Part shown: positions 1 to 40,850 of the stretch, piece by piece
Layout of the letters: every line of letters starts with the position of its first letter
Numbering within the stretch: the stretch's first letter is position 1
Assembly: GCA_030683155.1 (NCBI GenBank)
Contig: JAUXMV010000022.1
Coordinates: forward strand, 1-40,850
Direction: 5' to 3'
Length of the DNA: 40,850 nucleotides
DNA from: Bacteroidales bacterium
Lineage (GTDB): Bacteria; Bacteroidota; Bacteroidia; Bacteroidales; F082
Notes under the pieces: model-generated
Databases searched by the model: none
Told to the model about the DNA's origin: nothing
Seen by the model: only the letters and a program-made list of their open reading frames with translations
Translations under genes and position numbers: made by a program

Positions 1-1
1 T

Positions 2-118
2 GAAACAAATGCTATTGCCGAAGCAGTTAATAGTAAAATACAGAAACTAATATCTTCAAATAATGGAAACAGAGATAAGGATTTCTTCTTCTTTAGACTT
101 ACTCAATTCTATGCCTAG
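2..118 (+). CDS. 3' end of an unidentified gene (truncated by window edge)
   Basis: The frame beginning at base 2 stays open for 38 codons and ends in TAG at 116-118. The visible C-terminus is polar, with a run of four Phe before the end (FFFFRLTQFYA). It sits just upstream of Rhs cassette A, so by analogy with the later units it could be the end of an immunity gene or tip of a preceding cassette. That is inference from position only. No family is recognised. Confidence 0.35.
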   Translation, partial: ETNAIAEAVNSKIQKLISSNNGNRDKDFFFFRLTQFYA

Positions 119-131
119 CACATCAAAATAA

Positions 132-1196
132 GATTTAGCCAATAATTCGGAAGGAGAGGTTGAAAATTGTTATATATTTGCTCCAAGCGGATTGGTATGT
201 ATCATTCAGTTTAAAGAAACATTGGAAACGATTAGTTATGTTCATACAGATCATTTAGGATCAATTATTGGCTTGACCGATGAGCTTGGACAAGTTATTC
301 CCGGCAGTGTGAATAGTTTTGATGCCTGGGGCCGCCGCCGCGACCCAAACACCTGGCAAATTATTTCAAATTTCTCCCAACCTCTGCTTTTCGACCGTGG
401 CTTTACAGGCCACGAACACCTGACTGAGTTTAACCTCATTAACATGAATGGAAGGGTATATGACCCCACAATCATGCGCTTTCTTAGCCCCGATCCAATC
501 ATTCAGGCACCGGATTTCTCGCAGAGTTTTAACAGGTATAGTTATGTGATGAACAATCCCATAAATCTTATTGACTTGAGTGGTTATACATGGGAAGATT
601 ATGAGGATGATCCACCTCATGTTACGGATGCTGAATTCAGAGAACAGAACAAGGACGGTTTTTGGTTAGCTGAAGTTGAGGTGATTGATTCAAAGATGAA
701 TCCAATGGAAGAAATATGGAAAATGCATGATGGATTTGAGCTTGACAGGGAGTATGATGGGTATGATGCTGAAAATAATCGGGGCTCAACTGGTGGGAGT
801 GAGTTACAACTAAATTCTACAGCAAGTTATATCTATGATGGTCAGTTTAGATCATATCCATTAATACATAGTATGGAAGCTGGACAACATGTTAGGGTTG
901 AAGTGAAAAATATGAATTTTTTGGGGGTTCAGTTGGATTTGCAAGATAAATCACGTTATACATACAAAAAAAATTGGCTTGGCATTGAGAGTAAGGTTTA
1001 TACTGGAGATAGTCATTCAATGGTTTTACTTCCTATACAATCAAAAAGTTTTGATTTTTATATGTTTAATTATGTTCCTATGAATTGGCAATTTGAGCTT
1101 AGTACAAAGATAAGTGGTGCTGCAAATGTTCAGATAAGATTTTATAGTGATTGGGTTCCTGGTATGCCATATGACCCTATTCATCCAAACAGATAA
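132..1196 (+). CDS. Rhs cassette A: partial Rhs core with unidentified C-terminal tip
   Basis: The frame is open from 132, after a TAA at 129-131. It carries the Rhs repeat-associated core: YIFAPSG, then YVHTDHLGS, FDAWGRRRDP, FDRGFTGHEHL, NMNGRVYDP and the closing FNRYSYVMNNP-DLSG. The first usable start codon (TTG, 192) lies inside the conserved core, so the cassette lacks a proper 5' end. Unlike cassettes B, C, E and F it has no TAnnTTTG box and ATG in front. After the DLSG boundary (near base 585) about 200 residues form a variable tip, first acidic then rich in beta-prone sequence, that I do not recognise. The partner gene starts 4 nt downstream. It may be a silent reservoir tip, or the 3' end of a disrupted rhs gene lying left of the window. 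Confidence 0.75.
   Translation, partial: DLANNSEGEVENCYIFAPSGLVCIIQFKETLETISYVHTDHLGSIIGLTDELGQVIPGSVNSFDAWGRRRDPNTWQIISNFSQPLLFDRGFTGHEHLTEFNLINMNGRVYDPTIMRFLSPDPIIQAPDFSQSFNRYSYVMNNPINLIDLSGYTWEDYEDDPPHVTDAEFREQNKDGFWLAEVEVIDSKMNPMEEIWKMHDGFELDREYDGYDAENNRGSTGGSELQLNSTASYIYDGQFRSYPLIHSMEAGQHVRVEVKNMNFLGVQLDLQDKSRYTYKKNWLGIESKVYTGDSHSMVLLPIQSKSFDFYMFNYVPMNWQFELSTKISGAANVQIRFYSDWVPGMPYDPIHPNR
504..545 (+). repeat. Conserved Rhs core junction repeat, copy A
   Basis: This 42-nt segment encodes QAPDFSQSFNRYSY, the last strongly conserved stretch before the tips diverge. It recurs at 2539-2580, 4576-4617 and 8346-8387. By eye the copies differ only in the codons for the FSQ part, and the final 22 nt are identical in all four. 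Such identity immediately before variable tips is what recombination-driven tip exchange requires. Confidence 0.75.
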
Positions 1197-1200
1197 TAAC

Positions 1201-1737
1201 ATGAGATTTATAAAAGAAATACTGATAGTAGCTTCAATTGTTTTTGCTTTAGCTTCATGTAGTGAAATAGAAGTGCATAGAGATTATTATGCTAATGGGG
1301 TATTGAAGGAAGAATACTCAATGAAAAAGGGACAGTTTGATGGTAAATATAAAGCCTTATATTCTAATGGAAAACCACAAGCCATAGGTGAGTTTTCGGA
1401 TGGTAAAATGGATGGAATTTGGCAACATTTTTACCAAAGCGGTAAAAGGCAATCGATAGAAGAACATTTAGACGGAAAACTTGTGAACTTTAATTACTGG
1501 GACGAAGAAGGAAGACAATTAGTAATTGATGGCACAGGAGTTGCTAAAAAATATTATCCTTCTGGACAAATAGAAAGTATAATGTCATACAATGACAATG
1601 TTTTTCATGGGAAGTGCGAAACTTGGTTTCCTAATGGTTTCAAAGCTTCTGAATCCTTTTACGTAAATGGTAAACCTGTAGATACTTGGCAATACTGGAA
1701 TGAATATGGAGTATTAATAAAAACTGAGAAATATTGA
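1201..1737 (+). CDS. YwqK/MORN-type lipoprotein, candidate immunity for cassette A
   Basis: The protein has 178 residues. I start it at ATG 1201, because the longer frame from 1147 overlaps the tip gene and would bury the signal peptide. It begins with a lipoprotein signal ending LASC, with the lipobox Cys near residue 20. The body consists of repeats of the pattern Y-x2-G-x(3-6)-G (YYANGVLKEEY, LYSNGKPQAIGEF, FYQSGKRQ, YYPSGQIES, WFPNGFKASESFY). These are the MORN-variant repeats of the YwqK family, often annotated as a toxin-antitoxin antitoxin. It starts 4 nt after the cassette A stop, so the two are probably co-transcribed. The immunity role is inferred from this position and from the family annotation. 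Confidence 0.7.
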   Translation: MRFIKEILIVASIVFALASCSEIEVHRDYYANGVLKEEYSMKKGQFDGKYKALYSNGKPQAIGEFSDGKMDGIWQHFYQSGKRQSIEEHLDGKLVNFNYWDEEGRQLVIDGTGVAKKYYPSGQIESIMSYNDNVFHGKCETWFPNGFKASESFYVNGKPVDTWQYWNEYGVLIKTEKY

Positions 1738-1941
1738 TTAGCTCATAATATAACTGATCAAAGGCTTTGTGCTATAACGCAACTATGTCTTCTTTAAGAT
1801 ATTTTTAAACTTCTATTTGTAGAGCGTTTTTAAAGCATCAATACCCTGATAATCAATCAACGCAACAATCAATAATACATATACTTTTCTTAATGATAAA
1901 TACATTTTTTTCCACCAGACAAAAACTTTTACATTTGTAGC
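1738..1941. other. Intergenic spacer between cassettes A and B
   Basis: This is about 200 nt of AT-rich sequence. Only its last 40 nt show recognisable content, the cassette promoter. I see no ORF, hairpin terminator or RNA gene in the rest. Confidence 0.5.
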
Positions 1942-1944
1942 ATG
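1905..1944 (+). promoter_or_regulatory. Cassette B promoter abutting the start codon
   Basis: The Bacteroidota -7 box TACATTTG lies at 1930-1937, with exactly 4 nt before the ATG at 1942. The sequence between the T-rich -33 position (1905-1909) and the box closely matches the corresponding stretch before cassettes E and F. Here the expected TTTTG is TTTTT, so the -33 element is degenerate. A start site at the usual distance would give a leaderless or nearly leaderless mRNA. Confidence 0.55.
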
Positions 1945-3591
1945 CGTAATGATTTCGCCTTTGATATTGCCCTCACCTCCGCCACTACCTCAGCCGGCAT
2001 TTTCCCTCCGGAGCAGCAAAGCATTGCCTACAATGCCTTTGATAAGGTGACTTCCATCACCGAAGGGGTTAAAACCCTGCAAATCACCTACGGACACCAC
2101 CGCCAGCGCATCAGTCAGCAATACACTGAGGCAGGTGTAACAACACACAAAGTGTATGCAGGAGCATGCGAATACATCACCCAAAACACCCAAACCACCA
2201 CCCTCACCTACCTGAGTGGGCCGGAAGGTTTGTTTGCCTTGCATGTAAAAAACCCCAATGGCAGCGACAGCATACGCTATATCCACACCGATCACCTTGG
2301 CTCGTGGAACACCATCACTGGCGAAAATGGTAACCCTTTGCAAGAGTTGAGTTTCGATGCCTGGGGCAACCGCCGCGATCCCAACACCTGGCGCGCCTTT
2401 GCCACCACCCCTGCCGAGCCTTTTTTTGACAGGGGCTTCACAGGCCACGAACACCTTTATGGCTTTAAGCTCATTAATATGAACGGCCGTATGTACGACC
2501 CCGTGGTTTCGCGCATGCTCTCGCCAGACAACTTTGTGCAGGCACCGGATTTTAGCCAGAGTTTTAACAGGTATAGTTATTGCTGGAATAATCCGTTGGT
2601 TTATACGGATCCGAGTGGGGAGATACCTTTTTTAGCAGTGGTTGGAATTTATGCAGGAGTGAACTTGGTAGCTGATTTAATCCGCAATGACTTTAAAATG
2701 AATATTGGAGAAATTGGAGTGTCTGTTGGGCTTGGAGCTGTTCAGGGTGCTTTAGCAGCAACTGGTGTGGGTGCAGCAGCGACAGGGTGGACTGTACTAG
2801 GAAGTGCCGCTGCTAGTCAAATTAATATACCAATCTATCAATCAGAGAGTTTTAATTTGAGTGTTTCTCCAAGCCTTTTTGCAGGAACAAATGGACTAAG
2901 GGTTGGAGCAAGTTTGTATGGTTCTGCACGACTCGGAAATACATCAGTTGGTTTTGGGTATAACTTAGGACGAAACTTTGGAGCAACTGATTTAAGTGGT
3001 CAGATGGAAGAGTCTAAATGGTCATCAATTACGAGTTGGAATGTTGGATGGAGTGATGGTAAACAGGGACTATCCTATGGAGCATCATACTATGGTGGGA
3101 ATTATGCCCAAAGTGTAGGGAATTTAGGCTTCCAAATAGGCAGGTTTAGCGCAAGTATTGAGAATGATTTTTGGACAGGTTCAGGAGATAAACATCGTAC
3201 TGCTGCAATAACTGCATCTTATCAGGTTAATGATGATTTAGCTTTAACAGCAGGATTTAGCATTTGGACAGGTGCACCAAATGAACAAAGTAGATACACT
3301 GTTAATGGAGTGGATAGACCTTGTTATTATTCAGATCTTGAAGGTCCGTCAGCCTTGCGAAACGGAAATTGGTTTGTAGGTGCGAATTATCGAGGTAGGA
3401 GCTATTTGGCTGGAGGAAATGGTGAAGGTGTTCGTTCAAGAATTCAAAATGGTTGGCATGATGCAATGGGATCAAAAGCATTAGGCTGGATTTTTGGAGG
3501 ACCTTCTCCACATTTTGAAAGAATGAATTACGAGAGTAGGTTTTATAGCAGTTACGGAACATACAATCCTTTTACAATTTACAGGCAATGA
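1942..3591 (+). CDS. Rhs cassette B: Rhs core fragment with polymorphic toxin type 23-like tip
   Basis: This 549-residue protein has no signal peptide. Residues 1-110 are the end of the Rhs repeats. Residues 110-225 are the core (YIHTDHLGSWN, FDAWGNRRDPNTWR, FDRGFTGHEHL, NMNGRMYDP, FNRYSYCWNNPLVYTDPSGE). A short hydrophobic Gly/Ala-rich linker follows. The last 270 residues form a beta-rich domain with the layout I associate with polymorphic toxin type 23: FGYNLGRNFG, SYGASYYGGNYAQSVG, FSASIENDFWTGSGDKHRTAAI, a repeated-strand segment, then YGTYNPF near the end. The family's activity is not known to me. The gene overlaps the next one by 4 nt (ATGA), implying translational coupling to its immunity gene. 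The core is visibly richer in G and C than the tip, as expected for a modular tip. Confidence 0.75.
   Translation: MRNDFAFDIALTSATTSAGIFPPEQQSIAYNAFDKVTSITEGVKTLQITYGHHRQRISQQYTEAGVTTHKVYAGACEYITQNTQTTTLTYLSGPEGLFALHVKNPNGSDSIRYIHTDHLGSWNTITGENGNPLQELSFDAWGNRRDPNTWRAFATTPAEPFFDRGFTGHEHLYGFKLINMNGRMYDPVVSRMLSPDNFVQAPDFSQSFNRYSYCWNNPLVYTDPSGEIPFLAVVGIYAGVNLVADLIRNDFKMNIGEIGVSVGLGAVQGALAATGVGAAATGWTVLGSAAASQINIPIYQSESFNLSVSPSLFAGTNGLRVGASLYGSARLGNTSVGFGYNLGRNFGATDLSGQMEESKWSSITSWNVGWSDGKQGLSYGASYYGGNYAQSVGNLGFQIGRFSASIENDFWTGSGDKHRTAAITASYQVNDDLALTAGFSIWTGAPNEQSRYTVNGVDRPCYYSDLEGPSALRNGNWFVGANYRGRSYLAGGNGEGVRSRIQNGWHDAMGSKALGWIFGGPSPHFERMNYESRFYSSYGTYNPFTIYRQ
2539..2580 (+). repeat. Conserved Rhs core junction repeat, copy B
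   Basis: This copy of the 42-nt core segment is the same as that at 4576-4617. It precedes a near-identical NNPLVYTDPSGE segment, after which cassettes B and C diverge. Confidence 0.75.
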
Positions 3592-4118
3592 TAAGGTTAG
3601 CAGCATTAGTAATCGGGCTGTTTTTATTCCAGTCCTGTGCGTTATTAACTTCTTGTAAATCATTTAAACTTGAAAGAGGAGAAAAAACCTCTTTCCAGGT
3701 TAAGCGAATATATACTGATAATTTTACTCATACAGTAGTTTTTTTTGATGATGGTACACTCCTCTCTATAAAAGGTGTTTCTCCTGAAAATATTACGGAT
3801 TATCTGGAGAATAATCGATACAAGATTTACAAAAAATTTGATGATTACCGTTTTAAGTGGGGCGTTTACAAGATGTTAAGTGATACGATTTCTATTGAAT
3901 TGCAAGAAAAAGTACATCAATGGGGTTTAATAGAAGTTTGTCGTTGGCAAGGAGTTCTCAAAGGGAATGAATTACAGATATTGCCGCTTGATGAAGAATT
4001 AAACGGAAGATTAGATTTTTACACCTTTTCTAAGAATGGCGTAACACTTAAAACCGCTAATGAATTTTTGCTTGAGGAAGTTACAATTGACCCAAAGTTA
4101 TCCTGGGTAAACGATTAA
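3588..4118 (+). CDS. Lipoprotein, candidate immunity for cassette B
   Basis: The protein has 176 residues and its ATG overlaps the stop of cassette B (ATGA). The N-terminus is a lipoprotein signal with lipobox FQSC (Cys near residue 17) and a second Cys a few residues on. The mature part is mixed alpha/beta and polar. The motif VVFFDDGTLLSI resembles the MIFFRDGMFI and FIFFKDGIFLF segments of the candidate immunity proteins of C and D, and WGVYK / WGLIE recall their WGLY. This suggests a divergent shared family matched to type 23-like tips. The function is inferred from position; I recognise no named domain. Confidence 0.65.
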   Translation: MIRLAALVIGLFLFQSCALLTSCKSFKLERGEKTSFQVKRIYTDNFTHTVVFFDDGTLLSIKGVSPENITDYLENNRYKIYKKFDDYRFKWGVYKMLSDTISIELQEKVHQWGLIEVCRWQGVLKGNELQILPLDEELNGRLDFYTFSKNGVTLKTANEFLLEEVTIDPKLSWVND

Positions 4119-4164
4119 TGTATCTCTTGCAATTTAGTTTGATTAATAAAGGCCCCAGCTGGTT

Positions 4165-4179
4165 CGGATTTACAATCCG
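4165..4179. repeat. Small palindrome in the B-C spacer
   Basis: CGGATT-tac-AATCCG forms a perfect 6-bp hairpin with a 3-nt loop between the cassette B immunity gene and cassette C. It is followed by ATCCGG and lacks a T-run, so it is a poor terminator. It could be a remnant of a small dispersed repeat. Confidence 0.3.
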
Positions 4180-4248
4180 TATCCGGAATAATCAATTGCA
4201 CATCCTAATTTGTACTTGATTAAACAATAATTATAGATAAGAATTGAT

Positions 4249-4263
4249 TATTTTTGAAACATG
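4249..4263 (+). promoter_or_regulatory. Cassette C -7 box abutting the start codon
   Basis: TATTTTTG at 4249-4256 matches TAnnTTTG and stands 4 nt before the ATG at 4261, the same spacing as in cassettes B, E and F. The rest of the promoter differs from theirs and I see no good -33 element at the expected distance. Confidence 0.4.
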
Positions 4264-5550
4264 AGCCAGACATCAACTATTCATTACTCCAACAGTAGCA
4301 GCGAAAATATCCGCTATATCCATGCCGACCACCTCGGTTCATGGAACATTATTACTGATGAAAACGGCAACCTCTTGCAAGAACTGAGCTTCGATGTCTG
4401 GGGCAACCGCCGCGATCCCAACACCTGGCGCGCCTTTGCCACCACGCCTGTTGAGCCTTTTTTTGACCGCGGTTTCACCGGCCATGAGCATCTGTATGGT
4501 TTCCAACTCATCAATATGAATGGCCGCATGTACGACCCCGTAGTATCGCGCATGCTCTCACCCGACAACTTTGTGCAGGCACCGGATTTTAGCCAGAGTT
4601 TTAACAGGTATAGTTATGCATGGAATAATCCGTTGGTTTATACCGATCCGAGTGGGGAGATGGTTATGTTTTATGCACTTGGGTTGTTTATCACTGGGTC
4701 TATCATTGAAAATGCTATTAACTACAAAGACTATGGTCATAAAAGTGTAGGCGATGTCATCAGGGGAGGGTACAACCAAGACATGAATGCATATAATGAA
4801 ATTCAAAGTGTTACATCTTTCACTGTTTACCAAAATGAGAACTTTTCATTTTCTATGGGATTGTCCATGACAGGCCTTGGCCTCAATGCGAACATGGGTT
4901 ACAGGCTTCGCAATTTTACCTTAAGCTTAGGGGGCGGCATCAATTCAGTAGTTAACCCGGAGGTGTCGGCACAAACAGGTGGCAGCAGTTTCGAGCTTGT
5001 GCCACAATTATCAGGCGGAATAGGATATGATGATGGTAACTTTTCGTTCACATATTACCAAACCTATTATGGAGGAATGCACAAGCAAAGGGTTGGAGGA
5101 GTTAGAGTTTCCAGTGGCGAGGTTTCTTTCAGGCTTGAAAATGATTTTCTAGCATGGCAAGGCGAAGACCGTTGGAGATCAAATGCAGTAGAAATAAGCC
5201 ATAAAAACTTTGTCATTGGGACAAATTTGTATAATAACGAGCAAAGGGTTGGTGATCGCTTGGAAAACTCTCCTAATCTCTTGGGTTTATATAATAAGTA
5301 CGGTAATGCGGCTTGGGCCAATGGACAAACTTATTACAGCCCCTTATGGTTTGGCATAAGGCAAGGAAATTCTGTGCATCGATTTGGTTTTAGCCATCCA
5401 ATGGTGCAGGATAGAACCCAAAACTGGGTACACAGGAACGGGTTCTTTTATATGCCTTTTGGCCGCACACACTTTTTCAACAAATATGCGCATTTCCAGC
5501 GCGGATTTACAGGATACTCAGGATATTATAACCCCTACTCATTATGGTAA
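4261..5550 (+). CDS. Rhs cassette C: short Rhs core with polymorphic toxin type 23-like tip
   Basis: This 429-residue protein has no signal peptide. After about 17 residues unrelated to Rhs it enters the core directly at IRYIHADHLGSWN, so only the final core is present (FDVWGNRRDP, FDRGFTGHEHL, NMNGRMYDP, FNRYSYAWNNPLVYTDPSGE). A variable linker leads to a Gly-rich, beta-rich tip of about 245 residues: NANMGYRLRNF, FSFTYYQTYYGG, VSFRLENDFLAWQGEDRWRSNAVEI, VHRNGFFYMPFGRTHFF, ending YYNPYSLW. This layout fits polymorphic toxin type 23. The stretch 4867-5237 is nearly identical to 6361-6731 in unit D. The stop overlaps the following lipoprotein gene by 7 nt (ATGGTAA). The biochemical activity is unknown. 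Confidence 0.75.
   Translation: MSQTSTIHYSNSSSENIRYIHADHLGSWNIITDENGNLLQELSFDVWGNRRDPNTWRAFATTPVEPFFDRGFTGHEHLYGFQLINMNGRMYDPVVSRMLSPDNFVQAPDFSQSFNRYSYAWNNPLVYTDPSGEMVMFYALGLFITGSIIENAINYKDYGHKSVGDVIRGGYNQDMNAYNEIQSVTSFTVYQNENFSFSMGLSMTGLGLNANMGYRLRNFTLSLGGGINSVVNPEVSAQTGGSSFELVPQLSGGIGYDDGNFSFTYYQTYYGGMHKQRVGGVRVSSGEVSFRLENDFLAWQGEDRWRSNAVEISHKNFVIGTNLYNNEQRVGDRLENSPNLLGLYNKYGNAAWANGQTYYSPLWFGIRQGNSVHRFGFSHPMVQDRTQNWVHRNGFFYMPFGRTHFFNKYAHFQRGFTGYSGYYNPYSLW
4576..4617 (+). repeat. Conserved Rhs core junction repeat, copy C
   Basis: This is the same 42-nt segment as at 2539-2580, again placed immediately before the boundary where tips diverge. Confidence 0.75.
4867..5237 (+). repeat. Near-identical toxin segment, copy 1
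   Basis: This 371-nt stretch aligns without gaps to 6361-6731 (offset 1494). By eye there are about seven mismatches, several of them synonymous. Identity stops abruptly at both ends although homology continues at the protein level. This fits a recent tandem duplication followed by partial divergence, or later gene conversion. Confidence 0.85.
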
Positions 5551-6278
5551 AAGTTGTAATCTTGCTTTTTTTATCTTTAATGGCAATATCTTGTTCCAAT
5601 ATTATATACAAGAAAAATGCGCCTAAATCCTTAATAAAAAGGTTCCCTTGTTATCAGCCAATAGATAGTCTAAATGAAAAGAGTTTTTATGGTTTATATT
5701 CACAAAGAATAGAAGTATTAGAAATTTCACAATCCCCTGAAATAATTGATATAAAGTACTTTAATAGGAATATGATTTTTTTTAGGGATGGCATGTTTAT
5801 TACCGATTTTTTTGATTACAATAGAAATAGTAGAGTTAATAACACCGAAAACACAGAGGCGTATGTCCAGGAATTGGGCATTGATAGAAATGCATTGGAG
5901 TTATTTCTCAATTCTTCAAATTGGGGCTTATATATGTTTATTGATGATACAATATATGTACACTACATTAATCATCCGCAGTTGCTTGTCCCTTGGGGTT
6001 CTTCATCAGAATGTTTTATCATAAATAATTTCATGCAAATTGAGAAAATAAACGAATGCATGCTGTTATCAAAAACTGATCCTACTTTTGGTCTAAAAGC
6101 ACCTAATGTAAATCCCTACCTTTATAGACCTGCAGTTAGAATTAATGTAAAAGCACTTCCATCATCAAATGCCTGGCTCAAGCGCGAAAAATGGTTTTGG
6201 TGCGATGAGTCTGAATGGAGAGCATATATGGAAGAGAATGGATACAAAATAAGGAGGCGTGATCATGCAAAACATTGA
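5544..6278 (+). CDS. Lipoprotein, candidate immunity for cassette C
   Basis: The protein has 244 residues. Its ATG overlaps the toxin stop by 7 nt (ATGGTAA), the same overlap used in unit D, which points to translational coupling. It has a lipoprotein signal with lipobox AISC (Cys near residue 17). The central part has MIFFRDGMFITDFF and WGLYMFIDDTIYVHYINHP. The end has a charged, Trp-rich motif (LPSSNAWLKREKWFWCDE, then RRRDHAKH) that is almost the same in the unit D protein. The two are clear paralogues at their ends and less alike in the middle. An exported lipoprotein would protect the periplasmic side. The immunity function is inferred from pairing. Confidence 0.7.
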   Translation: MVKVVILLFLSLMAISCSNIIYKKNAPKSLIKRFPCYQPIDSLNEKSFYGLYSQRIEVLEISQSPEIIDIKYFNRNMIFFRDGMFITDFFDYNRNSRVNNTENTEAYVQELGIDRNALELFLNSSNWGLYMFIDDTIYVHYINHPQLLVPWGSSSECFIINNFMQIEKINECMLLSKTDPTFGLKAPNVNPYLYRPAVRINVKALPSSNAWLKREKWFWCDESEWRAYMEENGYKIRRRDHAKH

Positions 6279-7047
6279 GAGGAAACCTGTGCGTTTCATA
6301 AGCAGCGCTTCGTTAGGTGTTTGCCAGAATGAAAGCTTTTCTTTATCGTTAGGATTAAAAATGACAGGCCTTGGCCTCAATGCGAACATGGGTTACAGGC
6401 TTCGCAATTTTACCTTAAGCGTAGGAGGCTGCATCAATTCAGTAGTAAACCCGGAGGTGTCGGCACAAACAGGTGGCAGCAGTTTCGAGCTTGTGCCGCA
6501 ATTATCAGGCGGAATAGGATATGATGATGGTAACTTTTCGTTCACATATTACCAAACCTATTATGGAGGAATGTACAAGCAAAGGGTTGGAGGAGTTAGA
6601 GTTTCCAGTGGCGAGTTTTCTTTCAGGCTTGAAAATGATTTTCTAGCATGGCAAGGCGAAGACCGTTGGAGATCAAATGCAGTAGAAATAAGCCATAAAA
6701 ACTTTGTCATTGGGACAAATTTGTATAATAATGATCCGGAACCTGGTGGAATGGGCACACACAATACTCCAAACCTTTTAGGAAAACTTAATAAACATGA
6801 TAATGAAGCTTGGGTTGATGGCCAAACCTATTTTAGTCCTTTATGGCTTGGTAGAAAGCAAGGTAATTCTATATATCGTTTAGGCTACAGCCACCCAATG
6901 GTGCAAGATAGGTCGCAAAACTGGGTGCACAGAAATGGGTTCTTTTATTTGCCTTTTGGCCGCACCCACTATTTCAATAAATATGCACATTTCCAGTATG
7001 GTCTCAGAGGATACTCTGGATTTAATAATCCTTATTCATTATGGTAA
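6265..7047 (+). CDS. Unit D: type 23-like toxin domain without Rhs core
   Basis: The protein has about 260 residues. I prefer ATG 6265, preceded by AAGGAGG at 6251-6257; a GTG at 6259 is also possible. The AAGGAGG may be incidental, since it lies in Arg/Lys codons of the upstream immunity gene. There is no Rhs core and no signal peptide. The whole protein corresponds to the tip of cassette C: QNESFSLSLG, NANMGYRLRNF, SFTYYQTYYGG, FSFRLENDFLAWQGEDRWRSNAVEI, FYLPFGRTHYFNKY, ending NNPYSLW. It overlaps the cassette C immunity gene by 14 nt and its own partner by 7 nt, so 4261-7778 is a continuous four-gene chain. Without a core, delivery through an Rhs shell is not evident. It may be a decoy, a donor of tips, or an inactive copy. 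Confidence 0.7.
   Translation: MQNIERKPVRFISSASLGVCQNESFSLSLGLKMTGLGLNANMGYRLRNFTLSVGGCINSVVNPEVSAQTGGSSFELVPQLSGGIGYDDGNFSFTYYQTYYGGMYKQRVGGVRVSSGEFSFRLENDFLAWQGEDRWRSNAVEISHKNFVIGTNLYNNDPEPGGMGTHNTPNLLGKLNKHDNEAWVDGQTYFSPLWLGRKQGNSIYRLGYSHPMVQDRSQNWVHRNGFFYLPFGRTHYFNKYAHFQYGLRGYSGFNNPYSLW
6361..6731 (+). repeat. Near-identical toxin segment, copy 2
   Basis: This is the second copy of the 371-nt segment at 4867-5237. After 6731 the sequence diverges, and the part of the toxin beyond it and the paired lipoprotein both differ from unit C. Confidence 0.85.
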
Positions 7048-7778
7048 AGTACCTTTTCTTCGTAGTATTGTGCCTTTCTACGATATCCTGCTCAAAGATG
7101 ATCTACGACAATAATCCACCACTCAGATATTTGAGCGAGTTTACACTTTGCTATGGCGAAAACTCAATAAACGAACACTTTTTACTCAGGCACAATGGCT
7201 TTTATCATCAAGATGGCATTCTTAGATTCTATAGTTTTAAAAACTCAGATTGGGAAGTTAGTGAGTTAAGCTATAGCGCAAACTTTATCTTCTTCAAGGA
7301 CGGTATTTTTTTGTTTGGTGTAACAGACAGAGATGAATATAGGGCTTTAAGTGGATTAAATGATTTAGATTTGTATTTTCAGGAACTTACTCAATCAACT
7401 GAGAAGACAAAGAGATTCCTCAATTCAGGCTATTGGGGCTTATATTCTGTTAGCAATGATACGATTAGAACACAATATATTAATCATCCATCATGGAATA
7501 TGCCTTGGAATGCAACCGAGCTAATTTTTGTTTTTGACGATCACGGCAAATTAAACAGTATTCAAACAAGAGCACTAGGTATTACAAATACAAACATTAT
7601 CCCTTCCCGCACCGAGCTTATCAGACATCCTGCAGAGTATATTCCACTCGAAACTCTTCCATCTTCTGACGCCTGGCTCAAACGCGAAAAATGGTTCTGG
7701 TGCGATGAAGATGAATGGAGAACCTATATGGAGCAAAATGGTTATAAAATAAGAAGACGTGATCGTGCAATACGATGA
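7041..7778 (+). CDS. Lipoprotein, candidate immunity for unit D
   Basis: The protein has 245 residues and a lipoprotein signal with lipobox TISC (Cys near residue 17). It is paralogous to the 5544-6278 product: both have a ...FFxDGxF... segment, WGLYSVSNDTIRTQYINHP, and the closing LKREKWFWCDE ... RRRDRAIR. It starts inside the toxin stop (ATGGTAA), repeating the coupling seen in unit C. Its 3' end overlaps, in another frame, the start of a further degraded toxin copy (7765-7866). Divergence from the unit C protein is strongest in the N-terminal and central parts, as expected if it is matched to the diverged half of its toxin. Confidence 0.7.
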   Translation: MVKYLFFVVLCLSTISCSKMIYDNNPPLRYLSEFTLCYGENSINEHFLLRHNGFYHQDGILRFYSFKNSDWEVSELSYSANFIFFKDGIFLFGVTDRDEYRALSGLNDLDLYFQELTQSTEKTKRFLNSGYWGLYSVSNDTIRTQYINHPSWNMPWNATELIFVFDDHGKLNSIQTRALGITNTNIIPSRTELIRHPAEYIPLETLPSSDAWLKREKWFWCDEDEWRTYMEQNGYKIRRRDRAIR

Positions 7779-7866
7779 ATTAAAACAGATAGGTTTCAAG
7801 AGCAGCACTTTGAATGATGTTTCACAAAGTAAAAGCTTTTCATTTTCCAGAGAGCAAACATGCTGA
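7765..7866 (+). pseudogene. Relic of a third type 23-like toxin copy
   Basis: In the frame where unit D starts after immunity C, a GTG-led frame of 33 codons starts inside the 3' end of the unit D lipoprotein gene and stops at TGA 7864-7866. Its translation (QYDELKQIGFKSS, then SQSKSFSFS) aligns with the starts of the C and D toxin regions (NEIQSVTSF...NENFSFSMG and QNIERKPVRFISS...NESFSLSLG). The rest of the toxin is missing and cassette E's promoter follows. The lipoprotein-toxin unit was therefore once present in at least three tandem copies. Confidence 0.65.
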
Positions 7867-7921
7867 TGCTTTTTATCCAGAACACAACTTTGCATTATAC
7901 TGACCTTTAACATTAAACATA

Positions 7922-7961
7922 TTTTGCTCCGACTGACAAATTCTTTTACATTTGTATTATG
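7922..7961 (+). promoter_or_regulatory. Cassette E promoter abutting the start codon
   Basis: TTTTG at 7922-7926, 20 nt, then TACATTTG at 7947-7954, then 4 nt and the ATG at 7959. Both elements and their spacing fit the Bacteroidota promoter consensus. The sequence is closely similar to the cassette F promoter, and transcription from it would give a leaderless mRNA. Confidence 0.6.
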
Positions 7962-9389
7962 AGTAATCATGCAGCATACCAGCTCACCCAAAATGGCCAA
8001 ACCACCACCCTCACCTACCTGAGCGGGCCGGAGGGTTTGTTTGCCGTGGTGGTGAAAGAACCCAACGGAACATCCTATATCCGCTATATCCACACCGATC
8101 ACCTTGGCTCTTGGAACACCATCACTGGCGAAAACGGCAACCTCTTGCAAGAGTTGAGTTTCGATGCCTGGGGCAACCGCCGCAATCCCAACACCTGGCG
8201 CGCCTTTGCCACCACCCCTGCCGAGCCTTTGTTTGACCGCGGTTTCACCGGCCATGAGCATCTGTATGGTTTCCAACTCATAAACATGAATGGCAGAATG
8301 TATGATCCGGTAGTGAGCCGCATGCTCTCGCCCGACAACTTTGTGCAGGCACCGGATTTCTCGCAGAGTTTTAACAGGTATAGTTATTGCTGGAACAACC
8401 CCCTGATTTATACTGATCCTTCGGGAGAATTTATATTTACCCTTGCTACGCTTATTGCAGCTCCATTTACTGGCGGTGCTTCTTTAGCTCTTTTGCCAAC
8501 TGCAATAGGTGCTGATATTGGAATGTGGCAAGGTGGGACATTAGCAAATGGTGGAGAAATGAATCCTTTCAAATGGGATTACAGCTCTGGTAAAACATGG
8601 GGTTATATGCTTGGAGGCGCAGCAGTTGGTGCAGCATCTGGTTATGTTGGTGGAGCTATTGCCGCAGAAGGTGGATTTATGGCTAATACCATGGGGATTA
8701 TGGCAGCATCACATGTCAACTCGGTTGGTATGGGAATTTTATCAGGAGGACAAACAGATTATACCCTAAGTTTTGGTGTTGCTTCTTATAACTTCACACA
8801 AGGAGAATGGGGATATTTAGGTAAGCCTGGGAATACTGGTCTTCAAAATTTTGGTTATTTTCTTGGAGCTATGGCTAATCTAAATGATATTAACAATTTA
8901 ATAAATCAGACTAATGCAACGCTGTATACTCAAGAGAGATATGCAGATGGCTCTAAAGATGTAATATCACATACTGGTATTGTAGATGATGCAACAGGTA
9001 AAAATTTAATGTCTTTTGGACCAAACGACTCCAAAATTGGAGGTGGTGGTTTTAAAGACCAAATTGGAGGAGCGAAACCATTAGGTGGGTATAAAAAGTT
9101 TGGACTGGCTGTACGCAAAGGAACTCCAGATTATCCTGTACCTACAAGTTTGTCAAAATCAACAAGTTTGGTGGCAAATAAGCACTTGTTTAGTGGATTG
9201 CGAGGAGTTAGTAAATTTATACCTTACCAAGGTGTAAGCACCAATTGTGTTAATATGTCATCTATTGGTCTTTGGTTAAATGGGATACCAAATATCGGAA
9301 TTCATCCTTACTTATTACATTACAGTATAGCTGCTTATAATAGTGGTTTTAACCCATACATGCTTAATGCATTATCAACGAGATACTAA
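7959..9389 (+). CDS. Rhs cassette E: Rhs core with candidate permuted papain/NlpC-like tip
   Basis: This 476-residue protein has no signal peptide. It enters the Rhs sequence later than cassette B, at QLTQNGQTTTLTYLSGPEG, and then has the full core to NNPLIYTDPSGE (about residue 155). A Gly/Ala-rich hydrophobic region with two possible membrane-spanning stretches follows. Next comes a pre-toxin segment (FGVASYNFTQGEWGYLGKPGN) that I associate with Bacteroidota Rhs proteins. The last 150 residues contain SHTGIVDD (His338) and, about 90 residues later, TNCVNMS (Cys430). His before an Asn-Cys is the order seen in permuted NlpC/P60-like and PPPDE-like enzymes, so a cysteine peptidase, amidase or acyl-hydrolase tip is possible. 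That assignment is inference. The partner gene starts 4 nt later. Confidence 0.7.
   Translation: MSNHAAYQLTQNGQTTTLTYLSGPEGLFAVVVKEPNGTSYIRYIHTDHLGSWNTITGENGNLLQELSFDAWGNRRNPNTWRAFATTPAEPLFDRGFTGHEHLYGFQLINMNGRMYDPVVSRMLSPDNFVQAPDFSQSFNRYSYCWNNPLIYTDPSGEFIFTLATLIAAPFTGGASLALLPTAIGADIGMWQGGTLANGGEMNPFKWDYSSGKTWGYMLGGAAVGAASGYVGGAIAAEGGFMANTMGIMAASHVNSVGMGILSGGQTDYTLSFGVASYNFTQGEWGYLGKPGNTGLQNFGYFLGAMANLNDINNLINQTNATLYTQERYADGSKDVISHTGIVDDATGKNLMSFGPNDSKIGGGGFKDQIGGAKPLGGYKKFGLAVRKGTPDYPVPTSLSKSTSLVANKHLFSGLRGVSKFIPYQGVSTNCVNMSSIGLWLNGIPNIGIHPYLLHYSIAAYNSGFNPYMLNALSTRY
8346..8387 (+). repeat. Conserved Rhs core junction repeat, copy E
   Basis: This is the same 42-nt core segment as in A, B and C. 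The FSQ codons match the cassette A version rather than that of B and C, so the array holds two sub-versions of this junction. Confidence 0.75.
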
Positions 9390-9393
9390 AAAA

Positions 9394-9804
9394 ATGAAAA
9401 AAGCTTTTTTATTTACACTTGTGTTTATATTTGGAACAGCTTCTTTAATAAAAGCAAATATGCAAGACTCAGTTTTAATAAAACATGATTGTAAAGTCAT
9501 AGAACATGGTTTTTTTACTTTCTACACCTTTGATGATGATAAAACAATAATTAAGAATATTTTTAGCTATAGCCTTAACTTGAAAAAGCAAACATCTATT
9601 GTGACTTTTATTGAAAGTGAGACTATTAAAATAAATTCAATGGCTAAAAATGATATTGATGGGTTTTATAAGAGTGAGGAATGGAATAAAAAACGTATTG
9701 GAACTTCCGTTGAAAAATACTTTCTACTTTTTCATCCAGAGTTCCTTAAATGGAATAATGCACAAAAATTAGACTTTTTTATCCAGACAGGTAAGAAAGA
9801 GTGA
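9394..9804 (+). CDS. Secreted small protein, candidate immunity for cassette E
   Basis: The protein has 136 residues. I start it at ATG 9394, 4 nt after the cassette E stop; the frame extends upstream to 9343, but that would bury the signal peptide. The N-terminus MKKAFLFTLVFIFGTASLIKA is a Sec signal peptide without a lipobox, unlike the partners of B, C and D. The mature part is Lys-rich and polar, with no domain I recognise. Position directly after a toxin-like tip and before a strong terminator suggests an immunity protein exported to the periplasm. Confidence 0.6.
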   Translation: MKKAFLFTLVFIFGTASLIKANMQDSVLIKHDCKVIEHGFFTFYTFDDDKTIIKNIFSYSLNLKKQTSIVTFIESETIKINSMAKNDIDGFYKSEEWNKKRIGTSVEKYFLLFHPEFLKWNNAQKLDFFIQTGKKE

Positions 9805-9810
9805 GAATTA

Positions 9811-9836
9811 AAAAGCCCGGACTTGCCGGGCTTTTT
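9811..9836 (+). terminator. Rho-independent terminator after cassette E
   Basis: AAAAGCCCGG at 9811-9820 pairs perfectly with CCGGGCTTTT at 9826-9835 around a 5-nt loop, so the T-run closes the stem. It follows the candidate immunity gene by a few bases and ends the transcript of cassette E. Confidence 0.85.
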
Positions 9837-9980
9837 GCTTATAGTGCAGCAACATTTTTCTGAAAGAAATCCTTAAACTTTTTATTGGTAAGCATCTTTT
9901 CAAATAATCAAACAAAGTCGGTTGCCCTTTTTAGCACAACACATTATAATGCGTTTTTCTGTCCATTAATATCAAACAGT

Positions 9981-10020
9981 TTTTGTTCCAACAGACAAAA
10001 CCTTTTACATTTGTAGCATG
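9981..10020 (+). promoter_or_regulatory. Cassette F promoter abutting the start codon
   Basis: TTTTG at 9981-9985, 20 nt, TACATTTG at 10006-10013, 4 nt, then ATG at 10018. This is the same architecture as cassette E and close to cassette B in sequence. Confidence 0.6.
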
Positions 10021-10500
10021 AGTAATGATTCCGCATTTGATATTGCCCTCACCTCCGCCACCACCTCAGCCGGCATTTTCCCTCCGGAGCAGCAAAGCAT
10101 TGCCTGCAATGCCTTTGATAAGGTGACTTCCATCACCGAAGGGGATAAATCCTTGCAAATCACCTACGGACACCACCGCCAACGCATCAGTCAGCAATAC
10201 ACTGAGGCAGGTGTAACAACACACAAAGTGTATGCAGGAGCATGCGAATACATCACAAAAAACGGCCAAACCACCACCCACACCTACCTCAGCGGGCCGG
10301 AGGGGATCTTTGCCCTGCATGTGAAAAACCCAAATGGCACAGAAAACATCCGCTACATCCACACCGATTACCTCGGCTCCTGGAATACCATTACCGATGA
10401 AAACGACAACCATTTGCAAGAGTTGAACTTTGATGCCTGTTCAGTGAAACTTGGTTTTTGTGAGCGCAGCGAAATAAAAGCCTTTTTATTTCTGATATAA
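10018..10500 (+). pseudogene. Rhs cassette F: tipless, truncated Rhs core
   Basis: The first 135 or so residues match cassette B closely (ALTSATTSAGIFPPEQQSIA, ITYGHHRQRISQQY, YIHTDYLGSWNTI). At FDAW the homology ends abruptly: after base 10439 the sequence leaves the core and 20 unrelated residues lead to TAA at 10498-10500. DHLGS is DYLGS here. The remaining core, the tip and any partner gene are absent, so this looks like a deletion remnant that keeps an intact promoter and start. Confidence 0.7.
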
Positions 10501-10510
10501 TATTCAATCA

Positions 10511-10543
10511 AAAACCCCGGCAATATATGATTACCGGGGTTTT
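10511..10543. terminator. Bidirectional terminator between cassette F and the DUF4398-like gene
   Basis: AAAACCCCGG at 10511-10520 pairs with CCGGGGTTTT at 10534-10543, with T-runs on both strands. It lies between converging genes and marks the right border of the Rhs array. Confidence 0.8.
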
Positions 10544-10614
10544 TGAATTTTCTGACAGAAGAAAGCTTCTTTCAGGTTTTGCAAACAGGATTTTAGAACC
10601 CTGTGTGTTTGCTA

Positions 10615-11217
10615 CTACCTGCGTTTTTTTGTTTTTGCAATAGCTTCTTCAAGTTCAGCTTTTAATGCAGCGGCTTTTTCGCCTGCAGCTTTCACTTTGT
10701 CAACAGCGGTAAGATAATCACCATTGTTGATGAGTGTGGAAACTTCAGCAAGGAAAGACTCGACTAAAACCACATCCCCCTGAATGGCTTCAAGAGCTTC
10801 CTTGCCTTCTTTTCCCTTAGGAGCTGAAGCAAGCAATTCTTTTACTTCCGTAACAAGTGCGGTAACTTCAGCGAGTGCCTGTTGTGCCTCGTTTTTAACT
10901 TCTTCTTTACGGGCTGCAGCATTTTCTTTAACTGTTTCCGACATTGTCGCAACAGAGGTTAAAGTGCCGGTTGCTTTTTTGTAGTTTCTGAAAAGTGCAA
11001 ATTTTGAATTTTGATTTTCAATTTCCAGCATAGCAACGTTCAATGAATCTTGTAATGCTTTGAATTCTGAAGGAACATAACGTTCAGCTTCAACGGCTTT
11101 AGCGGCTTCGATAGCAGCTTTGGCACTGGTCATTTCTACTTCTGGTGCTTTTGCGCAACTTGCGAAAGTCAAAGCAATGATTGCAACTGCAAATGTGGTT
11201 TTAATGAAATTTTTCAT
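10615..11217 (-). CDS. DUF4398-like helical lipoprotein
   Basis: The protein has 200 residues. A lipoprotein signal ends FASC (Cys near residue 21). The mature part is almost wholly alpha-helical and Ala/Lys/Glu-rich, with a first segment (AKAAIEAAKAVEAERYVPSEF, then ALQDSLNVAM) typical of DUF4398-type envelope lipoproteins. It ends in a basic tail (KTKKRR). It stands alone between the bidirectional terminator and the two-component operon. A near-consensus sigma-54 promoter lies 50-65 nt upstream, and the neighbouring response regulator is a sigma-54 activator, so it is a plausible direct target. The molecular role is unknown. Confidence 0.7.
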   Translation of the reverse strand: MKNFIKTTFAVAIIALTFASCAKAPEVEMTSAKAAIEAAKAVEAERYVPSEFKALQDSLNVAMLEIENQNSKFALFRNYKKATGTLTSVATMSETVKENAAARKEEVKNEAQQALAEVTALVTEVKELLASAPKGKEGKEALEAIQGDVVLVESFLAEVSTLINNGDYLTAVDKVKAAGEKAAALKAELEEAIAKTKKRR

Positions 11218-11265
11218 GTTTAAAATTTTATTGATGAATAGATTTAGTTTATCGGTTCATCATTA

Positions 11266-11281
11266 CTCAATACATGTGCCA
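11266..11281 (-). promoter_or_regulatory. Predicted sigma-54 promoter of the DUF4398-like lipoprotein gene
   Basis: On the - strand the sequence reads TGGCAC, 5 nt, TTGAG. The -24 half is a full match to the consensus TGGCAC-N5-TTGCA. In the -12 half TTG is kept but the following C is A. It lies about 50 nt upstream of the ATG. The direct repeats AATGAAATG at 11301-11309 and 11359-11367 lie where activator sites would be expected. No other TGGCAC-N5-TTG arrangement was found in an intergenic region here. Confidence 0.5.
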
Positions 11282-11397
11282 TAGATCATAAAATACACAA
11301 AATGAAATGAATACATTGTTCGAAGATATTTAGGCTGAGAATTTATACTCAAATAATCAATGAAATGTGTATGAAATTCAGGCAGATTGTAAGATTT

Positions 11398-12822
11398 TCA
11401 GTCAGGGGAATCTGTGCTCTCATGTGTTGAAAGACCGAATTTTTCCATGCGTTCATACAACATTGCCCTCGAAATACCTAATAGCCTTGCTGTTTTGGCA
11501 TGATTACCCTTGTTGTGCTGCATGCATTTAATAATCAATTCTTTCTCGGTTTTTTCGATAACATGTTTATACAAACGGCCTTCGAAATCTGATAGGTTTT
11601 CAGGGATAAATGAAACATCCTTTATTTCAGAAACAGATCTGTTTGTTGTCTCAGAAACTATTTCCTTCTGAATCATATCAGGAGTGATGACATTGCTTTT
11701 GCTTAGCAAGATGGAGCGTTTCAGTAAATTTTCAAGCTCTCTTACATTGCCGGGCCATGGCTGGCTTTTAAGCAATTCAATGGTTTCGGGCGGAATCGTC
11801 ACTGAATGACGCTTTAACTCATGACTGTATCGCCTTAAAAAGTAATCAGCCAAAAGAGGGATGTCTTCTTTTCGCATTCTCAATGGAGGAATTGTGATGG
11901 TGATGACCTTAAGCCTGTAATAAAGGTCTTCGCGAAACTGACCTTTAGCGATAGCCGTTTCAAGATTTTTGTTGGAAGCAGAGATGATACGTACATCTGT
12001 ATGCACGGTTTTGTTGCTGCCAAGTCTTTCAAACGTGCCTTCCTGCAATACACGCAATAGTTTAGCCTGTAGCGTAAGACTCATATCTGCTACCTCATCT
12101 AAAAAAAGAGTTCCTCCATTGGCTTGCTCAAACTTACCCTGTTTGGGTTGAGAAGCATCTGTAAATGCGCCTTTCTCAAAGCCAAAAAGTTCGCTTTCCA
12201 GAAGATTGTCTGGAATAGCAGCGCAATTTATTGCAATAAAAGGATTGTTTATCCTATCACTGTAGCGATGTATTGCCTTCGCCACGAGCTCTTTCCCCGT
12301 TCCGCTCTCACCGCTGATGAGCACACTCACATCGGAAGCGGCTACACGGCCGATCATTTTATAAACTTCCTTGATGGCAGTACTTGATCCTACAATTTCA
12401 TCAGGACTTGCACTTAAATGACTTTCGGCAACAGCTTTTTCTGATTTGGAAAGTTTTTTGGTTTCGAGGGCTTCTTTAACGAGGATTCTCAACCGTTCAA
12501 TATCGAAAGGTTTTTCAATGTATTCGAATGCGCCATATTTCATTGCGGCTATCACGCGTTCAGTGGTACCAAAAGCAGTCATAATGATTACCGGCAACGA
12601 AGGCTGCATAATTTTTATTCTCTGAATAGCTTCGAGTCCGTTCATGCCGGGCATTTCAATGTCCATTAGCACAAGATCAGGATTTTCTTTTTTAAGCACT
12701 GTGAGTGCATCAAGGCCGTTGGTGGCTTCAATAATTTCTGTATGCGGATCGCGGAAAAGCTTTCGGAAGGAGTACCTTACGTTCTCTTCATCATCAACTA
12801 TAAGTATCAGTTTTTTTTCCAT
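11398..12822 (-). CDS. Sigma-54-dependent response regulator (NtrC/AtoC type)
   Basis: The protein has 474 residues. The receiver domain (1-120) has the acidic pair D10-D11, phospho-acceptor Asp54, Thr82 and Lys104. The AAA+ domain (about 143-375) has Walker A GESGTGKE at 171-178, the sigma-54 contact loop in the form GAFTDA, Walker B GTLFLDE, and a PWPGNVREL motif. The C-terminal Fis-type helix-turn-helix reads NHAKTARLLGISRAMLYERM. It activates sigma-54 holoenzyme by ATP hydrolysis after phosphorylation by the kinase encoded 2 nt upstream. The nearby sigma-54-like promoter at 11266-11281 is a candidate target. Confidence 0.93.
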   Translation of the reverse strand: MEKKLILIVDDEENVRYSFRKLFRDPHTEIIEATNGLDALTVLKKENPDLVLMDIEMPGMNGLEAIQRIKIMQPSLPVIIMTAFGTTERVIAAMKYGAFEYIEKPFDIERLRILVKEALETKKLSKSEKAVAESHLSASPDEIVGSSTAIKEVYKMIGRVAASDVSVLISGESGTGKELVAKAIHRYSDRINNPFIAINCAAIPDNLLESELFGFEKGAFTDASQPKQGKFEQANGGTLFLDEVADMSLTLQAKLLRVLQEGTFERLGSNKTVHTDVRIISASNKNLETAIAKGQFREDLYYRLKVITITIPPLRMRKEDIPLLADYFLRRYSHELKRHSVTIPPETIELLKSQPWPGNVRELENLLKRSILLSKSNVITPDMIQKEIVSETTNRSVSEIKDVSFIPENLSDFEGRLYKHVIEKTEKELIIKCMQHNKGNHAKTARLLGISRAMLYERMEKFGLSTHESTDSPD

Positions 12823-12824
12823 GA

Positions 12825-14321
12825 TCAGCTTTGAATCGGAAGATGCAGTGAAAAAACAGCACCTTGAGGGTGGCTGTTTGATGCTTGAATATGGCCATGA
12901 TGCAGATCAGCAATTCGCTGCGAAATAGACAATCCCAAGCCAATCCCATGTTCTTTGTCTTTAACGAAGGGATCGAAAAGCGTATCAATAATTTCAGCCG
13001 GAATTCCGGAGCCTGTGTCTTCAACGCTGATGACTAATATTTTTTGCCCCTGAACATCAGTGATTTTTCTTGTAGATATTGTTAAAACACCACTTTTACC
13101 CATTGCATCCACTGCATTGATGATGAGATTCATTAAAATCTGTTTTAGCATATTGGGGTCAGCCTTAATATTGGTGGCTGATTCTTCGTAGTTTTCTTTC
13201 AGACTGATGTTGCTTTGTTTCAATCTTGCCTGCATCAGATGCAGCACCTGTCGTATGACTTCGATGGCATCAATATGCTGCATTTGGGGCTTCGATGGAC
13301 GGGCATATTTAAGGAAGTTTTGCAAAAACTCTTCCATTCTGTTGATTTCGTGAAGCATGATTTCAAGATCGCCTTTTTGCTCAGAGCCATTTTCACTTTC
13401 CTGCAACATGCTGTGTATAAGCATTTTGATAGATGTCAAAGGATTTCTGATTTCATGGGCAAGCGCCGGTGCAATTTTTCCGACAGCAGCAAACTTGGCA
13501 GAACGGTCAAGTAATTCACGGTTTTTTTGGAGGTCTTCGTTGGCCTTGTTGATTCTTCCAATCAATCGGTTAATATGAAGGTCGAGTTCTTCCAGCTCCT
13601 TGCCGGGCGTCATCCGTATGTGTTCAACAACTTCACTTCCGGCGGCATCGCGTACTTTTAGCACCAGTTTATATATTGGATTCAGGATGATGCGGGCAAT
13701 TAACCAACCCAGAATGAGTCCCATGATAATTCCACTTATCCCAAGTGAGTAAATTGCAGTGCTGATAATGCTATCGTTGACTTCGATGCTGTTTTCGAGT
13801 GTCGCTTGTTTATCTTCTTTAATCTTGATGAGCTGGTTCGTTTTATCTTCAATCGTATTAATCAGATCCTGACTGGCTAGCAATATCACTGCATTTGGCT
13901 GCGTAAGGCGTCCTTTTCTATGCATTTCGATTGCATTTTTCAAGGTCTGTTCATAGTTTGAAAACAATGCTGAAATCTGCTGAATCAATTTATTTTCTTC
14001 AAATGTATTGGTAGCCTGATCTGCTTTGTCGACAAGAAGAAGAAATGCTTTTTGCTCCTTTTCAAGATTTAGAATCTGTTCATCACTTTTGTCAAAGACA
14101 TTTGTAAGCGATGCTGCCCGAACGCGGTATAAAGCCAGCCGAAGATCCTGTGCATTGCGCGTGCTGATGGCGTTTTCCGTTATTAAAACTTTTGTGTTAT
14201 CCTGCAGCTGATAGATGTATGAAATAATTAGGTAGCCAGCCGCCAGAAGAAGTGCAATGCTAACTAACGCCCAGACGATCATCTGGTAACTTAAATGAAA
14301 GCTGAGTTTTGGAAAGCGCAT
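12825..14321 (-). CDS. Membrane sensor histidine kinase (NtrB/AtoS-like)
   Basis: The protein has 498 residues. A transmembrane helix lies near residues 14-36, followed by a helical periplasmic sensor region of about 150 residues. A second transmembrane helix lies near 188-210, with a HAMP-like linker. The HisKA domain has the H-box LAHEIRNPLTS, phospho-acceptor His289. The ATPase domain has N-box LIINAVDAMG, G1 DTGSGIP and G2 GIGLGLSI. It is the cognate kinase of the regulator that starts 2 nt downstream. The helical sensor resembles four-helix-bundle or CHASE3-like sensors, but the ligand cannot be told from sequence. A TACATTTG box on the - strand (14345-14352) could drive the operon. Confidence 0.92.
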   Translation of the reverse strand: MRFPKLSFHLSYQMIVWALVSIALLLAAGYLIISYIYQLQDNTKVLITENAISTRNAQDLRLALYRVRAASLTNVFDKSDEQILNLEKEQKAFLLLVDKADQATNTFEENKLIQQISALFSNYEQTLKNAIEMHRKGRLTQPNAVILLASQDLINTIEDKTNQLIKIKEDKQATLENSIEVNDSIISTAIYSLGISGIIMGLILGWLIARIILNPIYKLVLKVRDAAGSEVVEHIRMTPGKELEELDLHINRLIGRINKANEDLQKNRELLDRSAKFAAVGKIAPALAHEIRNPLTSIKMLIHSMLQESENGSEQKGDLEIMLHEINRMEEFLQNFLKYARPSKPQMQHIDAIEVIRQVLHLMQARLKQSNISLKENYEESATNIKADPNMLKQILMNLIINAVDAMGKSGVLTISTRKITDVQGQKILVISVEDTGSGIPAEIIDTLFDPFVKDKEHGIGLGLSISQRIADLHHGHIQASNSHPQGAVFSLHLPIQS

Positions 14322-14344
14322 TTTATTTTATTTGAAAGCAAATA

Positions 14345-14352
14345 CAAATGTA
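14345..14352 (-). promoter_or_regulatory. -7 box upstream of the histidine kinase operon
   Basis: On the - strand this reads TACATTTG, the Bacteroidota -7 consensus, 23 nt before the kinase ATG. No convincing -33 element is seen at the usual spacing. Confidence 0.35.
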
Positions 14353-14426
14353 GTTTTTTCGCTGTATAAAAATGGAAGCCTGAGAAATTTTGATGAATGC
14401 ATCTGACAAAAAAATAAAAATGAAGG

Positions 14427-15467
14427 CTAGTCTTGCTGGTCTTCAATGAGCTGACTTTCGTTTTTCCGTGTATAACCAGTACCTAACCAGTGTAATTCGT
14501 TAAAAACTTCATCAGTTGCAGATTCGTATTCAGGAAAGTTTTTCACTTTACGCACCAGTCGCCACACAGTTTGAGGCTCATCAAAAGAAAATCTGAGATA
14601 GGACCAAAGTTCTTTCATTCTGCCTAAAACCGAAAGATTGTCTTTGCTTGTTTCCCTTCGAAGCTGATACAATTCGTTCATAAAAAGCCTGACTTTATCT
14701 TTACGGGTTTCGTTTTTTTCAACAATCTCAATCTTTTTAAGGTCTGATGGAAGGAATGGATCGGCGAGCAAACCGCGCCCAAGCATCCAGCTGCTTATGA
14801 ATTCAAATTTCGCCTGATATTCAGCCAGATTATGCAATGAAAAAACATCACCGTTGTATACGAGTGGGGCTTTAGTTTGGGAGATAACAGCTTTGAAACG
14901 ATCAAAATCTGGTACACCTTTATATAATTGTTTTCCAATTCTTGCGTGAATGATCAATTCGGACAGGTCGAAATTGTTAAATAATGGAATCAATTCGTCA
15001 ATTTCATCAGGGCTGTGGTATCCAAGTCTGCATTTGATGCTAAATTTTGTACTTAGCCTGCCTTCGAGTTTTTCGAGCATGCTTTGCACCATATTTGGAT
15101 AGGGCAGAAGTCCTGAGCCGCGCTTTTTCTTTGCAACCAAAGGGTAAGGGCAACCCATGTTCAGGTTGATTTCATTGTATCCCAAGGCGCTGCATTGTGA
15201 AGAAAAACGAATGATTTCTTCAGCATCATTACTCAAAAGCTGCGGAACAGTGATGCTTAGATTATTTAGCGCAGGTTTGATTTCATCGTTGCGCAGGTTT
15301 TTGCTGTTTTCCTTATGGATGCCGGAGAAAAATGGTGTAAAAAGCTTGTCAATTCCTTCGAAATACTTCATATAAACCTGCCGGAAATACACGTCAGTTA
15401 TTCCCTGAAAAGGCCCAAGTTGCAAATGCATTTCTTCAGAAGCAGAGGGGTTTTGTATTTGCATCAA
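14427..15467 (-). CDS. dus: tRNA-dihydrouridine synthase
   Basis: The protein has 346 residues. It is a TIM-barrel flavoenzyme that reduces uridine to dihydrouridine in tRNA with FMN and NADPH. The FMN-binding start is LGPFQGITD. The catalytic motif is NLNMGCPYPLVAKKKRGSGLL, with Cys as proton donor. KCRLGY, IIHARIGKQLYKG and VYNGDV follow in family order. The MMQIQ start overlaps the lnt stop by 4 nt (ATGA), so the two are translationally coupled. Which dus subfamily it belongs to, and so which tRNA position it modifies, is not decided here. Confidence 0.9.
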   Translation of the reverse strand: MMQIQNPSASEEMHLQLGPFQGITDVYFRQVYMKYFEGIDKLFTPFFSGIHKENSKNLRNDEIKPALNNLSITVPQLLSNDAEEIIRFSSQCSALGYNEINLNMGCPYPLVAKKKRGSGLLPYPNMVQSMLEKLEGRLSTKFSIKCRLGYHSPDEIDELIPLFNNFDLSELIIHARIGKQLYKGVPDFDRFKAVISQTKAPLVYNGDVFSLHNLAEYQAKFEFISSWMLGRGLLADPFLPSDLKKIEIVEKNETRKDKVRLFMNELYQLRRETSKDNLSVLGRMKELWSYLRFSFDEPQTVWRLVRKVKNFPEYESATDEVFNELHWLGTGYTRKNESQLIEDQQD

Positions 15468-17071
15468 AGTGTTTTTCTTTTTTTCAGAATCCTTCGCGTG
15501 AAACCTGTAAGCAAAAAGATCACGCTTATAAAGCCGGAAATACGGGCAAGATAGTCGCCGAACTTCACGTAAAAGGTTAGCTTTTCGTTGGTTGAAAGTT
15601 TTTGTCTTATAACAGCAGGTTCGCGGTATGGGGTAGCCTGATAGATGTCGCCTCGCTGATCGAAGAATGCTGAAATGCCGGTGTTGGCAGAGCGGGCGAT
15701 GCTTCGGCGTGTTTCGATAGCGCGAAGTTTTGCAAATTCAAGATGCTGCCGGTGACCGGGAGTGTTGCCCCACCATCCATCATTGGTTATAATAAAAATC
15801 AGGTTGGCACCATTCAGAACGTATTGATTCACAAATTCGCCATAAACTGATTCATAACAAATGACGGGTGCCACTTTAAACAGCCCGTCCTTATGCACAA
15901 AAACTTTCCTTTCTTCATCAACTTTGAGTGTTCCTACCGTGCCTCCGAGGTCGATGGCAAAGTTATTCAATGGGCGAAGGATTTTCCAGGAGGGCATCAT
16001 TTCCACGCCCGGTGTAAGTTTGGATTTATGATAAAGCTGCAGCTTGGGACTTGAATCAAGATAAAAAGCTGTATTGTATGCATAATAATACCCGTCAATA
16101 GTTCTGAATTTGCGGGCTGCATGGTGTTTTTCTTGTCCTTTCGGAACCATGCTGAAAGTGCTTGCGCCAATAACAATGGCGGTTTCGGGATGTTGCCCGA
16201 TGAATTCATTCAGTTGTGCCAGCCCGGATGAACGATCTAACTGTTCTTCCCAGATTTCTTCCTGTATGGCTGATTCAGGAGAGACAACAAAATCGGCATT
16301 AGATGTCATCGCGCGCATGGCAAGTTCGAGGTTACGGTCAATAATGGCTGAAGGCGGTAATTCGTATTGTTCAGTATATGGGTCAAAGTCAGGCTGCACC
16401 ACAATGATGTCTGCTGTTGGACCATCCTCTGTGTAGTTTCTGTAAATGTAACCTGAAATCAATACAGGGATCAGAACGACAAGAAACACACCTGCCAGCT
16501 GAAGTCCAAATTTTCTGGATGGTTTTCTGTCTTGTATGATTTTTTTAATCAGTTGAAAAATAAGGATGTTTACAAGCAATATCCATGCTGTTCCGCCTGC
16601 CACACCTGTATATTCATACCATTGAATCCATTGATGTTTTGTTGAAAAAACATGACCCAGATTGAGCCATGGCCAGCTCAGGTCCCAGTCGAGATGAAAC
16701 CATTCCCAGGTCAGCCAATAGAAGATGAGGATTAAAAAGCCTTTGCGATTTTCGTACAGATGAACTTTCGTGAAATGAAAAAGCCAGAAAACAGTGGTCA
16801 TAAAGAGGGAATTCAATCCCAGCGCTGCTATGGCACCTATTTCGGTCGAATTCCATATCCACCATGTAGTGAGGATGTTCCAAATAAAAAAGCTTAGATA
16901 GGCCAAAGCAAACACGCCTTTTTTTCGTTCATTTCCCAAATAATCCTGTATGAAAAGCAAGGGTACAAATGCAACAAAAATAAGCGGTACAAATCCGCGG
17001 GCAGGCCATGCGGCGCTTAATAAAAGTGCCGTTAGCAGAGATAATCCGATAAGGTGTATTTTTTTCATCAT
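15464..17071 (-). CDS. lnt: Apolipoprotein N-acyltransferase
   Basis: The protein has 535 residues. It transfers the third acyl chain to the N-terminal Cys of lipoproteins in the inner membrane. The N-terminal half holds about six to seven transmembrane helices. The nitrilase-like domain shows the catalytic triad Glu266 (VVSPESAI), Lys349 (YHKSKLTPG) and Cys405 (ICYESVYGEF), followed by NDGWWGNTPGHRQHL. A last transmembrane helix lies near the C-terminus. The gene is first in a pair with dus. A TATTTTTG box on the - strand (17088-17095) lies 16 nt before the start. Its presence fits the many lipoproteins in this window. Confidence 0.93.
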   Translation of the reverse strand: MMKKIHLIGLSLLTALLLSAAWPARGFVPLIFVAFVPLLFIQDYLGNERKKGVFALAYLSFFIWNILTTWWIWNSTEIGAIAALGLNSLFMTTVFWLFHFTKVHLYENRKGFLILIFYWLTWEWFHLDWDLSWPWLNLGHVFSTKHQWIQWYEYTGVAGGTAWILLVNILIFQLIKKIIQDRKPSRKFGLQLAGVFLVVLIPVLISGYIYRNYTEDGPTADIIVVQPDFDPYTEQYELPPSAIIDRNLELAMRAMTSNADFVVSPESAIQEEIWEEQLDRSSGLAQLNEFIGQHPETAIVIGASTFSMVPKGQEKHHAARKFRTIDGYYYAYNTAFYLDSSPKLQLYHKSKLTPGVEMMPSWKILRPLNNFAIDLGGTVGTLKVDEERKVFVHKDGLFKVAPVICYESVYGEFVNQYVLNGANLIFIITNDGWWGNTPGHRQHLEFAKLRAIETRRSIARSANTGISAFFDQRGDIYQATPYREPAVIRQKLSTNEKLTFYVKFGDYLARISGFISVIFLLTGFTRRILKKRKTL

Positions 17072-17192
17072 CAGTTGTTTGAAAGGTCAAAAATAGACAT
17101 TCTGCGAAACTTTTGTTTTTCGGCCTTGTTAAAATCAGGTTAATTTACATGTCACTGTTTTTTCAGTTGCAACCAACTTCCCGGATCAGTAT

Positions 17193-18386
17193 CTAATACA
17201 AGAAATTGTCATATGGATAGCGGATGGCGTGCATGTCACGAATCTCGTTGTAAAGCATTTCCCTTAACTCGGCATAATTGTCTTTTTTGAGTGCCGAAAC
17301 AAAGATGCAGGGAGTGTTTGTTTTAGCAATCCAGGAGTTTTTCATTTCTTCGAGGGTGAAATTGCGCTCTGTGACAGGCGTCAGGTCGTCTTCATCTTTT
17401 TTCTCGTAGGTATAAGCATCAATTTTGTTGAAAACCATGATAGTTTTTTTGTCACCGGCTCCGATTTCAACGAGTGTCTGGTTTACTGTTTCAATCTGTG
17501 ATTCAAACTCAAGGTGTGAAATATCTACCACATGCAGCAAAATATCTGATTCGCGCACTTCATCCAATGTTGATTTGAATGACTCGATGAGGCCGTGTGG
17601 CAATTTGCGAATGAAGCCTACTGTATCGGAAAGTAAAAAAGGCAGGTTTTCAACCACTACTTTTCTAACAGTAGTATCCAATGTTGCAAACAGTTTATTT
17701 TCTGCAAAAACATCCGATTTGCTCAGCAGATTCATCAGCGTTGATTTGCCTACATTGGTGTAGCCAACCAATGCCACGCGAATCATTTTTCCTCTGTTCT
17801 TCCGTTGCACAGCCTGCTGTGTGTCAATTTCTTTGAGTCGCTCTTTGAGCAAACTGATTTTTTCGCGGATAACACGACGGTCGGTTTCAATTTCTGTTTC
17901 ACCCGGACCACGAAGTCCAATGCCCCCACGCTGCCGTTCGAGGTGGGTCCACATGCGTGTCAGTCGAGGTAAAAGGTATTGATATTGAGCTAGTTTGACC
18001 TGTGTTTTGGCATGTGCTGTACGGGCTCTTTTTGCAAAAATATCAAGAATAAGATTGGTGCGGTCAAGTATTTTACAGCCCACTTCTTTTTCGATGTTTC
18101 TAATTTGGGAGCCGCCGAGTTCATCGTCAAAGACAACCAAATCTATATTTTCAGCTTTGACATATTGTGCTATCTCTTCCAATTTCCCTGCACCTACATA
18201 GGTTCGGCTATGGGGTAAATCGAGCGCTTGTGTAAAACGCTTAACTGGAATTCCACCAGCTGTTTCGAGCAGAAACTCGAGTTCATATAAATATTCGTCA
18301 ACTTTCTCTTTCGATTGGTATCGGGTTGCAAGTCCAACAACAACTGCTCTTTCAGGGTTTCTATCAGTTGAAATAAATTTTGTCAT
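17193..18386 (-). CDS. hflX: Ribosome-associated GTPase HflX
   Basis: The protein has 397 residues. The N-terminal HflX domain carries the family motif LPHSRTYVGAGKLEEI. A helical linker contains RGGIGLRGPGETEIETDRR, the signature of the family. The GTPase domain has G1 GYTNVGKST, G3 DTVGFIRKLPH, G4 NKID and G5 VSALK. HflX splits stalled or hibernating 70S ribosomes. The start overlaps the end of the upstream small membrane protein gene by 4 nt, and trpS lies just before that, which suggests a three-gene transcript. Confidence 0.94.
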   Translation of the reverse strand: MTKFISTDRNPERAVVVGLATRYQSKEKVDEYLYELEFLLETAGGIPVKRFTQALDLPHSRTYVGAGKLEEIAQYVKAENIDLVVFDDELGGSQIRNIEKEVGCKILDRTNLILDIFAKRARTAHAKTQVKLAQYQYLLPRLTRMWTHLERQRGGIGLRGPGETEIETDRRVIREKISLLKERLKEIDTQQAVQRKNRGKMIRVALVGYTNVGKSTLMNLLSKSDVFAENKLFATLDTTVRKVVVENLPFLLSDTVGFIRKLPHGLIESFKSTLDEVRESDILLHVVDISHLEFESQIETVNQTLVEIGAGDKKTIMVFNKIDAYTYEKKDEDDLTPVTERNFTLEEMKNSWIAKTNTPCIFVSALKKDNYAELREMLYNEIRDMHAIRYPYDNFLY

Positions 18387-18799
18387 GCAGTGCCTGTTCC
18401 TGTTTTAATTTTTGAATGTCTGCGGTGTTTGATGCTACCATAATTTGCTCTTAAATCTCGTGTAACAAAATACACTGCAGTTGAAAGGACATAGAAATGA
18501 AGAAAAAGTTCAGTGATTGACCAGCTGGCAGTGAGCGCAGTAAACATCTGATAAATTGAAACAATAAGGACAAGAAAGAATCCGTAAACATAAAAATCGG
18601 ATTTTCCAAGAATGAAGAATGCCAGTGTAATTGTACCGAGCAGAATAATTAATATCCATCTGACTGACCATGCACCAAAAGTGCTTTCAAATCCCGGATC
18701 GACAAGGAATGGATAAATAGCTGTGAAAAAATACATGATTGCAGCAATGCGCAACGTGAATGTTACAAGTTTGCTTATGTTTTTCTCAAAATTACCCAT
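18383..18799 (-). CDS. Small four-helix membrane protein of unknown function
   Basis: The protein has 138 residues. Four hydrophobic segments near residues 15-33, 45-66, 71-90 and 94-113 are separated by short loops. The C-terminal tail is basic and probably cytosolic (RDLRANYGSIKHRRHSKIK). It sits between trpS (17 nt gap) and hflX (4-nt overlap) on the same strand. I recognise no named family. Confidence 0.65.
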   Translation of the reverse strand: MGNFEKNISKLVTFTLRIAAIMYFFTAIYPFLVDPGFESTFGAWSVRWILIILLGTITLAFFILGKSDFYVYGFFLVLIVSIYQMFTALTASWSITELFLHFYVLSTAVYFVTRDLRANYGSIKHRRHSKIKTGTGTA

Positions 18800-18815
18800 A
18801 ATGATTCTTATTCGT

Positions 18816-19811
18816 TTAAAAAGGTCTGAAACCGATTATCTCACGGACTTCCTTTATTGTTTTAGCAGCACTTTCGCGGGCTTTTTCGGCGCCTAATCTT
18901 GCTACCTTACTTATATATGCTTCATCTGCTGAAATCTCAAGAATGCGTTTACGGATGGGGTCAGTAAAAGCAATAACATCTTCTGCCAGCTGTTTTTTCA
19001 GATCGCCATAACGAATAGCACATTGATTGTATTGCTGATCAAAAAACTCAACTACTTCAGGCGTTGAAACAATTTTCAGAAGGGAAAATAAATTCTCTAT
19101 TGGTTCAGGTTTTTGCTGATTTGGTTCTGATGGCCCTGCATCTGAAACGGCTCTCATGACTTTTTTCCGGATTACGGAAGGGTCGTCAACAAGGAAAATT
19201 GCATTGCCTTCGCCTTCAGATTTTCCCATTTTTCCGCTGCCATCCAGTCCGGGAACTTTCACCAGATCAGCGCCAAAGTTGTAGGCCTGTGGAATAGGAA
19301 AGAAATCTTCCTGATACATTCGATTGAAACGGCGCGCAAATGTGCGGGTCATTTCGAGGTGTTGTTCCTGATCTTTTCCGACAGGAACTTTATGCGCTTT
19401 ATGAATAAGAATGTCAGCTGCCATGAGACTTGGGTAGGTGAGGAGGCCTGCATTTACATTTTCAGGTTGTTTGCGCGCTTTCTCCTTAAAGGTTGTAACT
19501 CTTTCAAGCTCACCCATATAAGCATTCATGTTCAGTATAAGATAGAGTTCTGCAATTTCTGGCAGATCACTTTGTACATACAGTGTTGCCTTTTCCGGAT
19601 CGAGGCCTGTGGCAAGGTATTCGGCAAGCACCTGTTTCACATTTCCATGCAGGTCGCCTGGCTTAGGATGCGTTGTTAATGAATGATAGTCGGCAATGAA
19701 GAAAAAACACTGGTTTTCTTCCTGCATTTTGACGAAGTTTTTTATTGCACCAAAATAATTTCCTAGGTGCAGGTTTCCTGTTGGCCTGATGCCACTTAAT
19801 ACTATTTCCAT
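18816..19811 (-). CDS. trpS: Tryptophanyl-tRNA synthetase
   Basis: The protein has 331 residues, the usual bacterial length. It is a class I synthetase with the HIGH-type motif at the N-terminus (GIRPTGNLHLGNYFGAI), the segment MNAYMGELERVTTFKEK, GKDQEQHLEMTR, and the KMSKS-type motif in the form KMGKSEG. It ends ...AAKTIKEVREIIGF as in typical TrpS. The -7 box TAACTTTG ends 4 nt before the ATG on the - strand, so the mRNA is probably leaderless. A terminator separates it from rng upstream. Confidence 0.96.
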   Translation of the reverse strand: MEIVLSGIRPTGNLHLGNYFGAIKNFVKMQEENQCFFFIADYHSLTTHPKPGDLHGNVKQVLAEYLATGLDPEKATLYVQSDLPEIAELYLILNMNAYMGELERVTTFKEKARKQPENVNAGLLTYPSLMAADILIHKAHKVPVGKDQEQHLEMTRTFARRFNRMYQEDFFPIPQAYNFGADLVKVPGLDGSGKMGKSEGEGNAIFLVDDPSVIRKKVMRAVSDAGPSEPNQQKPEPIENLFSLLKIVSTPEVVEFFDQQYNQCAIRYGDLKKQLAEDVIAFTDPIRKRILEISADEAYISKVARLGAEKARESAAKTIKEVREIIGFRPF

Positions 19812-19815
19812 GCTG

Positions 19816-19823
19816 CAAAGTTA
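19816..19823 (-). promoter_or_regulatory. trpS -7 box abutting the start codon
   Basis: TAACTTTG on the - strand matches TAnnTTTG and lies exactly 4 nt before the trpS ATG (19811). The spacing equals that of the Rhs cassette promoters. No clear -33 box is visible; that region overlaps the rng terminator. Confidence 0.45.
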
Positions 19824-19842
19824 GTGTTTTCTCTTTTGATCT

Positions 19843-19879
19843 AAAAAACCCGGATAATCATTAAATTTGATCATCCGGG
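19843..19879 (-). terminator. Rho-independent terminator after rng
   Basis: On the - strand CCCGGATgATcA and TgATtATCCGGG form a long stem (7 bp perfect at the base, 19849-19855 with 19873-19879) followed by a run of six T. It lies between rng and trpS. Confidence 0.8.
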
Positions 19880-19909
19880 ATTATAATTTTATTGACAAAG
19901 CTGCTTCTG

Positions 19910-21460
19910 TCAGATAGTCAGTTCGTCGTTGTTTTGATTGAAAAATTTATAATCAAGCATGTGGTAATTTTTCATCGCATTAATTTTGAATATCTTGCGA
20001 TATTTCCACATCCATTTTATACTTCTTGAAATCAATCCTTTTGTGAGGTAAGCATGCATATAAGGATGCACTGCAAGTGTCACACCTTTTTCATTTTGAT
20101 CTTGCAAAAGGTACTTCAGGTTGTTCTCTATTTCATCAATAAATAGGATGCTTGGTTTTATTTTTCCTGATCCATCGCACACAGGGCAGCGTTCAAGAAT
20201 TTCGACATTCATTTCAGGTCTTACACGTTGACGGGTAATCTGTACGAGACCAAATTTGCTTGGAGGGAGAATGGTGTGTTTTGCATGATCACGAGCCATT
20301 TCATCTTTAAGCTTTTGATAGAGTTCGCGGCGATGTTTGCTGTCGTGCATATCAATGAAGTCGATCACGATGATGCCGCCCATATCTCTGAGCCTTAGCT
20401 GCCGTGCAATTTCTGCTGCTGCTTCCAGGTTTACCTCAAGGGCATTTTCTTCCTGGCTATTTTCTTTGTTCACACGATGACCACTGTTTACATCGATCAC
20501 GTGCATGGCTTCGGTGTGTTCTATGATGAGATAGACGCCGCTTCTGATGGTAACTGTTTTACCGAAAAGACCTTTTATTTGTTTGTCGACGCCAAAATAC
20601 TCGAAGATGGGAGCCTTGCCCTTGTATAGCTTCACTATGTCAGCCTTTTGAGGTGCAATAGTTTGGATGAAGCTTTTAATTTCTTCGTAGAGTGATGGAT
20701 CGTTGACGTGTACGTTGTTGAATGATTCGTTGAGAAGGTCGCGTAAAATGGCCGAAGTGCGATCAAGTTCGCTCATGATTTTCACTGGAGCTTTAGCATT
20801 GATTAATTTGGCAGTGGTTTTTTCCCACTTTTCTACCAAATTTCTTAGGTCAGCATCAAGTTCAGCGACTTTTTTATTCTCGGCTACGGTTCGTATAATA
20901 ACGCCGTAATTGTTAGGTTTAATGCTTTGAATGAGGCGTTTGAGTCTGTTTCTTTCTTCGCTGCTGCGAATTTTTTGTGAAACCGAAATACGGGTTGAAA
21001 AAGGTACAAGGACTAAATAGCGGCCTGCAAAGGAAATTTCGGATGAAATCCGTGGGCCTTTAGTAGAGATAGGTTCTTTGGCGATCTGAACGAGGATTTG
21101 AGCTCCACTTGCCAGTACCTGTGTAATTTTTCCGGTTTTTTCGATGTCTGTCTCAATCCTGAAGTTTTCCATTGATACGGCTTCCGGCTTGCCACTAAGG
21201 GCAAGTTTGACGTATTTGTTCAATGATTTTATTTGTGGACCAAGATCAAGATAATGCAGAAACGCATCTTTTTCGTAACCAACATCAACAAAGGCAGCGT
21301 TCAGGCCGGGCATGATTTTCTTAACCTTACCCAGGTATACGTCGCCTACTGCATAATTATTATTCGTCTTTTCTTTGTGTAGTTCAACCAGAAGCTTGTC
21401 TTCCAAAAGAACAATATCAACCTCCGAAGCCCGAGAATCTATGATGAGTTCTCTGTTCAC
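19910..21460 (-). CDS. rng: Ribonuclease E/G family endoribonuclease
   Basis: The protein has 516 residues, the size of RNase G rather than RNase E; the long C-terminal scaffold of E. coli RNase E is absent. An N-terminal S1 domain is present (VGDVYLGKVKKIMPGLNAAFVDVGYEKDAFL). The catalytic DNase I-like region has VIDVNSGH and IVIDFIDM, whose Asp residues bind Mg. The zinc-link motif is CPVCDGSGK. It processes rRNA and mRNA. The gene lies downstream of the COX24-like and HU genes on the same strand, separated from them by a hairpin, and ends at a good terminator. Confidence 0.92.
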   Translation of the reverse strand: MNRELIIDSRASEVDIVLLEDKLLVELHKEKTNNNYAVGDVYLGKVKKIMPGLNAAFVDVGYEKDAFLHYLDLGPQIKSLNKYVKLALSGKPEAVSMENFRIETDIEKTGKITQVLASGAQILVQIAKEPISTKGPRISSEISFAGRYLVLVPFSTRISVSQKIRSSEERNRLKRLIQSIKPNNYGVIIRTVAENKKVAELDADLRNLVEKWEKTTAKLINAKAPVKIMSELDRTSAILRDLLNESFNNVHVNDPSLYEEIKSFIQTIAPQKADIVKLYKGKAPIFEYFGVDKQIKGLFGKTVTIRSGVYLIIEHTEAMHVIDVNSGHRVNKENSQEENALEVNLEAAAEIARQLRLRDMGGIIVIDFIDMHDSKHRRELYQKLKDEMARDHAKHTILPPSKFGLVQITRQRVRPEMNVEILERCPVCDGSGKIKPSILFIDEIENNLKYLLQDQNEKGVTLAVHPYMHAYLTKGLISRSIKWMWKYRKIFKINAMKNYHMLDYKFFNQNNDELTI

Positions 21461-21552
21461 TTGTATTTAGTTTTAGGGTTAATGATGATTTACCTTTAAG
21501 GGTTTTGGTAACTTCGGTTTTCGGCAGGAGGTAATGCCGATCCAATAAAAGG

Positions 21553-21591
21553 AATAACACAATGCTCAAAATAAATAAGCATTGTGTTATT
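21553..21591 (-). terminator. Long hairpin between the COX24-like gene and rng
   Basis: AATAACACAATGCT (21553-21566) and AGCATTGTGTTATT (21578-21591) form a perfect 14-bp stem with an 11-nt loop. Downstream on the - strand is CCTTTTATT, a moderate T-run. It probably terminates the upstream small gene's transcript. Confidence 0.65.
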
Positions 21592-21614
21592 CAATTTAAC
21601 GTTTCCGTTTAGAA

Positions 21615-21704
21615 CTATTTCTTCTTATGTCTGTTCTTTCTTAAACGCTTTTTGCGTTTATGAGTTGCCATCTTGTGTCTTTTTCTTTTTTTTCCGCTTG
21701 GCAT
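21615..21704 (-). CDS. COX24/AURKAIP1-domain small ribosomal protein (bS22/mS38-like)
   Basis: The product has 29 residues, starting MPSGKKRKRHK, continuing MATHKRKKRLRKN and ending RHKKK. This very basic sequence matches the short AURKAIP1/COX24 domain proteins found across Bacteroidota, related to mitochondrial mS38 and the actinobacterial bS22 of the small subunit. About two thirds of the residues are Lys, Arg or His. It lies between HU and rng and is followed by a long hairpin. It is easily missed by gene callers because of its length. Confidence 0.85.
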   Translation of the reverse strand: MPSGKKRKRHKMATHKRKKRLRKNRHKKK

Positions 21705-21737
21705 GACTTAATTTTTTAATACTTGATGATAAAGAGA

Positions 21738-22022
21738 TTATTTTCCACTGTTCTTAACCTGATTGACAAAGGTTTTGGCAGGTTTAAAAGATGGAATGTT
21801 ATGAGCTGGAATAATAATAGTTGTGTTTTTGGAAATGTTTCTTCCAGTTTTTTCCGCTCTTCTCTTGATTGTGAAGCTACCGAAGCCTCTCAGATAAACA
21901 TTTTCGCCATTCATCATAGAAGACTTTACAACTTCCATGAAAGACTCAACTACGGCCTGAACGGCAACTTTTTCTACACCTGTTTTGTTAGCAACATCTG
22001 CTACGATTTCTGCTTTAGTCAT
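21738..22022 (-). CDS. hup: HU-family DNA-binding protein
   Basis: The protein has 94 residues, the normal HU length. The start MTKAEIVADVANKTG, the dimerisation helices, GENVYLRGFGSFTIKRRAEKTG and the DNA-contacting arm ending IPAHNIPSFKPAKTF are all present. IPAHNIPSF replaces the commoner IPA...VPSF version, a usual Bacteroidota form. It bends and compacts DNA as a dimer. A TACCTTTG box on the - strand (22071-22078) lies about 48 nt upstream, back to back with the mutY promoter. Confidence 0.95.
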   Translation of the reverse strand: MTKAEIVADVANKTGVEKVAVQAVVESFMEVVKSSMMNGENVYLRGFGSFTIKRRAEKTGRNISKNTTIIIPAHNIPSFKPAKTFVNQVKNSGK

Positions 22023-22061
22023 ATCTTAAAATGATTAATAGATTAATACTGTGGTATTTTA

Positions 22062-22096
22062 TTTGGCTGGCAAAGGTAAGAACATTTTTATATTTG
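22062..22096 (+). promoter_or_regulatory. mutY promoter
   Basis: TTTG at 22062-22065 and TATATTTG at 22089-22096 fit the Bacteroidota -33 and -7 elements, with a slightly long 23-nt spacer. The leader to mutY would be about 50 nt. Confidence 0.4.
22071..22078 (-). promoter_or_regulatory. HU gene -7 box
   Basis: TACCTTTG on the - strand fits TAnnTTTG and lies 48 nt upstream of the HU ATG. It is only 10 nt from the opposing mutY box, so the two transcripts diverge from a shared control region. Confidence 0.4.
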
Positions 22097-22155
22097 AAAG
22101 ATTTTTTTTGATTTTTTTTTACCTAAAGAGCTCTATATAAATATTTTCTAGCAAA

Positions 22156-23235
22156 ATGAATGAATTTTCACACAAGATTACAGCTTGGTACAAGCAAAAC
22201 CACCGTTCACTTCCATGGCGTGAGACAGCAGATCCTTATGCAATTTGGCTTTCAGAAGTCATTTTGCAACAAACAAGAGTTGATCAGGGATTGGCCTACT
22301 ATCAACGTTTTGTTTCGCAATGGCCTGATGTATTGTCACTTTCTCAAGCTTCCGAGCAGGAAGTGCTAAAACTTTGGCAAGGCTTAGGCTATTACAGCAG
22401 AGCACGCAACCTCTTAACTACTGCAAAAATGATTGTCAATAATTTCGATGGAGCTTTTCCTGCAGATTATAAGCAACTTTTAAGTTTAAAGGGTGTTGGA
22501 AAGTATACTGCCGCCGCAGTGGGATCGATTGCATTCGGATTGCCAAATGCTGTTGTGGATGGAAATGTCATGCGCGTTTTATCTCGTGTTTTTGGTGTGC
22601 AGGAAGCCATTGACGCATCGGATGGAATCAAAAAAATTGAAACACTCGCTAATACATTGCTGGATAAAGAAAATCCCGGGTTGCACAATCAGGCATTGAT
22701 GGAGTTTGGCGCATTACATTGTGTTCCAGCCTCACCCGACTGTATGTCATGCATTTTCAATCATATGTGTATTGCAAATCAAAAAGGACTTGTTGGCCAA
22801 CTACCATTTAAACAAAAGAAAATTACATTGCGGGTACGTTATCTGAATTATTTCATCTGCACATATAAACAAGGTGAAGATTGCTTTGTGGCTTTAAAAA
22901 TCAGAACTTCCGGCGATATTTGGAAAGGACTTTATGATTTTCCTTTGATTGAAACATCAGAAGAAGTTGAAATTGAATTTCTTATAAACAATAATGCCTT
23001 TCTCGACTGGACGAACAATAGAAATTTCACATTAAGTAAGGTGTCAGATTTGCAAAAGCATCAACTGACCCATCAGACACTTTTTGCCAGATTTTTTCAT
23101 CTGCGTTTTCATGAGCCGATTGCAGTCGATACCAAAAATGGTATATCTTTGGTATGCGAAAACAGCATGAACGACTATCCTTTTCCAAGGCTGATAGACC
23201 GTTATTTGCAAAATATAGATTTGATAAATTGTTAA
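22156..23235 (+). CDS. mutY: A/G-specific adenine glycosylase
   Basis: The protein has 359 residues. It removes adenine mispaired with 8-oxoguanine. Glu34 (SEVILQQTRV) and the helix-hairpin-helix with Asp135 (LKGVGKYTAAAVGS ... VVDGNVMRVL) are the catalytic elements. The 4Fe-4S ligands have the MutY spacing C-x6-C-x2-C-x5-C (CVPASPDC, MSC, IFNHMC). The C-terminal NUDIX-like domain (about 225-355) recognises 8-oxoG and contains LYDFPLIE. ssb follows after 22 nt, beginning the conserved mutY-ssb-gldE-gldD order. Confidence 0.95.
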   Translation: MNEFSHKITAWYKQNHRSLPWRETADPYAIWLSEVILQQTRVDQGLAYYQRFVSQWPDVLSLSQASEQEVLKLWQGLGYYSRARNLLTTAKMIVNNFDGAFPADYKQLLSLKGVGKYTAAAVGSIAFGLPNAVVDGNVMRVLSRVFGVQEAIDASDGIKKIETLANTLLDKENPGLHNQALMEFGALHCVPASPDCMSCIFNHMCIANQKGLVGQLPFKQKKITLRVRYLNYFICTYKQGEDCFVALKIRTSGDIWKGLYDFPLIETSEEVEIEFLINNNAFLDWTNNRNFTLSKVSDLQKHQLTHQTLFARFFHLRFHEPIAVDTKNGISLVCENSMNDYPFPRLIDRYLQNIDLINC

Positions 23236-23257
23236 AAACATAAATTAAAAGACAACA

Positions 23258-23719
23258 ATGGCTGGTTTAAACAAAGTAATGCTTATCGGGCGATTAGGAA
23301 AAGACCCTGAAGTGATTTCATTCGAAAATGGTGGAAAAAAAATGACTGTAAGTCTTGCAACAAGTGAACGTTACCGCGATCGTGAGGGTAACTGGCAGGA
23401 TCAAACAGAGTGGCATAATATTGTCGCCTGGGGAAACCTTGCAAGTGATATTGCAGAAAAACGCCGAAACTATATCAAGGGTGATCTGCTTTTTATTGAA
23501 GGGAAAATTAAGTCAAGACAATATACTGATAGTCAGGGCGTAAATAAATCAATTACTGAAATTATTGCTGAAAAAATGAACCTCATTTCAAAAGGAGGGA
23601 ATTTGCCGGTTTCAGGAGCTGAAACAAAATACGAACGTGGTCAGACCGAAGAAAACAAATCGGCACCTTATGAAGCGTATCCTTCTGCATCATCAGCGGA
23701 AGAGGATTTACCGTTCTAA
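23258..23719 (+). CDS. ssb: Single-stranded DNA-binding protein
   Basis: The protein has 153 residues. The OB-fold covers residues 1-110 (NKVMLIGRLGKDPEV, ATSERYRDREG, TEWHNIVAWGNLA, GDLLFIEGKIKSRQY). A short flexible linker leads to the acidic tip EEDLPF, which recruits repair and replication partners. It is co-directional with mutY and gldE. Confidence 0.96.
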   Translation: MAGLNKVMLIGRLGKDPEVISFENGGKKMTVSLATSERYRDREGNWQDQTEWHNIVAWGNLASDIAEKRRNYIKGDLLFIEGKIKSRQYTDSQGVNKSITEIIAEKMNLISKGGNLPVSGAETKYERGQTEENKSAPYEAYPSASSAEEDLPF

Positions 23720-23764
23720 TCATAAAATGATTGACAGATAATGTGCAACATCAACATTTTTGTG

Positions 23765-23772
23765 TAGTTTTG
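23765..23772 (+). promoter_or_regulatory. Possible -7 box before gldE
   Basis: TAGTTTTG matches TAnnTTTG and lies 24 nt before the TTG start of gldE. No -33 element stands at the right distance, so this is a weak prediction. Confidence 0.3.
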
Positions 23773-23796
23773 TAGCGGAATTCTAAACAGCTTATT

Positions 23797-25143
23797 TTGG
23801 AAACGCCTGATCCTGACCCTTATGCGAGTATAATCTCGCTAATGACATCCATTATTTTTCTCGGCTTTGATGCCAACACTGTGTTTAGCCTGCTTGCGCT
23901 TTTGATTTTGTTGGCTATTTCTGCAATGATTTCGGGCAGCGAAACAGCTTTTTTTTCGCTCAAACCTGCCGATCTCAATGTTTTAAAAGAAGAAGTGAGC
24001 GAGCAAAACAAAAAAGTGCTGCATTTGCGGGAAATACCAAAAACGCTGCTTGCCACAATACTTATTGTAAACAATCTGGTCAATGTTTCAATTGTAATCC
24101 TGTCTTCTTACATCACATTCAAGCTTTTTGATTTTTCGCAAAATGAATTGGCTGCATTCTTCATTCAGGTAGTTGTTATCACTTCGTTGATACTTATTTT
24201 TGGCGAAATTGTACCTAAAATCTATGCCAATAAGAAACCTCTTCACATTGCACAGATGATGGCACCTCTGCTCATGGTTTTTATCTATATTTTCAAGCCT
24301 CTGAGTGCAACTTTGGTTGGGTCAATTTCTTTTCTGGATAAACATCTTGCAAATAAAACGCATAGTCTGACAATGAGTGAGTTGTCAGCAGCAATTGATA
24401 TAACCTCAGACGAAACTACTCCGCCAGCCGAAAAGAAGATGCTTAAAGGTATTGCCACTTTTGGTGAAAAAGAGGTGCGCAGCGTGATGAAATCGCGTGT
24501 CGATATTTCGGCCATCGATGTTAAGGCAAGCTTTGAAAAACTCATCGATGTGGTGCTGAACAGCGGCTATTCGCGCATACCTGTTTTTGAAGGAAATCTT
24601 GATAAGATTATGGGCATTCTTTATATAAAAGATCTGATTCCTTTTTTAAGCAATGATGATATCGAATGGAAAAAGCTTATCAGACCTGCATTTTTTGTTC
24701 CTGAAAACAAAAAGATCAATGATTTACTTCAGGAGTTCAGGCAAAAGAAAATTCATATGGCCATTGTTGTGGATGAATATGGTGGTACAGCCGGACTACT
24801 TACGCTTGAAGATATTATTGAAGAAATTGTGGGAGACATTTCAGATGAGTTTGACAAGGTTCCCGACGACAGTTTCTACAAAAAAACAGGTCAAGGCATT
24901 TATGTTTTTGAAGGCCGGACCAATCTTGTTGATTTTATTAAGGTGATGGATCTCGAAGATCATTATTTCGAGAATGTACAAGGTGATTCAGATACGCTCG
25001 CTGGTTTATTACTCGAACTGGAAGGACGTATTCCTGAAAACGGCGTTCAGGTGAAATGTAAAGGTTTTCTTTTTGAAGTGGTTGATGCCGATACACGCCG
25101 GATAAAGCAGATAAAAGTAACTTACAGCAGTAACGATGTATAG
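23797..25143 (+). CDS. gldE: Gliding motility-associated protein GldE (CNNM/CorC-type)
   Basis: The protein has 448 residues. I keep the TTG start at 23797, because the N-terminus ETPDPDPYASI resembles that of GldE proteins; the next ATG is 14 codons on and still before the first membrane helix. A CNNM (DUF21) domain with three to four transmembrane helices (MISGSETAFFSL, FGEIVPKIYANK) is followed by two CBS domains (YSRIPVFEGNLDKIMGILYIKDL and MAIVVDEYGGTAGLLTLEDIIEEIVGDI). A C-terminal CorC/HlyC domain ends the protein. In gliding Bacteroidota GldE works with the lipoprotein GldD, which follows with an 8-nt overlap. Confidence 0.9.
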   Translation: METPDPDPYASIISLMTSIIFLGFDANTVFSLLALLILLAISAMISGSETAFFSLKPADLNVLKEEVSEQNKKVLHLREIPKTLLATILIVNNLVNVSIVILSSYITFKLFDFSQNELAAFFIQVVVITSLILIFGEIVPKIYANKKPLHIAQMMAPLLMVFIYIFKPLSATLVGSISFLDKHLANKTHSLTMSELSAAIDITSDETTPPAEKKMLKGIATFGEKEVRSVMKSRVDISAIDVKASFEKLIDVVLNSGYSRIPVFEGNLDKIMGILYIKDLIPFLSNDDIEWKKLIRPAFFVPENKKINDLLQEFRQKKIHMAIVVDEYGGTAGLLTLEDIIEEIVGDISDEFDKVPDDSFYKKTGQGIYVFEGRTNLVDFIKVMDLEDHYFENVQGDSDTLAGLLLELEGRIPENGVQVKCKGFLFEVVDADTRRIKQIKVTYSSNDV

Positions 25144-25735
25144 CAGATTTCTTTCTCATTTCTTTTTTGTCGTCATTATTTCTTTTTTTTTCCTTACAGC
25201 TTGTGAACAAAATTATTCACCAAAGCCACGTGGATACTTTCGCATCGACCTGCCACAGAAATCATGGAAAAAATATGATGCGCTTCAACAATATAATTTT
25301 GAATATCCTGAATACGCGGAGGTGATTCCTGATCCAGATTCGCCAGTTGAGGAAAGCTGGTTGAACATCGAGTTTCCGCAAATGAAAGCCAGTCTGCATC
25401 TTAGTTATAAAAAACTCAACAACAACCTGAATGTTTTTGTCGAGGATGCCCGCACCATGGCAATGAAACATCTGCCAAAAGCCAATGCCATTACCGACAG
25501 CATTATTTCATTTCAAGAGGCAAATATTTACGGCGCCTTGTATCAAATTGGCGGCAAAGGCGTGGCATCCCCTTTACAGTTTTATGTCACTGACTCGGCG
25601 AACCATTTTGTGCGCGGTGCTTTATACTTTAATATAAGACCAAACAACGACTCCATCGAACCCTTGATCCGTTTTGTGAAAGCAGATGTGCTGCATTTTA
25701 TGCAAACATTGGAATGGAAGCAGCCGGTCAGGTAG
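25136..25735 (+). CDS. gldD: Gliding motility lipoprotein GldD
   Basis: The protein has 199 residues. A lipoprotein signal has lipobox LTAC (Cys near residue 23). The mature start YSPKPRGYFRIDLP, followed by FEYPEYAEVIPD, and the later segment ADVLHFMQTLEW are characteristic of GldD. GldD stabilises or partners the T9SS/gliding machinery together with GldE; many carriers do not glide. It overlaps gldE by 8 nt. Confidence 0.9.
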   Translation: MYSRFLSHFFFVVIISFFFLTACEQNYSPKPRGYFRIDLPQKSWKKYDALQQYNFEYPEYAEVIPDPDSPVEESWLNIEFPQMKASLHLSYKKLNNNLNVFVEDARTMAMKHLPKANAITDSIISFQEANIYGALYQIGGKGVASPLQFYVTDSANHFVRGALYFNIRPNNDSIEPLIRFVKADVLHFMQTLEWKQPVR

Positions 25736-25761
25736 TCTGTTAATTTTATTTTTAGAATCAC

Positions 25762-26169
25762 TTGAAAAGAATCATAAATCAAAAAATTGCGCACGTAACG
25801 CTTTTAGTTGATGATTACGACGAAGCAATTGAATTCTATCGTGGCAAGCTAAATTTTCGCTTGATCGAAGACAATAAACTTTCTGACATAAAAAGATGGG
25901 TTTTAATTGCACCACCAGGGACTTCCGAATTCTGTCTCCTACTTGCAAAGGCCGCAAATGAAATTCAGAAAACTCAGGTTGGAAACCAATCAGGAGGTCG
26001 GGTTTTTTTGTTTTTGTACACTGAAGATTTTGAAAGTGATTATGAAAATCTGATACAACAAAAAATAAAAATCGTAAGGCAGCCCCAACATGAAAGTTAT
26101 GGAAAAGTGGCTGTTTTTGCTGATCTGTATGGTAATCTCTGGGACTTGATTGAACCAGGAAATGTATAA
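25762..26169 (+). CDS. VOC-fold (glyoxalase/bleomycin-resistance type) protein
   Basis: The protein has 135 residues and a TTG start at 25762; no ATG occurs near the N-terminus. The pattern IAHVTLLVDDYDEAIEFYRGKLNF at the start and VAVFADLYGNLWDLIEP at the end are the two halves of a VOC domain. His and Glu are at the usual metal-ligand places. The substrate cannot be predicted. It follows gldD by 26 nt and converges on the methionine operon. Confidence 0.85.
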   Translation: MKRIINQKIAHVTLLVDDYDEAIEFYRGKLNFRLIEDNKLSDIKRWVLIAPPGTSEFCLLLAKAANEIQKTQVGNQSGGRVFLFLYTEDFESDYENLIQQKIKIVRQPQHESYGKVAVFADLYGNLWDLIEPGNV

Positions 26170-26207
26170 ACAACCATGATAAACAGGTTCTCCATGATTA
26201 CCCTTTT

Positions 26208-26243
26208 TAAGTAAAATCAATAACAAAAAGGAATTTCACTTAA
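26208..26243. terminator. Weak hairpin between converging genes
   Basis: TTAAGTAAAAT (26208-26218) can pair with ATTTCACTTAA (26233-26243) with one mismatch. It lies between the VOC gene and homoserine dehydrogenase, which converge. The stem is AT-rich, so it would be a poor terminator. Confidence 0.3.
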
Positions 26244-26286
26244 GCTATTTCAACAAACGTTTACAATGCTTTTATCGAAAGTCAGC

Positions 26287-27483
26287 TTATACCTCTTCCT
26301 CATAAAAAGCCAGAAAGACATTTAATTTCAGAATTATGTTTTTCAGCCTGACAAGCTCAGAAAGCCTTATTTCGCCAATCACAAAATTATATTGCTTACT
26401 GGTGTATTTTTCGCTTATCCTTTCAAAATTGAAATGACTGAGGTCGATCAGATTCTCATAGCGGAGATATATTTTCAGTTTCAGGTCTTCGCAGTAGGAT
26501 AGCTTTCTGAAGTATTTGATTTTCTTGTATTCGTAACTGTATGCATGTTCGCAGGCTGTGATGTCGCTCAAAACCGCCGAACCTGTTGGATAAGCGCCTG
26601 CACCTTTACCAAACATAAACTGCTTGTCATAATACTGACCTTCAATGATTACGCCATTGTACTCGTATTCCACGTTGTAAACATAATTCTCCGGACTTGT
26701 CAGGCAAGGCATCACAAACAAGCTGAAGTTTTCCTTTCCCAGCTTTACCAATCTTGCGATAAGCTTAATTTTAAAGCCCTTTTCAATGGCAAATCGGATG
26801 TCGTCTCTCCTGATATTTCTTATTCCTGTATGAAACAACTTTTCAGGATGCACCCAGGTTCCAATGGCATGTGTGGCAATGATTACAAGTTTGTAAAGGG
26901 CATCATATCCATCCACATCCGATGATGGGTCACTTTCGGCGAAACCGAGATTCTGCGCTTCTTTCAGGGCTGTGGCATAATCCGTTCCATTTTTAAAAAG
27001 CTGTGTCAGAATGAAATTGGAAGAGCCGTTTAAAATCCCGGTTACCGAAGTCATCAGGTCATTGTCATAGTATTCTTCAAGGTTGCGGATAATGGGAATG
27101 CTGCCACAGGCAGAAGCTTCGTAGAGAAGTGTTCCTTTAAACTTTTGCTGAAGCTCGATGAGCTCAGGCAGATGAAATGCCAGCATTTTTTTGTTGCCGC
27201 TTACAATGCGCTTACCGTTTTGTAAAGCAGTTTTGGCAATATTATAGGCCTCCACAGGGTCATCAATTAGCTCAACGAAAAGATTGATTTCTTCATCTTC
27301 CAGCACTTTTGAGATTTCAGTGGTGAAAAATTCTGCAGGAAGGCTGCGTTTTTTTTCAGGATTTCGGATGCAGATCAGTTTGATTCTGGCGTTGACAGTC
27401 TTGCTGTTTTCGAGTACATGGTAAAGTCCTTCGCCAACAACACCAAAGCCAAAAAGTCCGATAACAAGTTCAGACTTTTCCAT
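26287..27483 (-). CDS. hom: Homoserine dehydrogenase
   Basis: The protein has 398 residues. It reduces aspartate semialdehyde to homoserine with NAD(P)H. The N-terminal Rossmann motif is GLFGFGVVGEGL. The catalytic domain has EASACGSIPIIRNL, GILNGSSNFIL, a DVDGYDALYKL segment and GKGAGAYPTGSAVLSDI. The last 70 residues do not look like a canonical ACT domain, so feedback control is uncertain. It is the last gene of the operon and overlaps metX by 14 nt. The aspartokinase is a separate protein here, not fused as in ThrA. Confidence 0.93.
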   Translation of the reverse strand: MEKSELVIGLFGFGVVGEGLYHVLENSKTVNARIKLICIRNPEKKRSLPAEFFTTEISKVLEDEEINLFVELIDDPVEAYNIAKTALQNGKRIVSGNKKMLAFHLPELIELQQKFKGTLLYEASACGSIPIIRNLEEYYDNDLMTSVTGILNGSSNFILTQLFKNGTDYATALKEAQNLGFAESDPSSDVDGYDALYKLVIIATHAIGTWVHPEKLFHTGIRNIRRDDIRFAIEKGFKIKLIARLVKLGKENFSLFVMPCLTSPENYVYNVEYEYNGVIIEGQYYDKQFMFGKGAGAYPTGSAVLSDITACEHAYSYEYKKIKYFRKLSYCEDLKLKIYLRYENLIDLSHFNFERISEKYTSKQYNFVIGEIRLSELVRLKNIILKLNVFLAFYEEEV

Positions 27484-28501
27484 AAGTGCTTAAAAAAGAT
27501 TGTGTTAATTTGGTAAGTTGATCCACTTCGATAAGAAAACCATCATGGCCAAAGTCAGTGTAAATGGTTTTGTAAACAGCTCCGGGAATATGATCTGCAA
27601 CAAATTTTTGTTCATCGGTTGGAAAAAGCCTGTCGGTATCAAGCGACAAAACCAGGGTCTTCGCCTTAACCGATTTCAGTGCAGCTTCAATGCTTTCGCG
27701 GCCACGTCCCACATTATGGCTGTCAAAAAGCCTTGACATCGCAACATAGCTGAAGGCATTATACCGCTGAATCAGTTTTTCACCCTGATACTGCTGATAG
27801 GAAACAGCTTTGTATCCCGCAAGCAGTTGATTGCTTTCATCTTTCTGAGTCAGATTGTAAGCTTCCGAAGTGCGGTAACTTATTAGCGCCATTGCCCGTG
27901 CGGCTTTCAGACCCTGCAACCCACCTTTGGGATTGTCTTCAAAAAAGCTGGAATCTGCATGAATGGCCATTCGTTGTGCCTCGTTGAAGGCAATATTCCA
28001 CGGAGAAGCAAAGGCACTGGCAGCAATAAACACCAGATTGCGGACTATTTCAGGAAACATAATGCTCCATTCTAATGCCTGAAAAGCGCCAATAGAACCT
28101 CCAATAGCCATGTAAACAGAAGTAATTTTCAAATGTTTTCGCAATATTTCGTGGGCATTTGCAACATCACGCACAGTAATCAGCGGAAAGTCCCTATACC
28201 ATGGCCGGCCTGTTTCCGGATTCAGATCAAGCGGGCCTGTGCTGCCATAGCATGAACCTATAACATTGGCACAAACGATAAAATACTTGTCAGTATCAAA
28301 CAACAGGCCTGAACCAACTGTATCGGGCCACCAGCTTTCCACGTCAGAATTGGCTGTGTAGGCATGGCAAACCCAAATGACATTGTCAGCATTTTTGTTA
28401 AGTTTACCTTGAGTGTGATAAGCAATCTGAAGTTCCTGCAAGGTTGTACCACATTCAAGTTCAAAGGGTTTCTGATGGAGATAAAAATTTGTTTTGCTCA
28501 T
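27470..28501 (-). CDS. metX: Homoserine O-acetyltransferase (MetX family)
   Basis: The protein has 343 residues with an alpha/beta-hydrolase fold. The nucleophile Ser136 lies in GGSIGAFQALEW. The acid and base of the triad are expected at LSLDTDRLFPTDEQ and DFGHDGFL. The opening segment ELQIAYHTQGKLNKNADNVIWVCHA and NVIGSCYGSTGP are typical of MetX. Whether the acyl donor is acetyl- or succinyl-CoA is not settled by sequence alone. It sits 9 nt after metY and overlaps hom, consistent with polycistronic translation. Confidence 0.93.
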   Translation of the reverse strand: MSKTNFYLHQKPFELECGTTLQELQIAYHTQGKLNKNADNVIWVCHAYTANSDVESWWPDTVGSGLLFDTDKYFIVCANVIGSCYGSTGPLDLNPETGRPWYRDFPLITVRDVANAHEILRKHLKITSVYMAIGGSIGAFQALEWSIMFPEIVRNLVFIAASAFASPWNIAFNEAQRMAIHADSSFFEDNPKGGLQGLKAARAMALISYRTSEAYNLTQKDESNQLLAGYKAVSYQQYQGEKLIQRYNAFSYVAMSRLFDSHNVGRGRESIEAALKSVKAKTLVLSLDTDRLFPTDEQKFVADHIPGAVYKTIYTDFGHDGFLIEVDQLTKLTQSFLSTYGKV

Positions 28502-28510
28502 AAAAAGATA

Positions 28511-31229
<2,719 letters not shown>

Positions 31230-31292
31230 GATACGATAATTTACCGGTGATTAAAAAATAGAAATGAAATGAAAAACGAAATGAAAATACAG

Positions 31293-31307
31293 ATGCGCCT
31301 AGCGCAT
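31293..31307 (-). promoter_or_regulatory. Hairpin in the leader of the methionine operon
   Basis: On the - strand ATGCGC-TAG-GCGCAT is a perfect 6-bp stem with a 3-nt loop, and the loop is the stop codon of the leader ORF. A T-rich stretch follows on the - strand. It could act as an attenuator coupled to leader-ORF translation. Confidence 0.35.
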
Positions 31308-31412
31308 TCGCATGAAAACCGGCATGTGGGTGGGTGAAGTGAGTAAGAAATCGAGATGCTTGCTGCGAGTCTCTTCTAAGCCTAAAAAATTCTGAATTTT
31401 GTTCAAATACAT
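31299..31412 (-). CDS. Possible 37-residue leader ORF between SAM riboswitch and aspartokinase
   Basis: An ATG 14 nt downstream of the riboswitch opens a frame of 37 codons (MYLNKIQNFLG ... HMPVFMRMR). Three of the last eight residues are Met, and the stop codon forms the loop of a hairpin. This arrangement resembles amino-acid-responsive leader peptides, but no homologue is known to me and a 37-codon frame can arise by chance. The frame continues upstream across the riboswitch to 31610, which is clearly spurious there. Confidence 0.3.
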   Translation of the reverse strand: MYLNKIQNFLGLEETRSKHLDFLLTSPTHMPVFMRMR

Positions 31413-31425
31413 AGTTTTCAGCGTT

Positions 31426-31540
31426 TTTGGTTTATAATTCCGGACTTTCCGGGTAGGTATTAGCACCTTTTTGCTGCTTTTTGCAAAGGTTGCTAGAGGT
31501 TCGCAGAGCCTAATCTCTCCCCTCTTCTTTATAATCCAAA
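31426..31540 (-). promoter_or_regulatory. SAM-I (S-box) riboswitch of the methionine operon
   Basis: Read on the - strand, the segment has the S-box core in order: AGAGGGGAGAGATTAGGCTC, then GCGAACCTCTAGCAACC, then a hairpin arm leading to GGTGCTAATACCTACC, then P4 (CCGGAAAGTCCGG). P1 forms between TTTGGATTATAA (5') and TTATAAACCAAA (3') with one mismatch. GCAACC and GGTGCTAAT-CCTAC are the most conserved parts of this class. On binding S-adenosylmethionine it represses expression. It controls aspartokinase, metY, metX and hom downstream. Confidence 0.9.
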
Positions 31541-31578
31541 CGCCTCGTGACCGAACAGGAGGTTGTTTGAACCGGCGG

Positions 31579-31610
31579 CAAAGATAAAGCAAAAGAAAAA
31601 TAAGCTGCAA
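31579..31610 (-). promoter_or_regulatory. Methionine operon promoter
   Basis: On the - strand TTG (31610-31608), 21 nt, then TATCTTTG (31586-31579) matches the Bacteroidota consensus. It lies about 40 nt upstream of the riboswitch P1 stem. The untranslated leader would be roughly 340 nt. Confidence 0.55.
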
Positions 31611-32243
31611 GAAAAAAATGAAGTTTCTGTCATTTTATACAAAAGTGAATCACCAATGAAAAAAACTTTCCTGCAATTCTCCTGTTGATCTGAATCCGCC
31701 TCAATTGTTTCAGTAATACCCCCCCCCATTCGTGACAGCTACCGACAGAGCCGCCTGATATTTGCAGGTGCAGGATATAACAATGATAAAAGACAAAACC
31801 CTCATCATCCCTGTCCCGTAGGGACATGAGATCGGTAAAAAGCGACCTGAAAACCAAGATCATCATTGTCCCGTAGGGACAACAGATCGGTAAAAAACGT
31901 TCTTTGAAAAACATGCTATCTAGCGTACCTACGGCACGCCGGATTTCCTTTTGGATGACGTTTTTACCAATGTTTCGTCCCTACGGGACGGGCAGAAGAA
32001 ACACACAATCCGAAAATCCCTGTCCCGTAGGGACATGAGATCGGTAAAGAAATACAAAAGATGACCATCATGTCCCGCAGCTGCAGAGCACCGGTAACAT
32101 TTGCAGATGCATGTTTATAACCGCATACCCCTGATCTTTAATTTCTGATATCCCTTTTTTCAGAATGCTTTCAGGATTCTGATTCTTCACATATGACTTT
32201 TAATTACTTTTACAACTTCAAAAATCCAATAAAAAATTCTGGA
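31611..32243. other. Intergenic region between the divergent met operon and M14 peptidase
   Basis: Apart from the REP-like cluster listed separately, this holds the extreme 5' flank of the met operon, a run of nine C at 31719-31727, and AT-rich sequence before the peptidase gene. I see no credible ORF. Confidence 0.5.
31803..32098. repeat. Cluster of REP-like palindromic repeats
   Basis: Three copies of the palindrome TGTCCCGTAGGGACA (31812-31826, 31867-31881, 32021-32035) are each followed by 3-4 nt and ATCGGTAAA. An inverted copy lies at 31957-31993 (TTACC before CGTCCCTACGGGACG). A degenerate copy is at 32071-32098 (TGTCCCGCAG ... CCGGTAAC). A related palindrome with GTACCTACGGCAC lies at 31922-31940. 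Unit sizes and spacing are irregular. These are REP-type dispersed repeats of the kind found in Bacteroidota genomes, possibly mobilised by a Y1 (IS200-like) transposase elsewhere. Confidence 0.8.
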
Positions 32244-34595
32244 ATGAAAAAAATCTTTTTGCTGATTCTACTGATTTTGCCGGCATTCCTTCTGCAGGCA
32301 CAGGACGAAATGCTCTATTCACGTGTAAAAATTTCACTTGAAGGCAAAGATATTCAACAGCTTGCTCAAACAGGTATTGACCTCACCGAAGGCCAGTTCA
32401 GGGCAGGTGTTTTTCTGATTTCAGACCTGAGCGCCGATGAAGTTTTAAAGGTTCGGCAGGCTGGTTTCGATGTAGAAGTAATAATACAAGATGTCTCGGC
32501 TTTCTATAAAGAAAGAGCTGCTGCCGAAATGGGAGTTTCTATTGTTCGCAATCCGGCAGACGAGTTTCCAATACCCCAAAACTGGGGGCTTGGTTCAATG
32601 GGAGGTTTTTACACCTATCAGCAAGTGATGGATAAACTTGATTTTATGGCCGCAACTTGGCCTCATTTAATAACGGTGAAACAACCAATCAATCCTTTAA
32701 CACCATCAAATCAGGGATATCCAATATGGTGGCTTAAAATAAGTGATAATCCAAACGAGGAAGAGGATGAGCCTAAGGTGTTATATACCAGTCTTATACA
32801 TGCCCGCGAAGGAATTGGTGTGCAACAGATGATTTATTATATGCTTTGGCTGCTCGAAAACTATGAAACCAATGCAACAGCTAAACTAATTGTCGACAAT
32901 ACGCAATTATATTTTGTTCCGGTTGTAAATCCTGACGGGTATTTATACAACCAACAAATTTCCCCAAACGGAGGCGGCATGTGGCGCAAGAACCGCAGAT
33001 TGAATTTTGGTGGCACTACAGGTGTTGACATCAATCGGAATTTTGGCTACAAATGGGGGCTCGACAATACTGGGTCGTCAAATAACCCCTCTGATGAAAC
33101 GTATCGCGGAACCTCAGCTTTTAGTGAGCCTGAAACTGACAACCTACGTCAATTTTGTGAGATGCATGACTTCCAAATCGCTTTGAACTATCATTCCTAT
33201 AGCAATCTGCTTCTCTATCCATGGGGTTGGACGGATGTTCCATGTCCTGATGACGCCATCTTTTCGGCTCACGCTGCCTTGATGACACGCGACAGCAAAT
33301 ATGTTTATGGCGCCGGAAGTTCAACAATTTATCCTACCAATGGGGGTTCTGATGACTATATGTACGGCGATACAGAAAACAAAAACGCCATCTTTTCCTA
33401 TACGCCTGAAGTTGGCAGTTCATCCGATGGTTTCTGGCCGTCAATAAGCCGTATCATACCTCTTTGCCAAGAAAACATGATTCAAAATGTTTATGCAGCT
33501 TTGCTTTCAGGCAGTTATGGAAAACTCTCCGACAAATCGGAAACCATCATTGGAAATAAACAGTTTAATCTTCCTTTCGAACTACAAAGGCTGGGTTTTG
33601 GAGAAAATGAATCCTGGACTGTCAGCATTGAGCCATTGGATGATTGGATTGTTCAGGTTGAAGGATCAAAGCAATTTGGTCAGCTTGAAATAATGGAGAC
33701 CGTGCAGGATTCTTTTGCAATAACACTCAATAACAGCATTTTAAGCGGACAATCATTTCGTTTTCTTTTGACGCTGGATAATGGCATGTATGTTACAAAA
33801 GACACGATCACGAAAATGTTTGGAGTCACATCTTATGTTTTTCAGGATAATGGTAATCAACTAATAAACTGGACACCGGGAAGCTGGGGATTGACACAAT
33901 CTTCTTTTATATCAGCACCTTCTTCCATCACTGATTCACCATTAGGAAATTATCCAAACAACGTAAATAGTTCAATAACCCTAACACAAGCTGTAGAAAT
34001 ACCAAATACAACTTATGCACAACTGAGTTTCTGGGCAAAATGGGATATTGAAGCCGGTTGGGATTATGCCAGAGTGATGATAAAACCTGTTGGTTCCATA
34101 AGCTGGATTCCTTTGCAAGGAAAATACACCAAGCCGGGAAACTCAAATCAAATTCCGGGTATACCACTTTATGACGGTGTTTCAAACTGGGTAAAAGAAC
34201 AAATTGATCTCTCCGATTATGCAGGAATGAGCATACAATTGCGTTTTAATTTAGTGAGTGATGGATATATCACTGGCGATGGATTTTATTTTGATGACGT
34301 TGAAATTGTTGTTCTCGATGTTGAAACAGCTCTGGAATCGACAAAAGAAGCTATTACTTCTCTGAAAATTTATCCGAACCCTGCAAGTACACAAATCAGC
34401 GTACATTCAAGCATTCCTTTTACAGTCGGTCAAAAAGCGGAAGTTTTGGATACCTATGGAAAAATATTAATGGAAGTTTCTTGTGAAGCCGGTGAAAAAC
34501 ATCTTAACATTGCGACTGATAAACTCAAATCCGGAATTTATTTTTTAAGATTAAACAAGACACCCTCAGTGGTTTCTAAGTTTGTGATAAAATAA
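32244..34595 (+). CDS. Secreted M14 zinc carboxypeptidase with T9SS sorting domain
   Basis: The protein has 783 residues. I start it at ATG 32244, which gives the signal peptide MKKIFLLILLILPAFLLQA; the frame opens 17 codons earlier. The peptidase domain (about 110-420) has zinc ligands His186 and Glu189 (LIHAREG) and His317 (NYHSYSN), with catalytic Glu389 (YTPEVGSSSD). VNPDGY and DINRNFGYKWG are typical of M14. A beta-sandwich MAM-like region follows. The last 80 residues (LKIYPNPASTQISVHS ... SGIYFLRL ... KFVIK) are a type A sorting domain for outer membrane export by T9SS. Its substrate is unknown. Confidence 0.9.
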   Translation: MKKIFLLILLILPAFLLQAQDEMLYSRVKISLEGKDIQQLAQTGIDLTEGQFRAGVFLISDLSADEVLKVRQAGFDVEVIIQDVSAFYKERAAAEMGVSIVRNPADEFPIPQNWGLGSMGGFYTYQQVMDKLDFMAATWPHLITVKQPINPLTPSNQGYPIWWLKISDNPNEEEDEPKVLYTSLIHAREGIGVQQMIYYMLWLLENYETNATAKLIVDNTQLYFVPVVNPDGYLYNQQISPNGGGMWRKNRRLNFGGTTGVDINRNFGYKWGLDNTGSSNNPSDETYRGTSAFSEPETDNLRQFCEMHDFQIALNYHSYSNLLLYPWGWTDVPCPDDAIFSAHAALMTRDSKYVYGAGSSTIYPTNGGSDDYMYGDTENKNAIFSYTPEVGSSSDGFWPSISRIIPLCQENMIQNVYAALLSGSYGKLSDKSETIIGNKQFNLPFELQRLGFGENESWTVSIEPLDDWIVQVEGSKQFGQLEIMETVQDSFAITLNNSILSGQSFRFLLTLDNGMYVTKDTITKMFGVTSYVFQDNGNQLINWTPGSWGLTQSSFISAPSSITDSPLGNYPNNVNSSITLTQAVEIPNTTYAQLSFWAKWDIEAGWDYARVMIKPVGSISWIPLQGKYTKPGNSNQIPGIPLYDGVSNWVKEQIDLSDYAGMSIQLRFNLVSDGYITGDGFYFDDVEIVVLDVETALESTKEAITSLKIYPNPASTQISVHSSIPFTVGQKAEVLDTYGKILMEVSCEAGEKHLNIATDKLKSGIYFLRLNKTPSVVSKFVIK

Positions 34596-34628
34596 TTAAA
34601 TTTTTTTCAGAAATTTATAAAGTGAACA

Positions 34629-34668
34629 AAACAGCCGGTTTTTCTCAAAAAAAAGCCGGCTGTTTTTC
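34629..34668 (+). terminator. Rho-independent terminator after the M14 peptidase
   Basis: ACAGCCGG (34631-34638) and CCGGCTGT (34656-34663) form the stem, extended by flanking A/T pairs, with a T-run after it. It lies about 35 nt after the peptidase stop. Confidence 0.8.
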
Positions 34669-34691
34669 ATTTGTGTCATCTAAAAAACTTA

Positions 34692-34734
34692 CTTTTGACC
34701 TGCATTCTGTCGTTCTGACATTGCAGGTCAAAAG
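34692..34734. repeat. 13-bp perfect inverted repeat upstream of corA
   Basis: CTTTTGACCTGCA (34692-34704) and TGCAGGTCAAAAG (34722-34734) are exact inverse complements around a 17-nt loop that contains a smaller TGTC/GACA pairing. It ends 32 nt before the corA ATG. It could be an operator, an mRNA hairpin in the corA leader, or the end of a small mobile element. Confidence 0.6.
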
Positions 34735-34766
34735 CAAATTGAATTTAAAGATGGAGGAGAAAGCCA

Positions 34767-35675
34767 ATGATTGAAACGGTAAAAATGGGTAGACTTACAT
34801 GGTATCATATCCACCAGCCGGCCGACATAGATTTTGACTTCCTCCGCGAAAAATTTCATTTCCACCCCCTTGATATTGAAGACTGTAAGTCGCTTAACCA
34901 ACGACCTAAAATTGATATTTACGATGACTATTATTTTCTTATCCTTCATTTTCCAAATTTCGACAGACAAAATATCTTTGTAAAAACAAAGGAGGAAAAG
35001 ATTTTCTGGGGAGAGGATTATATCATTACGATTGAAAAAACACCCTGGATTGTGGGTCAGATTTTCAAGGAATTTAAAGAAAAAGAAGAAAAGAATCTGG
35101 ATAATGAAATAGCAACTTCTGACGCCTTGCTGTACCGGGTGCTCGAAAGGCTTATGTCTGAATCCCTTTATCTGCTCAGAAAAGTTGGCGTTGATCTGGA
35201 ACTGATTAATCGTGAGCTGTTTAATAGTAAACCTGTTAAAACAATTGAACGTATTTCAGTTACCCGAAAAAACATCATACTCATCAACACCATTTTTAAA
35301 CCGCAGCTAAGATTGTTCCACAAGTTTGAAACAGGGCAGATTGCCGGTTTTGCTGAAAACATGGAAACCTACTGGGGAAATATTCTCGACTACTACCAGA
35401 AAATGTGGGATATGACAGAAGATTACGAAGACCTTATCGAAGGCCTGTCGAAAACCTTCGACTCCATGCAGACCAATAAAACGAATGAAATCATCAAAAT
35501 TCTTACACTTATTTCCGTTATCATTCTTCCACTTACCTTTATTACAAGCCTTTATGGAATGAATGTGATACTTCCGCTGCAAGAGCAAAGTACAGCTTTT
35601 TGGATGCTTATTGCCGGAATGACCGCGCTCAGTGTTGGCATGGTCATGTATTTTAAGCGCAGGCGGTGGATGTAG
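34767..35675 (+). CDS. corA: CorA-family magnesium/divalent metal transporter
   Basis: The protein has 302 residues. The N-terminal cytosolic domain is alpha/beta, followed by a long helical stalk. Two transmembrane helices lie at the C-terminus. The selectivity motif GMN stands at the end of the first (TSLYGMNV), and the protein ends with a basic tail (FKRRRWM). It forms a pentameric channel for Mg2+ and possibly other divalent ions. It is monocistronic, with a conspicuous inverted repeat just upstream and a converging neighbour immediately downstream (3 nt gap). Confidence 0.93.
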   Translation: MIETVKMGRLTWYHIHQPADIDFDFLREKFHFHPLDIEDCKSLNQRPKIDIYDDYYFLILHFPNFDRQNIFVKTKEEKIFWGEDYIITIEKTPWIVGQIFKEFKEKEEKNLDNEIATSDALLYRVLERLMSESLYLLRKVGVDLELINRELFNSKPVKTIERISVTRKNIILINTIFKPQLRLFHKFETGQIAGFAENMETYWGNILDYYQKMWDMTEDYEDLIEGLSKTFDSMQTNKTNEIIKILTLISVIILPLTFITSLYGMNVILPLQEQSTAFWMLIAGMTALSVGMVMYFKRRRWM

Positions 35676-35678
35676 TAT

Positions 35679-36770
35679 TTATGACGGATTCTTAAAAATT
35701 TTTGTCTGACGTTGAATTGAAGCCTCGTGCACAAGTTCGAGCAATTGAATCAGAAACCGGTTGTCAAGACCAAGATTGGTTCCGATGGAAATTCTGTCGT
35801 CAAGGATGTGCTGCCAGCGTTTGAGCTGTAAAATAGTGATATTGTTATCACGTTTGTACTGCCCGATTTCATCCACAACCTCCATGCGTTTTGCCAATAG
35901 CTGCAGAAGTTCACCATCAAGTTTGTCAATTTCGGTACGAAGCGCTTCGAGCTTATTTTCGAAGTCGATGTTACCCGAAATTTCTCTTATTTTCAGATTG
36001 TTTAACAATACGCTAAGTGCTTCAGGAGTAATTTGTTGCGCAGCATCGGTAATTGCTGTTTCCGGGTCAAAATGACTTTCGATCATTAACCCGTTTGTTT
36101 CTAAATCGAGGGCTTTCTGGGCAATTTCGAGCAGCAATTCCCGTCTTCCGGAAATATGGCTTATATCTGTGATGAGCGGCAAATGCGGCACAAGCCGTTT
36201 CAGTTCGATGGGAATTTCCCACATGGGGGCATTGCGGTAGGGCGATTTCTGGAAATAGTGAAACCCTCTGTGAACAGCTGCCAGCTTGGTGATTCCGGCT
36301 TTGTTGATGCGTTCGAGAGCGCCCATCCAAAGCTTAATGTCGGGAGTTAACGGATTTTTAACCATCACAGGAATTCCGGTTCCTTTTAAAACTTCAGCAA
36401 GTTCCTGAATTGAAAATGGATTGACAACAGTTCGGGCGCCAATCCACAATATATCAACCCCAAAACTCAGCGCGGCCTCCACATGCAGAGGGTTGGCAAC
36501 CTCTACCGTTGTGAGCATACCCGTTTCTTTTTTTACTCTTTGAAGCCATTTAAGTCCTTCCAATCCAACACCTTCAAACTCACCGGGCCTTGTCCGTGGT
36601 TTCCAGATACCTGCCCTGAAAATTTTGACTTTAGCTGTCTTTTGAAGTCCAAAAGCAGTTTTCATCAGCTGTTCTTCGCTTTCGGCACTACATGGACCGC
36701 TGATAATCAGAGGTCTTTCACTCAAAGGAATCCAGAAGTTATCTGTTATAATATTTGGTTCGGGGCTCAT
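35679..36770 (-). CDS. Bifunctional DAHP synthase / chorismate mutase (AroQ type)
   Basis: The protein has 363 residues from ATG 36770 (MSPEPNIITDNFW). An upstream extension to 36854 is open but shows no homology. Residues 1-260 are a KDSA-like class I DAHP synthase domain (LIISGPCSAESEEQ, FRAGIWKPRTRPGEFEGVG, WIGARTVVNPFS, VMVKNPLTPDI, AVHRGFHYF, DISHISGRRELL, GLMIESHFDP). Residues 275-355 are an AroQ chorismate mutase (LRTEIDKLDGELLQLLAKRMEVVDEIGQYK). It catalyses the first step of the shikimate pathway and the branch step to prephenate. A TAATTTTG box on the - strand (36788-36795) is a possible promoter. Confidence 0.93.
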   Translation of the reverse strand: MSPEPNIITDNFWIPLSERPLIISGPCSAESEEQLMKTAFGLQKTAKVKIFRAGIWKPRTRPGEFEGVGLEGLKWLQRVKKETGMLTTVEVANPLHVEAALSFGVDILWIGARTVVNPFSIQELAEVLKGTGIPVMVKNPLTPDIKLWMGALERINKAGITKLAAVHRGFHYFQKSPYRNAPMWEIPIELKRLVPHLPLITDISHISGRRELLLEIAQKALDLETNGLMIESHFDPETAITDAAQQITPEALSVLLNNLKIREISGNIDFENKLEALRTEIDKLDGELLQLLAKRMEVVDEIGQYKRDNNITILQLKRWQHILDDRISIGTNLGLDNRFLIQLLELVHEASIQRQTKIFKNPS

Positions 36771-36970
36771 GATAATCTTTGTGCATTCAAAATTAACAAA
36801 CTTATAACAATTCAGACCATAAGATTGTTGAGGTATAATATCAAAGTCATACATAGATTAACATTAAATCACACAGTATCAATCTACTAACAATTAATTT
36901 CCAGAAAATTTCGGTTTACAGGCCGATTTTTTGTTTTTTTGCATTCATTTTCATCTAAAACCACGATTCA

Positions 36971-38410
36971 GTGAAACGTACAGAAATTAAGCAAGCACTT
37001 CTAAGTGAAGACTTTGAGAAAGAGATAAATGTTAAAGGTTGGGTTCGCACAAAACGTGCAAGCAAGAATGTTGCTTTCATAGCCCTCAACGATGGCTCCG
37101 TGATTCACAACCTGCAATTGGTTGTTGATCTGGAAAAAATCCCAGAATCGGAACTCGCATTGATGCATACGGGCGCCTCTGTTTCCGCTAACGGCGTATT
37201 GGTACCCTCAGCCGGAAGCGGTCAGCGTGTTGAACTGGCGGTTCAAAGTATTACTTTGCTCGGAGAAGCCAATCCTGATGAATATCCGCTTCAGCCAAAA
37301 AAACATTCGCTTGAATTTTTGCGCGAAAAGGCACATCTACGCTTTCGCACCAATACTTTTAGTGCCATTTCGAGGCTTCGTCACGCAATGATTTTTGCTG
37401 TACATAAGTTTTTCAATGATAAAGGGTATTTTAATATTCATGCCCCGATTATTACAGCATCTGATGCCGAAGGTGCGGGAGAAATGTTTCAGGTTACTAC
37501 CCTGGAGTTAAAAAAATTGCCTTTTACTACTGAGGGAGAGGTAGATTTCAAACAGGATTTTTTTGGTAAACCAACAAATCTTACTGTTTCCGGACAGCTT
37601 GAAGGCGAGTTGGCAGCGCTGGCACTTTCAAAAGTTTATACTTTCGGACCGACTTTCCGCGCTGAAAACTCCAACACCTCGCGCCATCTGGCTGAGTTCT
37701 GGATGATTGAGCCTGAAGTAGCTTTCTTCGATATCCACGACAATATGGATCTTGCAGAAGAAATGCTGAAGTATCTCATTCAGTATGCATTGGATAATTG
37801 TGCAGATGATCTTGCTTTTTTGAGCAAACGGCTTGAGGAAGAAGAAAAAAATAAAAAAGCTGAAGATCGTTCGATGGAACTCATCAGCAAACTGAAATTT
37901 GTGCTTGAGAATTCGTTCGAACGCATCACTTACACTGAAGCGATCGATATATTAAAGAACTCAAACCACAATAAAAAAGGCAAGTTCTCTTATCCGATTG
38001 AAAAATGGGGCGCCGACCTTCAATCGGAGCACGAGCGTTATCTCGTTGAAAAGCATTTTAAAAAACCTGTTATTCTGACTGACTATCCGAAAGACATCAA
38101 GGCTTTTTACATGAAGCAAAACGATGACAACAATACTGTTCGCGCCATGGACGTGCTTTTCCCTGGAATAGGAGAAATCATCGGCGGATCGCAACGTGAG
38201 GACAATTACGATAAGTTGCTTAAGCGCATGGAGGAGATGCACATTCCACTCGAAAGCATGTGGTGGTATCTTGAAACCCGCAAATTTGGCTCTGTGCCAC
38301 ATGCAGGTTTTGGACTTGGCTTTGAGCGCCTTATGCTTTTTGTAAGCGGTATGGGAAATATTCGTGACGTGATTCCTTTCCCCAGAACACCGCTCAATTG
38401 CGAGTTTTGA
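36971..38410 (+). CDS. asnS: Asparaginyl-tRNA synthetase
   Basis: The protein has 479 residues and a GTG start at 36971, giving [14 protein letters not shown] and the OB-fold anticodon-binding domain ([25 protein letters not shown]). The class II catalytic domain has motif 2 in [21 protein letters not shown] and motif 3 in [29 protein letters not shown]. The EFWMIEPE form is typical of AsnRS, not AspRS. It charges tRNA-Asn directly, so the organism does not depend wholly on the transamidation route. Confidence 0.95.
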
Positions 38411-38599
38411 TGTTTAGTTTTAAAGATATTTGACATTCAAAATGAAATATACAGACGAATACGTCTGAAAGCTTGTTAATAATTCAATGTTTCCAACTGA
38501 AAAGATTTGGATTATTCAACTAAATTTGTCGTAAATTCGTTTTGAAATTGATATCAAAAATTTAAAAACGAGCACCCAAAAATCAATTGAATAACTAGT
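38411..38599. other. Spacer between asnS and rpoN
   Basis: This is 189 nt of AT-rich sequence. TAAATTTG at 38521-38528 fits the -7 box, with no clear -33 partner, and could start the rpoN transcript about 65 nt before the ATG. ATACAGACGAATACGTCTG near 38449-38467 contains a small imperfect palindrome (AGACG/CGTCT). Confidence 0.4.
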
Positions 38600-40084
38600 A
38601 TGCTCAATCAAAGGCTACAACAGAAACTACTCCAAAAGCTTTCTCCTCAGCAGATTCTGCTGATGAAACTGCTTCAGATACCGTCTGTTGCCCTTGAGCA
38701 GCGCATCAAGCAGGAGATCGAAGAGAATCCGGCACTGGAACTCGAAGAGGGTCAGGAGCTCGAGGAAAAGGAAGAAGAAAACGATTTTGAAGACGAAGAT
38801 GAATATGATGCAGATGTTGAAGAAGAGTATGACAGCAAGGACGATGAATTCGATTTTGATGATTATATCGACGATTATGACGATATGCCGGATTACAAAA
38901 CAAGCATCAACAACAGTAGTCCTGACGATGTAAGACATGAAATTCCCTTTGCCAGCAGTGTCTCATTTCAGGAGTTGCTTATTCAACAACTTGGCTACCG
39001 TAAATTAGACGAAAGGAAAACAAAAATCGGGCTTTATTTCATTGGCAATCTTGACGATTCAGGCTATCTGAGCAGACCTTTGGAAGCTATGGCAGATGAC
39101 TTGCTTTTTGCACTTAATATTAAAACCAACAAAAAAGAGCTCACAGAAATTCTGAAAATAATTCAGGATTTTGACCCACCCGGAGTAGGCGCAAGAAACC
39201 TTCAGGAATGTCTTTTGCTTCAGATTAAAAGAAAGCAACAAGAAAATCCTGATGTGGATTATTTATTGCCAACCATGATCATCGACCGTTTTTTTAATGA
39301 GTTTATAAAAAAACATTATGACAAAATCATCAAAAGGGCTGAGGTTACCGAAAATGAGCTCAAAGATGCCTTGGCTGAAATTTTGAAACTTAATCCAAAG
39401 CCCGGAGATGCTGTCAGCGATTCCACCAAAGAGAACCAATACATCATTCCCGATTTCATCATTCAGAATATTGACGGAGAATTGGAGCTGAGTCTTAGCA
39501 GCCGAAACATGCCCGAATTGCGGGTGAGCCGATCCTATTCAGAGATGCTCGAAACCTTCTCGGAGAGCAAGAAAACCAAGACAGACAAGGAAGCGCTGAT
39601 GTTTGTAAGACAAAAAATCGACTCGGCAAAGTGGTTTATTGATGCCATTCGTCAAAGACAAAATACGCTTTACAGCACGATGAGCGCCATCATGAATTAT
39701 CAAAAAGACTACTTTCAGACCGGCGATGAAACAACGCTTCGGCCAATGATTCTGAAAGATATTGCCGAAATTGTCAGCCTTGATATTTCAACAATTTCTC
39801 GTGTTGCAAACAGTAAGTATGTTCAAACACCTTTTGGAACATTTTTGCTGAAGAGCTTTTTTAGCGAGTCGATGCAAACCGACGACGGTGAAGAGGTGTC
39901 AACAAGGGAAATCAAAAAAATCCTCAGTGATTGCATTGAAGCTGAAAGCAAGGATAAACCACTTACAGATGAGCAACTTACATCGATTTTGAAAGATAAA
40001 GGATACAATATAGCCCGTCGGACGGTTGCCAAATACCGCGAACAACTCAACATTCCGGTTGCACGACTTCGAAAAGAGCTTTGA
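38600..40084 (+). CDS. rpoN: RNA polymerase sigma-54 factor
   Basis: The protein has 494 residues. Region I is Gln/Leu-rich at the N-terminus (LNQRLQQKLLQKLSPQQILLMKLLQ, continuing EQRIKQEIEENPALE). Region II is an unusually acidic stretch (about 50-110) of Glu/Asp/Tyr. The core-binding and DNA-binding parts follow (DPPGVGARNLQECLLLQ, MILKDIAEIVSLDISTISRVANSKYVQTPFGTFLLK). The RpoN box is ARRTVAKYRE near the end. It directs transcription from -24/-12 promoters with an activator such as the one at 11398-12822. Confidence 0.96.
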   Translation: MLNQRLQQKLLQKLSPQQILLMKLLQIPSVALEQRIKQEIEENPALELEEGQELEEKEEENDFEDEDEYDADVEEEYDSKDDEFDFDDYIDDYDDMPDYKTSINNSSPDDVRHEIPFASSVSFQELLIQQLGYRKLDERKTKIGLYFIGNLDDSGYLSRPLEAMADDLLFALNIKTNKKELTEILKIIQDFDPPGVGARNLQECLLLQIKRKQQENPDVDYLLPTMIIDRFFNEFIKKHYDKIIKRAEVTENELKDALAEILKLNPKPGDAVSDSTKENQYIIPDFIIQNIDGELELSLSSRNMPELRVSRSYSEMLETFSESKKTKTDKEALMFVRQKIDSAKWFIDAIRQRQNTLYSTMSAIMNYQKDYFQTGDETTLRPMILKDIAEIVSLDISTISRVANSKYVQTPFGTFLLKSFFSESMQTDDGEEVSTREIKKILSDCIEAESKDKPLTDEQLTSILKDKGYNIARRTVAKYREQLNIPVARLRKEL

Positions 40085-40088
40085 TGGC

Positions 40089-40715
40089 ATGGCCAATAAA
40101 ACTGTGAATACATTTCCCAAAACTATTTCTGTAATTTTTCACCCGCTGCTAATTCCTACATGGGCTTTTCTGATCGTGATGGCGCAGGGAAATCTTTATT
40201 TTTTCCAAATCCCTGCACATGCTAAATGGCTTGTTGCAGCAATGGTTTTCACAATCTCAGGCGCTGTTCCGGCAATGATAATTCTGTTAATGTACAGGCT
40301 GAAAATGATAAGTGCTTTATCCATTCCAATCAAGGAGGAGCGGGCTGCGCCCATCATCATTACTGCTTTGTTTTTTTATCTTACCTATTATCTGCTTAAA
40401 CAACTGCAGATTGCTCCGATTTTTGGTTTCTATATGCTTGGCGCAACAACACTCGCAATATTGAGTCTCTTCATTAACCTATGGTGGAAAATAAGTTTGC
40501 ATCTTACTGCTATGGGCGGGCTTGTCGGAGCATTTGTAGGTCTCTCATTATTAGTTCATGAGAACTATCTGACGACCGTTATCTCAGCAGTTTTGCTAGC
40601 CGGTATTGTTGCTTACAGCCGTCTGAAACTTTCGGCTCATAATCCATTACAGGTTTATGCCGGCTTTATAACAGGCTTCGGACTCATGTACTTTTTGGTT
40701 GAAGTATTACACTAG
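40089..40715 (+). CDS. PAP2-like integral membrane protein
   Basis: The protein has 208 residues from ATG 40089; the frame opens earlier, inside rpoN. About six transmembrane segments are visible. The segments SLHLTAMGG and SRLKLSAHNPLQVYAG resemble motifs 2 and 3 of the PAP2 phosphatase family (PSGH and SR-x5-H-x3-D), but Pro-Ser-Gly and the final Asp are missing, so catalysis is doubtful. It starts 4 nt after the rpoN stop. The stop TAG contains the TA at which the neighbouring IS630-like element begins, so the original C-terminus may have been altered. Confidence 0.6.
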   Translation: MANKTVNTFPKTISVIFHPLLIPTWAFLIVMAQGNLYFFQIPAHAKWLVAAMVFTISGAVPAMIILLMYRLKMISALSIPIKEERAAPIIITALFFYLTYYLLKQLQIAPIFGFYMLGATTLAILSLFINLWWKISLHLTAMGGLVGAFVGLSLLVHENYLTTVISAVLLAGIVAYSRLKLSAHNPLQVYAGFITGFGLMYFLVEVLH

Positions 40716-40727
40716 TGTCGTGTCAAC

Positions 40728-40758
40728 TTGATATTGTCGTATATATTTTGTATATTTG
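40728..40758 (+). promoter_or_regulatory. IS630 transposase promoter
   Basis: TTG at 40728-40730, 20 nt, then TATATTTG at 40751-40758 fits the Bacteroidota promoter consensus, 14 nt before the transposase ATG. Confidence 0.5.
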
Positions 40759-40772
40759 TCGGCAAAAAAGCC

Positions 40773-40850
40773 ATGATAAAATACAAAGTCACTTTAACAA
40801 AAGAAGAGCACGAGGAACTGATGTCAATAGTAAGCAAAGGCACTCATACC
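40773..40850 (+). CDS. IS630-family transposase, N-terminus (partial)
   Basis: The 26 visible residues (MIKYKVTLTKEEHEELMSIV, then SKGTHT) match the usual start of IS630-family transposases: a short beta strand and the first helix of the DNA-binding domain, with the E-E-x-x-x-L-x-x-I-V-x-K-G pattern. The catalytic DDE domain lies beyond the window. Confidence 0.8.
   Translation, partial: MIKYKVTLTKEEHEELMSIVSKGTHT

Follow-up and report, generated by a model that had tools for sequence, protein, structure and literature searches.

In this study we describe an array of orphan Rhs tip-immunity pairs from a Bacteroidales genome, and we are inclined to think, on the strength of its DNA sequence, that several of these pairs have become autonomous transcription units through leaders that supply a promoter and an ATG, with tips swapped within the core and immunity kept. 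According to the mechanism we propose, a short non-Rhs leader would bring a promoter of the Bacteroidota sigma-ABfr type together with an ATG at or beside the predicted transcript start, and is fused in frame to an Rhs core stub that is followed by the tip and by a closely spaced gene for an exported partner. Leader and core stub would act as a re-usable cartridge, the tip-partner pairs being swapped by recombination in the core. Leaders have been acquired more than once, that of unit C from a dispersed inverted-repeat element; the partner would be expressed through the tip message, and the benefit would be continued immunity against relatives delivering the same toxins. A start on the toxin is not needed in general, since EC93 makes an orphan immunity protein though the orphan toxin lacks a start, as described in PMC3150448.

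The window, by which we mean the whole stretch of 40,850 nt that was analysed, is one entire contig (C74) with its base 1 at the contig end, and its closest named relatives by Rhs core belong to Bacteroidales/Lentimicrobiaceae. A first-pass annotation had placed six units, A to F, in tandem on one strand, and all of them indeed lie on the plus strand (132-10500). The order of core, tip and partner that it gave was recovered for A, B, C and E, whereas D pairs a tip with a partner but has no core, and F is a cut core. Unit A (132..1196) consists of an Rhs core, up to about position 584, and a tip in an open frame that has no ATG before the core, the first in-frame ATG being at 444; its partner (1201..1737) matches the MORN_2 repeat profile and has, by eye, a lipobox-like N-terminus. 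Unit B (1942..3591) comprises an eight-codon leader, a core stub and an Ntox23 tip, and the start of its partner (3588..4118) overlaps the stop of B. Unit C (4261..5550) has a leader, the last part of the core and an Ntox23 tip, and is likewise overlapped at its stop by the partner start (5544..6278). Unit D (6265..7047) is an Ntox23 tip with 81% identity to that of C over 248 aa; its start falls within the end of partner C, and its stop overlaps the start of partner D (7041..7778). Unit E (7959..9389) carries a leader, a core and a tip without family match, followed by a partner with a signal-peptide-like N-terminus (9394..9804), and unit F (10018..10500) is a leader with a core that matches that of B at 81% over 164 nt and is then cut, tip and partner being absent. 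In profile searches TIGR03696 scored above cut-off in A, B, C and E, and Ntox23 in B, C and D. Searches of PDB sequences with tips C and E were unconvincing (best E 0.038 and 0.036). The model of the C tip (mean pLDDT 49.5) consists mostly of strands and its top Foldseek rows were mostly outer-membrane barrels, with 0/416 matches at E<=0.001, and the model of the E tip (mean pLDDT 59.7) gave 0/93 at the same threshold. An Rfam scan of window positions 1-12000 and a tRNA scan returned no match, and a sigma-70 promoter scan, with 32 hits against an expected 33.5, was uninformative. A terminator scan found 6 candidates where 8.6 were expected; a hairpin that we read by eye near 9815-9836 is absent from its list.

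The units B, C, E and F had also been proposed to carry an ATG directly behind a promoter box, and this holds with precision: in all four, exactly 4 nt separate the end of a -7 box of the form TAHHTTTG from the ATG. Together with their 4-nt spacers, the boxes lie on the plus strand at 1930..1941 (B, TACATTTG), 4249..4260 (C, TATTTTTG), 7947..7958 (E, TACATTTG) and 10006..10017 (F, TACATTTG), and any TAnnTTTG at 2-10 nt occurs with a frequency of 0.0045 in letter shuffles of orphan upstream DNA. A TTG is found 20 nt before the box in E (7924-7926) and in F (9983-9985); there is none upstream of the box in B and none at the right spacing in C. Because the leaders of B, E and F are homologous and represent one common leader, the boxed units count as two independent cases, not four, so that the idea of orphan units with their own starts behind boxes stands for these four units but reduces to two leader types. 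In both copies of the B/E/F leader in the sibling genome G006 the box reads AACATTTG, the first box base being lost. All boxes sit in non-core leaders, outside the Rhs core, and in each of the four boxed units the ATG precedes the core, unlike in typical orphan modules, which usually have no translation start. From the 4-nt spacing and from Flavobacterium johnsoniae, for which many transcript starts 4-5 nt after the -7 box are described in PMC6847099, we predict that the mRNAs of B, C, E and F are leaderless.

The alignment of the units to the long rhs gene of G006 supports the earlier suggestion that they enter the Rhs sequence at different points, beginning at ORF base 27 in B and F, 38 in C and 39 in E. 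A full-length rhs gene, which the annotation expected elsewhere in the genome, is present on contig C25 as a 2086-aa frame with 52% aa identity to the core of B. By contrast, the expected long rhs with the same core at the nucleotide level was not found in the assembly, where only the C74 copies exceed 80% identity. The nearest long rhs found is that on contig C101 of G006 (86% aa identity over residues 9-219), a 1826-aa frame that stops just past the core near the contig end, and on contig C75 of genome G016 short units come after a 2194-aa rhs. The reported 42-nt junction repeat is real, being an exact run common to A (504-545) and E; it sits in an A/E alignment of 65% identity and was reached by 1/20,000 shuffles.

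Displaced tips could also be classical silent orphans, that is, a reserve for recombination onto full-length rhs genes, with boxes and ATGs that are chance or inherited leftovers, and although we consider this unlikely it deserves serious weight. In near relatives we compared 64 non-core leader clusters of orphan Rhs genes with 505 non-overlapping control ORFs, placing the start of the core at the median of the starts given by the five best subjects and excluding from the counts duplicates, frames not closed at the 5' end and genes whose first ATG lay within 60 nt of the locus end or beyond the core. A box was found at 4-5 nt in 7/64 leader clusters and 8/505 controls (p=5e-4), at 2-10 nt in 9/64 and 16/505 (p=8e-4), at 11-30 nt in 12/64 and 51/505 (p=0.04), and at 2-30 nt in 20/64 and 67/505 (p=5e-4). 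This enrichment, which argues against silent orphans, persists when the two window clusters are removed (5/62 at 4-5 nt, p=0.009; 7/62 at 2-10 nt, p=0.008; 18/62 at 2-30 nt, p=0.002). Where the first ATG lies inside the core, a box is present in 0/23 clusters at 2-10 nt and 3/23 at 11-30 nt, and full-length rhs frames from all sets have a box at their start in 2/56 cases (1/56 per distance class). Similarly, in all seven members of the MATGF leader 9/9 promoter columns are invariant, compared with 4/37 other upstream columns (p=6e-7), which also counts against silent orphans. On the other hand, the 2-30 nt range is free of boxes in 44/64 near-relative leader clusters, and the altered box in both G006 copies also fits silent orphans, as does the lack of the pattern in other families of the order, where a box was found in 1/58 leader clusters at 2-10 nt and 3/58 at 2-30 nt. 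An order-wide generality of the box pattern was rejected on the basis of 97-98 orphans of other families without enrichment. In a fresh sample from the family, moreover, the 4-nt spacing is atypical, since a close box was seen in only 2/43 orphans; 16/43 had a box at 11-50 nt.

Tip exchange is clear and is equally what a silent reserve would show. The same leaders recur with unrelated tips in near relatives, and the B/E/F leader and core recur in G006, on contigs C172 and C191. The block of tip and partner of unit E is common to L222, a locus from another family of the order, and is a transferred block whose identity rises at the core end and falls near the partner stop. The frames of tip and partner are open, with dN/dS of 0.15-0.22, which speaks against silence. 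The partners themselves follow the tips closely: a partner ORF lies between -40 and +60 nt from the stop in 96/105 near-relative orphans, 29 of these ORFs overlapping the stop and 54 lying at 0-15 nt. A partner start with its own box within 50 nt was found in 1/92 orphans, and such a missing box is not special to orphans, since 64/72 partners of full-length genes also have none. We suggest that the partner is expressed through the tip message, and that continued immunity is what the pairs would provide.

The tips might instead act inside the producing cell as autonomous toxin-antitoxin modules, as proposed for main and orphan Rhs toxins of Salmonella, whose rhs-CT/rhsI pairs are described in PMC7043789 as type II modules expressed from an internal promoter. 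We regard this as improbable, because the five partners A-E have signal-peptide or lipobox-like N-termini and the window tips have no signal peptide (both by eye), so that tip and partner would not meet in the cytoplasm; a hydrophobic N-terminus was likewise found, by a crude rule, in 73/96 near-relative orphan partners. It is more doubtful still that the small Rhs proteins act as short independent effectors, loaded onto a secretion system and delivered: B, C and E do have a frame that stays open from the leader through to the end of the tip, but they lack a signal peptide and the greater part of the Rhs shell, and no secretion gene was identified within the array. Finally, false units created by misjoining of repeated rhs sequence can practically be dismissed, for although the array stands at the start of the contig and the ends of several Rhs contigs of the genome fall inside Rhs sequence, the B/E/F leader and core recur on both G006 contigs and the tip-partner block of E is also present in an unrelated assembly.

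With regard to our preferred reading, in which leaders supply promoter and start, the origin of one such leader can be traced. The promoter and ATG of unit C belong to a dispersed inverted-repeat element, the left part of which occupies 4153..4269 on the plus strand. The element has terminal inverted repeats, since the copies in loci L353 and L336 pair from one end to the other; an intact copy is about 176 bp long, and the window copy keeps the left end only. Matches were found in 9/60 family genomes, with 12 matches, some of them short, in genome G146; the element is MITE-like, being too short for a transposase, and 6/16 aligned copies have no box. We tentatively propose, as a possibility, that dispersed repeats in which a -7 box of the sigma-ABfr type is followed after 4 nt by an ATG serve as mobile donors of promoter and start, which could turn displaced, start-less Rhs tip-immunity fragments into self-standing leaderless genes, and that the resulting cartridge could then gather new pairs through recombination within the core stub. 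Two repeat families would be involved, that of unit C and one that precedes an orphan on contig C91 of the same genome.

How leftover toxin-immunity arrays are kept, and whether they are expressed, is a question raised in PMC7043789 and PMC3150448. By the sequence signature described here, orphans with promoter-start leaders can be told apart from those that look silent, so that orphan expression becomes testable for each gene. Through a repeat that supplies promoter and start, a displaced fragment could become a working gene by a simple route. It would also show that leaderless expression, which is rare in the phylum (about 3.7% of 5' UTRs in B. thetaiotaomicron are <10 nt; PMC7366714), has been recruited by mobile toxin modules.

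Our findings have parallels in several known systems. Promoter-driven orphans are already known and not new in themselves, since orphan rhs genes of Salmonella are expressed from an internal promoter (PMC7043789). As with this promoter, P2, the window has orphan toxins and partners with a putative promoter of their own; however, P2 is described as lying in conserved sequence of main and orphan genes (PMC7043789), whereas the box here lies outside the core and is rare at full-length starts (2/56), leaderless transcripts are predicted from its spacing in some units, and the partners look exported. Ntox23 is listed in PMC3482391 as an all-beta domain of Bacteroidetes found with RHS repeats, and the array resembles the standalone toxin-immunity cassettes beside polymorphic toxin genes discussed there, but differs from them, as they are described in that source, in its promoter-start leaders and repeat-derived starts. 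Like the Bacteroidales rAID systems, which are presented in PMC12247911 as a tyrosine recombinase with orphan immunity genes, the units form co-oriented arrays that may protect against relatives; unlike in rAID, the toxin tips are kept, and the tyrosine recombinase profile PF00589 matched seven places in the genome, none on C74. In form the array resembles the orphan rhs-CT/rhsI and cdiA-CT/cdiI modules of Enterobacteria, with which it has in common a core fragment of variable length, a variable tip, a partner directly after it, tandem arrangement and exchange in blocks. Those modules usually have no translation starts, according to PMC3150448 and PMC3967940, whereas here non-core leaders bring a box and an ATG and recur with different tips.

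Four of the six tandem plus-strand Rhs units of the window, B (1942-3591), C (4261-5550), E (7959-9389) and F (10018-10500), begin at an ATG that lies directly behind a promoter box, as the first-pass annotation had proposed: the -7 element TAHHTTTG of the Bacteroidota sigma-ABfr type ends 4 nt ahead of the ATG in all four, with a TTG 20 nt upstream of the box in E and F that is absent from this position in B and C. Many start sites in F. johnsoniae are reported to lie 4 or 5 nt downstream of this box (PMC6847099), which predicts leaderless mRNAs for B, C, E and F. Leaders are reported to exceed 10 nt in 87% of the predicted F. johnsoniae transcripts with a probable promoter (PMC6847099), and about 3.7% of 5' UTRs in B. 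thetaiotaomicron to be shorter than 10 nt (PMC7366714). The earlier claim that the units enter the Rhs sequence at different points also holds. Similarity to the long rhs gene of the sibling genome G006 starts at ORF base 27 in B and F, 38 in C and 39 in E, which leaves the first 8-12 codons outside the part that aligns to the core.

Clustering of upstream DNA revealed that such non-core leaders are common to several orphans with different tips, the tip being the variable C-terminal toxin part. Among the clusters found, four serve as examples. The MSND leader is common to units B, E and F and a further two in G006, MSIDK to three units (at L076 and L082), MATGF to seven, which are spread over four contigs and three genomes, and MSTATA to three. 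Within these families leaders are 0.59-0.93 identical over 70 nt and cores 0.28-1.00, with low values where units enter the core at different points or differ in core length. Full-length tip pairs reach 0.02-0.07 of the self score, except for one MATGF pair at 0.23, and pairs that include a tip of 21-57 aa reach 0.09-0.22. The clearest case of a leader and core stub re-used as a cartridge is L316:5187 / L087:12221 (leader 0.85, core 0.99, tip 0.04); two pairs with cut tips from other leader clusters do have common tips (0.57 and 0.84). The columns of the TTG and TA..TTTG elements, which are separated by 20 nt, show no variation among the full set of seven MATGF members (9/9 invariant versus 4/37 other upstream columns, p=6e-7), the footprint that would be expected of a working promoter. 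The first box base is altered in both G006 copies of the MSND cluster.

For box counts we used Rhs-core frames from the loci; once duplicates and 5'-open frames had been discarded, 221 orphans with a usable first ATG were left. The near-relative set, drawn from more than one family (relatives of genome G000, Rhs-core relative loci and a family sample), contained 90 orphans that begin with a non-core leader; similarity of their upstream DNA grouped these into 64 clusters, and 505 non-overlapping ORFs served as controls. Boxes were more frequent in leader clusters than in controls at 2-10 nt (9/64 versus 16/505, p=8e-4), at 4-5 nt (7/64 versus 8/505, p=5e-4), at 11-30 nt (12/64 versus 51/505, p=0.04) and over 2-30 nt (20/64 versus 67/505, p=5e-4), and with the two window clusters left out at 2-10 nt (7/62, p=0.008), 4-5 nt (5/62, p=0.009) and 2-30 nt (18/62, p=0.002); 44 of the 64 clusters had no box. 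Where the first ATG lies inside the core, boxes occurred in 0/23 clusters at 2-10 nt and 3/23 at 11-30 nt, and full-length rhs frames from all sets had one in 1/56 at either distance. A fresh family sample gave a close box in 2/43 orphans, which we count against the 4-nt pattern, and a box at 11-50 nt in 16/43; 15 of these 17 boxes lay at 16-26 nt, and both distances combined gave 18/43 orphans versus 22/121 controls (p=0.002). Orphans from other families of the order were not above controls (close box 1/98 versus 3/51; 11-50 nt 7/98 versus 5/51). The box is thus a property of this clade and its near kin, not of orphan Rhs genes generally.

Some leaders derive from repeats. The C leader (4153-4269) corresponds to the left portion of a dispersed element whose ends are long inverted repeats; an intact copy measures about 176 bp. 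This element was matched in 9/60 family genomes (12 matches in G146; short and weak ones in G142, G143 and G148), and unit C is its sole full match in the window's genome. Among 16 copies hand-picked for alignment, ten carry the box and nine the box with an ATG at 4 nt; three well-preserved G146 copies on contig C27, within 1.4 kb (L355 9704-11043), lack the box. One G158 orphan (L310) begins inside another element copy at a fusion point different from that of C, and G016 and G146 hold C-like fusions that are now broken. In a G146 Rhs array (L079 16303-16490 and following) an element copy stands directly ahead of a lipoprotein-like start and perhaps drives a tip-less partner gene. A second repeat, with nine matches in the window's genome, precedes an orphan at the start of contig C91, where 4 nt again separate box and ATG, and also a cut unit on C91; its other translated copies have no Rhs downstream.

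The tip is exchanged together with its partner, the candidate immunity gene directly behind it. With BLASTN, window 8246-9836 aligns at 82% over 1601 nt to locus L222, whose genome belongs to a different family of the order. In steps of 60 columns, identity amounts to 0.42-0.68 in the core and reaches 0.85 from 8409; tip and partner mostly score 0.75-0.98, apart from a stretch of 0.58-0.60 at 8769-8880, and from 9780, near the partner stop at 9804, the value falls to 0.33. This profile argues for transfer of the pair as a block. The dN/dS ratio is 0.15 for the E tip, 0.21 for its partner and 0.22 between tips C and D. Units A (132-1196) and E share the anticipated 42-nt junction repeat as an exact match at the core end, which fits recombination there. 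The first-pass annotation had also proposed to look left of the window for a full-length rhs gene with the same core. The window is an entire contig of a draft genome (111 contigs, 4.74 Mb, completeness 98.6%) and base 1 is the contig end, so a parent gene on the left would lie outside the view. A full-length homologue does exist on contig C25 of this genome (a 2086-aa frame), yet its core is 52% identical in protein, and within the genome only the window's own contig matches the B core at more than 80% in DNA. By core, the closest named relatives are metagenome genomes labelled Bacteroidetes, Bacteroidales or Lentimicrobiaceae; the long rhs on G006 contig C101 has a core 86% identical, and its frame ends shortly past the core, close to the contig end.

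The TIGR03696 Rhs core occurs in A, B, C and E, and Ntox23 (PF15528) forms the C-terminal end of B, C and D (6265-7047). Each tip is closely trailed by its partner, with stop/start overlap in B, C and D. Unit D duplicates the tip of C, with 81% identity over 248 aa, and its ATG is located within the last part of partner C. Behind partner D stands another tip remnant (repeat pair 6151-6347 and 7651-7847). An AAGGAGG precedes the D start (6251-6265), unusual for Bacteroidota, which are reported to use Shine-Dalgarno sites rarely (PMC6847099). The Ntox23 tips (4660-5547 and 6265-7044) may be outer-membrane beta-barrels; LpxR matched D weakly, below the cut-off (E 0.0096), and Foldseek with a low-confidence tip model returned mostly porin-like top rows and no significant match. 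The E tip (8430-9386, plus strand) had no match in family profile searches. One Cys is invariant in its eight-row alignment and two His are present in 7/8 rows, an order (His, then Cys) that suggests a permuted papain-like enzyme, but the predicted structure gave this reading no support. A relative that lacks the core, 46% identical over 326 aa, is located at L054 2576-3514 on the minus strand, near the MSND unit on G006 contig C191. Unit F is a cut core, and the cut with the SVKLGFCERS sequence after it recurs on G006 contig C172, where the core picks up again past a 49-nt repeat in a 589-aa frame that is still open. This repeat, encoding SVKLGFCERS, sits at the same place in the Rhs core at window 10440-10500, L072 1320 and 3927, C43:56619 and C38:26943.

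We propose that a displaced tip-partner fragment would acquire a leader with promoter and ATG. Partners rarely have a box of their own (1/92 orphans; 8/72 full-length genes) and lie close to the tip stop, so their expression probably depends on the tip message. Since the partners in the window resemble exported proteins and the short tips lack a signal peptide, we infer that a tip in the cytoplasm would be harmless and that the benefit would be immunity against relatives. Among titles and abstract openings of open-licence PMC articles, none reported that orphan Rhs genes re-use promoter-start leaders or that a repeat element supplies them, which does not prove absence. Orphan arrays, tip exchange and internal promoters are already known; orphan immunity is reported to be made without a toxin start in EC93 (PMC3150448), and internally promoted orphans to act in a toxin-antitoxin role in Salmonella (PMC7043789).
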